64,000 nt of DNA from Actinopolymorpha singaporensis (GTDB lineage Bacteria > Actinomycetota > Actinomycetes > Propionibacteriales > Actinopolymorphaceae): the NCBI RefSeq assembly GCF_900104745.1, contig NZ_LT629732.1, forward strand, positions 4,885,981 to 4,949,980, in the 5' to 3' direction. Positions within the stretch are counted from its first letter, which is position 1. Each line of letters begins with the position of its first letter. The notes beneath the pieces were generated by a model. That model had not been told where the DNA came from. It did not search any database and saw only the letters and a list, made by a program, of their open reading frames with translations. Both the position numbers and the translations under genes were made by a program. Below, piece after piece: positions 1-64,000 of this stretch.

Positions 1-93
1 CACAACGCCGAGGCCTTCGACGCCGCGGTGGAGGCGGTCGCCCGGGCGACCCAGGACCTGCTGGACGGGCTGGTCGTCCGCGGCCGGGCCTGA
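1..93 (+). CDS. DUF2277 family protein, C-terminal fragment
   Basis: The window opens inside a reading frame that runs 30 codons to a TGA. The visible tail (NAEAFDAAVEAVARATQDLL and a few more residues) resembles the C-terminal helix of the small DUF2277 proteins of actinobacteria, whose role is unknown. Only the C-terminus is present; the start lies upstream of the window. It converges with the ribokinase gene with a 22-nt gap and no room for a separate terminator. The family call rests on about 30 residues and is tentative. Confidence 0.5.
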   Translation, partial: HNAEAFDAAVEAVARATQDLLDGLVVRGRA

Positions 94-115
94 GTCCGGG
101 CGTCAGGACTGCGGG

Positions 116-1036
116 TCACCGCCCGAACGCCCCGAACGTCCGGGCTTCGAACTCCTCGATCCGGGCCCGGGTCGGCATGGAGGTGCTCGCGCCCTCCTGA
201 CCCACCGACAGCGCGGCCGCGGCGGTCGCCCACCGCAGGGCCTGCCCCATCGGCCGGCCCTCGCCGAGCGCGACCGCGAGCGTTCCCACGAAGGTGTCGC
301 CGGCCGCGGTGGTGTCGCGCACCTGAACCGACGGCGCGGGCACGTGCTCACCGGCTCCGTCGCGGCGTAGCCAGCGCGCGCCGTCCGCGCCGAGGGTGAC
401 CACTACCTCGGGCACCAGCTCAGCAAGCGCGTGCGCGGCGGAGTTCACGTCGTCCTTCCCGGTCAGCACGAGCGCCTCGGACTCGTTGGGCACGAGCAGG
501 TCGACACACTTCAGCAGCTCCGCCGGCAAGGGCTGGGCCGGCGCCGGTGTCAGGACTACCTTGACACCGCGTTCCCGTGCCGCCTTCGCGCCCGCGAGCA
601 CCGCGTCCAGTGGCAACTCCAGCTGGAGCAGGAGGAGCTGCGCACCGGTCAACGCCTCGTCCAGTCCGTAGGCCAGGCCGTGCACCGTGCCGTTGGCGCC
701 GGGTACGACCACGATGGAGTTCTCGCCGCCGTCCTCGACCAGGATGTGTGCGGTGCCGGTGGTCTCGGCCACGTTCGCCAGCGCACGGGTGTCCACGCCG
801 GCGTCGTCGAGCACCGCACGCAACTGCCGGCCGTAGGGATCGTCGCCGACCGAGCCGACCATCGCGACGTCGCCGCCCGCGCGCGCGGCCGCGATGGCCT
901 GGTTGGCGCCCTTGCCGCCGGGCACGGTGACGAACCGCCGACCGGCGACCGTCTCCCCAAGCTCCGGTGCGCGTTCGGCGAACACCACCAGGTCCATGTT
1001 GGCGCTGCCGAGCACACACACCCGGGCCCTGCCCAT
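116..1036 (-). CDS. rbsK: Ribokinase (PfkB family carbohydrate kinase)
   Basis: Phosphorylates ribose (or a related sugar) with ATP to give the 5-phosphate in the cytosol. The 306-residue product has the usual family length. It begins VCVLGSANMDLVV, has the substrate-binding PGGKGANQA motif near residue 40, VPNESEA in the middle, and the signature DTTAAGDTFVG near residue 245 with the catalytic-base Asp. I chose ATG 1036 because the ribokinase fold begins right after it; the open frame runs much further upstream but that part has no family resemblance. It is divergent from the dioxygenase gene at 1183 with a short palindrome between them. The exact sugar is not certain; no transporter lies next to it in the window. 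Confidence 0.9.
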   Translation of the reverse strand: MGRARVCVLGSANMDLVVFAERAPELGETVAGRRFVTVPGGKGANQAIAAARAGGDVAMVGSVGDDPYGRQLRAVLDDAGVDTRALANVAETTGTAHILVEDGGENSIVVVPGANGTVHGLAYGLDEALTGAQLLLLQLELPLDAVLAGAKAARERGVKVVLTPAPAQPLPAELLKCVDLLVPNESEALVLTGKDDVNSAAHALAELVPEVVVTLGADGARWLRRDGAGEHVPAPSVQVRDTTAAGDTFVGTLAVALGEGRPMGQALRWATAAAALSVGQEGASTSMPTRARIEEFEARTFGAFGR

Positions 1037-1102
1037 CCGGCCTCCCCGCGCGACCACAGCCGGTCGCTTCGCTGCCGAGCCTTGCCGCTCGCCGTCGGTG
1101 CA

Positions 1103-1115
1103 CACCATTCTGGTG
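1103..1115. promoter_or_regulatory. Palindrome in the ribokinase/dioxygenase divergent promoter region
   Basis: CACCATTCTGGTG has perfect 5-nt arms around a 3-nt centre and sits in the 146-bp gap between the ribokinase start (1036) and the dioxygenase start (1183). Its placement suits a shared operator. No regulator gene is adjacent, so assignment is a guess. Confidence 0.25.
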
Positions 1116-1182
1116 GTGGCACCCACCGCGGGAAACCCGTGCGTCCGGGAGTGCCCGTCTCTTGGCCAACGGAGGAGCCGAC

Positions 1183-2127
1183 ATGGCGACCGCCTCGACC
1201 AGCTCGTCCCTCGCGACCGCGGAGCTCCCGCCGCTGCGCGCCCAGGACCGCACCCTGCAACCGAGTCCGGACGCGCTCGGCCCGCTGCGGCGCTCCGACG
1301 ACGCGGTGGACGACCCGGACGAACTCTGGCGCCGCCTGGACGCCGACGGCTACCTCTACCTCCCCGGATACCTCGACCGGGAGGAAGTGCTCGCCGCCCG
1401 GCGCGACATTGCGACCTCGCTGGCCGCCGAGGGCATCCTCGACCCCGGCGCCGACCCGATGCTCGCCGTGCCCGGTCCGAGCGAGCACAACCGCATCTTC
1501 GACGACCTGGCCAAGGCGAGCGGGCCACTACAGCGGGTGCTCTACGCGGGCGCGATGGTCCGGCTGTACGAGCGGATGTTCGGCGAGCCGGTGCGCCACT
1601 ACGACTACACCTGGCTGCGGGCGGTCCGCCCTGGCCGGGGCACGGCGCCGCACGGCGACAGCGTTTTCATGAACCGCGGTACGCCGAACCTCCTCACCGC
1701 CTGGGTGCCCCTCGGTGACGTCGACCTGCGGCTCGGCGGTCTGATGCTGCTGGAGGGGTCGAACCGGCTGGAGAGCGTACGGCGCGACTACCACACCCGC
1801 GACGTCGACGCCTTCTGCGAGAGCGACGAGCAGGCGGCCGAACTCGCGCGGGAGGGACGCTGGGGCTGGAACGGCGTCTTCTCCCCCGACCCGGTTGCGC
1901 TGCGCGCCGACCTCGGCCTGCGCTGGGTCACCGGGGAGTACGCCGCGGGCGACGTGGTGACGTTCCCGATGTACACGCTGCACGGGAGCCTGGACAACAC
2001 CTCGACCCGCGTCCGGCTCTCCTGCGACCTGCGCTATCAGCGGGCGAGCGAGCCCGCCGACCCGCGCTGGGTGGGCGCCAGCCCGACGGCGCACGGTCCG
2101 GCCAGCAAGCGCGGCCTGATCTGCTGA
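1183..2127 (+). CDS. Phytanoyl-CoA dioxygenase (PhyH) family Fe(II)/2-oxoglutarate oxygenase
   Basis: A 314-residue protein of the PhyH superfamily, which hydroxylates organic substrates using Fe(II), oxygen and 2-oxoglutarate. The iron-binding HxD is visible as APHGDSVFMNRGT at about residue 155 and the distal His as YTLHGSLDN near residue 265; a Ser/Arg pair (STRVRLS) follows where 2-oxoglutarate is normally held. DGYLYLPGYLDREEV near residue 60 is the typical N-terminal family entry. ATG 1183 follows a GGAGGAG ribosome-binding site at 1171. Bacterial members near sugar kinases often act on small metabolites rather than phytanoyl-CoA, so the substrate is unknown. It converges with the EcsC-like gene. 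Confidence 0.85.
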   Translation: MATASTSSSLATAELPPLRAQDRTLQPSPDALGPLRRSDDAVDDPDELWRRLDADGYLYLPGYLDREEVLAARRDIATSLAAEGILDPGADPMLAVPGPSEHNRIFDDLAKASGPLQRVLYAGAMVRLYERMFGEPVRHYDYTWLRAVRPGRGTAPHGDSVFMNRGTPNLLTAWVPLGDVDLRLGGLMLLEGSNRLESVRRDYHTRDVDAFCESDEQAAELAREGRWGWNGVFSPDPVALRADLGLRWVTGEYAAGDVVTFPMYTLHGSLDNTSTRVRLSCDLRYQRASEPADPRWVGASPTAHGPASKRGLIC

Positions 2128-2149
2128 ACGGCCTGCGGCGCCGTAACTC

Positions 2150-2821
2150 TCAGCCGCGCTCGGCGGCCTGGTCGGCGCCGAGCTCGCGCGGCGCCTGGGG
2201 GAAGTGCATCCGTGCGTGCGAGGCGATCCGGTGCATCAGCATCGCGTCGAAGGCGCCGCCCACGACGCCGCCCACCACCGGCACCCCGCGGCCCAGCCGG
2301 GCCAGGCTCTTCTGGCCGACCTGGGCGAACAACCGGAACGCCACCGCCTTGTTGACCATCATCAGCGCGGCCGGGGACACGCCCTGCAGGGCGGCCGCGG
2401 CGATGCCGTTCACGCCGATCCCGGCCCTGGACAACACCGTGCTGGAGTCGTTGCCGGTGAGGGTGAGGAGCACGGTCGTACGGACGGCGTCGTGGCTTAT
2501 GTCGTGGCCGCGTACCGCGGCGATCGCCGCGACCATCCGGGTGGCCACGACGTAGAAGCCCAGCACGTTGGCGGAGAGCGCGACCGGAAGGGTCAGAAAT
2601 CCGCCCAGACCGGTGACGAACCCGCCCGCCGCGGCGAGCCTGGTGTGCGTGGCGACGATCCGGTCGATGGCCTGCTCCGGGTCGTCGGTGGCGGCCAGCG
2701 CCCGCTCCGCGGCCTTGCTCGCCGAGGCGAGGTCACCGCCGCCGTCGATCCCGGCGCGCATGAGGTAGCCGACCGCGACGTCGGAGGCCTTGCCGGCGGC
2801 ACTGTTCCTGAGGAGCTTCAC
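2150..2821 (-). CDS. EcsC family protein
   Basis: The 223-residue product matches the EcsC protein family by its pattern: an N-terminal helix ending in HTRLAAAGGFVTGLGGFLTL, a hydrophobic membrane-associated stretch (LPVALSANVLGFYVVATRMV), then a Gly-rich hydrophobic hairpin (VPVVGGVVGGAFDAML) before a charged tail. EcsC was named from a Bacillus ABC-transporter operon but its biochemical role is unknown. I chose GTG 2821 (VKLLRNSA) because the longer open frame extends into the promoter region of the divergent dehydrogenase and has no recognisable content. No transporter genes are beside it. Confidence 0.75.
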   Translation of the reverse strand: MKLLRNSAAGKASDVAVGYLMRAGIDGGGDLASASKAAERALAATDDPEQAIDRIVATHTRLAAAGGFVTGLGGFLTLPVALSANVLGFYVVATRMVAAIAAVRGHDISHDAVRTTVLLTLTGNDSSTVLSRAGIGVNGIAAAALQGVSPAALMMVNKAVAFRLFAQVGQKSLARLGRGVPVVGGVVGGAFDAMLMHRIASHARMHFPQAPRELGADQAAERG

Positions 2822-2969
2822 AGGTCCCGAGTATGCACGATCGCCGGACCGGCGCCAGTCGGCCGAGACCGTGGCACCGCCGGAGAGCCGTACAGGTGGT
2901 GGTTCATCCCGGGCCGGGGCGTTCGTCCCCGTTCGACCTGATGTCGGCGCAGCCCGCGATGATGAGCGC

Positions 2970-3917
2970 ATGGGTTCCCTGTCCTGGACCGCCGACCAGA
3001 TACCCGCCCTCACCGGCCGCACCGCGGTGGTGACCGGAGCCAACGCCGGCCTCGGCTACCACGTCGCCCTCGAGCTTGCGAGATACGGCGCCTGCGTGGT
3101 GCTGGCCTGCCGCGACCCCCGGCGCGGCGAGGCCGCGCTGGCCCGGATCCGGCGCGAGCTCGCCCGGCCCTGCGTCGAGTTGCGCCCGCTCGACCTCGGT
3201 GACCTGAACAGTGTGCGCGGGTTCGCCGCCCGCGTCACCTCCGAGCACCCGGTGCTCGACCTGCTCGTCAACAACGCGGGCATCATGGCGATCCCGCGCG
3301 CGCTCACCGCGGACGGCTTCGAGCGCCAGTTCGGCGTCAACCACCTCGGTCACTTCGCTCTGACCGGCCTGCTGCTGCCCGCCCTTCGGTCAGCCCCGGA
3401 TCCGCGAGTGGTCACCGTCTCCAGCCAGGCGCACGTGATGGGCACCATCGACTTCGACGACCTGATGGCCGAACGCCGGTACGGCCCGTGGCGGGCCTAC
3501 GGGCAGAGCAAGCTGGCCAACCTGCTGTTCACGTTCGAGCTCCAGCGCCGAGCCGACCGGGCGGGCATGCCACTGACCAGCGTGGCCACCCATCCCGGAT
3601 ACGCCGCCACCAATCTGCAGAACGCCGCCGCCCGGACCCGTCGCCGGGCCTGGGTGCGGCACGCCAGCGCAGCGGTCACCAGGCTGGTCGCCCAGCCCGC
3701 CGCTCAGGGCGCGCTGACCACGCTGTACGCCGCGACCATGCCCGACGTACGCGGCGGGGAGTTCTTCGGGCCGGACTCCTTCGGCGGTTCCCGCGGCCAT
3801 CCCACCAGGGTGAAGGCGGCCGCGAAGGCACACGACCCCGAGACCGCCGCCCGGCTGTGGGATCGGTCGGAGGAGCTCACCGCAGTCGCGTTCCGGGAGC
3901 TGGATTCGTCGCCGTGA
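2970..3917 (+). CDS. Short-chain dehydrogenase/reductase (retinol dehydrogenase/WWOX-like)
   Basis: A 315-residue NAD(P)-dependent oxidoreductase of the SDR superfamily. It shows the Rossmann glycine motif TGANAGLG near residue 22, the adenine-pocket motif LDLGDLNS, LLVNNAGIM near residue 95, and the catalytic Ser plus YGQSK tetrad motif near residue 178. After that it has a THPGYAATNLQ segment typical of the retinol-dehydrogenase-like subgroup of actinobacteria. ATG 2970 gives the expected start of the Rossmann fold. It is divergent from the EcsC-like gene and is followed after 67 nt by the secreted hydrolase on the same strand. The substrate cannot be inferred. Confidence 0.88.
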   Translation: MGSLSWTADQIPALTGRTAVVTGANAGLGYHVALELARYGACVVLACRDPRRGEAALARIRRELARPCVELRPLDLGDLNSVRGFAARVTSEHPVLDLLVNNAGIMAIPRALTADGFERQFGVNHLGHFALTGLLLPALRSAPDPRVVTVSSQAHVMGTIDFDDLMAERRYGPWRAYGQSKLANLLFTFELQRRADRAGMPLTSVATHPGYAATNLQNAAARTRRRAWVRHASAAVTRLVAQPAAQGALTTLYAATMPDVRGGEFFGPDSFGGSRGHPTRVKAAAKAHDPETAARLWDRSEELTAVAFRELDSSP

Positions 3918-3984
3918 ACAATAGACGCGTCACGACTCTCACCGGCACAATTCCTTCGAAACGCCGTCGCCCGAGGGGGTTCCC

Positions 3985-5733
3985 GTGGTCCACGAGTCCG
4001 GGTCCGCAGAGTCGTCCGCGCAGCCGTCCGCCCACTCGAAGGCGGAGTGGTCCGCCCAGTCGAACGCGGAGTCGTCCGCCGTAGTCCGTGGTCGGCGGCC
4101 ACGACGCGAGGTGTCCCGCCGCGGCGTTCTGGGGGTGGGGCTGTCCGCCGCGTTCGCCTCGGTGCCGGGAGGACTCGCACTCGGCGCCTCCCCCGCCGCG
4201 GCCGCTTCGGTGACCGGTGTGACGAGCCACGCCGCCACGAACTGCCCAGTGCCGGATCCGGCCATGCCCAAGCGGCAGTTCCGCGCCGCGTGGATCGCGA
4301 GCGTCGCCAACATCGACTGGCCCTCCCGTCCCGGCCTCGGCGTCGCCGAGCAGCAGGCGGAATACCGAGCGCTGCTGGACGACGCGGAGCGCAACCGGTT
4401 CAACGCGGTCGTGGTTCAGGTCAGGCCTACCGCCGACGCGTTCTGGCCGTCGCCGTACGAACCCTGGTCGTCGTGGCTCACCGGGACCCAGGGGCGCGAC
4501 CCCGGCTACGACCCGCTGGAGTTCGCGGTCCGGGAGGCGCACGCGCGCAACCTGGAGTTCCACGCGTGGTTCAATCCCTACCGCGTGAGCATGGGAACCG
4601 ACCCATCCGTCCTCACTCCCGACCACCCCGCCCGGGTGCACCCGGACTGGATCGTGGCGTACGGCGGGAAGCTCTACTACAACCCCGGCATTCCGCAGGT
4701 GCGCCGTTTCGTCGAGGACGCGATCATGGACGGGGTGCGGCGGTACGACATCGACGGGGTGCACTTCGACGACTACTTCTACCCCTACCCGGTGGGTACG
4801 ACGCCGTTCGACGACGACGCGACGTACGAGCAGTACGGCGACGGCTTCCCCGACAAGGCGTCCTGGCGGCGGCACAACATCGACCTGCTGATCCAGGAGC
4901 TGGGCGCCCGGATCAAGGATGCCAAGCCCTGGGTGAAGTTCGGCGTCAGCCCGTTCGCGGTGTGGCGCAACCAGGCCACCGACTCCGAGGGCTCGGCCAC
5001 CATGGCAGGTGTGCAGACCTACGACGACCTCGCGGCCGACACGCGCAGGTGGGTGCGGGAGGAGTGGATCGACTACATCGTCCCGCAGGTGTACTGGAGC
5101 ATCGGCTTCGCGCCGGCCGACTACGCCGTGTTGATCCCGTGGTGGTCAGAGCAGGTCGAGGGCACCGACGTCCAGCTCTTCATCGGCCAGGCCACCTACA
5201 AGGTGGGTACGTCCACGCAGTCGCCGGAGTGGTCCGATCCGGACGAGATGAGCCGGCACCTCACCTTCAACCGCGACTGCCCGCAGGTGCTCGGCGACGT
5301 GTACTTCAGCGCAAAGGACGTCCGGGCCAATCGGCTGCACCACATGGACATCGTGCGCGCGGAGCACTACAGCCGGCCCGCGCTGGTTCCGGTGGCCGAG
5401 CAACTCGGCGGCCACGCGCCCGCCCAGCCGGTGCTGACCGGCGCCGAGCCGGTCGCGGGCGGAGTTCGGCTGACCTGGGTGAGCCCTCCGGGAGACGGAT
5501 CGGCGGCCACCTCGTACGCCGTGTACCGGTTCGACGGACGAGGCCCGGTGGACACCTGCGACCTGGCCGACGCGCACGGCCTGGTAGCAACGGTGCGCGG
5601 CGCCGGAACGGGCCGGCAAACCTTCGTGGACGCCACGGCCGAGCGAGGCCGGACCTACACCTACGTCGTCACCGCCCTCGACCGCGTCCAGCACGAAAGC
5701 GAGCCGAGCCGCAGCCGCACCGTCCGCCGCTGA
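3985..5733 (+). CDS. Secreted GHL10/DUF187 glycoside hydrolase-like protein with C-terminal fibronectin III-like domain
   Basis: A 582-residue exported protein. Residues about 40-75 form a twin-arginine signal (VSRRGVLGVGLSAAFA) ending in an Ala-rich cleavage region, preceded by an unusually long Ser/Ala/Glu-rich leader. The catalytic part (about 90-450) follows the GHL10 pattern: RAAWIASVANIDWPS, VVQVRPTADAFWPSPYEPWS, FHAWFNPYRVS, DIDGVHFDDYFYPYP and YIVPQVYWS, as in Bacillus YngK. Residues about 485-580 look like a fibronectin type III domain. The family is thought to act on surface or extracellular polysaccharide. GTG 3985 follows a GAGGGGGT ribosome-binding site. A strong hairpin lies downstream at 5896. 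Confidence 0.85.
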   Translation: MVHESGSAESSAQPSAHSKAEWSAQSNAESSAVVRGRRPRREVSRRGVLGVGLSAAFASVPGGLALGASPAAAASVTGVTSHAATNCPVPDPAMPKRQFRAAWIASVANIDWPSRPGLGVAEQQAEYRALLDDAERNRFNAVVVQVRPTADAFWPSPYEPWSSWLTGTQGRDPGYDPLEFAVREAHARNLEFHAWFNPYRVSMGTDPSVLTPDHPARVHPDWIVAYGGKLYYNPGIPQVRRFVEDAIMDGVRRYDIDGVHFDDYFYPYPVGTTPFDDDATYEQYGDGFPDKASWRRHNIDLLIQELGARIKDAKPWVKFGVSPFAVWRNQATDSEGSATMAGVQTYDDLAADTRRWVREEWIDYIVPQVYWSIGFAPADYAVLIPWWSEQVEGTDVQLFIGQATYKVGTSTQSPEWSDPDEMSRHLTFNRDCPQVLGDVYFSAKDVRANRLHHMDIVRAEHYSRPALVPVAEQLGGHAPAQPVLTGAEPVAGGVRLTWVSPPGDGSAATSYAVYRFDGRGPVDTCDLADAHGLVATVRGAGTGRQTFVDATAERGRTYTYVVTALDRVQHESEPSRSRTVRR

Positions 5734-5895
5734 CCCGGCCCTGCCCTTCGCACTCGACCAGGCCACGAGCTTGAGCAGGCCGAGGTGGGAAGACCTACGG
5801 GGCCCAGGTCGCCGACGGACACCAGCCAGGAGGCCAGAGGTGGGACATGGGATGTCTGTCACGTACTCGGGCGCCCTCGGAGCCGCCGAAAGCCG

Positions 5896-5930
5896 GATGG
5901 CCGGCCGCACGGATCGCGCGGCCGGCCATC
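5896..5930. terminator. Bidirectional hairpin between the GHL10 gene and rbpA
   Basis: A perfect 13-bp inverted repeat (GATGGCCGGCCGC, 9-nt loop, exact complement) in the gap between two convergent genes. There is no T-run, as is common for actinobacterial terminators. The rest of the 278-bp gap is GC-rich and shows no gene. Confidence 0.5.
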
Positions 5931-6011
5931 GGGACGGCATGGTGCAGGCGATTGCCCGGTGCCGCCCGGGCCGCCGGCTCGAGGCCGGCTCACGCCGGCC
6001 CCGGCTCGAAC

Positions 6012-6368
6012 TCAGAGGATGACTTCGCCCCGGCTGACGCGGGCGCGCAGCTGCTGAAGGGCCTCCTCCAGGATCTGGCGGGCCTCCTCGTCGCTACGGC
6101 GTTCCTTCACGTAGGCCAGGTGCGTCTTGTACGGCTCGTTGCGCGGCACCGGCGGCGGGTTGCCGGAGTCGACGCTGGCCGGCAGACCGCAACGCGGGCA
6201 GTCCCAGGAGTCCGGGATCTGCGCGTCGATCGCGAAGCTCGGCCGGGTCTCGTGCCCGTTGGCGCACCAGTAGGTGACGCGGCGGCGTGGAGCGGTGTCA
6301 CCCCGCTCGGCCTCTCCCATGGGACCGGCACCGACCCGGCTTCCTCGAATGGCGCTGCCACTTGCCAC
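6012..6368 (-). CDS. rbpA: RNA polymerase-binding protein RbpA
   Basis: RbpA is an actinobacteria-specific essential factor that binds RNA polymerase and the principal sigma factor and promotes open-complex formation. The 118-residue product carries the nearly invariant N-terminus ASGSAIRGSRVGAGPMGE, the zinc-ribbon segment (YWCANGHE and WDCPRCGLPA) and the C-terminal YKTHLAYVKERRSD sigma-interaction region. GTG 6368 is the start because the conserved family N-terminus begins there and GAGGGAGAT precedes it. secG lies 145 bp upstream on the same strand. In many relatives these two follow tpiA directly; here they are about 18.5 kb away from it. Confidence 0.97.
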   Translation of the reverse strand: MASGSAIRGSRVGAGPMGEAERGDTAPRRRVTYWCANGHETRPSFAIDAQIPDSWDCPRCGLPASVDSGNPPPVPRNEPYKTHLAYVKERRSDEEARQILEEALQQLRARVSRGEVIL

Positions 6369-6513
6369 GGACGATCTCCCTCGTACGGAATGACTGACGT
6401 GCCGACCGATGGATGCTGACATCGGCGTTATATCGGATTCGAGGAAACGGTCGGGCGCTACGTCGATGGTCTGGTGAAACTGCGAAACCTGGCTGGAATC
6501 GGGTGAGAGGAGA

Positions 6514-6747
6514 CTAGCTGAACTTGAGCAACAAACCGAGCGCCACGATGCAGGCGAACCAGATGATGCCCATACCGACCGTGATGCGGTCGAGGTTGCG
6601 CTCGGCGATGGAGGAACCACCCAGGCTCGACGTCACCCCTCCACCGAACAGGTCGGACAGGCCGCCGCCCCTCCCCTTGTGGAGCAGGACCAGCAGCACG
6701 AGCACGAGGCTCGTGAGGATCAACAGGATCGAGAGCGCGGTGACCAC
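6514..6747 (-). CDS. secG: Preprotein translocase subunit SecG
   Basis: Small membrane subunit of the SecYEG protein-export channel. The 77-residue product has two transmembrane segments (about residues 3-22 and 55-75) joined by the conserved cytoplasmic loop LLHKGRGGGLSDLFGGG. It starts at GTG 6747. rbpA follows on the same strand. SecG is normally encoded directly after tpiA in actinobacteria; here an accessory segment separates them. Confidence 0.95.
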   Translation of the reverse strand: MVTALSILLILTSLVLVLLVLLHKGRGGGLSDLFGGGVTSSLGGSSIAERNLDRITVGMGIIWFACIVALGLLLKFS

Positions 6748-6962
6748 GTTCCGGTGAACCCCTTTGTCAGACGGCGCCGATGTCAGCCGAGCCGATTACC
6801 GGCTCCTTGAGGAAACCAGACTACGACACACCAGGGCACCTTGCCGCCCCCGGCACCGCCAGGGCCCTTTCCGGCGGGTCGGCGCCCAGCCATCCTCCAC
6901 GACGATCTTCGCCGTCCGGCTGACAAGGGCGCCTTGCTTCTCTCCCCGGTGACGACCGGCTT

Positions 6963-8327
6963 TCAGCCGACCGGCGTCTCGGCGGCCCGGTCGGCGCGCA
7001 CCCGGCGTTCCCTGACCGCGTGCTCGTCGGTGCGGTCGTCATAGCGCCAGAAGTCACGCAGCCAGGCGGCCACCAGCCCCACACCGAGGACGCACAATGC
7101 ACCGCCGCTCACGATCGCGGTGCGAACGCTGGTCGCGTCGGCGACCAGACCGGCGCGCGCCTCACCTCCGAGCGGCCCGATGGAGTACGACAGCATCTCG
7201 ATCCCGGCGAGCCGGCCCCGGCGTTCGTCGGGAATGGTCTGGTTCCAGATCACGCTCCGGAAGAGCCCGCTCACCATGTCGGCCGCTCCGGCCACCGCCA
7301 GGGCGACCACCGCGAGCCACACCGACGGCGACAGCCCGGCCAGCACCACCGCCGCACCCCAGGTCGCCGCGGCGAGCACCACCGCCCGGCCGTGGTGGTG
7401 GACCCGGGCCACCCAGCCGCTGGTCGCGGTGGCCAGTAGCGATCCGACGGTCCCGGCGGAGTACAGCAGCCCGAGCGCGGCGGGCTCACGCAGCACGTCG
7501 GCGGCGAACGCCGGGAACAACACGGTCGGCATCGCCAGGAACATCGCGGTCAGGTCGACGATGTAGGTGCCGAGCAGGTCCCGGCGGCGTACGGCGTAGG
7601 ACAGCCCGTCGCCGATCTCGCGTACGGTCGCCGCGATCCCGGAGCTGATCGCCCTCGCCACCGGAGGACAGGGCCGCAGACCGGCGAAGATCGCCGTGGC
7701 CACGGCCAGCCCCGTCACGTCCACGGCGTACGCCCAGGCCGCTCCCCCGGATGCCAGGATCAGCCCGCCGAGCGTGGGCCCGGCCAGCATGGCGACCTGG
7801 ACGCCGATCGAGCTGAGCGCGACCGCGGCCGGGAGCTGGTCGTGGCCGACCACCCGCGGCACGAGCGCCTCCCGGCTCGGCCGCTGCAGCGCCTGGGCCA
7901 CCGCGAGCAACGCACCCACCACGGCGTAGATCACCCCCACCGACGGATGGTCGAGGGCCGCGTTGGCGAGGAGTACGGCAGTGAGCAGGCACTGACCGAC
8001 GCCGGTGCCGACCAGGACCTTGCGCCGGTCCGCACGGTCGGCCAGCGCACCGCCGTACAACCCGCAGACGACCAGCGGGACGAGCTGGACCAGGCCCAGC
8101 GCTCCGACGGCGAAGTTGGAGCCGGTGAGGTGGTAGAGCTGGTACGGCAGCGCGACGTAGCTGACCATCCCGCCCAGGTAGAACACCGTCCCGGCGATCC
8201 ACAGCAGGCGGAAGTCGCGGGACGTGCGCAGCGGGGTGAGGTCGGGCCACAGCGCGGTGAGTCGGCGGCGCCAGCCCGTGGGACCCCGCCCACCCGGTGC
8301 CGCCTCGGTGGGTCGAGGACCTGTCAC
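6963..8327 (-). CDS. MFS transporter, EntS/MFS_3-like exporter
   Basis: A 454-residue polytopic membrane protein with about 12 predicted membrane segments. The loop between helices 2 and 3 carries [14 protein letters not shown], the MFS motif A, and the second half has a comparable repeat ([12 protein letters not shown]). The general organisation resembles the EntS-like MFS_3 group, usually drug or siderophore exporters. The cytoplasmic N-terminus and C-terminus are Arg-rich. GTG 8327 is the best start I see but lacks a convincing ribosome-binding site; the open frame continues upstream. It is divergent from pgm. No substrate can be assigned. Confidence 0.8.
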
Positions 8328-8505
8328 GAGGTGCAATTCTGCGGGGTACGCCGACCGGTCGCCACCGGGATTCGGGCCGGTGGCCGCAGACAGCCAGACC
8401 CGGGCACGGGTCGCCACCTGTGCGGCGCCGCAGGCTGGCAGGCTGGACCCGAGCAGCAGGAGCGCGACTCCGCTGACCCCCGCGTTCGAGGAGAGGGACG
8501 AGCCG

Positions 8506-10152
8506 ATGAGTGTCGACGCACGTGCCGGGCAGCCCGCCGAGGAATCCGACCTCGTGGACGTCGCCCACCTGGTCACCGCCTACTACGCCGGTCACCCCGA
8601 CGCCGGTGTCGCGGACCAGCAGGTGTCCTTCGGTACGTCCGGCCACCGCGGATCGAGCCTTTCGCTCTCGTTCAACGACGACCACATCGCCGCGGTCAGC
8701 CAGGCGATCTGCGAGCACCGCGCGAACGCCGGCGTCACCGGGCCGCTCTACCTCGCCCGGGACACTCACGCCCTGTCCGAGCCGGCGTGGACCACCGCGC
8801 TGGAGGTGTTCGCGGCCAACGACGTGACAGTGCTGATCGACGCCCGCGACGGCTACACCCCGACACCGGCGTTGTCGCACGCGATCCTCGCCCACAACCG
8901 GGGCCGCACCGACGGCCTCGCCGACGGGGTGGTGGTCACGCCTTCGCACAACCCGCCCGCGGACGGCGGGTTCAAGTACAACCCACCGAACGGCGGACCG
9001 GCCGACACCGACGTCACCAGATGGATCCAGAACCGCGCGAACGAGATCGTCGGCGCCGGGCTGTCCGGCGTACGCCGGGTCCCGTTCGCCCGGGCACGTG
9101 CCGCCGACACCACCGACCGGTACGACTTCCTGGACGCCTACGTGCGCGACCTCCCGGCCGTCGTGAACCTGGACGCGGTCCGGTCGGCGGGGGTGCGGAT
9201 CGGCGCGGACCCGCTGGGCGGGGCGAGCGTCGCCTACTGGGGAGCGATCGGTGAGCGGTACGGACTGGACCTCACCGTGGTCAACCCGGTCGCGGACCCC
9301 ACCTGGCGGTTCATGACGCTGGACTGGGACGGCAAGATCCGGATGGACTGCTCCTCGCCGCACGCGATGGCCTCACTGATCGGCCGGCGCGAGGCGTACC
9401 AGGTCGCCACCGGCAACGACGCCGACGCCGACCGGCACGGCATCGTCACCCCCGACGGCGGGCTGATGAACCCCAACCACTACCTCGCGGTGGCGATCTC
9501 CTACCTGTTCGGGCACCGTGACGGCTGGCCGGGCGGCGCGACCGTCGGCAAGACGCTGGTGAGCTCGTCGATGATCGACCTGGTGGCCGCCGACCTCGGC
9601 CGGGCGCTGCTGGAGGTCCCGGTGGGCTTCAAGTGGTTCGTGCCGGGGTTGCTCGACGGCTCGGTGGGCTTCGGTGGCGAGGAGAGTGCCGGCGCGTCGT
9701 TCCTGCGTACCGACGGAACGGTCTGGACGACCGACAAGGACGGCATCCTGCTGGCGCTGCTCGCCTCGGAGATCCAGGCGGTGACCGGCCGCTCCCCCAG
9801 CGAGCACTACGCCGAGCTGACGGAGAGGTTCGGCGACCCGGCGTACGCCCGGGTGGACGCGCCCGCCAACCGCGAGCAGAAGGCGGCGCTGGGCAAGCTC
9901 GCCCCCGAACAGGTCACCGCCACCGAGCTCGCCGGCGAGGAGATCACCGCCAAGCTCACCAGGGCCCCGGGCAACGATGCGCCGATCGGCGGCCTGAAGG
10001 TGACGACCCGCAGCGCGTGGTTCGCCGCCAGGCCCTCCGGCACCGAGGACGTGTACAAGATCTACGCCGAGTCGTTCCAGGGGCCCGAGCACCTGGCGGA
10101 GGTGCAGAAGGAGGCCCGCGCGGTCGTCGACGCGGTCCTCGAGGGCGCCTGA
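8506..10152 (+). CDS. pgm: Phosphoglucomutase, alpha-D-glucose phosphate-specific
   Basis: Interconverts glucose 1-phosphate and glucose 6-phosphate, linking glycogen and nucleotide-sugar synthesis to glycolysis. The 548-residue length matches the E. coli-type enzyme (546). Visible motifs are FGTSGHRG near residue 45, the phosphoserine loop [13 protein letters not shown] near residue 145, the metal loop [10 protein letters not shown] near residue 305, the sugar-binding GGEESAGA near residue 390 and the phosphate-binding [10 protein letters not shown] near residue 510. ATG 8506 follows GAGGAGAGGGA. The lipoate ligase-like gene follows 95 bp downstream. Confidence 0.96.
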
Positions 10153-10247
10153 GGCGAACCCGCGCAACGGGAAGGACCGCGGCGTCCACCGGCGTTGACA
10201 CCACGTCGGCCGTGGTGCCGACGAGGAACAGAACGGCAGGTGGCGAA

Positions 10248-11300
10248 GTGCACGGTGAGTACAAGGTGCCGGGCGGGAAGCTGGTGGTCGTCGACCTCGA
10301 CGTCGCCGACGGTGCGCTGGCGGACGTCCGGGTCAGCGGCGACTTCTTCCTCGAACCCGACGAAGCGCTGGACGCGATCAACGCCGCCCTGACCGGGCTG
10401 CCGGCCACCGCCGACACCCAGGTGCTGACCGAACGCGTGGAGGCCGGGCTCGGCCCGGACGCCGTGCTCCTCGGCTTCTCCCCTCAGGCCGTGGCGATCG
10501 CCGTACGCCGCGCCCTCGCCCGGGCCACCGAGTGGCACGACCACGAGTGGCACCTGGTGCACGAGGGCCCGCAGGACCCGGCAATGCACATGGCGATCGA
10601 CGAGGTGCTGGCCGTGGACGTCGCCGCCGGACGCCGCCCGCCCACGCTGCGGATCTGGGAGTGGGCGAAGCCCTGTGTGGTGATCGGCAGCTTCCAGTCG
10701 CTGCGCAACGAGGTGGACGCCGAGGGCGCGCGCCGCCACGGCATCGAGGTGGTCCGCCGGATCAGCGGTGGCGGCGCGATGTTCATCGAGCCGGGCAACA
10801 CGATCACGTACTCGTTGTACGCACCCACGTCGCTCATCGACGGGATGTCGTTCGCCGACTCCTACGCCTACCTCGACGACTGGGTGCTCGGAGCGTTCAA
10901 CGAGGACCTCGGCGTCCGCGCGTGGTACCAACCGCTCAACGACATCACCTCCGACGGCGGCAAGATCGGCGGCGCCGCGCAGAAGCGGCTGGCCACCGGA
11001 GCGGTCCTGCACCACGTGACGATGGCCTACGACATCGACGCCGACAAGATGCTGGAGGTCCTGCGGATCGGGCGGGAGAAGCTGTCCGACAAGGGAACGA
11101 CCAGCGCCGGCAAGCGAGTGGACCCGTTGCGGCGCCAGACCGGACTGCCGCGGGAGGAGATCGTCGACAGGATGATCGCGCACTTCCGCCGGCGCCACGG
11201 CCTTGTCAACGACACCTTGACGGCCGCGGAGCGAGACGCCGCCGCCGCCCTGGTGGCCACGAAGTTCGGCACGACCGAGTGGACCGCACGAATCCCCTGA
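10248..11300 (+). CDS. Lipoate-protein ligase family protein with permuted domain order
   Basis: Attaches lipoate or a related acyl cofactor to carrier-protein lysines, or belongs to that ligase/octanoyltransferase group. Residues about 1-95 (EYKVPGGKLVVVDLDV, VSGDFFLEPDEAL) resemble the accessory domain that is C-terminal in E. coli LplA. Residues about 100-345 form the catalytic BPL/LplA/LipB domain with RRISGGGAMFIEPGN and the Lys-containing DGGKIGGAAQKRL. The accessory domain therefore precedes rather than follows the catalytic domain. The 350-residue GTG 10248 frame begins exactly at the accessory domain after an AGGTGG ribosome-binding site. No 2-oxoacid dehydrogenase genes are adjacent. 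Confidence 0.85.
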   Translation: MHGEYKVPGGKLVVVDLDVADGALADVRVSGDFFLEPDEALDAINAALTGLPATADTQVLTERVEAGLGPDAVLLGFSPQAVAIAVRRALARATEWHDHEWHLVHEGPQDPAMHMAIDEVLAVDVAAGRRPPTLRIWEWAKPCVVIGSFQSLRNEVDAEGARRHGIEVVRRISGGGAMFIEPGNTITYSLYAPTSLIDGMSFADSYAYLDDWVLGAFNEDLGVRAWYQPLNDITSDGGKIGGAAQKRLATGAVLHHVTMAYDIDADKMLEVLRIGREKLSDKGTTSAGKRVDPLRRQTGLPREEIVDRMIAHFRRRHGLVNDTLTAAERDAAAALVATKFGTTEWTARIP

Positions 11301-11559
11301 CGGCTTTGGTTTCCCGGGGTTTTCGGGAGCGTGCCGGATGTACCGGCGGACCGTGATGCGCCTCGCCGACGCCGGAAAATGTCCGAACGGTGTCCGGTTG
11401 CCGCGGAACGGACGTCCGATTCCGGAAGGGAATGAAACCAAGCTTCACCTGGCGGACCTTTCGTGAAAGATGATGATTGTCCGTACGGGGGGCGGCCTTC
11501 TTCGATACACGCGTTCCTCCTGGCGGACCGACCACCAATACAGGGGAGGACCGCACCAC

Positions 11560-12528
11560 ATGAAGCTACGAAGCGCAATCGCCGCGACGTCTCTGGTCGC
11601 AGCAGGCGGGATCGCGTTCGCGATGCCGGCCAACGCCGACCTGGTGACTCGTTGCGTCGGCGAGGGCGGTGCCGTCACCGTTCCCGGCGACCTGGTTGTC
11701 CCGGCGGGCAAGGCCTGCTGGCTCAACGGCACCACTGTCGAGGGAAACGTGCGGGTCGCAGCCGGCGCGGACCTGATCGTCGACGGTGCGACGTTCAAGG
11801 GTTCCGTCACCGTGGCGGAGAACGCCTACGTCGACACCACCGACACCACGATCGCCCAGAACGTCAGCACCAACAACGCCTTCGGGTCGTACTTCTACGG
11901 CAGCAACCTCGGTGGCGCGGTCAACGCCAAGGCCGACGAGGGTTCTGAGTACGACGGGTTCGTCTACACCGTCGACTCCAAGGTCACCGGCCGGGTCAAC
12001 GCCTCGGTCCCGGGCGAGGTCGTCGTGGACGGCTCGCAGGTCGGTGGCGCTCTCACCGGCCAGGGCACGCGTTACCTGGACGTCTACAACTCCACGATCG
12101 ACGGCAAGCTCACGGTCGCCGACAACGAGGAGGGCTCGGTCTTCTGCGAGAGCGAGGTCTACGGGGACGCCGGCTACACGGGCAACTCCGGCACCCTGCA
12201 GCTGGGCGCCGACGGGCCGCTGGCCCCGTGCTCCGGCACCAGCTACTGGGGTGGGAACGTCGACGTCTCGAACAACGCCGGGACCATCGTGGTGAGCAAC
12301 AACATCGTGCGCGGCAACCTCTCCGGTACCGGGAACGACCCGGCGCCGACCGGTGAGAACAACCGTGTGCGTGGCTCGGTGTCGGGTCAGTTCGAGAACC
12401 TCCAGGCTCCGGCCGCCATGCGGATGGCCGCGCCGCAGGACCGCAAGGACGACCTCGCCGGGACGGTGAAGGAGCGCCGGGCCGACGCGCAGGCCGAGGC
12501 CAAGGCGGCCGGCAAGGCTCGGCTCTGA
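11560..12528 (+). CDS. Secreted beta-helix-like repeat protein of unknown function
   Basis: The 322-residue product starts with a Sec signal peptide (MKLRSAIAATSLVAAGGIAF, cleavage near NADL). The mature part has successive short beta-strand units such as TVEGNVRVAAGADLIVDGAT, FKGSVTVAENA, SKVTGRVNASVPGEVVVDGS and GNLSGTGN, the pattern of parallel beta-helix or bactofilin-like shells. Cysteines are few (RCVGEG, KACWLN, VFCESE, APCSGT) and could form disulfides. The C-terminal 45 residues are Ala/Lys/Arg-rich and probably disordered. ATG 11560 follows GGGGAGGA. No lipid anchor or sortase signal is visible. I do not recognise a named family. Confidence 0.75.
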   Translation: MKLRSAIAATSLVAAGGIAFAMPANADLVTRCVGEGGAVTVPGDLVVPAGKACWLNGTTVEGNVRVAAGADLIVDGATFKGSVTVAENAYVDTTDTTIAQNVSTNNAFGSYFYGSNLGGAVNAKADEGSEYDGFVYTVDSKVTGRVNASVPGEVVVDGSQVGGALTGQGTRYLDVYNSTIDGKLTVADNEEGSVFCESEVYGDAGYTGNSGTLQLGADGPLAPCSGTSYWGGNVDVSNNAGTIVVSNNIVRGNLSGTGNDPAPTGENNRVRGSVSGQFENLQAPAAMRMAAPQDRKDDLAGTVKERRADAQAEAKAAGKARL

Positions 12529-12875
12529 CGGTGGCCGTACGCCACGGCGGATCGACGACTGACTCGCAGAAGTACCTGAGATAACAGAAGTTCGGCAGCA
12601 GACACCGTGAGGTCGACGGTGCGACGCGGTGGCCGGGTCCGGTGGGCCCGGCCACCGCTCGCGTTCGCGAGGATCGCGGGCAGGTCGGTCATGCACGGCC
12701 CCGAGGTCGCCGCACGAACCGTCGGGCGAGCCCTCCGCCACGGGACCGTCCGCGTCTGCCCGGACTCCTCCCACGCCGTCAATGGCGGGTACCCCGACCG
12801 GATTCGCCGCCGACATCGCCGCCCTCGTCACGGCCCCGAAGGCCGGCCCGGACAGTACGACCGCTGGGGTCTGGC
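12529..12875. other. Intergenic region with a terminator and otherwise nothing recognised
   Basis: This 347-bp gap lies between the secreted protein and the crotonase gene, which converge. It contains the hairpin at 12626-12658. The remaining open frames on both strands have no family resemblance or clear ribosome-binding site, and I see no RNA gene. Confidence 0.5.
12626..12658. terminator. Hairpin downstream of the secreted beta-helix protein gene
   Basis: Inverted repeat with 15-nt arms, GCGGTGGCCGGGTCC against GGGCCCGGCCACCGC, differing at one pair, around a 3-nt loop. It is about 100 bp past the stop and faces the convergent crotonase gene. No T-run follows. Confidence 0.45.
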
Positions 12876-13664
12876 CTAGGTGCCGGTCCAGGAAGCACGC
12901 CGCTTGGCCACGAACGCCGCCACGCCCGCACGGAAGTCCGCGCTGTCGTAGACGCGGTGCACGAGGTCGGTGTCGTCCGGGACGCGCGCGGCCATGACCC
13001 GGCGTACGGCCTGCTTGGTGGCCCACATCGTCAGCGGCGCGTGTTCGGCCAGCCTGGCAACCAGCGCCTCGGCCGCGGCGTCGACCTCCCCGGGCTCGCA
13101 CACCTGCGACAGGAACCCCGCCGCCGCGACCTCGGTCTCGTCCAGCAGCCTGGCCCGCAACACCATGTCGAGCGTTCGGGCGGGCCCGAGGTTGTCCACC
13201 AGCAGCGCGACCGTAGGGGTGGACAGGCAGTTGCCCACGGTCCGCGCGATGGGCACGCCGAACCGCGTCCCGCGGGCGGCGATCCGCAGGTCGCACGACG
13301 CGGCGATGGCAAGGCCCGCGCCCACGCAGTAGCCGGTGAGCACCGCGACGGTCGGCACCCGCACCCCGGCCACCGTCTCCAGCAGCCGGGTCATCCTCCG
13401 CTCGTACGCCACTCCGGCGTCGCCGCCGGTGAACTCCCCGAACTGCCCGATGTCGGTGCCCGCGACGAACGCCTCGTCACCGGCACCCCGCAGCACCATC
13501 ACCCGGATCGAGGAGTCGGACTCGGCCCGGTCGCAGGCGGCCAGCAGTCCGTCGTACATCGCCCAGGTCATGGCGTTGCGTCGCTCCGGACGGTTGAAGG
13601 TCACCCGCAGCACCGGCCCGTCGCGCTCGACCAGCAGTTCCTTCGCGGTTCCCGCGTCACTCAC
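12876..13664 (-). CDS. Enoyl-CoA hydratase/isomerase (crotonase) family protein without the classical glutamate pair
   Basis: A 262-residue crotonase-fold protein expected to act on an acyl-CoA. It shows the family entry VTFNRPERRNAM, the oxyanion-hole region AFVAGTDIGQF near residue 70, TGYCVGAGLAIAASCDLRIA near residue 110 and FGVPIARTVGNCLS near residue 140. At the positions of the two catalytic glutamates of rat hydratase (E144 and E164) my alignment by eye gives Ala and Ile, so simple hydration is doubtful. GTG 13664 overlaps the CoA-transferase stop by 4 nt, implying translational coupling. It is the last gene of the ABC/CoA operon. Confidence 0.85.
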   Translation of the reverse strand: MSDAGTAKELLVERDGPVLRVTFNRPERRNAMTWAMYDGLLAACDRAESDSSIRVMVLRGAGDEAFVAGTDIGQFGEFTGGDAGVAYERRMTRLLETVAGVRVPTVAVLTGYCVGAGLAIAASCDLRIAARGTRFGVPIARTVGNCLSTPTVALLVDNLGPARTLDMVLRARLLDETEVAAAGFLSQVCEPGEVDAAAEALVARLAEHAPLTMWATKQAVRRVMAARVPDDTDLVHRVYDSADFRAGVAAFVAKRRASWTGT

Positions 13665-14884
13665 TCCGACCGTCCTTCCCGGTCCGGTCCGCCGTGCTGC
13701 ACCGCCCCGGCGGCTTCCAGTCCCTCGATCTCCGACATCGCGAATCCTGCCTCGCGCAGGACCTCGCGGCTGTCGGCGCCCAGCGACGGGCCGGCTCGGC
13801 CGCGCACCGGCGGGGTGGCCGACATGCGCATCGGCGAACCGAGCTGGCGTACGGCACCGAGCGTGGGGTGCGGCGCGTCCCAGTAGTAGTCCCGCTCCCG
13901 CAGGTGGGCGTCGGTGAACACCTCGGCGTAGTCCGCGATCGGCGCGCACGGAACGCCGGCCCTCTCCAACGCCCGCACCAGGTCCTCGGTCTGCCAACCG
14001 CGGGTTGCGCGTTCGATCACCGGGGTCAGCTCGGACCGCAGCAGTTGCCGCTGGTAGGCGTCGGCGTAGCGCGGGTCGTCGGCGAGCTCCGCCAGGCCCA
14101 GCACGTCGCAGGCCGCCACCCACGACCGCGGCGTGACCGCGCCGAACGTCACCCAGCCGTCGGCAGTGGCGAACGCCTGGTACGGCGCGGTGCTCTGGTG
14201 CGCCGAGCCCAGCCGCCCGCCGACCTCGCCGGTGGCGAAGTACCTCCCGGCCTCCCAGATGCCCATCGACACCGCCGACTCGAACAGCGACACGTCGACG
14301 TGCTGCCCTTCCCCGCCGGCGTCCCGGGCCCGCAGCGCGGCCAGCGCCGCCAGAGCGCCGTACAGGCCGCAGGTGAGGTCGCACAGCGGTACGCCCACCT
14401 TGGCCGGCGGGCCGTCCGGCTCCCCCGTGATGCTCATCAGCCCCGCCCGTGCCTGCGCCATCACGTCCAGGCCGGGCAGGCTCGCCCGCGGACCGTCCTG
14501 CCCCCACCCCGACAGTGACACGTACACCAGCCGCGGGTTCAGCGCCCGCACGCTCTCGTAGTCGAAGCCGAGGGCGTCCATCACCCCTGGCCGGAGGTTC
14601 TGCAGGAACACGTCGGCGGTCGTGAGCAGCCTTGTCAACACCGCCTTGCCCCCCGGATGCTTGAGGTCGACCGCCACCGAACGCTTGTTGCGGTTGAGCC
14701 GGACGAACGCCGACCCCTCTCCCTGCAGGTACGGGCCGACCTGGCGGGCCGGGTCTCCCCTGCGGGGTGGCTCCACTTTCACCACGTCCGCGCCGAGGTC
14801 GGCGAGCTGCATCCCGGCGAACGGCGCGGCCATGAAGACGCCGACCTCCACCACCCGTACGCCCGAAAGGCTCCCCTGGTCCAT
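13661..14884 (-). CDS. CaiB/BaiF (class III) CoA-transferase
   Basis: Moves coenzyme A between carboxylic acids through an enzyme aspartyl-CoA intermediate. The 407-residue product has the class III opening GVRVVEVGVFMAAPFAGMQL, LADLGADVVKVEPPRRGDPA, then LNRNKRSVAVDLKHPGGKA and LSGWGQDGPRASLPGLDVMA, where the Asp after GL is the expected nucleophile near residue 155. ATG 14884 has GGGGA about 8 nt upstream. The stop overlaps the crotonase start. Being downstream of ABC permease genes it probably activates an imported acid or a product of it. Substrate unknown. Confidence 0.92.
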   Translation of the reverse strand: MDQGSLSGVRVVEVGVFMAAPFAGMQLADLGADVVKVEPPRRGDPARQVGPYLQGEGSAFVRLNRNKRSVAVDLKHPGGKAVLTRLLTTADVFLQNLRPGVMDALGFDYESVRALNPRLVYVSLSGWGQDGPRASLPGLDVMAQARAGLMSITGEPDGPPAKVGVPLCDLTCGLYGALAALAALRARDAGGEGQHVDVSLFESAVSMGIWEAGRYFATGEVGGRLGSAHQSTAPYQAFATADGWVTFGAVTPRSWVAACDVLGLAELADDPRYADAYQRQLLRSELTPVIERATRGWQTEDLVRALERAGVPCAPIADYAEVFTDAHLRERDYYWDAPHPTLGAVRQLGSPMRMSATPPVRGRAGPSLGADSREVLREAGFAMSEIEGLEAAGAVQHGGPDREGRSE

Positions 14885-14959
14885 TGCGTTTCCCCTCACC
14901 TGTCCTGGATCGCCGGCCTGGATCGCCTGCCCGGATCGCCTGCCTGGTGTGCTGCGTGG

Positions 14960-15856
14960 CTATCTCCCCGAGATGCCGGTCATCACCACGCCCCGGATGA
15001 ACTGCCGCTGCGCCACGAAGAACACGATCAGCACCGGGACCACCAAGAACATCGACGCCGCCATGCTGATGTTCCACGAGGCGTCCGTGGGCGAGATGAA
15101 CGCTCGCAGTCCGAGCGCCAGCGTCTTGTTCCCCTCGCTCTGCAGGTAGATCAACGGCAGCAGGAAGTCGTTCCAGTGATAGACGAACGAGAAGATGCCC
15201 ACCGCGACGAGGACCGGCCTGGACAGCGGCAGCATGATGTGCCACCAGATCCGCAGGTTCGAGGCACCGTCGAGCCGGGCCGCCTCGTCGAAGTCGCGCG
15301 GGATGGTGAGATAGAACTGCCGTACCAGAAAGACGTTGAACGCACCGCCGCCGAGGAACGCCGGCACCACCAGGGGCGCGAACGTGTCCACCCAGCCCAG
15401 CGACCGGAACAACACGAACTGCGGCACCAGCGTCACCACGTCCGGCAGCATCATCGTGGACAGCAGCAGGTAGAACAGCAATCTCCGGCCCGGGAACCGC
15501 AGCCGGGCGAAGCCGAACGCCACCAGCGAGCTGGACAGAAGCGTCCCGGTCATCGCCAGGATGGTGATCATCGCGGTGTTGGCCAGCCAGACCAGCAGTG
15601 GTGCCCGGTCCATCGCCTCCAGGTAGTTGGCCCACCGCACCGGGTTCGGGATCCACACCGGCGGATAGGCGAACACCTGACCCTGCGCCTTCAGCGACGT
15701 GGACACCAGCCAGAGCATCGGGATCGAGAAGACGGCCGCGAGGGCCGCCAGTACGGCGTACAGCACCGCCTTGCGTGCGATCGCCGTCCCGCTCGTCGCG
15801 CTGCTTCTGGTTGACCTGCTTCTGGTCGTACTGCCGCTCGTCACGCTGCCGCTCAT
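14960..15856 (-). CDS. Carbohydrate ABC transporter permease, MalG type
   Basis: Inner-membrane permease of a CUT1 importer. The 298-residue product has a Ser/Thr-rich cytoplasmic N-terminus, six predicted membrane segments, and the EAA loop EAARLDGASNLRIWWHIMLP near residue 195 that docks the ATPase. The downstream SFVYHWNDFLLPLIYL is typical of MalG-type partners. ATG 15856 overlaps the stop of the partner permease by 4 nt (ATGA). No ATPase gene accompanies the operon, so a shared MsiK-type ATPase must be supplied from elsewhere. Confidence 0.93.
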   Translation of the reverse strand: MSGSVTSGSTTRSRSTRSSATSGTAIARKAVLYAVLAALAAVFSIPMLWLVSTSLKAQGQVFAYPPVWIPNPVRWANYLEAMDRAPLLVWLANTAMITILAMTGTLLSSSLVAFGFARLRFPGRRLLFYLLLSTMMLPDVVTLVPQFVLFRSLGWVDTFAPLVVPAFLGGGAFNVFLVRQFYLTIPRDFDEAARLDGASNLRIWWHIMLPLSRPVLVAVGIFSFVYHWNDFLLPLIYLQSEGNKTLALGLRAFISPTDASWNISMAASMFLVVPVLIVFFVAQRQFIRGVVMTGISGR

Positions 15857-16848
15857 CGTGCGTCCTCACCCTCGTAGTGCACCCACGACCGCGACAACCG
15901 GAACTGCACCAGCGAGAAGACCAGGATGACCAGGAAGATCACCCACGCGTACGCCGCGGCGTAGCCCATCCGGAACTGCTCGAACCCCAGGCGGTACAGG
16001 TAGAGCACCGAGAACAACGTGGACTGCTCGGGCCCGCCGTTCCCGGCGAGCAGGAACGCGCTGGTGAAGATCTGGAAGGACCCGATGATGCCGAGTACGA
16101 GGTTGAACAGGATCACCGGCGAGAGCATCGGCACGGTCACCGCCCAGAAGCGATGCCACCAGTTCGCGCCGTCCACCTGCGCGGCGTCGTGCAGCGTCTG
16201 CGGAATGCCCTGCAGCCCGGCCAGGAAGATCACCATGGTGTTGCCGATCCCCCACAGGTTCATCAGGATGAACGACGGCTTGGCGGTGTGCGGGTCCTGC
16301 AGCCACTGGAGTTCGGGCAGCCCGACCATGTGCAACACCGAGTTGGCAAGGCCCACTTCCGGGTTGAGGATCCAGAACCACAGGATCGCGTTCGCCACTG
16401 CCGGCATCACCGCGGGCAGGTAGAACAACGTCCGGAACACCGACCGGAAACGCACCCGCTGGTTGAGCAGCATCGCCGCGCCGAGTGCGGTCACCAGGTT
16501 GAGCGGAACGCTGATCACGGTGAAGAACGCGGTGTTCCACAACGACTTGGCCACCAGCCGGTCATGCAGAAGCAACCGGAAGTTGCCAAGGCCCGCCCAG
16601 GTGGGTGGGCTGAACAGATCCCAGTCCAGGAAGGCCATCACCAGCGAGGCGAGCATCGGGCCCGCGACCAGGAACACGAACCCGACCAACCAGGGCGCGA
16701 TGAACAGGTAGCCGTCGATCGCCTCCCGGCGCCGAGTGCCGAGCGGGCCCCGCGACCGGCGCATCCCGGCGATGCCGCGACTGCCGCGGAGTCCGCGCCG
16801 CCCACGGGTCGCCGGCTCCTCCCGCGGGTCGGCCGTCTGCGTGACCAT
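15853..16848 (-). CDS. Sugar ABC transporter permease, MalF type
   Basis: Partner inner-membrane permease of the same CUT1 importer, 331 residues. After an Arg-rich cytoplasmic N-terminus come six predicted membrane segments beginning GYLFIAPWLVGFVFLVAGPM. The EAA-like loop reads DAAQVDGANWWHRFWAVTVP near residue 235. It overlaps the MalG-type start by 4 nt and follows the binding-protein stop by 6 nt, so the three are one transcriptional unit. Confidence 0.93.
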   Translation of the reverse strand: MVTQTADPREEPATRGRRGLRGSRGIAGMRRSRGPLGTRRREAIDGYLFIAPWLVGFVFLVAGPMLASLVMAFLDWDLFSPPTWAGLGNFRLLLHDRLVAKSLWNTAFFTVISVPLNLVTALGAAMLLNQRVRFRSVFRTLFYLPAVMPAVANAILWFWILNPEVGLANSVLHMVGLPELQWLQDPHTAKPSFILMNLWGIGNTMVIFLAGLQGIPQTLHDAAQVDGANWWHRFWAVTVPMLSPVILFNLVLGIIGSFQIFTSAFLLAGNGGPEQSTLFSVLYLYRLGFEQFRMGYAAAYAWVIFLVILVFSLVQFRLSRSWVHYEGEDAR

Positions 16849-16854
16849 CGCCGA

Positions 16855-18249
16855 TCAGCCCTGCGCGAGAATCGAGTCCACCTGCGCCTTGGTCTGCGCG
16901 GCGGCACCTGCGACATCCTCGGTGGCACACGTGGTCCACAGGGGGTCGAAGTGCGTGGCGTAGATCTCCTTGATCCGCGACTGGTTGGCGGGGAACTTGA
17001 AGCTGATGACCGTACGGTCACTGCGCTCGCGCAGCGGGTCCACGTGCACCTTGACGAACCCGTCGGTCGGATCCTTCGGCACCAGCGAGTCCAGTGCCGA
17101 CCGCACGCTCGGTGCCCACCTGTGCTGCTTGGCGAAACCCTGCTGCACCGGCGGGCTGGTGAGGTGCTTCAGCAGCTTCCAGGCGGCCTCCTTGTTCTTC
17201 GCCTGCTTGGGAATCGCCCAGCCGCTGCAGCCGACCGCGACGAACTGTCCGCCCGGACCCTTCGGCACGAACGTGATTCCCCAGGAGAACTTCGTCTTCT
17301 CCTGCCGCAGGAAGAAGTCCTGCGAATGGTGGCTGACCGCCATCGCGGTGAGGCCGGAGCGGAACGGGTCGCCCTGGCCGAGTTCCTGCGACGGCGAAGG
17401 CGTGCTGCGGTCCGTACACCGCATCGACCGGAAGAACTCGAAGTCGGCCAGCGCGGGCGGCCGGTCGATCAGCGTCTTCTGGTACTTCGCGTCGTACCAG
17501 TCGCCGCCGAACGCCCGCACGAACGACCGGCTGTTCTCGGAGTCGGTCGGCGTCGGGGAGAGCCAGTTCAGCCCCCACTGCTTGATCTGCCTGCCGTCGA
17601 AGCCCGGGTCGCCGGGGCTGCGACCCTGCTTGTCCCGGGTCAGCTTCCGCGCGGTCTCGCGAAGGTCGTCCATCGTCCAGTCGTCCTTCGGATACGCGAC
17701 GCCGGCCGCGTCGAACATGTCCTTGTTGTAGTAGACGCCCCAGGCCGCGGAGTCCTTGGGAAGGCCGTAGACCTTGCTCCCGTCGGTGAACGCGTCCACC
17801 AGCGCCGGCACGAACGCCGACCGCTCGATGCCGTCCCGCTTCATCAGCGGCGACAGGTCCAGCAGCGCTCCGCGGTGGCCGTAGTCCTGCACGATGCTCT
17901 GGTGCTGGTGGATGAGGTCGGGTACGGCACCGCCGGCCAGCAACGTGGGCAGCTTGGCCATGTAGTCGTCCCAGGCCTCGAAGGTGACGGTGACCTTCGT
18001 ACCGGAGTTGGCCTTCTCGAAGTCCCTCAGGTAACCCTTGTAGAGCGTGCGTTCCAGCCCCAGGTCGGCCGGAGTGATGAACCTGATCGTGGTGGAGCCG
18101 GACTTCTCGTCGTCCACCTCGCCACGAAACGGCGAACACGCCGCGGCCACGGAGCCGAGGCCGGCGGCGGCGAACCCCGCGCGGGCCAGGAAACCTCGCC
18201 GGGTCAGGTCAGGGCGAACGACATCGTGAGGTGCGGAGCTGCCGTGCAC
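16855..18249 (-). CDS. Extracellular solute-binding lipoprotein (SBP family 1), twin-arginine exported
   Basis: The 464-residue product is the substrate-capturing component of the CUT1 importer. Its N-terminus has a twin-arginine signal (LTRRGFLARAGFAAAGLG) ending in the lipobox VAAAC near residue 38, so it is lipid-anchored outside the membrane. The mature part follows SBP family 1, with VTFEAWDDYMAKLPTLLAGG and VYGLPKDSAAWGVYYNKDMF. GTG 18249 follows AGAGGTGG. It is the first gene of the operon permeases-CoA-transferase-crotonase. The GntR-family regulator gene ends 39 bp upstream on the same strand. The ligand is unknown; the CoA genes argue for an acid or acylated sugar. Confidence 0.9.
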   Translation of the reverse strand: MHGSSAPHDVVRPDLTRRGFLARAGFAAAGLGSVAAACSPFRGEVDDEKSGSTTIRFITPADLGLERTLYKGYLRDFEKANSGTKVTVTFEAWDDYMAKLPTLLAGGAVPDLIHQHQSIVQDYGHRGALLDLSPLMKRDGIERSAFVPALVDAFTDGSKVYGLPKDSAAWGVYYNKDMFDAAGVAYPKDDWTMDDLRETARKLTRDKQGRSPGDPGFDGRQIKQWGLNWLSPTPTDSENSRSFVRAFGGDWYDAKYQKTLIDRPPALADFEFFRSMRCTDRSTPSPSQELGQGDPFRSGLTAMAVSHHSQDFFLRQEKTKFSWGITFVPKGPGGQFVAVGCSGWAIPKQAKNKEAAWKLLKHLTSPPVQQGFAKQHRWAPSVRSALDSLVPKDPTDGFVKVHVDPLRERSDRTVISFKFPANQSRIKEIYATHFDPLWTTCATEDVAGAAAQTKAQVDSILAQG

Positions 18250-18288
18250 GGTCCACCTCTTTCGGGTGCTGGTCGGGCGTAGCCGTTG

Positions 18289-19041
18289 TCACCTGCTCAC
18301 TGCGTCTGGTGCGTCTGGTGCCGTTGTTGCCGTTGTGTCCGTTGCCGCTGTGCCTGTTGCCGTTGCCGGCTCCTGCTGTGGCTGCTGGAAGCCGTGGGTG
18401 AAGGACCGCTCGCCGTGGTTCGCAAGAGCGTCCAGTACGGCGCCGGGGTCGCCGGCCTCGATCAGGTCGAGCAGGTCGCGGTGGCGGGCGACGTGGGTGG
18501 CGAGGTCCTCGTAGTAGTGCTCGCGGGTGTGGAGGTTCATCGCCATGCACCACAGGAGCTGCTGGTGCAGCGAGTCGTAGATGCCCTCCAGCCGCCGGTG
18601 ATCCGCCAGGCCGACGATCGCGCGGTGGAACTCATAGCCGCGCTCGACCAGTTGGGCACGGTCGGCACGCTCGGCGCAGCGCTCCATCTCGGCCAGTGCC
18701 GAACGGCAGCGGGCGAGCCTGGCGGGGTCGGTCACAGGTATGCCCATCTCGACGGCCAACCGCTCCAGCGCGGACCGCAGCGTCAGAATCTCGACGACGT
18801 CGCTGTCGGCCAGCCGGGTCACCGACGCACCGCGGCGCGGAGTGATCTCGACCAGGCCCTCGTGCTGCAGCGTCCGCATGGCCTCGCGCAGCGGTGGCCG
18901 GCTGATCCCGAGCTCCTCGGTGAGCCGTTCCTCGATCAGACGCTCGCCGGGCGCCAGCTCACCGGCCAGGATCATCCGGCGTAGCTCCTGCGCGGCGAGT
19001 TGCACCAGGCTCGGCGGGTCGATGCGGCGACGTCCGGCCAC
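18289..19041 (-). CDS. GntR-family transcriptional regulator, FCD (FadR) subgroup
   Basis: DNA-binding repressor of the 250-residue FCD type. The winged helix occupies residues about 10-75, with ELGISRPPLREAMRTLQHEG as recognition region; the FCD ligand domain covers about 80-215 and keeps the metal-binding His pattern (EFHRAIV, HVARHRDLL, LANHGERS). The last 35 residues are a Thr/Ala-rich tail made from GTTGCC-like short repeats in the DNA at about 18300-18372, absent from typical family members. It is the upstream gene of the ABC/CoA operon and divergent from the dehydrogenase at 19129, across a clear palindrome. Confidence 0.9.
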   Translation of the reverse strand: MAGRRRIDPPSLVQLAAQELRRMILAGELAPGERLIEERLTEELGISRPPLREAMRTLQHEGLVEITPRRGASVTRLADSDVVEILTLRSALERLAVEMGIPVTDPARLARCRSALAEMERCAERADRAQLVERGYEFHRAIVGLADHRRLEGIYDSLHQQLLWCMAMNLHTREHYYEDLATHVARHRDLLDLIEAGDPGAVLDALANHGERSFTHGFQQPQQEPATATGTAATDTTATTAPDAPDAVSR

Positions 19042-19077
19042 GAAGCGTTCCCTTCGACGATTGTGGAAGGCGCTTGC

Positions 19078-19093
19078 CTGTTGTAGACAATAG
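19078..19093. promoter_or_regulatory. Candidate operator for the GntR/FCD regulator
   Basis: CTGTTGTAGACAATAG is a palindrome of CT-n-TTGT-nn-ACAA-n-AG form, and TTGTnnACAA cores are typical of FCD-type GntR operators. It lies in the 87-bp gap between the regulator (start 19041) and the divergent dehydrogenase (start 19129), where it could control both directions. Confidence 0.6.
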
Positions 19094-19128
19094 TCACGAA
19101 GATCACCGCCGACCAGAGGAGTCCGCGC

Positions 19129-20007
19129 ATGGCCGCGCTACCGAAATCGGCCCGGATCGGGTTCGTCGGACTGGGCAACCTCGGACTCCCGATGGCCACC
19201 GCGCTGGTCCGGGCCGGGTGGTCGGTCACGGCCTACGACGTGAACCCGGGCCCGGTCGCCACGATGGTCGAGCGCGGCGCGGACGGAGCGGACTCTCTCG
19301 GCGACCTCGCCGGCTGTCGGGTGCTGGCTCTCGCCGTACCCGACGACGACACCGTGACCGCCGTCCTGGACACCCCCGAGCTGCTCGACCAACTGGCCGA
19401 CGACGCGGTCGTCGCCGTGCACAGCACCGTCCTGCCCGCGACCGCTCGGGAACTCGGCGACCGCGCCCGGGAGCGTTCGCTGGCGTTCCTGGACGCGCCG
19501 GTCAGTGGCGGCGCCGAACGCGCCGAGCGCGGGACCCTCACGGTCATGGTCGGTGCGGACGAGGCGGCGCTGGAACCGGCGCGGCCGTACCTCGACACGA
19601 TCGCCGAGCAGGTGGTGCACGCCGGACCGCCCGGTGCGGGCGCCGCGGCCAAGCTCGCCAACCAGCTGATGATGTTCGCCTCCCTCGCCGGCACCCACGA
19701 GGCGCTGCGCCTGGCGCAGGCACACGGGGTCTCGGTCGAGACCGTCCTCGAGGTCGCCCGCACCAGCACCGGCGACTCCTGGTCGGCGCGCGAGTGGGGC
19801 TTCTTCGACCGCACGGCGCAGGCCTACGACGCCTCGCAGGTGCCGGTCCGGTCCCGGCCGTGGAGCAAGGACCTGTGGGAGGTGGTCGCCGCGGGCCGGG
19901 TCGCCGGGGTGACCATGCCGGTGGCCGGGCTGCTGGCCCAGACCCTCGCCGATGTCGTGGAGGAGCACGCGCGGTCCGTGCGCTCCGGCGGCGAGCCCGC
20001 CGACTGA
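19129..20007 (+). CDS. NAD(P)-dependent beta-hydroxyacid dehydrogenase (3-hydroxyisobutyrate dehydrogenase family)
   Basis: Oxidises a beta-hydroxyacid, or reduces the matching semialdehyde, in the cytosol. The 292-residue product has the dinucleotide motif FVGLGNLGLPMATALVRAG near residue 12, the family substrate motif LDAPVSGGAERAE near residue 123, and the catalytic Lys in GAAAKLANQL near residue 175. ATG 19129 is the first codon of the fold. It is divergent from the GntR gene and shares the 19078 operator, so it is probably co-regulated with the ABC/CoA-transferase/crotonase operon. Members include 3-hydroxyisobutyrate dehydrogenase and tartronate semialdehyde reductase; which one applies is open. 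Confidence 0.9.
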   Translation: MAALPKSARIGFVGLGNLGLPMATALVRAGWSVTAYDVNPGPVATMVERGADGADSLGDLAGCRVLALAVPDDDTVTAVLDTPELLDQLADDAVVAVHSTVLPATARELGDRARERSLAFLDAPVSGGAERAERGTLTVMVGADEAALEPARPYLDTIAEQVVHAGPPGAGAAAKLANQLMMFASLAGTHEALRLAQAHGVSVETVLEVARTSTGDSWSAREWGFFDRTAQAYDASQVPVRSRPWSKDLWEVVAAGRVAGVTMPVAGLLAQTLADVVEEHARSVRSGGEPAD

Positions 20008-20077
20008 ACACGCTGGACCCGTCCACCCCGTACGCGGATCTCGTCCATGCGCCTGTGCGCCTGTACGGGTCGTTGGA

Positions 20078-20734
20078 TCACCCGATCCGGTAGCCGACCC
20101 CGGGCGTCGTCGCGATGACGGGTGGGTCGCCGAGCTTGCGCCGAAGCCTGCCCACCGTCACCGCGACCGTGTTGGTGAACGGGTCGGCGTTCTCGTCCCA
20201 GACCTGCTCCAGCAGGGCCTCGGCGCTCAGGAAACCCGGACTTGCCCGCAGCAGGGCCTCCAGCACGGCGAACTCCTTCACCGAGAGGTGGAGGTCCCGC
20301 CCGTCGCGGACGGCCGTACGGCGCACCGGGTTCAGCTCTATCCCGGCCGCGTGCAGGTGCCTGGGCCGCGCATCCGGCCTGCGGCGGGCCAGTGCCCGGA
20401 TGCGCAGGACCAGCTCCGGAAAGTGGAACGGCTTGGCGAGATAGTCGTCCGCGCCCAGGGTCAGCCCGCTGACCCGGTCGCCGGGGGCGCCGGCCGCGGT
20501 CAGCATCAGCACCATCGGCCGGTCCGCGCGCTCGCTGATCAGCCGGCACAGTGTGTCGCCGTGCAGGCCGGGCAGGTCCCGGTCCAGGAGAACCACGTCG
20601 TACACGGTGAAGTCGAGCTTGGCGGCGGCGGCCAGCCCGTCGCGTGCGAGGTCGACGGCCATCCCCTGGTCGCGCAGCCCTTCCGCGACGACTTCGGCGA
20701 GGGCGCGCTCGTCCTCGACGACAAGGATCCTCAT
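20078..20734 (-). CDS. OmpR/PhoB-type response regulator
   Basis: Cytosolic DNA-binding regulator of a two-component system, 218 residues. The receiver domain (1-115) has the acidic pair VVEDE, the phospho-acceptor Asp in VVLLDRDLPG near residue 51 and the LAKPFHFPEL lysine near residue 100. The winged-helix effector (about 125-218) ends in TVGRLRRKLGDPP and TTPGVGYRIG. ATG 20734 overlaps the kinase stop by 4 nt, so the two are translationally coupled. It converges with the dehydrogenase gene. Confidence 0.95.
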   Translation of the reverse strand: MRILVVEDERALAEVVAEGLRDQGMAVDLARDGLAAAAKLDFTVYDVVLLDRDLPGLHGDTLCRLISERADRPMVLMLTAAGAPGDRVSGLTLGADDYLAKPFHFPELVLRIRALARRRPDARPRHLHAAGIELNPVRRTAVRDGRDLHLSVKEFAVLEALLRASPGFLSAEALLEQVWDENADPFTNTVAVTVGRLRRKLGDPPVIATTPGVGYRIG

Positions 20735-21915
20735 GCCGCCGGGACCCCCGCGACGATCGCCGGAGGCATCGGGCTGTGGTCGGCAGGCCTCGCCGGGAGA
20801 GTGACCGACACGCGCAACCCGCCCTCCGGCCGGGCGAGCAGGGCGAGCCGACCGCCGTGGGCGGCGGCGACAGCGGCCACGATGGACAGACCCAGGCCCG
20901 AGGAGCCGGTGCGCTCGCCGCCGAGCCGCTCGAACGGCTGCGCCAGCCGGTCGACCTCACGCTGGTCGAGCACTCGGCCCCCGGTCTCGACGACGAGGAC
21001 CGTCTCCTGCCCGCGGGCGGACCCGGTGATCGCGATCCACCCGCCGTCCTCGTTGTGGGTCACGGCGTTGTCGACGACGTTGCCCACCAGCCGCGCCAGC
21101 AGCGCCGGGCTTCCCTGGATGGCCGTCCCCGGTCGCACGTCCACCGTCACCCGGAGCCCCTTCGCCTGTGCGTCCGCGGCCCTTTCTCGCAGCGATCCGT
21201 CGACCAGCCCGCCGAGGTCGACCGCAGTGGCGTCGGGAGGCGGGCCGTGCTGCGCCCGCGCGAGCACGAGGAAGCCGTCAAGCAGGTGATCGACCCGGTC
21301 GAGCTGCGTTCGTAGCCGGTCCGCGAGTGCCACCGTCGCGGCGGGAGGGTCCGGCTTGGCGACCGCGACGTCCAGCGATGCCCGCATCGTCGCCAGCGGT
21401 GTACGCAGCTCGTGGGAAGAGTTGGCGACGAAGCGGCGCTGCGCGGTGAACGACGCCTCGAGGCGCCCGAGCAGCTCGTCGATGGTGTCGGCGAGTTCCT
21501 TCACCTCGTCGGCCGGACCAGTCGCGCCGAGCCTCCGATCCAGGCTGTCGGCGGAGATGCGCCGCGTGGCGCTGGTGATGAGCCGCAACGGCCGCAGAAC
21601 CCGCCTGGCCAGCAACCGGCCCAGCAACAACGCGGCGACCGCCATCACGATCAACGCCATCAACGAGCCCACGAGGAGCTGGCGGGACTGCTGTGCGTGC
21701 ACCGCACCCAGTTGGTCCTCCAACTCCCGGATGCGTTGCTGTGCTCCGGCCAGGCCGCCCTCGGCGGGGGGATTCCCGGCCGGGACCGACCTGCTCACGC
21801 CGACGCCGGAGAGCAGAAAGGTCAGGCCCAGCAACCCGACACCGGACAGGAGGAACACCACGGCGTACAGGATCGTGAATCGCACACCTACGGTTCCGCC
21901 GCGCAGCCTGGTCAT
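20731..21915 (-). CDS. Sensor histidine kinase
   Basis: Membrane-bound sensor of the two-component pair, 394 residues from ATG 21915 (upstream in-frame ATG codons at 21951 and 21972 are possible). It has two membrane segments (about 10-32 and 75-97) flanking a short extracytoplasmic part with a Gln/Glu/Arg-rich helix, then HAMP (about 98-150), the H-box FVANSSHELRTPLATMRASL with the phospho-accepting His near residue 175, the N-box RLVGNVVDNAVTHN near residue 290 and the ATP lid ERTGSSGLGLSIVAAVAAAH. The G1 box reads VVETGG instead of the usual NTG or DTG-P, a mild deviation. It is divergent from the ABC-2-type gene at 22002, which may be its target. Confidence 0.93.
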   Translation of the reverse strand: MTRLRGGTVGVRFTILYAVVFLLSGVGLLGLTFLLSGVGVSRSVPAGNPPAEGGLAGAQQRIRELEDQLGAVHAQQSRQLLVGSLMALIVMAVAALLLGRLLARRVLRPLRLITSATRRISADSLDRRLGATGPADEVKELADTIDELLGRLEASFTAQRRFVANSSHELRTPLATMRASLDVAVAKPDPPAATVALADRLRTQLDRVDHLLDGFLVLARAQHGPPPDATAVDLGGLVDGSLRERAADAQAKGLRVTVDVRPGTAIQGSPALLARLVGNVVDNAVTHNEDGGWIAITGSARGQETVLVVETGGRVLDQREVDRLAQPFERLGGERTGSSGLGLSIVAAVAAAHGGRLALLARPEGGLRVSVTLPARPADHSPMPPAIVAGVPAA

Positions 21916-22001
21916 GCCTCCAGCATGCCCGGCGGGACCTAACAGCAGCATGACAGCGTCGGTTCGGGCCATGTCACCTGCCGGCCCGTAGAACCGACGG
22001 C

Positions 22002-23534
22002 ATGTCGACCACCGAACTCCTTCAGCGGGAATGGACCGCGTTCCGCCGCCCTGGCCGGCTGATCGCCCTGGCCGCCGCAGCCCTCACCGTCATCGCGATC
22101 AGCCTGGTCTCCAGCCTCGGCAACCGTTCGTCCTGCGACCCTGGCCCATGCCCGGCCGTTCCGACCGCCGGCGACGGTTCCACCGTCAGCGACAGGTTCT
22201 GGTTCCTGCATCGTGACCTGGGCCCCGAGGGCAGCATCACGGTCCGGATGACCTCGATGACCGGGACGATCACCTATCCTCCGCCGAACCACGACCAGAT
22301 CGTCTCCGGTCTGGTGCCGTGGGCGAAGGCCGGGATCATCGTCAAGGACGGCTTGCGGCAGGGCTCGCAGTACGCCGCGCTGATGATGACCGGCAGCCAC
22401 GGTGTGCGCTTCCAGTACGACTACAGGCACGACGTCGCCGGAAGCGCGGGCGGCATGTCGGAGCAGTCCCCGCGCTGGCTGCGCCTGTCCCGCTCAGCCG
22501 ACACCATCACTGCCGCCGAGTCCACCGACGGGCGGCGGTGGCACACCGTCGGGACGGCGAAACTCGCCGGGCTGCCGAACACCGTGCAGGTCGGGCTCTT
22601 CGCCACCTCCCCCGGCGACCTCACCCTCCGCAAGGTCGGCCTCGGCGGCGCGGTCGAGGAGGTCCGGTTCACCCAGGCCGTGGGTAGCTTCGACAACGTC
22701 ACCGTGGAAGGCGGCGCCACCGGCTCGTGGCACAGCGACCCGGTCGGCCAGATGAACCGCACGGACTGGGAGAAATACCACCTCGCGTCCGGAGCGGTGC
22801 AGCACGACGGGGTCATCACGGTCAGCGGCACCGGCGACATCGGACCACGCAGCGAGGAGGGGGTGCCGGCGATCGCGCTCACTTTGCTCGGCCTGCCGGT
22901 CGCGCTGATCGTCGTGATCGTCGTCGCCGCCCGACATGGTGCCCGCACGGCTCGTGACATGGACTCCCGGCAGGTGATCGCCGCCCGGGCGGCCGTCGTC
23001 GGGGCGGCCACCTTCGTCACCGGTCTGGTCGCTGTCGGCGTCGCATTCCCGGCGGGTCTGGTGATCCTCGAGGCCAACGGCATCCCCGTGCAGCCGGTGT
23101 CGGCCCCGACCGGCGCGCGGGTGATCGCGGGAGTCGCGGGGGTGCTCGCGCTGTGCGCCATGCTCACGTACGGGTTCGGTGTGTTGCTGCGGCGCGGCTG
23201 GGCGGCGATCCTCGCCGGAACGTCGCTGGTCGCCGTGCCCTACGCGGTCACGGCGCTCCCGCTACTGCCGGACACGGTGTCGGAATGGCTGCTGCGACTC
23301 ACCCCGGCCGCGGGCTTCGCCGTCACCCAGACGATGGTGAAGTATCCGCAGGTGACCGCGCACTACGCGCCGTCGGCGGGGTACTTTCCGCTCCCGTGGT
23401 GGGCCGGGCTCGTCCTGCTCTGCGCGTACACGGCGGTCGTGGTCCGACTGGCCCTCGGCCCGCGGGTCCGGAAACCGCCGCGAACCCCGACTGGCGATAG
23501 CGCCGGAGCGGCACAGGTTTCGCAGTCCCACTGA
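22002..23534 (+). CDS. ABC-2-type permease-like membrane protein with large inserted extracytoplasmic domain
   Basis: The 510-residue product starts with a cytoplasmic stub (LLQREWTAFRRPGR) and a first membrane segment near residues 20-37, followed by about 240 residues predicted outside. That domain has RFWFLHRDLGPEGSITVRM, WAKAGIIVKDGLRQGSQYAA and VQVGLFATSPG, a pattern like concanavalin/laminin-G-like beta-sandwich domains. Five or six membrane segments follow (from about residue 285), as in ABC-2 permeases. No ATPase gene is adjacent in the window. It is divergent from the sensor kinase, so the two-component system may control it. Function unknown. Confidence 0.65.
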   Translation: MSTTELLQREWTAFRRPGRLIALAAAALTVIAISLVSSLGNRSSCDPGPCPAVPTAGDGSTVSDRFWFLHRDLGPEGSITVRMTSMTGTITYPPPNHDQIVSGLVPWAKAGIIVKDGLRQGSQYAALMMTGSHGVRFQYDYRHDVAGSAGGMSEQSPRWLRLSRSADTITAAESTDGRRWHTVGTAKLAGLPNTVQVGLFATSPGDLTLRKVGLGGAVEEVRFTQAVGSFDNVTVEGGATGSWHSDPVGQMNRTDWEKYHLASGAVQHDGVITVSGTGDIGPRSEEGVPAIALTLLGLPVALIVVIVVAARHGARTARDMDSRQVIAARAAVVGAATFVTGLVAVGVAFPAGLVILEANGIPVQPVSAPTGARVIAGVAGVLALCAMLTYGFGVLLRRGWAAILAGTSLVAVPYAVTALPLLPDTVSEWLLRLTPAAGFAVTQTMVKYPQVTAHYAPSAGYFPLPWWAGLVLLCAYTAVVVRLALGPRVRKPPRTPTGDSAGAAQVSQSH

Positions 23535-23566
23535 CCGCGTCGACGGACGGGTCTCGGCGGGTTCCC

Positions 23567-23586
23567 GATTCTTCCGCGGAAGAATC
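23567..23586. promoter_or_regulatory. Perfect 20-bp palindrome between two genes
   Basis: GATTCTTCCGCGGAAGAATC equals its own reverse complement. It lies 33 bp past the stop of the ABC-2-type gene and about 120 bp before the next start. It could act as a terminator hairpin (8-bp arms, 4-nt loop) or as an operator of the next gene. The position does not decide between these. Confidence 0.45.
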
Positions 23587-23704
23587 CGACCGGGCGGTCA
23601 CTCGGTGGTGGACGCGGATCGTACATGATTCTCAGGACCGCCGGAGCCGGGTTCGTTGCGTGCTGTGGCGACGCCGACTCGGCCGTTCGAAAGGACACGA
23701 AGCA

Positions 23705-24115
23705 ATGAAGTCTCCCCACGACTCGACCGAGTGCACCGAGCACCACGGCCTGGTCCGCGACTTCGGCGGCGACCGGCCGCGCATCGTGGTCCTGTGCGGC
23801 TCCACGAGGTTCTACGAGGAGTTCCGCCGGCAGAACATTCGCCTCACCTTGGGCGGCGCGATCGTCTTGTCGATCGGCTGTGAGACCGGGGCTGATGGTG
23901 ACCTGTTGGGTGCGGGCGGCACGGACGAGGTGGACGAGTTGAAGGCACGGCTCGACGCACTGCACCTGCGGAAGATCGACCTGGCCGACGAGGTGCTGGT
24001 CCTGAACATCGACGGCTACGTCGGAGAGTCCACCGGCCGCGAGATCGCCTATGCCACCAGGATCGGCAAGCCCGTTGTGTACCTCCACCCTGTGCAGGAA
24101 GAGGCGCGGGCCTGA
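23705..24115 (+). CDS. Small nucleoside 2-deoxyribosyltransferase-like protein
   Basis: A 136-residue protein with a Rossmann-type core: RIVVLCGSTRFYEEFRRQNI near residue 30, LHLRKIDLADEVLVLNIDGY near residue 85 and YVGESTGREIAYATRIGKPV near residue 105. This layout is characteristic of the DUF4406/nucleoside 2-deoxyribosyltransferase-like group, which bind nucleotides or nucleosides; the glutamate in the GESTGREI segment fits the usual catalytic position. ATG 23705 follows AAAGGA. It ends 1 nt from the stop of the convergent RibD-like gene. The substrate is unknown. Confidence 0.75.
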   Translation: MKSPHDSTECTEHHGLVRDFGGDRPRIVVLCGSTRFYEEFRRQNIRLTLGGAIVLSIGCETGADGDLLGAGGTDEVDELKARLDALHLRKIDLADEVLVLNIDGYVGESTGREIAYATRIGKPVVYLHPVQEEARA

Positions 24116-24116
24116 C

Positions 24117-25256
24117 CTAGTCGAAGAGGTGAGCGTTGACCTCGCGGGCCGGCCCGGCCAACTCGGGCCGCTCCACCACCTCGACCCCCGCGTCGCGCAG
24201 GCGTTCCACGCCGTGGCAGTCGACGAACAGCGGGGGTTCGCGCCAGGCGAGCACCACCCGGCGGATGCCCGCGCGGATGATCAGGTCCGCACAGGGCACG
24301 GGATGGGAGGCGCGGGCGCTGCACGGCTCCAGGCTGGAGTACATCGTGGCCGAGGCGAGCCGCGGGTCGGCCGGGTCGACCCGGCTCAGCGCGACCTCCT
24401 CCGCATGCTCACGCGGGCCGGTCTCCCGGGAGTAACCCGTGGCGATCTCGTGCCCGGTGTCGTCGACCACGACCGCACCCACCGCGTACGCCGACTCGGT
24501 GGGCGGGCAGGCGCGGGACAGGTCTATCGCCTGCCGTAGCCAGTAGTCGTCGGCGGCGGCGAGGAGGTAGCGGGCCAGCACCACGTCACCGACCTGGCGG
24601 ACCTCGACCAGCCGCATCCGGTCGTCCGCCCCATGTGGGAAGTCACCCGGCCCGACCAGCCGGGGCGCGTGCGGGTCGCCGACGAAGAACGGCGCCACCA
24701 CCAGGTGGAACTCGTCCACCAGCCCGGCGGTCAGGAACCCGGTCAGCACCCGCCGGCCGCCCTCGACCAGCAGGCGGCGGACTCCTCGTCGGTGCAGGTC
24801 GGCGAGCACCGCGGGCAGGTCTGCCAGACCGTCGCCGGGGTCGTCGCCGACGTCGACGACCGTCGCCGCCGAGCCGAGACGGGTACGCAACTCCTCCGCC
24901 GAACCACCGGCCGCATAGACGAGTCGGGCTGCCGACCCGGCGGTGAAGAACGCCGCACCGGGATCGAGGTCGCCGGACCGGGTGAGCACCACCTTCGCCG
25001 GGTTCGGCGGAAGCCCAGCCGCGACCCGCGCCTGCCGGCGTTCGGGAGAACGGACCAGCAGCCGCGGGTCGTCCCGCCGGACTGTGTGCGCACCGACCAG
25101 GATCGCGTCGCACCCCGCCCGCACACCGTCGACCCGGTCCAGGTCCGCCTCACCGGAAAGGACCAGCCGGGCCTCGGCACGGTCGTCGAGGTAACCGTCG
25201 ACCGACTGTGCCGCACTGGCGACGACGTACGGACGTTCGGGCACGACGCCGATCAC
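24117..25256 (-). CDS. RibD-like bifunctional reductase-deaminase with inverted domain order
   Basis: The 379-residue product joins an N-terminal RibD reductase/dihydrofolate reductase-like domain (about 8-225: VVASAAQSVDGYLDD, ILVGAHTVRRDDPRLLVR, RRLLVEGGRRVLTGFL) to a C-terminal cytidine-deaminase-like domain (about 235-375). The zinc-site residues are visible as GPREHAEEVAL and SLEPCSARASHPVPCADLII. In canonical riboflavin-pathway RibD the deaminase comes first. The GTG 25256 start is 18 bp after the tpiA stop, so it is probably the last gene of the glycolytic operon. No other rib genes are nearby, so it may serve riboflavin synthesis or a different pyrimidine/pterin. Confidence 0.85.
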   Translation of the reverse strand: MIGVVPERPYVVASAAQSVDGYLDDRAEARLVLSGEADLDRVDGVRAGCDAILVGAHTVRRDDPRLLVRSPERRQARVAAGLPPNPAKVVLTRSGDLDPGAAFFTAGSAARLVYAAGGSAEELRTRLGSAATVVDVGDDPGDGLADLPAVLADLHRRGVRRLLVEGGRRVLTGFLTAGLVDEFHLVVAPFFVGDPHAPRLVGPGDFPHGADDRMRLVEVRQVGDVVLARYLLAAADDYWLRQAIDLSRACPPTESAYAVGAVVVDDTGHEIATGYSRETGPREHAEEVALSRVDPADPRLASATMYSSLEPCSARASHPVPCADLIIRAGIRRVVLAWREPPLFVDCHGVERLRDAGVEVVERPELAGPAREVNAHLFD

Positions 25257-25274
25257 CTGGCCGCGATCACCTGC

Positions 25275-26084
25275 TCAGGAAGGCAGGCTGGGCAGCTCGT
25301 GGTAGCGGCAGATCCCGGCGAACTCCTCAGGGTCCAGGCTCGCACCGCCGACGAGGCAGCCGTCGACGTCGGGCTGCGCCATGATGCCGGCCGAGTTGGC
25401 GGCCTTCACCGAACCGCCGTAGAGCACCCGCACCGCGTCCGCGACGTTGGCGTCATAGCGCTCGGCGACGGCCTGCCGGATGGCCGCGCACACCTCCTGC
25501 GCATCGTCGGGCGTGGCCACCTCACCGGTGCCGATCGCCCACACCGGCTCGTACGCGATCACGATGTCGGCGACCTGCTCGGCCTTGAGCCCGTCAAGCG
25601 CGGCTTGCACCTGGCCGACCGTGTGCTCGACCTGGCGCCCCTCGCGCCGGACCTCCAGGCCCTCGCCGACACACAGGATCGGCACCAGGCCGTGCCGGAA
25701 CGCGGCCTGCACCTTGGCATTGACGAGCTGGTCGTCCTCGTTGTGGTACTGCCGGCGCTCGGAGTGCCCGGCGAGGACGTATCGACAACCCAGCTTCGAC
25801 AGCATCTCACCGGAGACGTCCCCGGTGTAGGCGCCCTTGTCGTACTGGCTGATGTCCTGCGCGCCGTGCACGAGGTGCAACTTGTCGCCGTCGATCAGCG
25901 TCTGCACCGAACGGATCGAGGTGAACGCCGGAAGCACGGCCACCTCGACGCGTTCGTAGTCGTGCTTCTTGTCCTGCAGGATCCAGGTGAGCTTCTGGAC
26001 CAGGTGGACGGCCTCGCGATGATCGAGGTTCATCTTCCAGTTGCCGGCCATCAGGACCCTGCGGCCGGTCTGCTTCGTCGCCAC
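25275..26084 (-). CDS. tpiA: Triosephosphate isomerase
   Basis: Interconverts dihydroxyacetone phosphate and glyceraldehyde 3-phosphate. The 269-residue TIM barrel shows the substrate Lys in [10 protein letters not shown] near residue 16, the electrophilic His in LAGHSERRQ near residue 108, the catalytic Glu in [12 protein letters not shown] near residue 180 and the phosphate-binding [10 protein letters not shown] and LVGGASL. GTG 26084 lies 3 nt after the pgk stop. The canonical next gene, secG, is missing here and lies far away at 6514. Confidence 0.97.
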
Positions 26085-26087
26085 TGT

Positions 26088-28468
<2,381 letters not shown>

Positions 28469-28515
28469 TCAGGAACCAGGTGAGGCGCCCGGCCCGCAGG
28501 TGGCCGGCGATGCGG

Positions 28516-29496
28516 TCAGGAACTCATCATCTCCGCGGTGAGGTTGGCGTCGGTGCCGGGAATTCCGAGGTCGGCGGCTCGTTTGTCGGCCATCGCCAGG
28601 AGCCGCCGGATGCGACCGGCGATCGCGTCCTTGGTCAGGGGCGGCTCGTGGATCTGGCCGAGTTCCTCCAGCGAGGCCTGCCGGTGCTCCAGGCGCAACC
28701 GGCCGGCCAGCTGCAGGTGCTCGGGTACCTCATCGCCCAGGATCTCCAGCGCGCGCTGGACCCGGGCACCCGCGGCCACGGCGGCGCGGGCCGAACGCCG
28801 GAGGTTGGCGTCGTCGAAGTTGGCGAGCCGGTTGGCGGTGGCGCGCACCTCCCGGCGCATCCGGCGTTCCTCCCAGGCCATCAGGCTCTCGTGCGCACCC
28901 AGCCTGGTGAGCAACGCACCGATCGCGTCGCCGTCGCGGATCACCACCCGGTCGATGCCGCGCACCTCGCGGGCCTTGGCCGCGATGCCGATCCGCCGGG
29001 CGGCACCGACCAGGGCGAGCGCGGCCTCGGGGCCGGGACAGGTGACCTCCAGCGCGCCGGATCGCCCCGGCTCAGTCAGCGAACCGTGGGCGAGGAACGC
29101 CCCGCGCCAGGCCGCCACGGCATCACAGGTGGAGCCGTTGACCACCTGGGGCGGCAGCCCGCGAACGGGCCGGCCGCGACCGTCGAGCAGGCCGGTCTGG
29201 CGGGCGAGCGCCTCACCCTCCCGGACCACCCGCAGGACGAACCGGTTGGACTTGCGAAGCCCGCCAGGAGCGAGCACCAGCACATCGCTGACGTGCCCGA
29301 ACACCTCGGCGATCTCTCTGCGTAGTCGCCGGACCGAAGCACCGGTGTCCAGCTCGGCCTCGATGACGATCCGGCCACTGACGATGTGCAGGCCGCCGGC
29401 GAACCGAAGGGTCGCGGACACCTCCGCTTTGCGACAGCAGGGTTTTGTCACCGTCGCACTGGTGAGCTCCGCCTTGACCTGCGCCGTCATCGCCAT
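28516..29496 (-). CDS. whiA: DNA-binding protein WhiA
   Basis: WhiA works with WhiB-type regulators in sporulation and cell division of actinobacteria and is present in most Gram-positives. The 326-residue product starts [11 protein letters not shown] as in Streptomyces. Its N-terminal LAGLIDADG-like domain includes [18 protein letters not shown] and [20 protein letters not shown], and the C-terminal helix-turn-helix region includes [20 protein letters not shown]. The conserved [20 protein letters not shown] segment is present. It sits between yvcK and gap as in other actinobacteria. ATG 29496 is chosen from the family N-terminus. Confidence 0.97.
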
Positions 29497-29582
29497 GGCC
29501 CGATCCTGCCACGAATGCGGAATTCGCACCGCGAATGGGTCGAGCCGGTGAGGCTTCTCAGGATCATCTACGCTACCCAGAG

Positions 29583-30611
29583 TCACGACGATAACACTTT
29601 GGCATACACGCGGGCGAGCCGCTGCGGATCATGCTTCGGCGAACCGTCGGTCCAGGCTACGTCGGCCATCACGAGTTCGGCGCCGAGCCGGGTGGCCGCG
29701 TCGACCAGCGCCGGGTGGTCGGCGACGAACGCGTCGTCGGCAACCACGACGTCCACGCGCAGGTCAGGAGCGTGCGCGGCAAGCACCTCCAGGTGCCGCT
29801 CGGGCGAGAAACCGCGCGTCTCCCCCGCCTGCGGGGCAAGGTTGAGGGTGAGGATGCGGCGGGCCTTCGTCTCGTGCAACGCGGTCGCCAGCTCCGGCAC
29901 CAGCAGGTGGACGAGGACGCTGGTGAACCACGAGCCCGGACCGAGCACCACCCCGTCGGCGTCGCGAACGGCCGCTACCGCTTCCGGACAGGCCGGCGGG
30001 TCGGGTGGCTCCAGCGCGACGCTTCGGACCCGGCCCGGCGTACTCGCCACCTCCGACTGACCGCGCACCGTCCGCACCAGGGCGGGATTCTCCGGATCGA
30101 GGCCCTCGACCTGGGCGGTGATCCGCAACGGGACGGCGCACATCGGCAGCACCCGACCGCGGGCACCGAGCAGCCGGGCCACCCAGTCCAGGCCCGCGAC
30201 ATGGCGGTCCGCAATCGCGTCCACGCCCGACGTCTCGGGCGCGGCTCCGGACGAGCGCTGGGCCAGGCGTTCCCACAACGCCACGATGAGCAGGTTGCCG
30301 ACCGCGTGCCCGGACAGCTCGCCGTCGCTGGCGAACCGGTGCTGCAGCACCTCGGCCCACGTACGTCCCCACTCGTCGTCGCCACACAGGGCGGCCAGCG
30401 CCTGCCGCAGGTCACCGGGCGGAAGCACCCCGAACTCCGAACGCAGGCGGCCGGAGGAGCCGCCGTCGTCGGCGACCGTCACCACCGCGGTGAGCTGGTC
30501 GGTGACCTGGCGCAGCGCCGACAGGGAGGCGGACAGGCCGTGCCCGCCGCCGAGAGCGACGACCTTCGGCCCGGCGCCCGGCGTCTGCACCGTCCCCTGG
30601 GGCGAACTCAT
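29583..30611 (-). CDS. yvcK: YvcK/CofD-like gluconeogenesis factor (UDP-GlcNAc-binding protein)
   Basis: Family proteins bind UDP-N-acetylglucosamine and link carbon supply to cell-wall synthesis. The 342-residue product has the nucleotide-binding [18 protein letters not shown] near residue 17, [14 protein letters not shown] near residue 45, [12 protein letters not shown], and [14 protein letters not shown] near residue 235. ATG 30611 overlaps the rapZ stop by 4 nt. whiA follows about 86 bp downstream. Confidence 0.94.
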
Positions 30612-31477
30612 TCGCGCCCCAGGTCGCGGTGCAGGACGAGATTGCCGATGCCACGCTCCCGCAGCCTTGCGCCGAGTTCTTCCGCCATCGCCACACTCCG
30701 GTGTTTGCCGCCGGTGCATCCGACCGCGATCGTCGCGAACCGTTTCCCCTCGCGCAGATATCCCCGCGCCAGCAGGGTCACCAGCCCTTCGTACTGGTCG
30801 AGGAACGGCAACGCGTCCTCCTGCTTCAGGACGTACTCCCGAACCTCCGCGTCCAAACCCGTCCGCGGCCGCAGCTCCGGCTGCCAGTGCGGGTTGGGCA
30901 GGAAGCGGCAGTCGACCACGAGGTCGGCATCGACCGGGATGCCGTACTTGTAGCCGAACGACACGATCGTGGCCTGCAGCGCCTGGTCGTCCGCGCCGCC
31001 GAACGCGTTGACGATCTTGGCCGCGAGCTGGTGGACGTTGAGATTCGAGGTGTCGATGACCAGGTCGGCGTCGGCGCGCAGCTCGCGCAGTGCCTCGCGT
31101 TCGCGGGCGATGCCGTCCAGGACCCGGCCGTCACCCTGCAGCGGGTGCGGCCGGCGCACGCTTTCGTACCGGCGGACCAGCACCTCGTCGCCGGCCTCCA
31201 GGAACAACAACATCGGGCGTACGTCACGGGACCGCAACGCCTCCAGCGCACCCTGCAGGGCGGCGAAGAACGAGCCGGAGCGGACGTCGACCACCACCGC
31301 GATCCGGGAGACGGACCGGTCGCCGCCGCCGACCAGCTTGACGATCGTGGGCAGGAGCTCGGGCGGGAGGTTGTCGACGACGAACCATCCGAGGTCCTCC
31401 AGGACGTGCGCGGCCGCGCTGCGCCCGGCTCCGGACATGCCGGAGACGAGGACCAGCTCAGGAGGGTCTATCGTCAT
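30608..31477 (-). CDS. rapZ: RNase adapter protein RapZ-like nucleotide-binding protein
   Basis: RapZ in E. coli binds a small RNA and glucosamine 6-phosphate; the actinobacterial homologue is less understood and hydrolyses nucleotides in vitro. The 289-residue product has a P-loop-like [12 protein letters not shown] near residue 11, in which Arg replaces the usual Lys, then [27 protein letters not shown] and the C-terminal [22 protein letters not shown] 31477 lies inside the end of uvrC with a 20-nt overlap, so the two are tightly coupled. Confidence 0.95.
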
Positions 31478-33734
31478 CGGTTGCTCCCCTGGTAGGTGCG
31501 AGATCTCGCATCATCGCGTCGTCGGCGGCTTCCGCCGACGTCGGGTCGGTGCGTGCCGCCTGATCTTCCTGCCCGGCCTCGCCGGACAGCCGGCGCTGAT
31601 CGAGCGGCTCGGGCTGCTCGGGCTGCTCGACCGGCCGGGCGGACGCCGGCTCGGGTGCGTCGTCGAGGATCTCACCGGTCGCGGTGTTGACGGCCGGCCG
31701 CCCGCCTGCCCGCTCGGGCTGGTGCAGGGCCGCCACCACCGACTCGGCCGTACGCATGCCGATGCCGGGCACCTCGGCGACCTCCTCCGCCGTCGCGGCC
31801 CGCAGCCGCTTGAGCGACCCGAACCTGCGCAACAGCGCCTTGCGCCGGGTCGCACCGAGCCCGGGTACGTCGTCCAGCAGGCTCTCCACCATCGACTTCG
31901 ACCGCCGCTGGCGGTGGAACGTGATCGCGAACCGGTGCGCCTCGTCGCGGACGCGCTGGAGGAGGTAGAGGCCCTCGCTGGTACGCGGCAGGATGACCGG
32001 ATCCTCCTGCCCGGGCAGCCACACCTCCTCGAGCCGCTTGGCCAGGCCGCAGACGGGTACGTCGTCGATGCCCAGTTCGTCCATCGCCCGGGCGGCCGCG
32101 GCGACCTGCGGCGGGCCGCCGTCGACGACCAGGAGGCCGGGTGCGTAGGAGAACCTGCGCTGCCGGCCGGTCTCCGGGTCGATGCCGACCGGCACACCGG
32201 TGGCTGCGCCGTTCGACCGTCCGGCGGTGCTGCCGCCGGCGCCACCGGTGCCGTTGGACGCTCCCGCCTCACCGGACGCGTCCTCGGCGTCGGCGGGCGA
32301 GGCAGCACCGACGTCACCGGACTCGGCGTGCTCGTCGAGGTAGCGCTGGAACCGCCGGGTGATGACCTCGTGGATGGAGGCGACGTCGTTGGAGCCGTCG
32401 CCACGACCGCGGGCCCGCACCGTGAAGCGGCGGTAGTCGCTCTTGCGGGGCAGGCCGTCCTCGAACACCACCATCGACGCCACGACGTCCGAGCCCTGCA
32501 GGTTGGACACGTCGTAGCACTCGATCCGCAGCGGCGCCTCGGGCAGGCCGAGCGCGTCCTGGATCTCCTGCAGCGCGCGGCTGCGGGTGGTCAGGTCGCT
32601 GGCCCGCTTGGTCTTGTGCAGCCCGAGCGCCTGGTGGGCGTTGCGGGCCACGGTCTCCATCAGCGCCTTCTTGTCACCGCGCTGGGGGACCCGCAGGTCG
32701 ACCCGGGCGCCCCGGCGTTCGGCCAGCCAGTCGCCCAGTGCCGCGTCGTCGGCGGGAAGTGCGGGCACCAGGACCTCGCGGGGCACGGACTCCCCGCCCT
32801 CCCCGCCGTACAGCTGGATGAGCAGCCGCTCCACCAGCTCGCCGGTCTCGGCGTCGTCGGTCTTGTCGGCGACCCAGCCGCGCTGGCCGCGGATCCGGCC
32901 GCCGCGGACGTGGAAGACCTGGACGGCAACCTCGAGCTGGTCCTCGGCCAGGGCCACCACGTCGGCGTCGGTGCCGTCGGCCAGCACCACGGTGTTCTTC
33001 TCCAGCGCGCGTTCGAGCGCCTTGAGGTCGTCGCGCAGCTTGGCGGCGCGTTCGAACTCCAGATCGGAGGAGGCCTGGCGCATCTCGCGTTCGACCCGGC
33101 GGATGTAGGGCGCGGCGTGCCCGGCCATGAAGTCGCAGAAGTCCTCCACGATCTGCCGGTGCTCCTCCGCGGTGACCCGGCCGACGCAGGGCGCGGAGCA
33201 CTTGCCGATGTAGCCGAGCAGGCAGGGTCGCCCGATCTGGCCGGCGCGGTTGAACACGCCCTTGGAGCAGGTGCGCGCCGGGAACACCCGCAGCAGCAGG
33301 TCGAGCGTCTCCCGGATCGCCCAGGCATGGGAGTACGGCCCGAAGTAGCGCACTCCCTTGCGCTTGCTGCCGCGCATCACCTGCAGCCGCGGGTACTCCT
33401 CGTCCAGCGTGACCGCCAGCCAGGGGTAGCTCTTGTCGTCGCGGTACTTGACGTTGAACCGCGGGTCGAACTCCTTGATCCAGGAGTACTCCAGCTGCAG
33501 CGCCTCGACCTCGGTGTTGACCACCGTCCACTCGACCTTGCCGGCGGTCTGCACCATCGCCTGCGTGCGCGGATGGAGTGCGGCGAGATCCTGGAAGTAC
33601 GACCCGAGCCGGGACCGCAGGCTCTTGGCCTTGCCGACATAGATCACCCGGCCCCGCGGGTCGAGGAACCGGTAGACGCCCGGCTGGTCGGGAACCGAGC
33701 CGGGTGTGGGTCGATAGGTCGCGGGATCTGCCAC
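31458..33734 (-). CDS. uvrC: Excinuclease ABC subunit UvrC
   Basis: Makes the two incisions in nucleotide-excision repair. The 758-residue product is longer than typical UvrC (about 600-650). It has the N-terminal GIY-YIG nuclease ([20 protein letters not shown]), the cysteine cluster [20 protein letters not shown], a UVR motif region near residue 210, the C-terminal RNase H-like nuclease ([19 protein letters not shown] and [14 protein letters not shown]) and helix-hairpin-helix motifs ([13 protein letters not shown]). A low-complexity Ala/Gly/Ser-rich insert of about 45 residues near residue 470 and a 90-residue acidic tail account for the extra length. Start GTG 33734. Confidence 0.96.
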
Positions 33735-33862
33735 TTTTCCGAGCCTAGGCGACGGCACCCCCAAACGGTCGCCGGGCCGCCCCGGTGCCTGCCGTACCGG
33801 ATCGGGTAAACGACCCGAATCGACCTGCCCGGTCGCCGCCCGCTACTCCGCCCCTCCGCCCT

Positions 33863-33889
33863 CCGCCGGTCCTCGGCCTAGGCCGGCGG
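33863..33889. terminator. Hairpin just downstream of the Rieske gene
   Basis: CCGCCGG and CCGGCGG pair around a 13-nt loop that itself contains the palindrome GGCCTAGGCC. It starts about 10 nt past the Rieske stop in the direction of transcription and lies upstream of uvrC. Confidence 0.4.
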
Positions 33890-33898
33890 CGAGGTCGG

Positions 33899-34432
33899 TC
33901 AGCCGAGCTTGATCGAGCTGCCCTCGACCTCGATCTTCACCGGCGGCAGCGGCCTGGTCGCAGGCCCCTGCTTGACCGAACCGTCCAGCGCGCTGAAGGC
34001 ACTGCCGTGGCAGCGGCACCTGATGGTGTCGCCGGTCACGTCGCCGACCGTGCAGCCCCGGTGGGTGCAGGTCGCGGAGAACGCCTTGAACGTCCCCTGC
34101 TGCGGCTGGGTCACCACGACCTTCTGCGCGGCGAAGATCTTGCCGCCCTTCACCGGGATCTGGCTGGTCGAGGCGAGGGAGTCGCCACCGCCGCCGCCCT
34201 TGGCCGCGTCGTCGTCGGCAGGCGTCCTGGTGTCGTCTCCCTTCGGCGTCTTCTTCGCCGTGTCCGGCGCCTTGTCGTCGCTGTTACCGCCGGCGGAGTC
34301 GCCGCCGCCGGTGCCGGACGTGTCGCCACCGCACGCGGCGAGCAGGGGGAACGCGGCGGCCGCTGCGGCCACCCCGCCCAGGGCGTGCCGGCGGGTCATC
34401 GGTGCCTTGTCGCGGCGCTCGGGTGTGTCCAC
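33899..34432 (-). CDS. Rieske [2Fe-2S] lipoprotein, twin-arginine exported
   Basis: A small 177-residue Rieske protein. The N-terminus has a twin-arginine signal (PMTRRHALGGVAAAAAAF) and lipobox LLAAC near residue 34, then a 55-residue Gly/Asp/Ser/Lys-rich linker. The Rieske domain (about 90-177) contains both cluster motifs, CTHRGC and CRCHGSAF, with two Cys and two His ligands. It is therefore a folded iron-sulfur protein tethered outside the membrane, likely for electron transfer or sensing; its partner is unknown. GTG 34432 follows GGAGGA. Confidence 0.92.
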   Translation of the reverse strand: MDTPERRDKAPMTRRHALGGVAAAAAAFPLLAACGGDTSGTGGGDSAGGNSDDKAPDTAKKTPKGDDTRTPADDDAAKGGGGGDSLASTSQIPVKGGKIFAAQKVVVTQPQQGTFKAFSATCTHRGCTVGDVTGDTIRCRCHGSAFSALDGSVKQGPATRPLPPVKIEVEGSSIKLG

Positions 34433-34551
34433 GGTGTCCTCCGTCGGTGCGGCGAGTCGCTGGAGCGTCGTACTGAGCGATGTTCTCCCACGACACGCGG
34501 GAAGGACCCGGGTGGTTCAGCAGCACCGGATATTTCGGAACGCCCGGTGCG

Positions 34552-35886
34552 TCATGCCTCCAGCGGCGGCCAGGCCGGCAGCGCACCGTCCGGCGTACAG
34601 TCGAAAGGCACCGGCTCCCCGACGATCTCCAGCTGCGACTGCGCCTCCACCTCGGCGCGCAGGCTCTCCGCGACCAGGAGGTGAACGGTGTCCAGGGTGT
34701 CGTGCACCCGGACCAGCCGGACGTTCTCCGGGTCGGGCCGGCCGCACATCAGGATCGCCGCGGCCACCGTGGCCTCGTCGGTGGGCAACGCGATCGGCAG
34801 CTTCGCCCGGCGCACACCACCGATGCCGGACGTCATCGCGTTCACGTAGAGCGCGTGCAGGTCGATGTCCTCCAGCACCCGGAACGGCACGAAGTCGGCC
34901 AGCCCCACGCCGACCGCGTTCCCGTACGACGCCTTGCTGATCCCGTGCACGGTGATGTTGGTGACCCGGGGACGGTCGGGTTCGTCGACGCCCGCGATCC
35001 ACATCCGGCCGATGACGTTGGTGTCCATGCCGGACCCGGACTTGTCCTTGCCGAGCTCGTCGACGACCAGGACGTCCAGTTCGTCGAAGGGCAGCCGGCC
35101 GAGCAGCCGGCCGGCCTCGGCGAGCAGTGCGGTCTCGGCCGGGCCGGCGATGCCGTCGGGCTCGACGAAGGCGATCCGGGCGGTCCGTTCGTGGGCGTTC
35201 TCGACGATGCCGATGCCGCCGAGGACGCGGCCGGTCTCGACGATGTGCCGGCCCACCGCGGGAATCCAGCGGGCCAGTCCGGTCGAGCCGTAGATGTGGA
35301 TGCCCTCCGCGCCGCGCTGCTTGCCCAGGCCGATCGCGGCGATCTTGCCCAGGCCGGACTCGATCTCGCCGTGGAAGTCGGTGTGCGGCTTGATCCGGTT
35401 GACCAGCAGGATCCCGTCGGCCTGGGCGGCGTTGGCGTCCAGGTGGACCATCGGCCCGTCGGGCACCCGGCCGAGTTCGACGGTGTCCATGGTCGCCCGG
35501 ATCGGGACGCCCATGGTCTCCTCGGTCACGCCGTACGACGCGAGGACGGCGACCTGCCCCTCCGCGGTGGCCCCGCCGTGGGAACCCATCGCCGGTACTA
35601 CGAACGGCTCGGCCCCGGCCGCGCGCAGCCAGTCGCACGCCGCCCGGACCACCGTCGCCAGGTCGTGGATGCCCCGGCTGCCGGCCGTGACTGCGACGCT
35701 CATCCCGGGCCGGATCCGCGACCGCAGCGCTTCCAGCTCCCGGGCCGTCGCGGCGGCCACGTCCGGCTCCGCCGGCACGTCGTAGTGCTGGCGGACCGGG
35801 ATCAACCGCGGCAGCGGTGCCTGCGGACTGAGTTCGCGTACGCGTTCGAAGGGCCCGAGTCCGGTCGGGCTGGTGGCGTCGCTCAC
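34552..35886 (-). CDS. LarA-like (DUF2088) nickel-pincer racemase/epimerase family protein
   Basis: A 444-residue homologue of nickel-dependent lactate racemase LarA, a family that also includes malate, phenyllactate and sugar-acid isomerases. Likely active-site parts are VPAMGSHGGATAEGQ near residue 108, RIKPHTDFHGEIESGLGKIA near residue 175 with the His pair and the Lys that could bind the pincer cofactor, and GAEGIHIYG. GTG 35886 follows GGGAGGA. It lies 95 bp after the UxaA-like gene on the same strand and probably acts in the same sugar-acid pathway. No lar maturation genes are in view. Confidence 0.75.
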   Translation of the reverse strand: MSDATSPTGLGPFERVRELSPQAPLPRLIPVRQHYDVPAEPDVAAATARELEALRSRIRPGMSVAVTAGSRGIHDLATVVRAACDWLRAAGAEPFVVPAMGSHGGATAEGQVAVLASYGVTEETMGVPIRATMDTVELGRVPDGPMVHLDANAAQADGILLVNRIKPHTDFHGEIESGLGKIAAIGLGKQRGAEGIHIYGSTGLARWIPAVGRHIVETGRVLGGIGIVENAHERTARIAFVEPDGIAGPAETALLAEAGRLLGRLPFDELDVLVVDELGKDKSGSGMDTNVIGRMWIAGVDEPDRPRVTNITVHGISKASYGNAVGVGLADFVPFRVLEDIDLHALYVNAMTSGIGGVRRAKLPIALPTDEATVAAAILMCGRPDPENVRLVRVHDTLDTVHLLVAESLRAEVEAQSQLEIVGEPVPFDCTPDGALPAWPPLEA

Positions 35887-35981
35887 GGCGTGTCCTCCCT
35901 GGATCGTGGCCTGGATCGTGGCCTGGACATGGGCTGGAGATCGTGGCCTGGATCGGCAGGCGTCGGCTTCGGCGTACCTGC

Positions 35982-37556
35982 TCACATCACCGCGCCGAGC
36001 TGCCACGGCACGAACTCCTCGTCGCCGTAGCCGAGCTCCTCGCTCTTGGTCTTCTCGCCCGAGGCGGTGGCCAGCACCCGATCGAAGATCTGCCGGCCGA
36101 CCTCCGCGACGGACGCCTCCCCGTCGGCGATGACGCCGCAGTTGACGTCCATGTCGTCGGTCATCCGCTGGTAGACGTCGGAGTTGGTGGCGAGCTTCAG
36201 CGACGGCGTGGGCTTGCACCCGAACGCCGACCCGCGGCCGGTGGTGAAGCACAGCACCTGCGCGCCGCCCGCGACCATGCCGGTCGCGTTCACCGGGTCG
36301 TAGCCGGGCGTGTCCATGAAGACCAGGCCCTTCGCGGTGATCTGCTCGGCGAACTCCACGACGTCGGCCAGGTTGGTGGTCCCGCCCTTGGCCGCTGCGC
36401 CGAGGGACTTCTCCAGAATCGTGGTGAGCCCGCCCGCCTTGTTGCCCGGCGAGGGGTTGTTGTCCATCGAGCCGGAGTGCTTGGCGGTGTAGTCCTCCCA
36501 CCAGTGGATCCGGCGGATCAGCTTCTCCCCCACCTCGGTGCTGACGGCGCGCCGGGCCAGCAGGTGCTCGGCACCGTAGATCTCCGGTGTCTCCCCGAAG
36601 ACCGCGGTGCCGCCGTGGGCCACCAGCAGGTCGGCGGCGGCGCCGAGCGCGGGGTTGGCGGTGATGCCGGAGTAGCCGTCGGAACCACCGCACTCCATCG
36701 CCAGGATCAGCTCGCTGGCGGGCACGGTCTGCCGGGTGACGGCGTTCACCTCGGGCAGCATCTCCCTGATCCGGGCGATGCCCTCGGCCACGGTCTTGCG
36801 AGTGCCGCCGAGCTCCTGGATCGTCATCGGCACGGTGATCTTGTGCTCGGGGATGTTCCAGTGCTCGACCAGCGAGGCGACCTGGTTGACCTCGCAGCCG
36901 AGGCCGAGGACGAGGAAGCCGGCGAAGTTCGGGTGGTTGGCGTAGCCGGTGAGGGTACGCCGGAGAACCTCGAAGCCCTCGCTGCCCGGGCCGGCCATGC
37001 CGCACCCGGTGCTGTGGGTGAGGGAGACCACGCCGTCGACGTTCGGGAAGTCGTCGAGGACGTCGTACTTGAAGCGCTCGGCGATCAGCTTGGCCGCGGT
37101 GGCCGAGCAGTTGACCGTGGTGAGGATGCCGATGTAGTTGCGGGTCGCCACCCGGCCGTCGGGGCGGACGATGCCCTGGAAGGTCGCCAGGGCGTTCTCG
37201 GGTACGTACTCGGTGGGCCGGGCGTCGACGCCGAAGTCGTACTCCCGCTCGAACATCTGGAACGCCGTGTTGTGCGTGTGCACGTGCTGCCCGGGCGTGA
37301 TCGGCTCGCTGGCGAACCCGATGACCTGGCCGTACTTGCGGACCGGCTCGCCCTGGGCGACCGGTGCCACGGCGAGCTTGTGGCCGCGGGGGACGGCGTC
37401 GGTGACCTGCAGGGTCCCGCCGGTGGGCAGCGCGTAGCTTCCGGGGGCGAGGTCGCCCATCGCGATCACGACGTTGTCGGTCTCGTGCAGCCGCAGCGTG
37501 GCCTCAGCGAGCGCGGGCTGGTCGGTGGCGGGCGTCACTGGCGGCACTGGCGTCAC
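35982..37556 (-). CDS. Altronate/galactarate dehydratase (UxaA/GarD) family hydro-lyase
   Basis: Dehydrates a sugar acid to a 2-keto-3-deoxy acid. From GTG 37556 the product is 524 residues, close to E. coli UxaA. It carries an N-terminal SAF-like domain (LAPGSYALPTG, VPRGHKLAVAPVAQGEPV) fused to the dehydratase domain with YIGILTTVNCSATAAKLIAE, HSTGCGMAGPGSE, LVLGLGCEVNQV, LAMECGGSDGYSGITANPAL and NPSPGNKAGGLTTILEKSLG. GTG 37556 has GGAAGGTGA just upstream, whereas the in-frame ATG 37577 lacks a site and overlaps a palindrome; both are possible. It is divergent from a FadR-type GntR regulator. Confidence 0.9.
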   Translation of the reverse strand: MTPVPPVTPATDQPALAEATLRLHETDNVVIAMGDLAPGSYALPTGGTLQVTDAVPRGHKLAVAPVAQGEPVRKYGQVIGFASEPITPGQHVHTHNTAFQMFEREYDFGVDARPTEYVPENALATFQGIVRPDGRVATRNYIGILTTVNCSATAAKLIAERFKYDVLDDFPNVDGVVSLTHSTGCGMAGPGSEGFEVLRRTLTGYANHPNFAGFLVLGLGCEVNQVASLVEHWNIPEHKITVPMTIQELGGTRKTVAEGIARIREMLPEVNAVTRQTVPASELILAMECGGSDGYSGITANPALGAAADLLVAHGGTAVFGETPEIYGAEHLLARRAVSTEVGEKLIRRIHWWEDYTAKHSGSMDNNPSPGNKAGGLTTILEKSLGAAAKGGTTNLADVVEFAEQITAKGLVFMDTPGYDPVNATGMVAGGAQVLCFTTGRGSAFGCKPTPSLKLATNSDVYQRMTDDMDVNCGVIADGEASVAEVGRQIFDRVLATASGEKTKSEELGYGDEEFVPWQLGAVM

Positions 37557-37574
37557 TTGTGTCACCTTCCAAGT

Positions 37575-37583
37575 CATCTGATG
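37575..37583. promoter_or_regulatory. Candidate operator of the FadR-type regulator before the UxaA-like gene
   Basis: CATCTGATG is a palindrome with one central base, inside AAGTCATCTGATGTTTCAA. CATCnGATG cores occur in operators of FadR-subgroup regulators. It lies in the gap divergent to the GntR gene (start 37748) and just before the preferred start of the UxaA-like gene. Only one half-site extends well, so the call is weak. Confidence 0.35.
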
Positions 37584-37747
37584 TTTCAATGTCGCGAATC
37601 GTACTCGCTCCGCAGCGGCGGCGGACCCTCGTAGGGCGTGTTCAGGGGGCGCGGTCAGGCGGGTGCCATAGGGTTGGCCCCGCAGTCGACCCACCAGCCT
37701 GTCCGATGGTGGTCACCTTGGCGGGCACCCTGGGAGGCACGGCGGAC

Positions 37748-38689
37748 ATGACCGACCGGAAACCACGACCGAGGAAGCCGGCCCGCATCACGACCGGCCG
37801 CGACGGGCGCGGACCAGGCGGCGACGGCGCCGCGGGAGACGCTCGGGTTGCTCGGAGCGCCCGGAGCGCTCGGGGTGTTCGGGGCGCCGGACACGCGGGG
37901 GGCGCTGAGGGCGCGCTCGCCGGCGTCAGCCGCTCCGGACTCGCCGACCAGTTGGCCGAACGCCTGCTGGACGAGATCGTCGCCGGTGTCTACCCACCCG
38001 ACAGCCGGCTCCCACCCGAGCCCGTCCTCGCCGAACGCGCCGGCGTCAGCCGGCTGACGTTGCGCGAGGCGATCAAGGACCTCCGTCAGCGGGGCGTGCT
38101 GCGGGTCCAGCAGGGGCGCGGGACGTTCGTGAACCAGCCCGACACCTGGGCGCCGTTCGACAGCACGGTGCTCAACGCGCGGGCGCTGCTGGAATCGGGG
38201 TACGAGCTCGCGCACGAGCTCACCGAGCTGCGCCGGATCGTCGAGCGCGGGATCGCCGAGCTCGCCGCGGTCCGGCGTACCGACGAGGATCTGGACCGGA
38301 TGGAGGCCGCCGTGGCCACCATGCGCGAGGCCTGGGCGGCGCAGGACCTCGACACCTTCAGCTCCGCCGACGTCGACTTCCACGACGCGCTGCTGCGGGC
38401 GGCCGGGAACGCGTTCGCGCTGACGTTGTTCCACTCCGTCGACGGCGCGCTGCGCTCGGTACGCCGGCGCACGGTCGAGGAGAACGCCGAACTCGCCGAA
38501 CGCGCGATCGACTACCACGCCAAGATCATGAGCGCCGTACGCCGGAAGGCTCGGCGGTCGGCCGGGGCGCTGATGGACGAGCACCTGCAGGAGACGGAGG
38601 ACTTCACCGCCGCGCTGGCGGCCGCGTCCTCCGCCGCCGCCGCGGCCCGGGCCGAGGAGGACGACGCCCGCACCCGCCGCCGCGCCTGA
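37748..38689 (+). CDS. GntR-family regulator, FadR/FCD subgroup
   Basis: A 313-residue repressor-type regulator. Residues about 60-130 form the winged helix (RLPPEPVLAERAGVSRLTLR, VLRVQQGRGTFVNQP); residues about 150-290 form the FCD domain with FHDALLRAAGN and HAKIMSAVRR. The first 55 residues are an Arg/Gly/Ala-rich extension with near-repeats (ARSARSARGVRGAG) not usual for the family; a later start is possible. It is divergent from the UxaA-like and LarA-like genes, so it probably controls them in response to a sugar acid. A long perfect hairpin begins 35 bp after its stop. Confidence 0.88.
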   Translation: MTDRKPRPRKPARITTGRDGRGPGGDGAAGDARVARSARSARGVRGAGHAGGAEGALAGVSRSGLADQLAERLLDEIVAGVYPPDSRLPPEPVLAERAGVSRLTLREAIKDLRQRGVLRVQQGRGTFVNQPDTWAPFDSTVLNARALLESGYELAHELTELRRIVERGIAELAAVRRTDEDLDRMEAAVATMREAWAAQDLDTFSSADVDFHDALLRAAGNAFALTLFHSVDGALRSVRRRTVEENAELAERAIDYHAKIMSAVRRKARRSAGALMDEHLQETEDFTAALAAASSAAAAARAEEDDARTRRRA

Positions 38690-38723
38690 GTCTCGTCCTG
38701 CCGCGGACCATTCAGTGCAATCC

Positions 38724-38779
38724 AGCGAAGTGTGGAGACTTACGGGGGTCATAGCCCCCGTAAGTCTCCACACTTCGCT
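38724..38779. repeat. Perfect 25-bp inverted repeat (hairpin) built from two copies of a local repeat
   Basis: Each arm is 25 nt (AGCGAAGTGTGGAGACTTAC then GGGGG, exact complement on the other side) around the 6-nt loop TCATAG. It could terminate both the GntR gene (+) and the AbiEi/DUF559 pseudogene (-). A third copy with 23 of 24 matches occurs at 39806-39829, upstream of that gene, which makes this more than an ordinary terminator. Confidence 0.9.
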
Positions 38780-39734
38780 CGGGAAGGACCGCAGAACGCG
38801 CACGGAGCGGGAGTTCCGGGCCAGCCGCGTCGACGGAGCACCCGAGCCACCTGAGCTGCGACCTCGCATGGTTGTGCCAACGTCTCCGCCCAGCCGTACC
38901 TCAATGTCCAGTGCCGTCCTCGGCGGCACCGTTGTCCCGTCGGCGATCCCGAAACGCCCCCTCCTCCACGTGCCCGAGCCGTCCGTCGAGCTCCACCAGG
39001 AGGAGGTACTTCTCGTAGCACACGTCGGACCACTGTCGGCCCGCAGCAGTTCGGCGACTGGTCTGCCGAACGCTCCGCGGCAGACGGTGCGGGCGCTCCA
39101 CGGACCGCAGGTAGGCCACTTCCAGTGGTGACTGGGCACCCTCCTCGACGTCTGAGAGCAGGGCCCGCAACTGAGCGCGCCATCGAAGGGTCGGGCGACC
39201 TGCGAGCGCGGCGAGAAGTCGCGCCGGCGTCGTACGCCGGCGTTGGCAGGCGCAGGTCACCAGACACACGACGTCGGCAAGGCGATCGGCGCCGGATGCC
39301 AGGTCGAGTATCGTCTCCTCCACACGAGTCCGCGGAGGCATCCGCGAGGGATGTCGGAGCGCGAGGATCCGCCGGGAACGATGCACACGCAGCCCGCGCT
39401 GCTGGATCACCCGACGACCGCTCGGGACCGTGACGTCTATCGGTTCGTCCGGATCGAGGGCGTCCAGAAGCCCCCAGAGTTCAGCTGCCGAGCGATGACT
39501 CAGTACTGCTTCGAGTCCGGCAAAGAGCACGGCCGCCCATTGCTGGGTCGACCGCTGCGTCGGACCGTCGTAGGTGACGTACACCCGTGGGTAACGCCGA
39601 AACCAACGGCCCGAAAGCACACGTGCTCGCACGCGCTCTCGGGTCAGGCCCGCAGCGATCACCTGGTCCAGGAGTACCGCACCGGCCTGAGCTTCGACCG
39701 TTGCCCGCAAAGACGGGGGAAGCGGGGTGGGCAT
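38749..39734 (-). pseudogene. AbiEi/DUF559-type nuclease-like gene, frameshifted near its 3' end
   Basis: From ATG 39734 the frame reads an AbiEi-antitoxin-like N-terminal helix-turn-helix (AAGLTRERVRARVLSGRWFR, LSHRSAAELWGLLD) followed by a C-terminal DUF559/PD-(D/E)XK-like segment (LLVELDGRLGHVEEG, FRDRRRDN). It stops at 38901 after EDGTGH. The expected continuation is in another frame: at about 38910, DG would be followed by WTLRYGWAETLAQPCEVAAQ up to RRRGW, so two extra bases (AC) break the gene. Family members are common orphan genes in actinobacteria with unknown role. The gene lies wholly inside inverted copies of the 38724 repeat. Confidence 0.75.
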
Positions 39735-39805
39735 GGCCGAGAGTCCCACGAACCGGCCTGCGCCAGCCCTGCCGCGGATGCCGGCTGTGGATGAAAAGGC
39801 CGAGC

Positions 39806-39829
39806 AGCCAAGTGTGGAGACTTACGGGG
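39806..39829 (+). repeat. Third copy of the AAGTGTGGAGACTTACGGGG repeat, upstream of the AbiEi/DUF559 gene
   Basis: Matches the left arm of the 38724 hairpin at 23 of 24 positions (AGCC instead of AGCG at the start). Relative to the copy at 38756-38779 it is inverted. It has no complementary arm of its own. The following CTAT continues the match with the flank of the other copy once a single-base gap is allowed. Confidence 0.85.
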
Positions 39830-39842
39830 CTATCGACAAACT

Positions 39843-39860
39843 GGCCGGTGAGCTCCGGCC
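39843..39860. terminator. Short hairpin downstream of the GH172 gene
   Basis: GGCCGG and CCGGCC pair around a 6-nt loop (TGAGCT), about 23 nt past the GH172 stop in the direction of transcription. Confidence 0.3.
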
Positions 39861-39882
39861 GGCCGCGCATCGAGACGAGGGG

Positions 39883-40974
39883 TCAGCAGATTTCGAGGGT
39901 GTCAAGGTCGGGGGTCGCAGGGCCCGAGTGCGACGTCTCACCGGAGTACCAGAACGCCGTGGAGGCGATGTCGTCCTGCAGCGGGAGGTACCGCCCGCCC
40001 GAACGCCAGCCCAGCGCCTGGACCGTCACCTTCAGGTCGGAGGCGAACCGGATCGGGTCGAGGACGTGCCAGCGGTACATACCGAACCGCTGCTGGCTCT
40101 GGTACAGCCCGTCCGGCGCGATGATCTGGTGCAGGCCGAGGAACGGTGTCGAGAACGCCGTGTAGCCCTGCCCCGGCACGTCGAAGTTCCACGCCCCGCC
40201 GAAGTAGTCCTCGGTGCCGGTGCCGCAGATCGTCGGGAACTCCTCGTCCCCGTCCAGGAAGAACTTCAGCTCGCCCTCACCCCACCAGCCGACGCTGTTG
40301 ACGCCCCAGGCGAGATACGTGCCGACGTAGTGGCCCGCACCGGTCACGCCGTCCAGGATGGTGTGCACGTCCTTGCTGGGCAGCGGGTTGCTCCGCCGCC
40401 ACTGGGAGTGGAAGTACGCCACCTGGTCGCCCTGTGCGCCGAGTTCGGTGAGCGTGTAGTCCACCTGGTAGTAGACGATCACGTCCTCGTCGGCGAGGTT
40501 CTCCAGGGTGACCCGCGCGTTGTTCAGGAACGGCATCGTCCAGTACGAGTTGAAGCCGCCGTTGGGGTTGACCGCCACCGGCATCGAACTCAGCTGGGCG
40601 AACTTCCCCCACCCCTGGCCGAAGAAGTCCCCCACCGGCACCTCGACCGCCGGGCGAGTGTCGTCGTCCCAGTAGAAGCGCAGCAGCAGGCGGCGCCAGT
40701 TGGACACGTGCGTGGTGAGCCAGATGTGCTGGATCGCACCGGGGCCGTCGATCTCTGCGAGGGACGCCGTCTCCCCCGCCCCGATCCGGATCGAGGGCGA
40801 GACCTTCCAGCCCAGGCCGAGGTCGCGGGCCGCCCTGGCACCCGTACCTTCGGTCGCAGCGCCGCCGCGCCCCTTCTCACCGGTGGGGTTCTCCGCACTG
40901 ATCGACCGGGTGACCGCACCGGACAGGTGCGCCAGATCGCCGAGGCCACTCACGAGACCCGAATTACCGCTCAC
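39883..40974 (-). CDS. GH172 (DUF2961) family glycoside hydrolase
   Basis: GH172 enzymes act on alpha-D-fructofuranosides or D-arabinofuranosides; the family was long known as DUF2961. The 363-residue product has the family landmarks GPGAIQHIWLTTH near residue 75, LLLRFYWDDDTRPAVEVPVG, DFFGQGWGKFAQLSS, NGGFNSYWTMPF near residue 140, and GTGTEDYFGGAWNFDVPG near residue 265 with conserved acidic residues. There is no signal peptide, so it appears cytosolic. GTG 40974 is the start with a weak AAAGG. The YceI operon upstream ends at a strong terminator, so this gene has its own promoter in the 190-bp gap. Confidence 0.88.
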   Translation of the reverse strand: MSGNSGLVSGLGDLAHLSGAVTRSISAENPTGEKGRGGAATEGTGARAARDLGLGWKVSPSIRIGAGETASLAEIDGPGAIQHIWLTTHVSNWRRLLLRFYWDDDTRPAVEVPVGDFFGQGWGKFAQLSSMPVAVNPNGGFNSYWTMPFLNNARVTLENLADEDVIVYYQVDYTLTELGAQGDQVAYFHSQWRRSNPLPSKDVHTILDGVTGAGHYVGTYLAWGVNSVGWWGEGELKFFLDGDEEFPTICGTGTEDYFGGAWNFDVPGQGYTAFSTPFLGLHQIIAPDGLYQSQQRFGMYRWHVLDPIRFASDLKVTVQALGWRSGGRYLPLQDDIASTAFWYSGETSHSGPATPDLDTLEIC

Positions 40975-41112
40975 GCCATGCCTTTCCGCAGATGTTCGTC
41001 GTCGAGTCGTCCCGTCCTCCCCTGAAGGCGAGCCCGTCAGGAGCGAGTCGGGACCGACGCGACGACGCTATCGGGAAGACCGCCGGCAGCGGCAGGTCGT
41101 GAGGGGTGCGTC

Positions 41113-41152
41113 GGCCGGTCAGCGCGTCCGGTTGCGGACGCGCGGACCGGCC
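41113..41152. terminator. Strong terminator hairpin after the marR-MFS-yceI operon
   Basis: Arms GGCCGGTC-A-GCGCGTCCG and CGGACGCGC-G-GACCGGCC pair over 17 bp with one internal mismatch and a 4-nt loop (GTTG). It starts 13 nt after the yceI stop in the direction of transcription. Confidence 0.65.
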
Positions 41153-41164
41153 GTCCCGAGCCGG

Positions 41165-42001
41165 TCAGAACGACGGGAGTTCCTCGCCCTGCACGGCCTG
41201 GATGTTCAGCTCCACCCGGATCGTCGCGCCGACCGCCGCGACGCCGGCTCGTACCAGCTGGTTGTAGCTGATCGCGAAGTCGTCCCGCTTCAGCTCGGTG
41301 GTGGCCCAGAACCCGGCCCGCACCCCGCCGAACGTGTCCGGGCCCGCGCCGAGGTAGCGCAGGTCCAGGCTCACCGGCCGGTTGATCGCGTTGATGGTCA
41401 GCCCGCCGTCCATCGTCCAGCGGTTCTCGCCGGTCGCGGACAGCCGCTCGCTGCGGAACTCGATCGTCGGATAGCGAGCGACGTCCAGGAAGTCGGCGGT
41501 ACGAAGGTGGTCGTCGCGCATCTTGTTGCCGGTCTCGATGCTGTCGGCGGTGATGACGGCGTGGACGCGGGACTCCTCGATCGGCCGGGCGATGTACATC
41601 CGGCCGCCGAACCGGGTGAACCGCCCCTTGACGCTGGAGAAGCCCAGGTGCCGAGCGGTCGCCTCGACACTGGAGTGGTCCGGGTCGATCACCCAGGGCC
41701 CCTCCGCCGGCAGCGGCATGCCGCCCGCCCGCGGCAGCGTGACCACCCCGAGCGTGGCGCCGCTACCGCCGACGACGACGGTCCGTGCGGCCGGGGTGTG
41801 GCCGGGCGCGGTGACGATCGCGGTGTAGGTCCCGGTCGGCAGCGGGCGGGTGACGACGGCGCCCTCGTCGTCGGCCTCGGCCCGGGCCACCTGCTGGCCG
41901 CGCAGGTCGGTCACCGTGACGACGCCGTGGGGCACCGGCCAGCCGTCGGGCGTACGCAGGTCCGCAGTGAGCACGGAGCGGTCCTCCGGTTGCGTTCGCA
42001 T
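41165..42001 (-). CDS. YceI family protein with N-terminal carboxypeptidase-regulatory-like domain
   Basis: The 278-residue product has an N-terminal Ig-like domain of the carboxypeptidase-regulatory (CarboxypepD_reg) type (about 10-95: LPTGTYTAIVTAPGHTPAAR) and a C-terminal YceI lipocalin-like domain (about 105-275: WVIDPDHSSVEATARHLGFS, IETGNKMRDDHLRTADFLDV, LTINAINRPVSLDLRYLG). YceI folds bind polyisoprenoid-like lipids. No signal peptide is visible. The end of the MFS gene overlaps GTG 42013 by 4 nt, but ATG 42001 has the better site (GAGGAG). The regulatory-like domain resembles the three at the C-terminus of the adjacent pump. Confidence 0.88.
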   Translation of the reverse strand: MRTQPEDRSVLTADLRTPDGWPVPHGVVTVTDLRGQQVARAEADDEGAVVTRPLPTGTYTAIVTAPGHTPAARTVVVGGSGATLGVVTLPRAGGMPLPAEGPWVIDPDHSSVEATARHLGFSSVKGRFTRFGGRMYIARPIEESRVHAVITADSIETGNKMRDDHLRTADFLDVARYPTIEFRSERLSATGENRWTMDGGLTINAINRPVSLDLRYLGAGPDTFGGVRAGFWATTELKRDDFAISYNQLVRAGVAAVGATIRVELNIQAVQGEELPSF

Positions 42002-42009
42002 GCGGCTCC

Positions 42010-44877
42010 TCACACCTCCGGGTGACCGAGTTCGACGTCGTGCGCGCTGACGTCGCCGCCGCCGAGCCGCACCGAGCTGGTCACCGCCGGGTAGCCGGTG
42101 GCCACGACGGTGTAGTCGCCGGCCGCGAGGTCGTCGAGAGCGTAACCGCCGTCGTCGTCGGTGAAGACGGTGCGTACGACGTCGCCGTTCGCGTCGATCA
42201 GCGTGACCCGTGCGTCGCGCAGTGGCCGGCCGTACCGGTCGCGGGCGGTCCCTCGCAGGGCGGCCTTGGCGAGGAGTTCCACGTCGCGCCGGGTCTCGCC
42301 GAGCTCGGCCACGCTGACCGGCAACGCCGCCGGCTGGAACCCCTCGGCCCGCACCGCCAGCGTGTACGCCGCGGCGCCCACGTCGTCGAACCGGAAACCG
42401 CCGTCGGCGCCGGCGACACGGGAGGCAACCACTTCACCGCGGGCGTCGGCCAGCACCACGACGGCCTCGGCGACGGGAAGCCCGGAGTCGGCCGAGCGCA
42501 CCTCGCCGACGAGGCCGCTGACACCGGCGAGTTCGACGTCGACGGTGACCGGCGTCTCGCCGACCGAGACGGTGGAGGCGCGCGGGTCGCTGGCCGGTGC
42601 GGACGCGATCAGGACGTACGTTCCGCCCGGGTCGGCGGGGAGCTGGTACCGGCCGTCGGAACCGCTGGCGGTACGCCCGACCTGGTGGCCGCCGAGGTTG
42701 ATCAGTGTCAGGGCCGCGTTGGGGACGGGGGTTCCGTCCGAGCGACGGACGACACCCACGACCGCCGCAGAAGGTCCGGCCGGACGGCCTGCGAGAGCGC
42801 CGAAGTCACCGTCGCCGGAACCACCGTCGCCGGAACCACCGTCGCCTAAGCCGCCGGCACCGCCACCGAAGCCGTTGTCGCCGCCGGGGGCCTCGTCGCC
42901 GCCGTCCCCAACGGCCCCCTCGGGCGAACGGGCCAGGTGAGCGGGTGGGAAGGCGCCGGGCCGTCCGGACGAACCGTGGCGGCCGTTCTCGGGCCGGCCG
43001 TTCTCCAGCCGGTGGGACCCGTTGGCCTGCCATCCCAGGCCCGGACCGTCCGGACCGCCCGGGGCGGCCACGCCGACGAGGGAGTCCAGGTCCCGACCGG
43101 AGATGCTCTTGCCGCCCGCGCCGTCGGCGTCCATGCCGGCGAGATCGGCGGCATCGGCCGCGAGCCGGGAGCCAACGGGAGCCGGGTGGCCGTTGCCGTT
43201 CCGGATGCCGACAGGCTCCAGTCGCTCGTCCGCCGACACCGGCACGGGCACCTGGTCGGAGCCGTCGGCCTGCCCACCCTCCATGCCCTGCGCACCGTCG
43301 GCCCCCTGCGCGAGCCGCTCGGCCTCCAGCGTCTGCTGGATGCCGCTCTTCGTGCCGAGCGGTATCTCCTTGATGCACAGGATCGCGATCAGCGCGATCG
43401 CCGCGATCGGCGCGGCGACCATGAAGATGTCGGCGACACCCTGGCCGTACGCCTTCTCCACCAGCTCACGCACCGGCGGGGGCAGCTTCGCCACCTCCGG
43501 CACGGCTCCGCCTCCGGGAGCGGCCTTGATACCGAGCCGCGCCAGGCCGGCGGCGATGTCGGTCCGCACGTGGTTCTCGAGCACGGCACCGAGCGCGGCG
43601 ACGCCGATCGCGCCGCCCATGCTCCGGAAGAACGCCACCCCGGCACTGGCCGCGCCCATCTCCCTGATGGAGATGGTGTTCTGCACTGCCAGGACGAGGT
43701 TCTGCATCACCATGCCGACGCCGAGACCGAGGAGCAGCAGCGAGACGCCGATCCGGGAGAAGCTGGTGTGGTAGTCGATCGTGCCCATCGCGACCGAGCC
43801 CGCGATCAGCAGGACGCCGCCCAGCACCATCCAGCGCTTCCACCGGCCGGTACGGGTGATGATCTGCCCGATCACGGTGCCGGCGACGAGGCTGCCGACC
43901 GCCATCGGGATGCTGATCAGACCGGCGACCGTGGGCGACTTGCCCCGGGCGATCTGCATGTACTGGCTGAGGAACACCGACGTGCCGAACATCGTCACGC
44001 CGACCGCGACGCTGGCGATGACGGCGAACACGAACGTGCGGTTACGGAAGAGCCACAGCGGCAGGATGGGTTCCTTCGCCCGGTGCTCGGCCACGATCGC
44101 GAGGATCAGGAGAACGACGGCGCCGATCACCATGACCGCGGTGGTCGTCGAGGCCCAGCCGAACTGGTTGCCGGCCAGCGTCACCCAGATCAGCAGCGTC
44201 GCCACGCCGGCACTGAGCAGGACCGCACCCACGTAGTCGATGCTCACCTTTCGGCGGATGCGCGGCAGGTGCAGCGTCTTCTGCAGTACCGCGAGGGCGA
44301 TCACGGCGAACGGCACACCGACGTAGAACGTCGAACGCCAGCCAAGCGGGGAGTCGGTGAGGACACCGCCGAGGAGCGGTCCCGCGACGGTGCCCACGGC
44401 CATGGTCGCACCGAGGAAGCCCATGTAGCGGCCGCGGTCGCGGGGGCTGATGATGTCGGCCAGGATGACCTGCGACAGGGCGGTCAGGCCACCGGCACCG
44501 AGGCCCTGCAGGACCCGCAGGCCGATCAGCTCGCCGACGTTCTGCGACAGGCCGGCCAGCGCGGAACCGACGACGAACACGATCAGCGCGATCTGCACCA
44601 GAAGCTTGCGGCTGAACAGGTCCGCGAGCTTGCCCCAGATCGGCGTACTGATCGTCATCGCCAGCAGGGAAGCGGTGACGACCCAGGTGAACGCGGACTG
44701 GCTGCCGCCGAGCTCACTGACGATGCGCGGCAGCGCCGTGGACACCACGGTCGAGGACAGGATCGTGACGAGCATGCCGAGTAGGAGGCCGGACAACGCC
44801 TCCAGAACCTGCCGGTGCGTCATTCCCTCGGACGCGGGGGCTGCCGGAGCAGTTGCCGGAGCGGTCTGGGTCGTCAT
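42010..44877 (-). CDS. DHA2-type multidrug MFS transporter fused to three carboxypeptidase-regulatory-like domains
   Basis: The 955-residue product is nearly twice a normal DHA2 pump (about 500). Residues about 20-510 carry the 14 membrane segments of the DHA2 family, with WGKLADLFSRKL (motif A) and the motif C region GPLLGGVLTDSPLGWRSTFY. A 190-residue Gly/Asp-rich linker follows, with near-repeats (GGSGDGGSGDGD). The end holds three tandem beta-sandwich CarboxypepD_reg domains (about 705-790, 790-875, 875-955), e.g. TASGSDGRYQLPADPGGTYV and FTDDDGGYALDDLAAGDYTV. ATG 44877 overlaps the marR stop by 4 nt. It is operonic with marR and yceI. Confidence 0.9.
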   Translation of the reverse strand: MTTQTAPATAPAAPASEGMTHRQVLEALSGLLLGMLVTILSSTVVSTALPRIVSELGGSQSAFTWVVTASLLAMTISTPIWGKLADLFSRKLLVQIALIVFVVGSALAGLSQNVGELIGLRVLQGLGAGGLTALSQVILADIISPRDRGRYMGFLGATMAVGTVAGPLLGGVLTDSPLGWRSTFYVGVPFAVIALAVLQKTLHLPRIRRKVSIDYVGAVLLSAGVATLLIWVTLAGNQFGWASTTTAVMVIGAVVLLILAIVAEHRAKEPILPLWLFRNRTFVFAVIASVAVGVTMFGTSVFLSQYMQIARGKSPTVAGLISIPMAVGSLVAGTVIGQIITRTGRWKRWMVLGGVLLIAGSVAMGTIDYHTSFSRIGVSLLLLGLGVGMVMQNLVLAVQNTISIREMGAASAGVAFFRSMGGAIGVAALGAVLENHVRTDIAAGLARLGIKAAPGGGAVPEVAKLPPPVRELVEKAYGQGVADIFMVAAPIAAIALIAILCIKEIPLGTKSGIQQTLEAERLAQGADGAQGMEGGQADGSDQVPVPVSADERLEPVGIRNGNGHPAPVGSRLAADAADLAGMDADGAGGKSISGRDLDSLVGVAAPGGPDGPGLGWQANGSHRLENGRPENGRHGSSGRPGAFPPAHLARSPEGAVGDGGDEAPGGDNGFGGGAGGLGDGGSGDGGSGDGDFGALAGRPAGPSAAVVGVVRRSDGTPVPNAALTLINLGGHQVGRTASGSDGRYQLPADPGGTYVLIASAPASDPRASTVSVGETPVTVDVELAGVSGLVGEVRSADSGLPVAEAVVVLADARGEVVASRVAGADGGFRFDDVGAAAYTLAVRAEGFQPAALPVSVAELGETRRDVELLAKAALRGTARDRYGRPLRDARVTLIDANGDVVRTVFTDDDGGYALDDLAAGDYTVVATGYPAVTSSVRLGGGDVSAHDVELGHPEV

Positions 44878-45482
44878 GAGAGAGCTTCAACTCCTGTGCG
44901 GTGCCGCTGGTGGTTCGGGTGGGCAGGGCCGACGCGGACTTCGGTGTCCGTGTCTGATGCCTGGCCGGATGCCTGGTCGGCACGGGCCCTGGATCTGCTC
45001 CGCGGTTCGGGGCGGTCCGGATGGCCGTCGTCGGGTTGAGCTTCCGGCCGGGTGAGGCCGAGGTCGGCCCGCAGTCGGTGCAGGTGTGCGGTCAGGGCGG
45101 CGACGTCCTCGCCCTGCCACTCGTGCAGTGCGGACTCGAAACGGTCGACCACGCCCGAGCGAACGGACTCGAGCTCCCGCCGGCCTTCATCGGTGACGAA
45201 CACGAGGTGTGCTCTGCCGTCGGCGGGATCTGCCCTGCGGCCGACGTATCCGTGCGCCTCCAACTGGGCGAGCTGCCTGCTGGCGACCGACACGTCGACC
45301 ATCAACGCCTCGGCCAGTTGGCTGACTCTCGCGTCACCGGACGCCGCCAGGGCGGACAGGACGCCGAGCGCCCCGAAATGACAGCGTGTGCTCGCCGCCA
45401 GCCGGGAGATGTCCTTGCGAATGAGTACGACGTCCTGGATCGCTCGGATGAGTTCCTCGAGCTGGGTGCGGGTCACATCCAT
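44874..45482 (-). CDS. MarR-family regulator of the efflux operon
   Basis: Winged-helix repressor of MarR type, 202 residues. The core (about 10-145) includes FGALGVLSALAASGDARVSQ, LMVDVSVASRQLAQLEAHGY and the wing RADPADGRAHLVFVTDEGRR. A 55-residue Arg/Asp/Pro-rich tail is disordered. ATG 45482 follows GGGGGTG; other starts upstream are 45488 and 45494. It overlaps the MFS start by 4 nt and its promoter carries two palindromic sites, so autorepression with ligand-induced release is likely. Confidence 0.92.
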   Translation of the reverse strand: MDVTRTQLEELIRAIQDVVLIRKDISRLAASTRCHFGALGVLSALAASGDARVSQLAEALMVDVSVASRQLAQLEAHGYVGRRADPADGRAHLVFVTDEGRRELESVRSGVVDRFESALHEWQGEDVAALTAHLHRLRADLGLTRPEAQPDDGHPDRPEPRSRSRARADQASGQASDTDTEVRVGPAHPNHQRHRTGVEALS

Positions 45483-45495
45483 GTTCACCCCCATC

Positions 45496-45510
45496 GTTGC
45501 CCCGGGCAAC
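45496..45510. promoter_or_regulatory. MarR operator site 1 (palindrome at the promoter -10 side)
   Basis: GTTGCCCCGGGCAAC is a palindrome with 7-nt arms and one central base. It lies just downstream of the predicted -10 of the marR promoter. Confidence 0.65.
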
Positions 45511-45537
45511 TATATGCCTATTAGCTGCCCTAAGCAA
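45509..45537 (-). promoter_or_regulatory. Promoter of the marR-MFS-yceI operon
   Basis: On the minus strand TTGCTT (45537-45532) and TATAGT (45514-45509) are separated by exactly 17 bp, a good primary-sigma promoter. Palindromic sites overlap the -35 and follow the -10. The start codon at 45482 is 27 nt past the -10. Confidence 0.7.
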
Positions 45538-45538
45538 C
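45524..45538. promoter_or_regulatory. MarR operator site 2 (overlapping the -35)
   Basis: GCTGCCCTAAGCAAC matches site 1 at 11 of 15 positions and overlaps the -35 element. The centres of the two sites are 28 bp apart. Confidence 0.5.
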
Positions 45539-45865
45539 CATCTCGAGCGTCCCGTTGTTCCGGTCGAAGAGGGACGGCGCCCCCTTCGCGCGCCGCGTCG
45601 AGCCTCGTGTTGGTGTTCGGCGTCGAGTTCGTGATGATCGTCTGCGCGAGCGTTCCGGCGGTTGTTCCCCATGACCCACGGCCGAACCCCTCCGGCGCAG
45701 GGCCAACCAGAGCGCGCCAACCAGAGCCGCACGAACCAGAGCCGGGCCGATTGGCGCCGTACCGAACCCGGAAGACTGGCGAGCGAAGAAGACTCTGGGC
45801 GGGCCGAGCATTCGCAGCGGCCGGTCGGCTGTCGGTCCGCACGCCGGCGTCGTAGGGTCCCTAGG

Positions 45866-46327
45866 GTGACGACCGACCAGGCCGCGCCTCACGAGCCGGT
45901 GGACCCGTCCGGGCTGCCCCGGGCCGTCTTCGCCTTCCCCGGTCCGCTGCGCGACCGACTGGTGGCGGCGATTCTCGACGGCACGAAGACCACGACCACC
46001 AGCCTGCTCGCGGACTACGAGCGAGCCCGCGAGCCGCTACCGGCGGTCGGTGACCGGTCGGTGGTGATCGACTCCGCGGACCGTCCGGTGGCGGTGATCG
46101 AGACGACCGAGGTCCAGGTGGTTCCGCTGGAAGCCGTCGACGAGGAGCACGCGGCCGGCGAGGGCGAGGGGCACGCCACCGTCGAGGCGTGGCGGGCCGA
46201 CCACGAGGAGTTCTGGCACAGCGAGCAGGCACGGGAGGCGTTCGGTGACCCGGACTTCACCGTGAGCGACTCCACTCCCGTGGTGCTCGAACGGTTCCGC
46301 CTGGCTGCCGACCTTCGGTCACGGTGA
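45866..46327 (+). CDS. ASCH domain-containing protein
   Basis: The 153-residue product fits the ASCH fold, a PUA-related beta-barrel thought to bind RNA or nucleosides. Typical parts are the entry FAFPGPLRDRLVAAILDGTK (near residue 22), TTTTSLLADYERA, VGDRSVVIDSADRPVAVIET and the HEEFWHSEQ-like segment before a C-terminal strand VVLERFRL. I chose GTG 45866 because the conserved fold begins about 20 residues later; the open frame extends upstream through repetitive sequence. It converges with the second MarR gene across a small hairpin. Confidence 0.85.
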   Translation: MTTDQAAPHEPVDPSGLPRAVFAFPGPLRDRLVAAILDGTKTTTTSLLADYERAREPLPAVGDRSVVIDSADRPVAVIETTEVQVVPLEAVDEEHAAGEGEGHATVEAWRADHEEFWHSEQAREAFGDPDFTVSDSTPVVLERFRLAADLRSR

Positions 46328-46378
46328 CCCGAGCGGCGTGACGCCGGCGCATCGAAGGTGCCCCGTCAACGCGACGTT

Positions 46379-46396
46379 GCGCGGTGTCAACCGCGC
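46379..46396. terminator. Hairpin between the convergent ASCH and MarR genes
   Basis: GCGCGGT and ACCGCGC pair around a 4-nt loop (GTCA) in a 110-bp convergent gap. Confidence 0.4.
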
Positions 46397-46437
46397 CTTA
46401 CCCAACGCGACGACGACGTGCTTCGGTGTCGCGCCGC

Positions 46438-46872
46438 TCAGACCTGGTGGGCGTTGAACCGGTGCAACAGCCGGCCGAGAGTCTCCACGTCCTCGCGTGG
46501 CCAGGAGTCCAGGGACGCGCGCAACCGCGCCCTGCGGGCCTCCTGGGCCTCGACCAGCCGTGCGGATCCCTCGTCGGTGAGCCGCAACGTCACCGCCCGG
46601 CGGTCGTCCGGATCCTCGACGCGCTCGACGAAGCCCAGGCGTTCCAGCAGACCGACCTGCCGGCTGATGGTGGGCTTGCCGACGCCGAAGTAGGCGGCGA
46701 TGTCGGTCGTTCGGGCGCCGCCGGTCTGCTGGAGGTTGAACAGGATGCCGTACGCCGCGGCGCCGAGGTCGGGATGCAGCTCACGGGCGATGGTGCCAGA
46801 GGTCGACCGGGCGCGGCGCAACAACACCGCGAGCTCGCGCTCGACAGACTCGACCGGATCGTCGGTCCTCAC
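46438..46872 (-). CDS. MarR-family transcriptional regulator
   Basis: A compact 144-residue winged-helix regulator. It has the dimer helix VERELAVLLRRARSTSGTIA, the recognition region AAYFGVGKPTISRQVGLLER near residue 65 and the wing VEDPDDRRAVTLRLTDEG near residue 85. GTG 46872 follows GGGAGGA with 6-nt spacing. It lies alone: the 68-residue zinc-finger-like gene upstream is on the same strand about 99 bp away, and the ASCH gene converges. Target unknown. Confidence 0.9.
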   Translation of the reverse strand: MRTDDPVESVERELAVLLRRARSTSGTIARELHPDLGAAAYGILFNLQQTGGARTTDIAAYFGVGKPTISRQVGLLERLGFVERVEDPDDRRAVTLRLTDEGSARLVEAQEARRARLRASLDSWPREDVETLGRLLHRFNAHQV

Positions 46873-46970
46873 CCATGTCCTCCCCGGCGCAGCGGACAGC
46901 GCGCCCACGCGACCGCGGGACGTACTGGTGACCACCGTAGCGGGCGGACGTCTGGATGCTCAGCAGCCGC

Positions 46971-47177
46971 TCAGCGGAAGTGCTGCGGGCAGTAGAACGA
47001 GTTGGAGTCGTGATCCCAGACCCAGCCCTTGTGGTCGGTGAGGTACATCCGCACCTGGCGGGGAGACCCGACCCACAGCCCGTGGTCGTCCGGCCGGAAC
47101 ACCATGCTGGTCTGGCACTCGTCGCAGGTCACCATGGTGTGGTAGCCGGCTTGCTCGTCGCCGCGAATTCGAATCAT
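46971..47177 (-). CDS. Small zinc-ribbon-like protein of unknown function
   Basis: A 68-residue product with CDECQ near residue 18 and CPQHF at the C-terminus, which could bind one zinc ion. The intervening part is Trp- and Gly-rich (DDHGLWVGSPRQVRMYLTDH). I do not recognise a named family. It may form an operon with the MarR gene downstream. Confidence 0.6.
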   Translation of the reverse strand: MIRIRGDEQAGYHTMVTCDECQTSMVFRPDDHGLWVGSPRQVRMYLTDHKGWVWDHDSNSFYCPQHFR

Positions 47178-47382
47178 CGCCGGAAGATACTACCCATACC
47201 CTCCCGAATCGGAACCCCCGGCACAGCCTTGGCCTTTCCGGCCGGCGTCAGCCCTGCTCAGATCTGCCCGGGCGGCCGGTCGAGCTGTCAGCGGAAGCGA
47301 GCTTCTGCCACTGCCGACCGGACAGGTCGACGGCCCTGTGAACCTCCGAGTGCGATGTTCGTGTGTGCCATGCTGGACCACG

Positions 47383-47556
47383 ATGGGACGCAGAAAGACC
47401 TACCTTCTCCTGATGGGCACCTGCGTCGGACTGTTCGTTCTCGCCTGGGTCGTCGTCCGGCACTTCTCGCTCGTGGCGGCTGTGGCGATGTCCGTCGTGG
47501 CGGCGCTGATGCCTCCGCTGGCCGCGATCGTCGCCAACTCCCGCCGCAAGCCGTAG
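47383..47556 (+). CDS. DUF3099-like small membrane protein
   Basis: The 57-residue product has an Arg/Lys start (MGRRKTYLLLMG) and two membrane segments (about 8-25 and 30-49) ending IVANSRRKP. This resembles the membrane hairpin of DUF3099 proteins, but it lacks the longer N-terminus of typical members; a GTG at 47338 would add 15 unconvincing residues. The function of the family is unknown. The ComB-like gene follows after 12 nt and is probably co-transcribed. Confidence 0.6.
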   Translation: MGRRKTYLLLMGTCVGLFVLAWVVVRHFSLVAAVAMSVVAALMPPLAAIVANSRRKP

Positions 47557-47568
47557 GAACTCCCTCCT

Positions 47569-48351
47569 GTGCACGGTGAGGGCTGGTGGGCGCAGGAGTC
47601 GTCCGGAGTACGCCTGGAGTGGGGCCTGACCGGAGCGGAGCGGCTGGCACCGGGCCGCAAGGGCTGGCTGGTGGTGGTGGACGTGCTGTCCTTCACCACG
47701 GCGGTGGACGTCGCCACCGAACGCGGAACGCGCGTACTCCCCTACCCGTGGCGCGACGACACGGCCGCGGCCTTCGCCACCAGGCACCGGGCCGCGCTGG
47801 CGGTCGGGCGCCGGCAGGTCTCCCCCTCCGCGCCGTGGTCCCTGTCACCGGCGGCCCTGCGGGACGCACCGTTCGTGCCCAGGCTGGTGCTCCCCTCCCC
47901 CAACGGCTCCACCATCGCCGCCACGGCCAGCAGCCGCGGTTCGCAGGTGGTCGCGGCCTGCCTGCGCAACGCGGGTGCCGTCGCGCGGTGGCTGGCCGGG
48001 CAGGGCGCGGGCACCTCGGGGGAGCCGGTGACGTTGGTCCCGGCCGGTGAGCGCTGGCCTGACGCGAGTCTGCGTCCCGCCCTGGAGGACCTGCTCGGAG
48101 CCGGTGCGGTCGCCGCGGCCCTTTCCGAGCTCGGCGCCGGCCCACTGTCCCCGGAGGCCTGCGCCGCAAGGGCGAGCTACCTGGCCGTGGATCCGGCCGC
48201 CGCGCTCACCGACTGCTCGTCCGGACGCGAGCTCCGCGTTTGCGGCTTCGCCGAGGACGTCGCCATCGCCGCCGAAGTCGGCGCCAGTACGAGCGTTCCC
48301 TTGCTGGCCGGCGGGGCCTTCACCGACGCCGCGGCCGACCGCAACTGGTGA
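47569..48351 (+). CDS. 2-phosphosulfolactate phosphatase (ComB) family protein
   Basis: ComB dephosphorylates 2-phosphosulfolactate in coenzyme M synthesis in methanogens; bacterial homologues are widespread and their true substrate is unclear. The 260-residue product has VVVDVLSFTTAVDVATERGT near residue 36, VLPSPNGSTIAATAS near residue 105, VTLVPAGERWPDASLRPALE near residue 155 and the terminal LRVCGFAEDVAIAAEV. GTG 47569 is 12 nt after the DUF3099-like gene. No other coenzyme M genes are in the window. Its stop lies in a tandem repeat that also contains the hrpA stop. Confidence 0.8.
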   Translation: MHGEGWWAQESSGVRLEWGLTGAERLAPGRKGWLVVVDVLSFTTAVDVATERGTRVLPYPWRDDTAAAFATRHRAALAVGRRQVSPSAPWSLSPAALRDAPFVPRLVLPSPNGSTIAATASSRGSQVVAACLRNAGAVARWLAGQGAGTSGEPVTLVPAGERWPDASLRPALEDLLGAGAVAAALSELGAGPLSPEACAARASYLAVDPAAALTDCSSGRELRVCGFAEDVAIAAEVGASTSVPLLAGGAFTDAAADRNW

Positions 48352-48420
48352 GCTCAAACCGGCGAGCTCAACCGGTGAGCTCAACCGGTGAGCTCAACCG
48401 GTGAGCTCAACCGGTGATCC

Positions 48421-48426
<6 letters not shown>
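48347..48426. repeat. Tandem repeat of GGTGAGCTCAACC at the meeting point of two genes
   Basis: About six units of 13-14 nt run without gaps: three exact copies of GGTGAGCTCAACC (48374-48412) flanked by variants. Each unit contains the 8-bp palindrome TGAGCTCA and so a TGA stop in both directions. The first unit supplies the stop of the ComB-like gene and the last overlaps the hrpA stop. Confidence 0.9.
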
Positions 48427-52524
<4,098 letters not shown>

Positions 52525-52602
52525 CTCGTTATCCCCCGGGAGGCTCCCGGGCGGCGGTCCACCGGGCGGCGCCCGGCGCGACCACCAGTACGCTCAGCGG
52601 CC

Positions 52603-53124
52603 ATGACTTCTTCCCCTGCTCGGACCAGGCCTGCGCACGTCGCCGACGAACGCACCCAGCTGATGGGGTGGTACGACCTCCAGCGCGCCATCGTCCACTA
52701 CAAGTGCGAGGGCCTTGGTCACGACGACCTGCACCGGTCGGTGCTGCCGGACTCGCCCCTGATGACGGTGGCCGGCATCCTGTCCCACCTGCGCTGGACC
52801 GAACAGCTGTGGTTCGAGGTGGTCTTCGCCGGCGGACCGGCCGACGGGCCGCAGTTCATCGAGGATCCCGCGGACGCGGACATGATCGTCGATCCCGGCG
52901 TGACGCTCGACCAGCTGCTGGCGGAGTACGACCGCCAGTGCGCGGCGTCGAACGACATCATCGCCGCGCACTCCCTCGACGACGTGGGCAGCCACCCCGA
53001 CTTCGACGCCGCCGGGGCGACCCTGCGGTGGGTCGTGCTCCACATGCTCGAGGAGACCGCCCGCCACGTCGGTCACCTGGACACCATCCGCGAGCTGCTG
53101 GACGGCCGGAAGGGCTACTACTGA
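52603..53124 (+). CDS. DinB/DUF664 family protein
   Basis: A 173-residue four-helix-bundle protein of the DinB/DUF664 type, a group that includes thiol-dependent (mycothiol, bacillithiol) transferases. The likely metal-binding His residues are in LSHLRWTEQLWFE near residue 60 and LHMLEETARHVGHLDTIREL near residue 150, the signature of the DUF664 subgroup. ATG 52603 is the start. It is divergent from hrpA and converges with the GH2-like gene with a 28-nt gap. The specific substrate is unknown. Confidence 0.87.
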   Translation: MTSSPARTRPAHVADERTQLMGWYDLQRAIVHYKCEGLGHDDLHRSVLPDSPLMTVAGILSHLRWTEQLWFEVVFAGGPADGPQFIEDPADADMIVDPGVTLDQLLAEYDRQCAASNDIIAAHSLDDVGSHPDFDAAGATLRWVVLHMLEETARHVGHLDTIRELLDGRKGYY

Positions 53125-53152
53125 CCGTTCGGTGGTGACCCGTCCGGGTTCG

Positions 53153-55936
53153 TCAGGCCGACCGGAGGTAACCCATCCATTGGCTGAGCAGGTACGCCGC
53201 GCCGGTGTTGCGGGCCAGTCCCCGCGGCTGGTCGCCGACCGACCCCTCGAGCCGCAGCGTGGACACGATCAGCCGGCCCTCACCCCAGCGGACCTCCGCG
53301 GCGTAGTCGAGCACCTGTGCCGTACGGGCGTCCACCCGGCGCAGGATCGGGCTGACGTCGGCCTCGGCTGGGATCGATCCCAGGTCGAGTGCGAGGTCGG
53401 TGGCGCAGCCGGCGAACTGCAGCGACACCCAGCCGTCGTGCGGGAAGTCGCCCCAGGCCGGGTGGGGCTCGGGCACCTTCACCGCCTCCCGCCAGAACGG
53501 CGCGGCGACGGTGCCGAACGGACCGCCTGCCGCCGCGTCGACCAGCAGCACCGCCCGGCCGCCGGAGCGCACGTGGTCGTCGAGTTCGCCGCTCCACCGG
53601 GTGGCGATCACCACAGCCGTGGGTGACAGGTCGGTGCCCACCTCCGGCGCCACCTTCGGCAGGTCGGCCAGCCGGCCGCCCGGGTCGACCAGGGCTAGTG
53701 CACCGGCGTCGTCGAACGGCCGTGCCGGGAAGAACCACAACGGCCAGGAGTTGACCGTCTCCTGGGTCGTGCCCTGCGTGCCCACGCGAGTCCGGTTGCG
53801 CAGCACCGCCTGCCGTGGGCGGTCCATCGCCGGCGCGGTGAACTCCGCGACGGCGAGTTCCCCCACCGTGCCGGGTGAGCGAACGCCTGCCGGTGCGTAC
53901 GTGCCCTTTGCGAACGGCGTTTCTCCCTCGAACCCGGCCGACCACTCCCCCGTCACCGTGCCCTGCTCACGCCCGTGGTGGGCGAGCACGAGGTGTGCAC
54001 GGACCAGCGCACCCGCCGGGTGGCACCACGGGTCGCCGTACGCCGGACGGTCGCCACCGGCCAGCCAGGTCCGCCGCCGGTCCCAGCCGAGCCCCACGAC
54101 AAGGTTGTCGTTGAACCCGCGGAACTCCTTCGGGTCCACCTTCAGCTCGCCGAGGTCGTCCCACAGGCCTGCGGTACTGATCGGGGTGTCGCGTTCACCG
54201 GTGATCACGTAGCCCGACGTGTCCGCCCGCAGCCGCACGGTCTCCAGCGTCACCTTGCGGTGCAGCAACGCCTGCTTGCGGGAGATCTCCTCGAGCTGGG
54301 TTCCCCTGTCCCAGAAGCCGTTCGAACGCAGCCTGGCCTCGTGCAGGTGGGAGTCGTACTGCCAGCGGGCACCCTGGGGGTTGACCGCCGGGTCGCCACT
54401 GACCCACCAGGGCCGGGGGCCCGCCGCGTCCAGCCGGCGCAGGTCGCGGAAGGTGTCCAGGTCGCAGAACTCCCCGAACAGCCAGGGCTTCGGCTCCCGC
54501 CACCCGGGCGCGAAGTGTTCCAGCGTCTCCCGGAAGTGCTGGAGCTCGCAGTAGAGGTGGTGGTCGTAGAAGTCGGCGTACTCGGTGAGCAGGCCGCCGT
54601 ACGCCTCACCGGAACCGCTGTTGTCCCGGACGAGCGCGTCGCCGACCAGACCTTTCACCTTCGCGTAGAGCGGCCCGAGCACGTCGTCGCCGACCACCGC
54701 GCTCAGCTCGCAGCCTAGGGTGTAGAGCACGACCGACGGATGCGTGCGCGCCGCCCGGACGAGGCGTTCGGCCTCGGTGTCGAGCTGGCCGCGGAAGTGT
54801 TCGGTGGGATGCGGCAGCCACATCGGCAGCTCGACCCACACCAGCATGCCGAGTTCGTCGGCGAGGTCGAAGTAGTAGTCAGGCGGGAACCACAGGCAGA
54901 GCTTCACGCCGTTGAAGCCCATACGGCGCAGCTCCAACAGGTCCGCGCGGACCCGGTCCGGCCCGGGGTTGGCGTACAGCACGTCGGGATACCAGCCCCA
55001 GGAAAGGATCATCCGCGGGTGGACCGGCGCACCGTTGAGCAGCAGGTGGGACCCGTCGGCGGCGAACGTGCGCAGGCCGACTCGTACGATCCGCTCGTCC
55101 CATTGCACGTCGTCCACGTCGTCCACGTCGTCCACGTCGTCCGCGTCGCCTGCGGTACCGCGCGGACCGTGGGGCGGCAGGAGCCGGACGCGAACGGTGT
55201 AAAGGTGGGGTTGCTCCGGCGACCACGGCCGGGGACTCGGCAGCGTGACGTCGAACCGTACGGCGGGCCCTCCGCCGGAGTCGCCTGAGCCGCGGGCCTC
55301 GCGTACGTCCTCGGCCACCACGGCACCGTCCGGGTCGGTCACTGTCAACGCGACCTTGCCCCTGTCGCCCACACCGGACAGCGTCGTCTGCACCGTCAGC
55401 GCACCGCCGGGTGTGCCCCGGGCGTACACGTCGTCGAACGCCACCGGCCCGGTCGCCACCAAGGACACGTCCTGCCAGATGCCGCCGTGAACGTGGCCCC
55501 AGACGTACGGCAGGAAGCCGGCCAGCGTCTCCCGGGTGGGATAGTTGCCCGGCACCGGTGGCGCGTCCGGCCCGCCGGTCAGGCTGGCGGGCTTCTCCGC
55601 CCGGACCCGCAGCGTGGTGCGCACGCCGGGTCGCACCGCCGAGGTGACCTCCACGTCGAAGGCGTCCCACATGCCGACGTGCTCGCCCACCGACTGCTCG
55701 TCGACGTACACCGTGCAGGCGTAGCTCACCGCGCCGAACCGCAACCAGAGCCGCTCTCCGGGCGCGAGGTCGGGAACGACGAAGCTGGTGCGGTAGTCGA
55801 CCGGACCGGGGTCGTCCTTGGCGATGCCGGTGTCCTCCCAGCAGCCCGGCACGTCCACCGGATGCCAGTCGGTCGTACCGACCCGGCGCACCTGCCAACC
55901 ATCGCTCAGCCGCTGGTGAGTTCGTGCCAGTGCCAC
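53153..55936 (-). CDS. Glycoside hydrolase family 2-like enzyme
   Basis: A 927-residue GH2-type enzyme. An N-terminal jelly-roll (about 10-170: WHPVDVPGCWEDTGI, DYRTSFVVPDLAPGERLWLR, GIWQDVSLV) and Ig-like domain precede the TIM barrel (about 290-600). LYTLGCELSAVV near residue 408 holds the likely acid/base Glu, with Cys replacing the usual Asn before it, and WLFGEFCDLDTF near residue 490 the likely nucleophile. A DDV microsatellite repeat is at about residues 265-278. No signal peptide, so it acts in the cytosol on imported oligosaccharides. GTG 55936 has GGAGG upstream and overlaps the MGH1-like stop by 31 nt. It is last in the SBP-permeases-MGH1-GH2 operon. Confidence 0.87.
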   Translation of the reverse strand: MALARTHQRLSDGWQVRRVGTTDWHPVDVPGCWEDTGIAKDDPGPVDYRTSFVVPDLAPGERLWLRFGAVSYACTVYVDEQSVGEHVGMWDAFDVEVTSAVRPGVRTTLRVRAEKPASLTGGPDAPPVPGNYPTRETLAGFLPYVWGHVHGGIWQDVSLVATGPVAFDDVYARGTPGGALTVQTTLSGVGDRGKVALTVTDPDGAVVAEDVREARGSGDSGGGPAVRFDVTLPSPRPWSPEQPHLYTVRVRLLPPHGPRGTAGDADDVDDVDDVDDVQWDERIVRVGLRTFAADGSHLLLNGAPVHPRMILSWGWYPDVLYANPGPDRVRADLLELRRMGFNGVKLCLWFPPDYYFDLADELGMLVWVELPMWLPHPTEHFRGQLDTEAERLVRAARTHPSVVLYTLGCELSAVVGDDVLGPLYAKVKGLVGDALVRDNSGSGEAYGGLLTEYADFYDHHLYCELQHFRETLEHFAPGWREPKPWLFGEFCDLDTFRDLRRLDAAGPRPWWVSGDPAVNPQGARWQYDSHLHEARLRSNGFWDRGTQLEEISRKQALLHRKVTLETVRLRADTSGYVITGERDTPISTAGLWDDLGELKVDPKEFRGFNDNLVVGLGWDRRRTWLAGGDRPAYGDPWCHPAGALVRAHLVLAHHGREQGTVTGEWSAGFEGETPFAKGTYAPAGVRSPGTVGELAVAEFTAPAMDRPRQAVLRNRTRVGTQGTTQETVNSWPLWFFPARPFDDAGALALVDPGGRLADLPKVAPEVGTDLSPTAVVIATRWSGELDDHVRSGGRAVLLVDAAAGGPFGTVAAPFWREAVKVPEPHPAWGDFPHDGWVSLQFAGCATDLALDLGSIPAEADVSPILRRVDARTAQVLDYAAEVRWGEGRLIVSTLRLEGSVGDQPRGLARNTGAAYLLSQWMGYLRSA

Positions 55937-58074
55937 CGAGCCTCCTCGCCCCACGTGAGCTTCGCCAACCGGTCGTTGACAGTGACCTCGACGCCGTCGG
56001 TTCTCGGTTCGAGCCGAACCCGCACGGGGATGTCCCGTACGGTCAACTCCACGCCGTACGCCCGGCCGGGCACGCGCAGGCCTGCCGGAAGGTTGGGCCG
56101 AATCCGCAACCCTTCGTCCTCGGGACGCAGACCGGCGAGCGTGCCGAGCAGCAGGTGCGTGGTGAACGCGCCCCAGCCGTACCCCTCGCCGCCACACCGG
56201 CCCGACAAAGGCCAGTACTCGCAGGCCACGCCGGGCAGTGTGCGGCCCGGCTCGTGCCGGCGCGCGTCCCAGAACCCGTACGCCCGGTCCACCACTCCGC
56301 CGGCCACCCGGGCAGCGGTGTCGTACTCCCCCGCCGCCTCGGCAGCGTCGACCGCGGTCCAGGCGAACATCGGCCACACGGTCGTGTCCGGGTCGGCGGC
56401 GCGTACGGCCTCGCGCAGGGCGTCCACCTGCTCGGCGCCGGCCTGGCCGAGCGCCAGCGGAGCCAGCAGCATCACGTCGTCGACCGCGGTCGCCTCTCCG
56501 GTGCGGGCGTCGACGTCGGCGTACCGTTCGCCGGTCCACATCCGCGCGGTGCGGTCGGAGAACTCCGCGGCGAGGTCCCGCCACCGCTGCACGTCCTGGT
56601 CCCGGCCGAGCACGCCGGCCAGGTCCGCCATCGTCGCGGCGGCGTCGGTGAACGTCGCCTGCAGGTCCACCGGGCGGACGGACCAGGTGGGATGCCCGCC
56701 GCCGAGCGGCTGGTCGCCGAACCGCGGCGACAGGTCCTGGCCGGACTCCCAGCTGCACGCGTGCACCAGCCAGCCGTCCGCGTCCCGGCGGTGGGCGAGC
56801 CACCAGTCGAGGTAGGCCGCCATCGGCGGGTAGATCCGTGCCAGCCAGGCGTGGTCGGGTTGGGCCGCGAAGAGGTGGGCGACGACCGGCCACGGGTATC
56901 CCCACTGCGGGCCGGTGCCGCACACCGTCCCGTCCGCGGACACCATGTTGTACGAGCCGTCCTCCCGCGAGCACGGCACGTTGGGCAGTGGCGCGTCCGC
57001 GAACACGCCGAGCAACAGCTCCTGGGCCAGCCTCGGATCGGCGTACGACAACAGCAGCGCGTCGATCGCCGCCTCGCCCAGCACCACCCGCGGCGCCTGG
57101 ATCTGCATTCCGTCCCACACGTGGTGGTAGATGCCGACCGGCGGCTTCACCATCATCCGCAGGGTTTCCAGGTCGTAGACCAGGCCCCGGCGCCAGTGTG
57201 CGGGCCAGTCGCCGGTCAGCCGCGGAGCGCGGGACCAGAACGCGTCGTCGGAGCGGAGTCGGGTGGTCCGCACCCGCAGGGCTGACGCTCGTGCCTCGGC
57301 CAACCGGGTGGTGGCCTCGTCCGCGGTGCGGCCGCGGGACAGCAGCACGAGGAGCCGGTGCCGGCCGTTCGCCGGGACGCTGACGACCGCCGACAGCGTC
57401 ACCTCCTGCCCCGGCTCGCCCAGCACCGTCACCGGCGCCCCAACCGTGTCTTGCGGACCGCCGGCGGTCCACCGGTCCGATTCTGCACTGTCCGCGGTCA
57501 CTCCGGCCACGAACTCGGTCACGTCGGCTGTGGTGTCCGGACCCTCGCCGCTGCCCGTCGGCAGGACCGCCAGCGCGAACGCCTCGCCATCCTCGAATCC
57601 CTGCAGGACAAGGAGGTCTCCCTCCCGGCGGCCCACGAGGCCCGACTCGCCCCAGCCGTGGTCCGCGCCGACCAGCCGGGTGTAGTCGACCCGGACGGTC
57701 GTGTGCCGCTCCGCGGTCGCGTCGACGAACGCCGCCACCACGTCCGAGCCCACAGCCACGAAGTCGGCCTCGCAGCGGGCGGGTCCCCGCTCGGCGACGA
57801 ACCGCACCAGGTCCTTGGAGTGGTAGGGCGAGCGCACCTCGTCGAAGTCGGCCAGTGCCAGCGCGCCGTCCACCCCGACGCGGACGCTGGTGCGGTAGGT
57901 CTCGCGGCGGCCTCCGTAGGACGTCGCCAGCGCCGGGAAGTGCCAGCCGAACCCGACGTCACGCGACCGCAGCACACCCTTCGGGGTCAACCGCCGGGTG
58001 TGCTCGGGAACGTCGAGATAGCCGTACGGCGTGTAGTCGTCGAGCGGGAACGACGCCTGCGTCTGTCTGGTCAT
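55906..58074 (-). CDS. (Alpha/alpha)6-barrel glycoside hydrolase (MGH1/GH63-like)
   Basis: The 722-residue product has an N-terminal beta-rich domain (about 1-270) and a helical barrel (about 290-640) with YDLETLRMMVKPPVGIYHHV, VPCSREDGSYNMVSADGTVC, GTGPQWGYPWPVVAHLF, HACSWESGQDLSPRF near residue 450 and CEYWPLSGRCGGEGYGWGAF near residue 625. This is the pattern of trehalase/GH63-like MGH1 enzymes. Glu and Asp in these motifs are candidates for catalysis. A small C-terminal beta domain follows. It has no signal peptide. ATG 58074 is 7 nt after the MalG-type stop, so it belongs to the same operon. Confidence 0.85.
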   Translation of the reverse strand: MTRQTQASFPLDDYTPYGYLDVPEHTRRLTPKGVLRSRDVGFGWHFPALATSYGGRRETYRTSVRVGVDGALALADFDEVRSPYHSKDLVRFVAERGPARCEADFVAVGSDVVAAFVDATAERHTTVRVDYTRLVGADHGWGESGLVGRREGDLLVLQGFEDGEAFALAVLPTGSGEGPDTTADVTEFVAGVTADSAESDRWTAGGPQDTVGAPVTVLGEPGQEVTLSAVVSVPANGRHRLLVLLSRGRTADEATTRLAEARASALRVRTTRLRSDDAFWSRAPRLTGDWPAHWRRGLVYDLETLRMMVKPPVGIYHHVWDGMQIQAPRVVLGEAAIDALLLSYADPRLAQELLLGVFADAPLPNVPCSREDGSYNMVSADGTVCGTGPQWGYPWPVVAHLFAAQPDHAWLARIYPPMAAYLDWWLAHRRDADGWLVHACSWESGQDLSPRFGDQPLGGGHPTWSVRPVDLQATFTDAAATMADLAGVLGRDQDVQRWRDLAAEFSDRTARMWTGERYADVDARTGEATAVDDVMLLAPLALGQAGAEQVDALREAVRAADPDTTVWPMFAWTAVDAAEAAGEYDTAARVAGGVVDRAYGFWDARRHEPGRTLPGVACEYWPLSGRCGGEGYGWGAFTTHLLLGTLAGLRPEDEGLRIRPNLPAGLRVPGRAYGVELTVRDIPVRVRLEPRTDGVEVTVNDRLAKLTWGEEARWHWHELTSG

Positions 58075-58081
58075 CGCCGTC

Positions 58082-58939
58082 TCATCCCTTCACGCCGGAC
58101 AGGGCGATCCCCGCGACGAAATAGCGTTGCGCGAACACGTAGACGAGCAGTACCGGCAGCAGCACCACGACCGAGGCGGCCATCATGAGCGGCCAGTTCG
58201 GCTGCTGGAACGCCGAGGAGCTCGCGTTGAAGTAGGCCAGGCCGAGCTCGAGCGTGCGGTGCTCCTCGTCCCGGGACACCAGCAGGGGCCACAGCAGGTC
58301 GTTCCAGGTGCCCATGAACGCGAACACCGAGACCGTGGCCAGCGCCGGCTTCGCCAGCGGAAGGAAGATCCGGAAGAACACCGTCCACTCGCGGGCACCG
58401 TCGATGCGGGCGGCGTCCTGGTAGTCGCGCGGGATCGTCATGAACGCCTGCCGGAGCAGGAAGATCCCGAACGCGCTGGAGATCCCCGGCGCCACCAACC
58501 CGACGTAGCTGTTGACCCAGCCGAGCTTGAACACCAACAGGAACAGCGGAATCATCGTCACCTGGAACGGGATCATCATGGTGGCGAGGAACAACACGAA
58601 GAACGCCTTACGGCCGATGAACGACAACCGGGCGAAGGCATAGGCCGCGGTGGAGCAGAAGGCCACCTGGCCGACCACGGTGAGCGCGGTCACGATGAGC
58701 GTGTTGAGGAAGTACCTCCCGAACGGCACCAGGGTGAACAGCCGCTGGTAGCTGCCGAAGTCGAACGTCGTCGGGAAGATCTGCGGCGGGTAGGTGAACA
58801 CCGACCCGGCCGGCTTCAGCGAGGTGGTCACCATCCACAGGAACGGCACCAGCATTCCCGCGGCGACGAACACCAACATGGCGTAGAAGACCACCGTGCG
58901 CACCGGACGCAGCGCGTCCCAGACCCTGGTCATCGTCAT
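58082..58939 (-). CDS. Carbohydrate ABC transporter permease, MalG type
   Basis: Inner-membrane permease of the second CUT1 importer, 285 residues with six predicted membrane segments. The EAA loop reads DAARIDGAREWTVFFRIFLP near residue 190, followed by FAFMGTWNDLLWPLLV. ATG 58939 is 7 nt after the partner permease stop; ATG 58933 is an alternative. No ATPase gene is present in this operon, so a shared MsiK-like ATPase is expected. Confidence 0.93.
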   Translation of the reverse strand: MTMTRVWDALRPVRTVVFYAMLVFVAAGMLVPFLWMVTTSLKPAGSVFTYPPQIFPTTFDFGSYQRLFTLVPFGRYFLNTLIVTALTVVGQVAFCSTAAYAFARLSFIGRKAFFVLFLATMMIPFQVTMIPLFLLVFKLGWVNSYVGLVAPGISSAFGIFLLRQAFMTIPRDYQDAARIDGAREWTVFFRIFLPLAKPALATVSVFAFMGTWNDLLWPLLVSRDEEHRTLELGLAYFNASSSAFQQPNWPLMMAASVVVLLPVLLVYVFAQRYFVAGIALSGVKG

Positions 58940-58946
58940 CGTCGCG

Positions 58947-59909
58947 CTACCCCAGACTCGACTCGCCGCGGCGCCTGGCATACCACAGCTGGATCAGGGT
59001 TGCCGCGAAGATGACGGCGAAGAGCACCCAGGCCTGGGCCGAGGCGTAGCCCATCGAGAACTCCTTGAACGCGCGTTGGTAGATGTGGAAGACCGCGACG
59101 TCGGTGGCCCCCATCGGCCCACCTTCGGTGATGACGTACATCGGGGTGAACACCTGGAAGCCGCCGATCACGCCGGTGACGACGAGGAAGAACGTCGTCG
59201 GGAACAACAGCGGCAACGTCACGTGCCGGAACGTCCGCCAGCGGCCCGCACCGTCGATCTCGGCTGCCTCCAGCAGCTCCTTGGGGATCGACTGCAGACC
59301 GGCCAGCCAGATCACCATCTGGAACCCCGCGCCCTTCCAGATCGTGATGACCACGACCGCGAGCATCGCCCAGCGCGGGCTGTCCAGCCAGGCCTGCCGA
59401 GGCAGCCCGACCAGGCCGAAGAAGTAGTTGAGCAGGCCGGCGTCCGGCGACAGGAGGGTGATCCACACCACCGACACCGCGACCCACGAGGTGATCACGG
59501 GCAGGAAGAACACCGCCCGGAACACGTTGATCCCGGGCAGCCGCCGGTTGACAGCCACCGCCATCGCCAGGCTGACCGCCATGCCCAGCGGGACCGACAA
59601 CAGCGTGTAGACGGCGGTGTTCTGCATGGCGTGCCAGAACGGCGCGTCGCCGAGCAGGTCGAGGTAGTTCTGCAGTCCGACGAACGGAGCGCCGAGAAAG
59701 CCCGGCGTCGACCACTCGTGGAAGGACAGGTAGAGGCTGAAGACGATCGGAATCAGCACGAACAGTACGAGGTGCGCCGACGCCGGCAGGATGAACAGGT
59801 AGCCGGCGCGTTCGTTCGAACGGCCCCAGAACCTCCGCCACAGCCCCGGCCGGACCGGCGGCCGGGAGGGGCCCGGCCGCCGGGTCTCACGGAGTTGGAC
59901 CGTGGTCAC
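58947..59909 (-). CDS. Sugar ABC transporter permease, MalF type
   Basis: Partner permease, 320 residues, beginning with an Arg-rich cytoplasmic segment and AGYLFILPASAHLVLFVLIP. Six predicted membrane segments; the EAA loop is EAAEIDGAGRWRTFRHVTLP near residue 215. GTG 59909 overlaps the binding-protein stop by 4 nt (GTGA), coupling its translation. Confidence 0.93.
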   Translation of the reverse strand: MTTVQLRETRRPGPSRPPVRPGLWRRFWGRSNERAGYLFILPASAHLVLFVLIPIVFSLYLSFHEWSTPGFLGAPFVGLQNYLDLLGDAPFWHAMQNTAVYTLLSVPLGMAVSLAMAVAVNRRLPGINVFRAVFFLPVITSWVAVSVVWITLLSPDAGLLNYFFGLVGLPRQAWLDSPRWAMLAVVVITIWKGAGFQMVIWLAGLQSIPKELLEAAEIDGAGRWRTFRHVTLPLLFPTTFFLVVTGVIGGFQVFTPMYVITEGGPMGATDVAVFHIYQRAFKEFSMGYASAQAWVLFAVIFAATLIQLWYARRRGESSLG

Positions 59910-61339
59910 TTCGCCTTCAGCTCCTGGTCGACGAGCTTGACCGTCTTGGCCGCCTCGGCCTCCACCGCACCGCCGCGCAGGATCCGGTCCATCATCTCGT
60001 CCAGCCGCTTCTCGACCGTGGGGTACTTCGCCACCTTCGACCCCGACGGCGGCCGGCCCTTGGCGGTGGCGGCGACGAACACCTTGTCCAGTTGGGCGAA
60101 CTGCGACTTCGGGTTGTCAAGAGACGCCTTCGCCGCGGCCTGGTTGGCCGACAGCGCGATCCCGGTGATCGCCTTGGTGTCCTGGTACCCGCGGTTGGTG
60201 GCCGCCTCGACGAACTTCGCCACCGCCGCCAGCTTGTCGTCGGGCAGGTCGTGGCGGACGACGAAGCTGGACTCGTACAGCACCGTCGCGTCGGTCTTGC
60301 GGCGGGGCTGCTCGACCACGCCGACCAGTTCAGGCTTGTAGCCCTCGCTGTCGGACAGTCCGACCAGCTCCCAGTGGCCGCTGTCGTACATAGCGAACTT
60401 CCCGGCCACGAACTGCGCGGCGAAGCTGGACTTCTGGGTGAGCGAGTCGAGCGTGGAGGGGTTCGGCGCGACCTTGTGCTTGCGCACCAGGTCGGCGTGC
60501 CACTGCAGCGCCTCCAGGGTGGCCGGTGAGTCGAGGTAGCCGCTGGCGGTGGTGCGGTCCGGGGACAGCACGTCGCCGCCGTTCTGCCACACCTTGAACA
60601 CCCACTGGTAGGCGTACTTCCCAGCGCGGTAACCCCACTGGGTGACCTTGCCCGGATCGAAGCCGGCGTCGGTGCTGGCGCGGCCCTTCTCGTCCCGGGT
60701 GAGCTGCTGGGCCAGGGCCAGGTGGTCCTCCCAGCTCCAGCCCGCCGCCGGCGGAGTGGCACCGGCCTTCCTCAGCAGGTCGGCGTTGTAGTAGACGACC
60801 ATCGGGGTGAAGTCGTTGGGCAGGCCGTAGATCGCGCCGTCCTTCTGCTTGTGGATCGCGAGGACGGACGGGAAGAACCGGCCCAGGTCGAGCGAGGGCA
60901 GCTTCTCGCGGGCCTTGCGCATGTCCAGCAGGAGTTGACGCTCGATCAGCGGCGCCAGGCTGGAGGCGTCCTGCGCCCACAGGTCGGGCGCGGTCCCGGA
61001 GGCCAGGTCGACGATGATCTTGGTGTCGAACTCCGGCGGCGTGGGCAGCGACTCGATCTTGATCGTCGGGTGCTTGCGCTGGAAATCTGCCAGGAACTTC
61101 TTGTAGGCCTTGTCGAGCGCGCCGCCCTTCTCGTCGGGGTTGACCTCGAAGCCCACGACCTTCAGCGTCACCTGGCCGCCGTCCTTTGTCGACCCGCCTC
61201 CGCCGGAGGAGCCACCGCACGCGGCGAGCAGCGGTGCGGCGCCGGTCGCGGCGGCGCCGGTGAGGGCCCAGCGGAGTACCGACCGACGGCTGGCTAGCCC
61301 GGCGCGCGTCGGAAAACCGGAATGGTTGAGGTCGTTCAT
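59906..61339 (-). CDS. Extracellular solute-binding lipoprotein, twin-arginine exported
   Basis: The 477-residue sugar-binding component of the CUT1 importer. It has a twin-arginine signal (SRRSVLRWALTGAAATGAA) with lipobox LLAAC near residue 42 and a Gly/Ser linker. The mature part has the SBP1 pattern, e.g. IIVDLASGTAPDLWAQDASS and IYGLPNDFTPMVVYYNADLL. ATG 61339 follows AGGAG with 6-nt spacing. It is the first gene of the operon and is divergent from the LacI-type gene across candidate operators at 61425-61451. The linked GH127 and GH2 genes suggest L-arabinofuranose- or galactose-containing oligosaccharides. Confidence 0.92.
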   Translation of the reverse strand: MNDLNHSGFPTRAGLASRRSVLRWALTGAAATGAAPLLAACGGSSGGGGSTKDGGQVTLKVVGFEVNPDEKGGALDKAYKKFLADFQRKHPTIKIESLPTPPEFDTKIIVDLASGTAPDLWAQDASSLAPLIERQLLLDMRKAREKLPSLDLGRFFPSVLAIHKQKDGAIYGLPNDFTPMVVYYNADLLRKAGATPPAAGWSWEDHLALAQQLTRDEKGRASTDAGFDPGKVTQWGYRAGKYAYQWVFKVWQNGGDVLSPDRTTASGYLDSPATLEALQWHADLVRKHKVAPNPSTLDSLTQKSSFAAQFVAGKFAMYDSGHWELVGLSDSEGYKPELVGVVEQPRRKTDATVLYESSFVVRHDLPDDKLAAVAKFVEAATNRGYQDTKAITGIALSANQAAAKASLDNPKSQFAQLDKVFVAATAKGRPPSGSKVAKYPTVEKRLDEMMDRILRGGAVEAEAAKTVKLVDQELKAK

Positions 61340-61431
61340 CACATGCTCCTGCCACGTACCTGGCGACGGCTGAGGTGGGGACGAGCAGCGACGCTAGTCC
61401 GCGCGCCGAACGAACGTCAACGGTTCAACGG

Positions 61432-61451
61432 TTGAGAAAACTGTTTCTCAA
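61432..61451. promoter_or_regulatory. LacI-type operator in the divergent promoter region
   Basis: TTGAGAAAACTGTTTCTCAA has perfect 8-nt arms around ACTG. Immediately before it is TCAACGGTTGA (61425-61435), also palindromic about its centre. The site lies between the divergent binding-protein (61339) and LacI-type (61594) genes. Confidence 0.65.
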
Positions 61452-61559
61452 AGATGGCGCGGTCGGACGACCACACTCTGCCATCAGAGGACATTGCACT
61501 GGCCCACCCTCTTGCCAGCATGGCATTCCGGCGGGCATGCTCAGGGCCGCGACAGCGAC

Positions 61560-61573
61560 TAACCGTTTTCTCA
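61560..61573. promoter_or_regulatory. Second operator-like site before the LacI-type start
   Basis: On the minus strand TGAGAAAACGGTTA matches the 61433-61445 sequence at 12 of 13 positions. It lies 21 nt before the LacI-type start codon, fitting autoregulation. Confidence 0.4.
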
Positions 61574-61593
61574 CCCGTGTACCCGGAGGAACC

Positions 61594-62643
61594 GTGGCCC
61601 CGACCATCCGCGACATCGCCCGCGTCGCCGGCGTCTCCGTCGCCACGGCGTCCAAGGGCCTCAACGGCAAGGGCCGGATGCGCCCGGAGACCCGGGAACG
61701 CATCGTCCAGACCGCCCGCGACCTGGGGTTCCGGCCCAACCGCAACGCCCGCTCGCTCACCAGCGGCCGCACCTACACGGTCGGGTTGCTCACCCGCAAC
61801 GGCTACGGCCGGTTCACCCCCGCCCTGCTCGGCGGGGTCGAGGACGCGCTGTCAGCGGACACCTGCAGCCTGCTGCTGTGCGACGCCCGCCGCGACGCCG
61901 TACGCGAACGCCACTACATCGACGCGCTGACCGCCCGGCGCGTGGACGGGCTGATCGTCACCGGCCGGGAAACCGACCCGGCGCCGCGGGTCATGCGGGA
62001 CCTGCCGTTCCCGGTCGTCTACGCCTACACCGTGTCCGCGGATCCGGCCGACACCAGCGTCACCGTCGACGACGAGCACGGCGGCCGGCTCGCGGTCCGG
62101 CAGCTGACGCGGTACGGCTGCCGGCGGATCGCCCACCTGACCGGACCGCCGTCCTACGCCGCGGTCCGCGACCGGGTCACCGGCGCCCGGGCCGCCCTGG
62201 CCGACGAGGGCCTGGACCTCCCCGACTCGCGCGTGGTCTACGGGCCGTTCAGCGAGGAGATGGGCTTCACCCAGGTACGCCGGCTGCTGGAACGTGAGCC
62301 GGAGATCGACGGGATCTTCTGCGGGAACGACCAGATCGCCCGCGGCGCCGCCGACGGCCTCGCCGCGATGGGGCGCCGGGTGCCCGAGGACGTGTCCCTG
62401 GTCGGTTTCGACAACTGGACGCTGCTCGCGGCCTCGACCCGACCGGCTCTCGCGTCGGTCGACATGAACCTCTACCGGCTCGGCCGCGTCGTCGGGGAGA
62501 CGCTGCTGGCATCGATCGACGGCACGGTGACGCCGGGGATCAGCCGGCTGCCGTGCTCGATTGCCGTACGCGCGTCCTGCCCCGCCCCCACCGGCGACGA
62601 CCCGGTCTGGACGAGCGACGCCCCGCTGGTGCCCGACGCCTGA
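61594..62643 (+). CDS. LacI-family transcriptional regulator
   Basis: A 349-residue regulator. The N-terminal LacI helix-turn-helix is APTIRDIARVAGVSVATASK with hinge region VQTARDLGFRPNRNARSL; residues about 60-340 form the periplasmic-binding-protein-like ligand domain, with IDGIFCGNDQIARGAADGLA and DVSLVGFDNWTLLA. GTG 61594 follows GGAGGA. It is divergent from the ABC/GH operon and is followed 58 bp downstream by the GH127 gene on the same strand, so it probably controls both. Its inducer is likely an arabinofuranose-type sugar. Confidence 0.93.
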   Translation: MAPTIRDIARVAGVSVATASKGLNGKGRMRPETRERIVQTARDLGFRPNRNARSLTSGRTYTVGLLTRNGYGRFTPALLGGVEDALSADTCSLLLCDARRDAVRERHYIDALTARRVDGLIVTGRETDPAPRVMRDLPFPVVYAYTVSADPADTSVTVDDEHGGRLAVRQLTRYGCRRIAHLTGPPSYAAVRDRVTGARAALADEGLDLPDSRVVYGPFSEEMGFTQVRRLLEREPEIDGIFCGNDQIARGAADGLAAMGRRVPEDVSLVGFDNWTLLAASTRPALASVDMNLYRLGRVVGETLLASIDGTVTPGISRLPCSIAVRASCPAPTGDDPVWTSDAPLVPDA

Positions 62644-62701
62644 GATCCCCCTGACCACGCCTCACCCACGCCCGCTGCAGCCGACCGACGGAGTAATCCC
62701 G

Positions 62702-64000
62702 ATGACCACCGAGACATCCAGCCCGCACGCCCCAGTCGTCGACACGACGCGCAGCCCGTACGCCCGGCTGCGCCCGGTCGGCGTGGGCGACGTCGAGGTG
62801 CACGACGCCTTCTGGCAACCCCGCCTTGACAGAAACCGGGAGCAGACGATCCCGGCACAGCACGAGCAGTGCGAGACGACCGGTGCGCTGACGAACTTCC
62901 GCCGGGCGGCCGGGCACACGCCGGGCGAGCCCTTCCACGGCATGTACTACTCCGACTCCGACGTCTACAAGTGGGCCGAGGCCGCCTCGTGGAGCCTGGC
63001 CTCGACCGACGACCGCGCGGTGGCCGAACGGCTGGCCGAGGTGATCCGGTTGTTCGAGGCCGCCCAGGACGGCGAGGGTTACCTGAACACCTACTTCTCG
63101 GTGGACCGGGTGGCCGAACGCTGGACCGACCTTGTCGTACGCCACGAGATGTACTGCATCGGGCACCTCACCCAGGCCGCGGTCGCGCACTTCCGGGCCA
63201 CCGGCAGCCGGGCCCTGCTCGACGTGGCCGAACGCGCCTGTGGTCACATCGAGGCGCGCTTCGCACCCGGCGACGTTCCCGGCACGTGCGGCCACCCGTG
63301 CCTGGAGATGGCGCTGGTCGAGCTGTACCGCGCCACCGGCGACGAGCGGTGGCTGCGGCTCGCCGTCTGGCAGCTGGATTCCCGGGGCATGGGCGTCCTG
63401 AACGGCAGCGAGTACCTCCTCGACCACGCGCGTCTGCGGGACCAGTCGTTCGTCACCGGGCACGCGGTTCGCGCGCTCTATCTCTACGCCGCGGCCGCCG
63501 ACGTCGTACTCGAGACCGGAGACGAGGAGCTCTCGGCGGTCGTGGACCGGCTGTGGGCCGACCTGTCCAGGCACAAGACGGCCGTCACCGGAGGCGTCGG
63601 CGCGCGCTGGGACGGCGAGGCGTTCGGCGACGCGTACGAGCTCCCGGACCGCGCGTACAACGAGACCTGTGCAGCGATCGCCCACATCTTCCTCGCCTGG
63701 CGGCTGCTGCTGCGCACCGGCGACGGGGCCTACCGCGACGCGGTGGAGACCGCTCTCTACAACGGCGTGCTGCCCGGACTCTCCCAGTCCGGCACCGAGT
63801 TCTTCTACCAGAACCCGCTCGCCGACGAGGGCCGGCACCGCCGCTCACCGTGGTTCACGTGTGCCTGCTGCCCGCCCAACATCGCCCGGCTGCTCGCCTC
63901 GCTGCCGGGCTACGTCTACACCACCTCCGACGAAGGACTGTGGGTCCAGCTGTACGTCGGAAACTCCGCCCGGGTGAGGCTGCCCGACGGTAGCTCGGTC
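62702..64000 (+). CDS. GH127 beta-L-arabinofuranosidase (3' end beyond the window)
   Basis: The frame starts at ATG 62702 after a GGAGTAA site and stays open to the window end (433 codons visible; family members are about 650). The N-terminus (VEVHDAFWQPRLDRNREQTI, FHGMYYSDSDVYKWAEAAS) and YNETCAAIAHIF near residue 320 fit GH127. The zinc/cysteine site of HypBA1 is conserved: Glu321 and Cys323 (ETC) and Cys389-Cys390 (in CACCPPN), with Cys390 or Cys389 as nucleophile. It releases L-arabinofuranose from beta-linked chains such as those on plant hydroxyproline-rich glycoproteins. No signal peptide, so it acts after import. Confidence 0.93.
   Translation, partial: MTTETSSPHAPVVDTTRSPYARLRPVGVGDVEVHDAFWQPRLDRNREQTIPAQHEQCETTGALTNFRRAAGHTPGEPFHGMYYSDSDVYKWAEAASWSLASTDDRAVAERLAEVIRLFEAAQDGEGYLNTYFSVDRVAERWTDLVVRHEMYCIGHLTQAAVAHFRATGSRALLDVAERACGHIEARFAPGDVPGTCGHPCLEMALVELYRATGDERWLRLAVWQLDSRGMGVLNGSEYLLDHARLRDQSFVTGHAVRALYLYAAAADVVLETGDEELSAVVDRLWADLSRHKTAVTGGVGARWDGEAFGDAYELPDRAYNETCAAIAHIFLAWRLLLRTGDGAYRDAVETALYNGVLPGLSQSGTEFFYQNPLADEGRHRRSPWFTCACCPPNIARLLASLPGYVYTTSDEGLWVQLYVGNSARVRLPDGSSV

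Follow-up and report, generated by a model that had tools for sequence, protein, structure and literature searches.

A Probable REP-Like System in Actinobacteria: A Single-Gene AbiEi–Vsr-Type Nuclease and Its Short Cognate Palindromes

The Nuclease Locus of the Window

The stretch of Actinopolymorpha singaporensis DNA analysed here (64,000 nucleotides, hereafter the window) carries, between the genes for a GntR/FCD regulator and a DUF2961 protein, a single open reading frame for an AbiEi–Vsr/DUF559-type nuclease with palindromic repeats at both of its ends (Table 1). These two genes are its neighbours in the window, and no AbiEii nucleotidyltransferase toxin gene is adjacent to it there. An alternative start codon of the frame is the ATG at 39734. 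The homologues of this protein are about 50 residues longer and intact copies are held by relatives, while the missing C-terminal part (HWTLRYGWAE...GDLRGL, which in homologues reads YWTLRYGWAE...GDLR) is found in another frame, with its stop codon within the hairpin. The window gene is therefore either a frameshifted member of its family or affected by an assembly error at that point.

Table 1. Features at and around the nuclease site, in window coordinates.
Feature	Position	Strand	Remarks
GntR/FCD regulator	37559..38689	+	left neighbour of the nuclease site
Full palindrome (hairpin)	38724..38779	.	3′ side of the nuclease gene; arms 38724–38748 and 38755–38779, 25 nt each, complementarity 100%; 6-nt loop
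Rest of the C-terminal coding sequence, other frame	38749..38910	-	translated by eye, upper limit approximate; terminates in the hairpin
AbiEi–Vsr/DUF559-type nuclease ORF, as found (282 aa)	38901..39749	-	early end through a frameshift near the C-terminus
Half palindrome, single arm reaching the centre	39806..39833	.	5′ side of the gene
DUF2961 protein	39883..40974	-	right neighbour, convergent with the GntR gene

The window has three occurrences of a 20-mer, at 38728–38747 (+), 38756–38775 (−) and 39810–39829 (+), which bears out the sequence-only reading of three near-identical copies, two in the same direction and one inverted; the positions given there, 38724 and 39806, are the starts of the longer arms and not of the 20-mer itself. 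The facing copies, reported to match at 23 of 24 positions, indeed measure 96% identity over 24 nt (38756–38779 against 39806–39829), and the third copy does build the perfect hairpin described for it. One hundred shuffles of the window held no match to the 20-mer, even with up to 3 mismatches, which rules out a chance origin of the repeat. Folded as single-stranded DNA, positions 38718–38785 reach z = −13.8, a stability equalled in 0 of 200 shuffles, and no RNA family of Rfam was matched between 37500 and 41000 at E ≤ 1. In the place of the half copy of the window, two related loci (L047 and L048) have a complete palindrome. A solitary degenerate arm (GTGGGAAGACCTACGGGG), the second arm of which is not visible, is also present at window positions 5785–5802.

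An AbiEi Half Fused to a Vsr-Type Nuclease Half

The window gene belongs to an actinobacterial protein family in which an AbiEi-type DNA-binding half is fused to a Vsr/DUF559-type nuclease half. The initial guess of an AbiEi/DUF559-like gene was confirmed on intact homologues; in the window ORF itself, neither domain scores at E ≤ 1. Among five intact homologues searched at E ≤ 0.1, AbiEi_4 was matched in four (two above the cut-off) and DUF559 (PF04480) in two (one above the cut-off), and the AbiEi models of PADLOC were matched by three of three homologues. NCBIfam returned no name for the five homologues, and a profile made from 40 diverse proteins brought no gain as a search query. No match to PHROGs was obtained among three homologues, which gives no sign of a phage origin, possible as such an origin is.

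The structure predicted for the A. alba protein (pLDDT 91.0, pTM 0.84) resembles two known folds in succession. Residues 1–198 align with AbiEi (6y8q; Z 12.1, rmsd 4.2, 185 residues aligned), the antitoxin of a type IV toxin-antitoxin system, and with Rv2827c (1zel; Z 8.8). In comparison with the AbiEi antitoxin, the family adds the fused nuclease half and, in the window, has no AbiEii gene alongside. Residues 202–306 align with I-Bth0305I (3r3p; Z 10.4, rmsd 3.1, 93 residues aligned), 3hrl (Z 10.5) and the Vsr endonuclease (1cw0; Z 8.6), the Foldseek E-values for this half being weak (0.022 for 3hrl and 0.11 for 3r3p). The C-terminal 100 residues of the family share both the fold and the conserved residues of Vsr and I-Bth0305I, and the nuclease-like residues E, D, E-x-D, H and D are conserved in the family; this Vsr-like fold with its acidic residues and histidine is presumably of the type named ‘EDxHD’. 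Unlike Vsr and I-Bth0305I, the family nuclease is joined to an AbiEi half, intergenic in location and flanked by cognate palindromes.

Cognate Palindromes on Both Sides of the Gene

Relatives of the protein were detected in 45 of 57 genomes. A first set of loci consisted of the best 92 of 122 matches minus two fragments of G015; one of these 90 (L125) had no tblastn hit, leaving 89 loci with the window locus included. When repeats shared by the two flanks were scored at a threshold of at least 18, regardless of palindromic form, a match was obtained at 60 of the 89 loci, mostly as an imperfect palindrome of about 50 bp, compared with 0/89 distal pairs and 1/267 cross-locus pairs. A second set, the best 80 of 499 named loci with nine left out for short flanks, was drawn from Jiangella, Phytoactinopolyspora, Planosporangium, Dactylosporangium and others, and gave a match at 40 of 71 loci (distal control 0/67, cross control 3/213). 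Three of its loci (L205, L206 and L208) are identical to L049, L076 and L077 of Actinopolymorpha alba DSM 45243 (genome G005) and all pass, so that the independent second-set figure is 37/68. At L230 the 196-nt match comes from a duplication and not from a palindrome; a match about as long also occurs in the cross control. No flank match at the same threshold was obtained at 29 of the 89 and 31 of the 71 loci. In most of the loci examined, the gene is flanked by cognate palindromes on both sides.

Palindromes themselves, at a threshold of at least 13, were present in 83/162 flanks upstream of the gene and 75/162 downstream of it, while the distal controls gave 3/155 and 3/155 and shuffling gave 0/162; these counts refer to 162 of 169 units, those with short flanks being left out and the three repeated loci included. 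Among the 75 downstream palindromes the median length is 49 nt (10th–90th percentile 42–60), and 44 of them overlap the stop codon. The reading frame of L047, for example, terminates as ...SLGDLRVS-stop across the arm and loop of its palindrome, and at L232 the stop codon is furnished by the palindrome tip ATGATCAT. The 83 upstream palindromes end at a median distance of 68 nt from the start codon.

The sequence of the palindrome varies from locus to locus. Direct orientation of the flanking copies is clearly better at L049, L060, L063, L070 and L074, and inverted orientation at L061 and L130. The proposal of a small unit with terminal inverted repeats thus holds in that cognate palindromes bound the gene, but not in their orientation, which is direct in some loci and inverted in others. 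The insertion junctions are not sharp in alignments with relatives, and the search for exact junctions by alignment gave no gain because the intergenic DNA is too diverged to define a target or a target duplication.

Palindromes Dispersed Away from the Gene

In the 6.40-Mb genome of the window, the 20-mer with up to 2 mismatches has 19 hits (reversed control, 0), which correspond to nine full palindromes and the half copy. Eight of the nine full copies lie away from the nuclease gene; by a rough gene call, all eight are intergenic, four of them between convergent genes. A covariance model was built from 25 palindromes with 22 pairs. In their stems, 20 cells carry changes on both sides, where the shuffles average 7.5 (0/500), as expected of a stem preserved by compensatory change; two of the five stem measures were not above shuffles (pairs with two-sided change, 78/500; additional pair types, 404/500). 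With 150 candidates per genome and both strands reported, so that the number of places is about half that of matches, the model gave 30, 35, 35, 58 and 83 matches in five of the six genomes of the genus, 11 in G007, which belongs to another genus, and 0 in G002 and G006. At E ≤ 1e-5, five genomes (G000, G001, G004, G005 and G007) have a match to the gene itself and three (G002, G003 and G006) have none; G002 and G006 hence lack gene and palindromes alike, and in G003 the palindromes occur without the gene.

A search pattern for palindromes of 42–62 bp with ATGATCAT tips, applied to ten genomes of Jiangella and Phytoactinopolyspora, recovered 81, 39, 10, 12, 44, 50, 132, 99, 129 and 30 copies, including those beside nuclease genes; the reversed control gave 0 in all ten, and G007 and G034 also gave 0. 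The suggestion that the repeat is dispersed with this gene family is upheld by dispersed copies together with cognate flanks in several genomes. For a closer link between repeat and gene the outcome is divided: nearly all full copies in the window genome stand away from the gene, and the link is made through the cognate flanks.

Palindrome Types and Nuclease Types

In J. anatolica, all 44 palindrome copies, four of which flank genes, were sorted by eye according to their inner stem into groups of 26, 13 and 5, and each of three close nuclease genes has one of these stem types in its flanks. The cognate stem is present on both sides of L232 and L262 and only as the downstream half at L244; a fourth nuclease gene, 33% identical, was not placed. 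At about 3960–4200 of L244, an apparent insertion sequence (by eye) splits the centre of the downstream palindrome, and palindrome centres may be insertion targets. In J. asiatica, where stem types were counted by eye on the 31 copies listed out of 50, one of two genes carries the type of 7/31 copies, and the second has a right arm of the common type (23/31) and a somewhat different left arm. One listed copy has an orphan stem type (L358); its derivation from the gene site of L224, L225, L234 and L235 was rejected, since the match is confined to the palindrome and does not include the flanks.

Palindrome copies and gene matches number 44 versus 4 in J. anatolica, 50 versus 2 in J. asiatica, 12 versus 7 in J. 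rhizosphaerae and 10 versus 4 in J. aurantiaca. Among 108 loci, the similarity of palindromes at different sites rises from 0.15 at a protein identity below 45% to 0.37 above 80% (14 pairs). Palindromes are more alike where the proteins are closer, with a correlation that is weak overall (Spearman 0.13) and was reached in 0/500 permutations, which ignore relatedness.

Orientation, Loss and Divergence at Shared Sites

At the window site, the gene lies between two palindromes in G001, G004 and G005, inverted relative to its orientation in G000. G003 has a single hairpin and no gene, G002 (a 24-nt gap) and G006 have neither gene nor palindrome, and in G007 the flanks are apart. Relatives that possess the gene thus have the repeats adjoining it, and gene-less sites are found among relatives with one repeat or none, both of which the sequence-only reading had put forward as points to check. 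Across 54 locus pairs with both flanks in common, the gene has the same orientation in 36 and the opposite one in 18, and both orientations occur in 11 of 25 site clusters.

Conservation at fourfold sites is lower for the gene than for the neighbour that aligns best in 52 of 54 pairs (28/28 in an earlier subset), the values for G000 versus G004 being 46% for the gene and 82% for the neighbour; a few of the flanking ORFs in these neighbour comparisons are probably wrong-frame shadows, e.g., L217/L243. Weak codon bias may lie behind part of the higher fourfold divergence of the gene. Pairs in the same orientation show the excess as well, and opposite orientation is therefore a weaker proof of simple inversion; alleles may have been replaced independently at shared sites.

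The solo palindromes have a history of their own. When contiguous matches alone were aligned, four of ten J. anatolica places had at least one of five congeners with the flanks and without the palindrome. In Actinopolymorpha, some palindrome places are common to relatives and others are absent or decayed. At L365 of J. muralis (the place of L354), a longer, different palindrome (GAAGTTGATCTTGGA...TCCAAGATCAACTTC) is located where J. anatolica has its own.

Comparison with RAYT/REP and Proposed Mechanism

The gene family and its repeats probably constitute a REP-like system, in which a single-gene AbiEi–Vsr nuclease serves a population of short palindromes, and the window locus is likely to be one decayed copy of it. 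In the published work on RAYT/REP (PMC2817692, PMC3733652), the gene is located between two REPs, co-evolves with them, retains a fixed site and evolves faster than its neighbours, and REP abundance is tied to the cognate gene. The present family shares with RAYT/REP a single gene between two cognate palindromes at the majority of loci in both sets, extragenic dispersal of the palindromes in many copies, co-evolution of gene and palindrome, and a gene that keeps its site and evolves faster than its neighbours. It differs in the enzyme, RAYT being a Y1 HUH transposase (PF01797) and the family protein an AbiEi-plus-Vsr-type nuclease, and in the palindromes, which are about 50 bp in length with flanking copies either direct or inverted. 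The GTAG at the palindrome foot that marks the GTAG class of REP was not seen by eye in the copies inspected.

PF01797 gave 0 hits at E ≤ 0.001 in six of the eight family genomes (G000, G001, G003, G004, G006 and G007). With the RAYT/REP signature largely reproduced, an unrelated protein and no PF01797 in these six, the family works like RAYT/REP and is not a member of it. A RAYT as the mover in the window genome was ruled out by the lack of a PF01797 hit there. Several Y1 (IS200/IS605-type) transposases are encoded in the congeners G002 and G005, and none was found in the other six. Against the REP-like reading stand G003, with palindromes and without the gene at E ≤ 1e-5, the loci that lack a flank match, and the small palindrome numbers of J. 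rhizosphaerae and J. aurantiaca relative to their gene matches.

AbiEi is reported to recognise a pair of 23-bp inverted repeats with a 3-bp spacer (PMC7319586). Two such repeats and the 3 bp between them amount to 49 bp, the median length of the palindromes, from which we infer that each arm is bound by the N-terminal half. By analogy, the AbiEi-like half would recognise the palindrome as two half-sites, and this paired binding would bring two Vsr-type nuclease domains onto one palindrome. Cutting at the palindrome, followed by copying or mis-repair, could then seed palindromes at further intergenic positions, and a segment with a palindrome at each end might invert, or be lost with a single palindrome left behind. 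Whether this amounts to a second, independently evolved REP machinery in Actinobacteria, with nucleases that read and cut palindromes of about 50 bp and seed more than 100 of them per genome, we judge to be evenly poised, and the same balance applies to that reading taken as a whole, with gene flipping and loss and with each nuclease lineage founding its own palindrome family.

Other explanations account for parts of these data. Were the palindromes AbiEi-type operators for regulation of their own gene, with dispersal left to other recombinases and insertion sequences, the upstream copy would be suitably placed before the start codon, and for AbiEi and Rv2827c binding to paired 23-bp inverted repeats ahead of the gene is reported (PMC7319586). 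This is nevertheless unlikely given the second copy downstream, so often over the stop codon, and the many copies away from the gene, intergenic throughout in the window genome. Less likely again is an autonomous transposon, i.e., a palindrome–gene–palindrome unit that hops like an insertion sequence and leaves solo palindromes as remnants. The repeats do form the boundaries of the unit, the unit, solo and empty states all occur at the window site, and related genes are present at many different Jiangella sites; however, palindromes can far exceed genes (J. anatolica and J. asiatica, but much less so J. rhizosphaerae and J. aurantiaca), the flanking copies are not consistently inverted, and genes with non-matching flanks reach at most 85% identity, which gives no sign of a recent hop.

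A homing element, the nuclease of which cuts alleles without it and is copied in by repair with the palindromes as targets, seems improbable to a still greater degree. The match of the nuclease half to the catalytic domain of I-Bth0305I and the deeply diverged alleles at the same site in both orientations speak in its favour. On the other hand, the window gene lies in the space between convergent genes, outside any conserved gene or intron; a homing element should split its target and not stand between two full copies of it; and alleles at one site carry different palindromes (L104, L109).

Under the preferred REP-like reading, the partnership of enzyme and palindrome would be new, its layout having a precedent in RAYT/REP. 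Judged by their listings, no open PMC papers on DUF559, AbiEi, RAYT, REP in Actinobacteria or REP with homing endonucleases describe it, a scope that leaves most subscription papers and bioRxiv outside, and none of those naming DUF559 describes such palindromes. The dispersal of REPs has until now been tied to HUH tyrosine transposases. If the reading is true, nature would have run the experiment a second time, with an unrelated nuclease of matching genomic signature, which would separate what a palindrome population needs, namely a resident enzyme that reads it, from the needs of RAYT chemistry. Many actinobacterial proteins of AbiEi/DUF559 type that are so far unexplained would also gain a role, and for each of them its own flanks would predict the DNA target, a prediction testable at the bench.

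Further palindromes were noted in the congeners. In some places they are clustered by two or three (G004:C1:3169470-3169788, L034; G001:C14:124784-124894) and resemble mosaic REP arrays. A second palindromic repeat, around ATTCTTCCGCGGAAGAAT, is recurrent in the intergenic DNA of these relatives, at L187 (G004), L180 (G003) and L191 (G001), place of L014.
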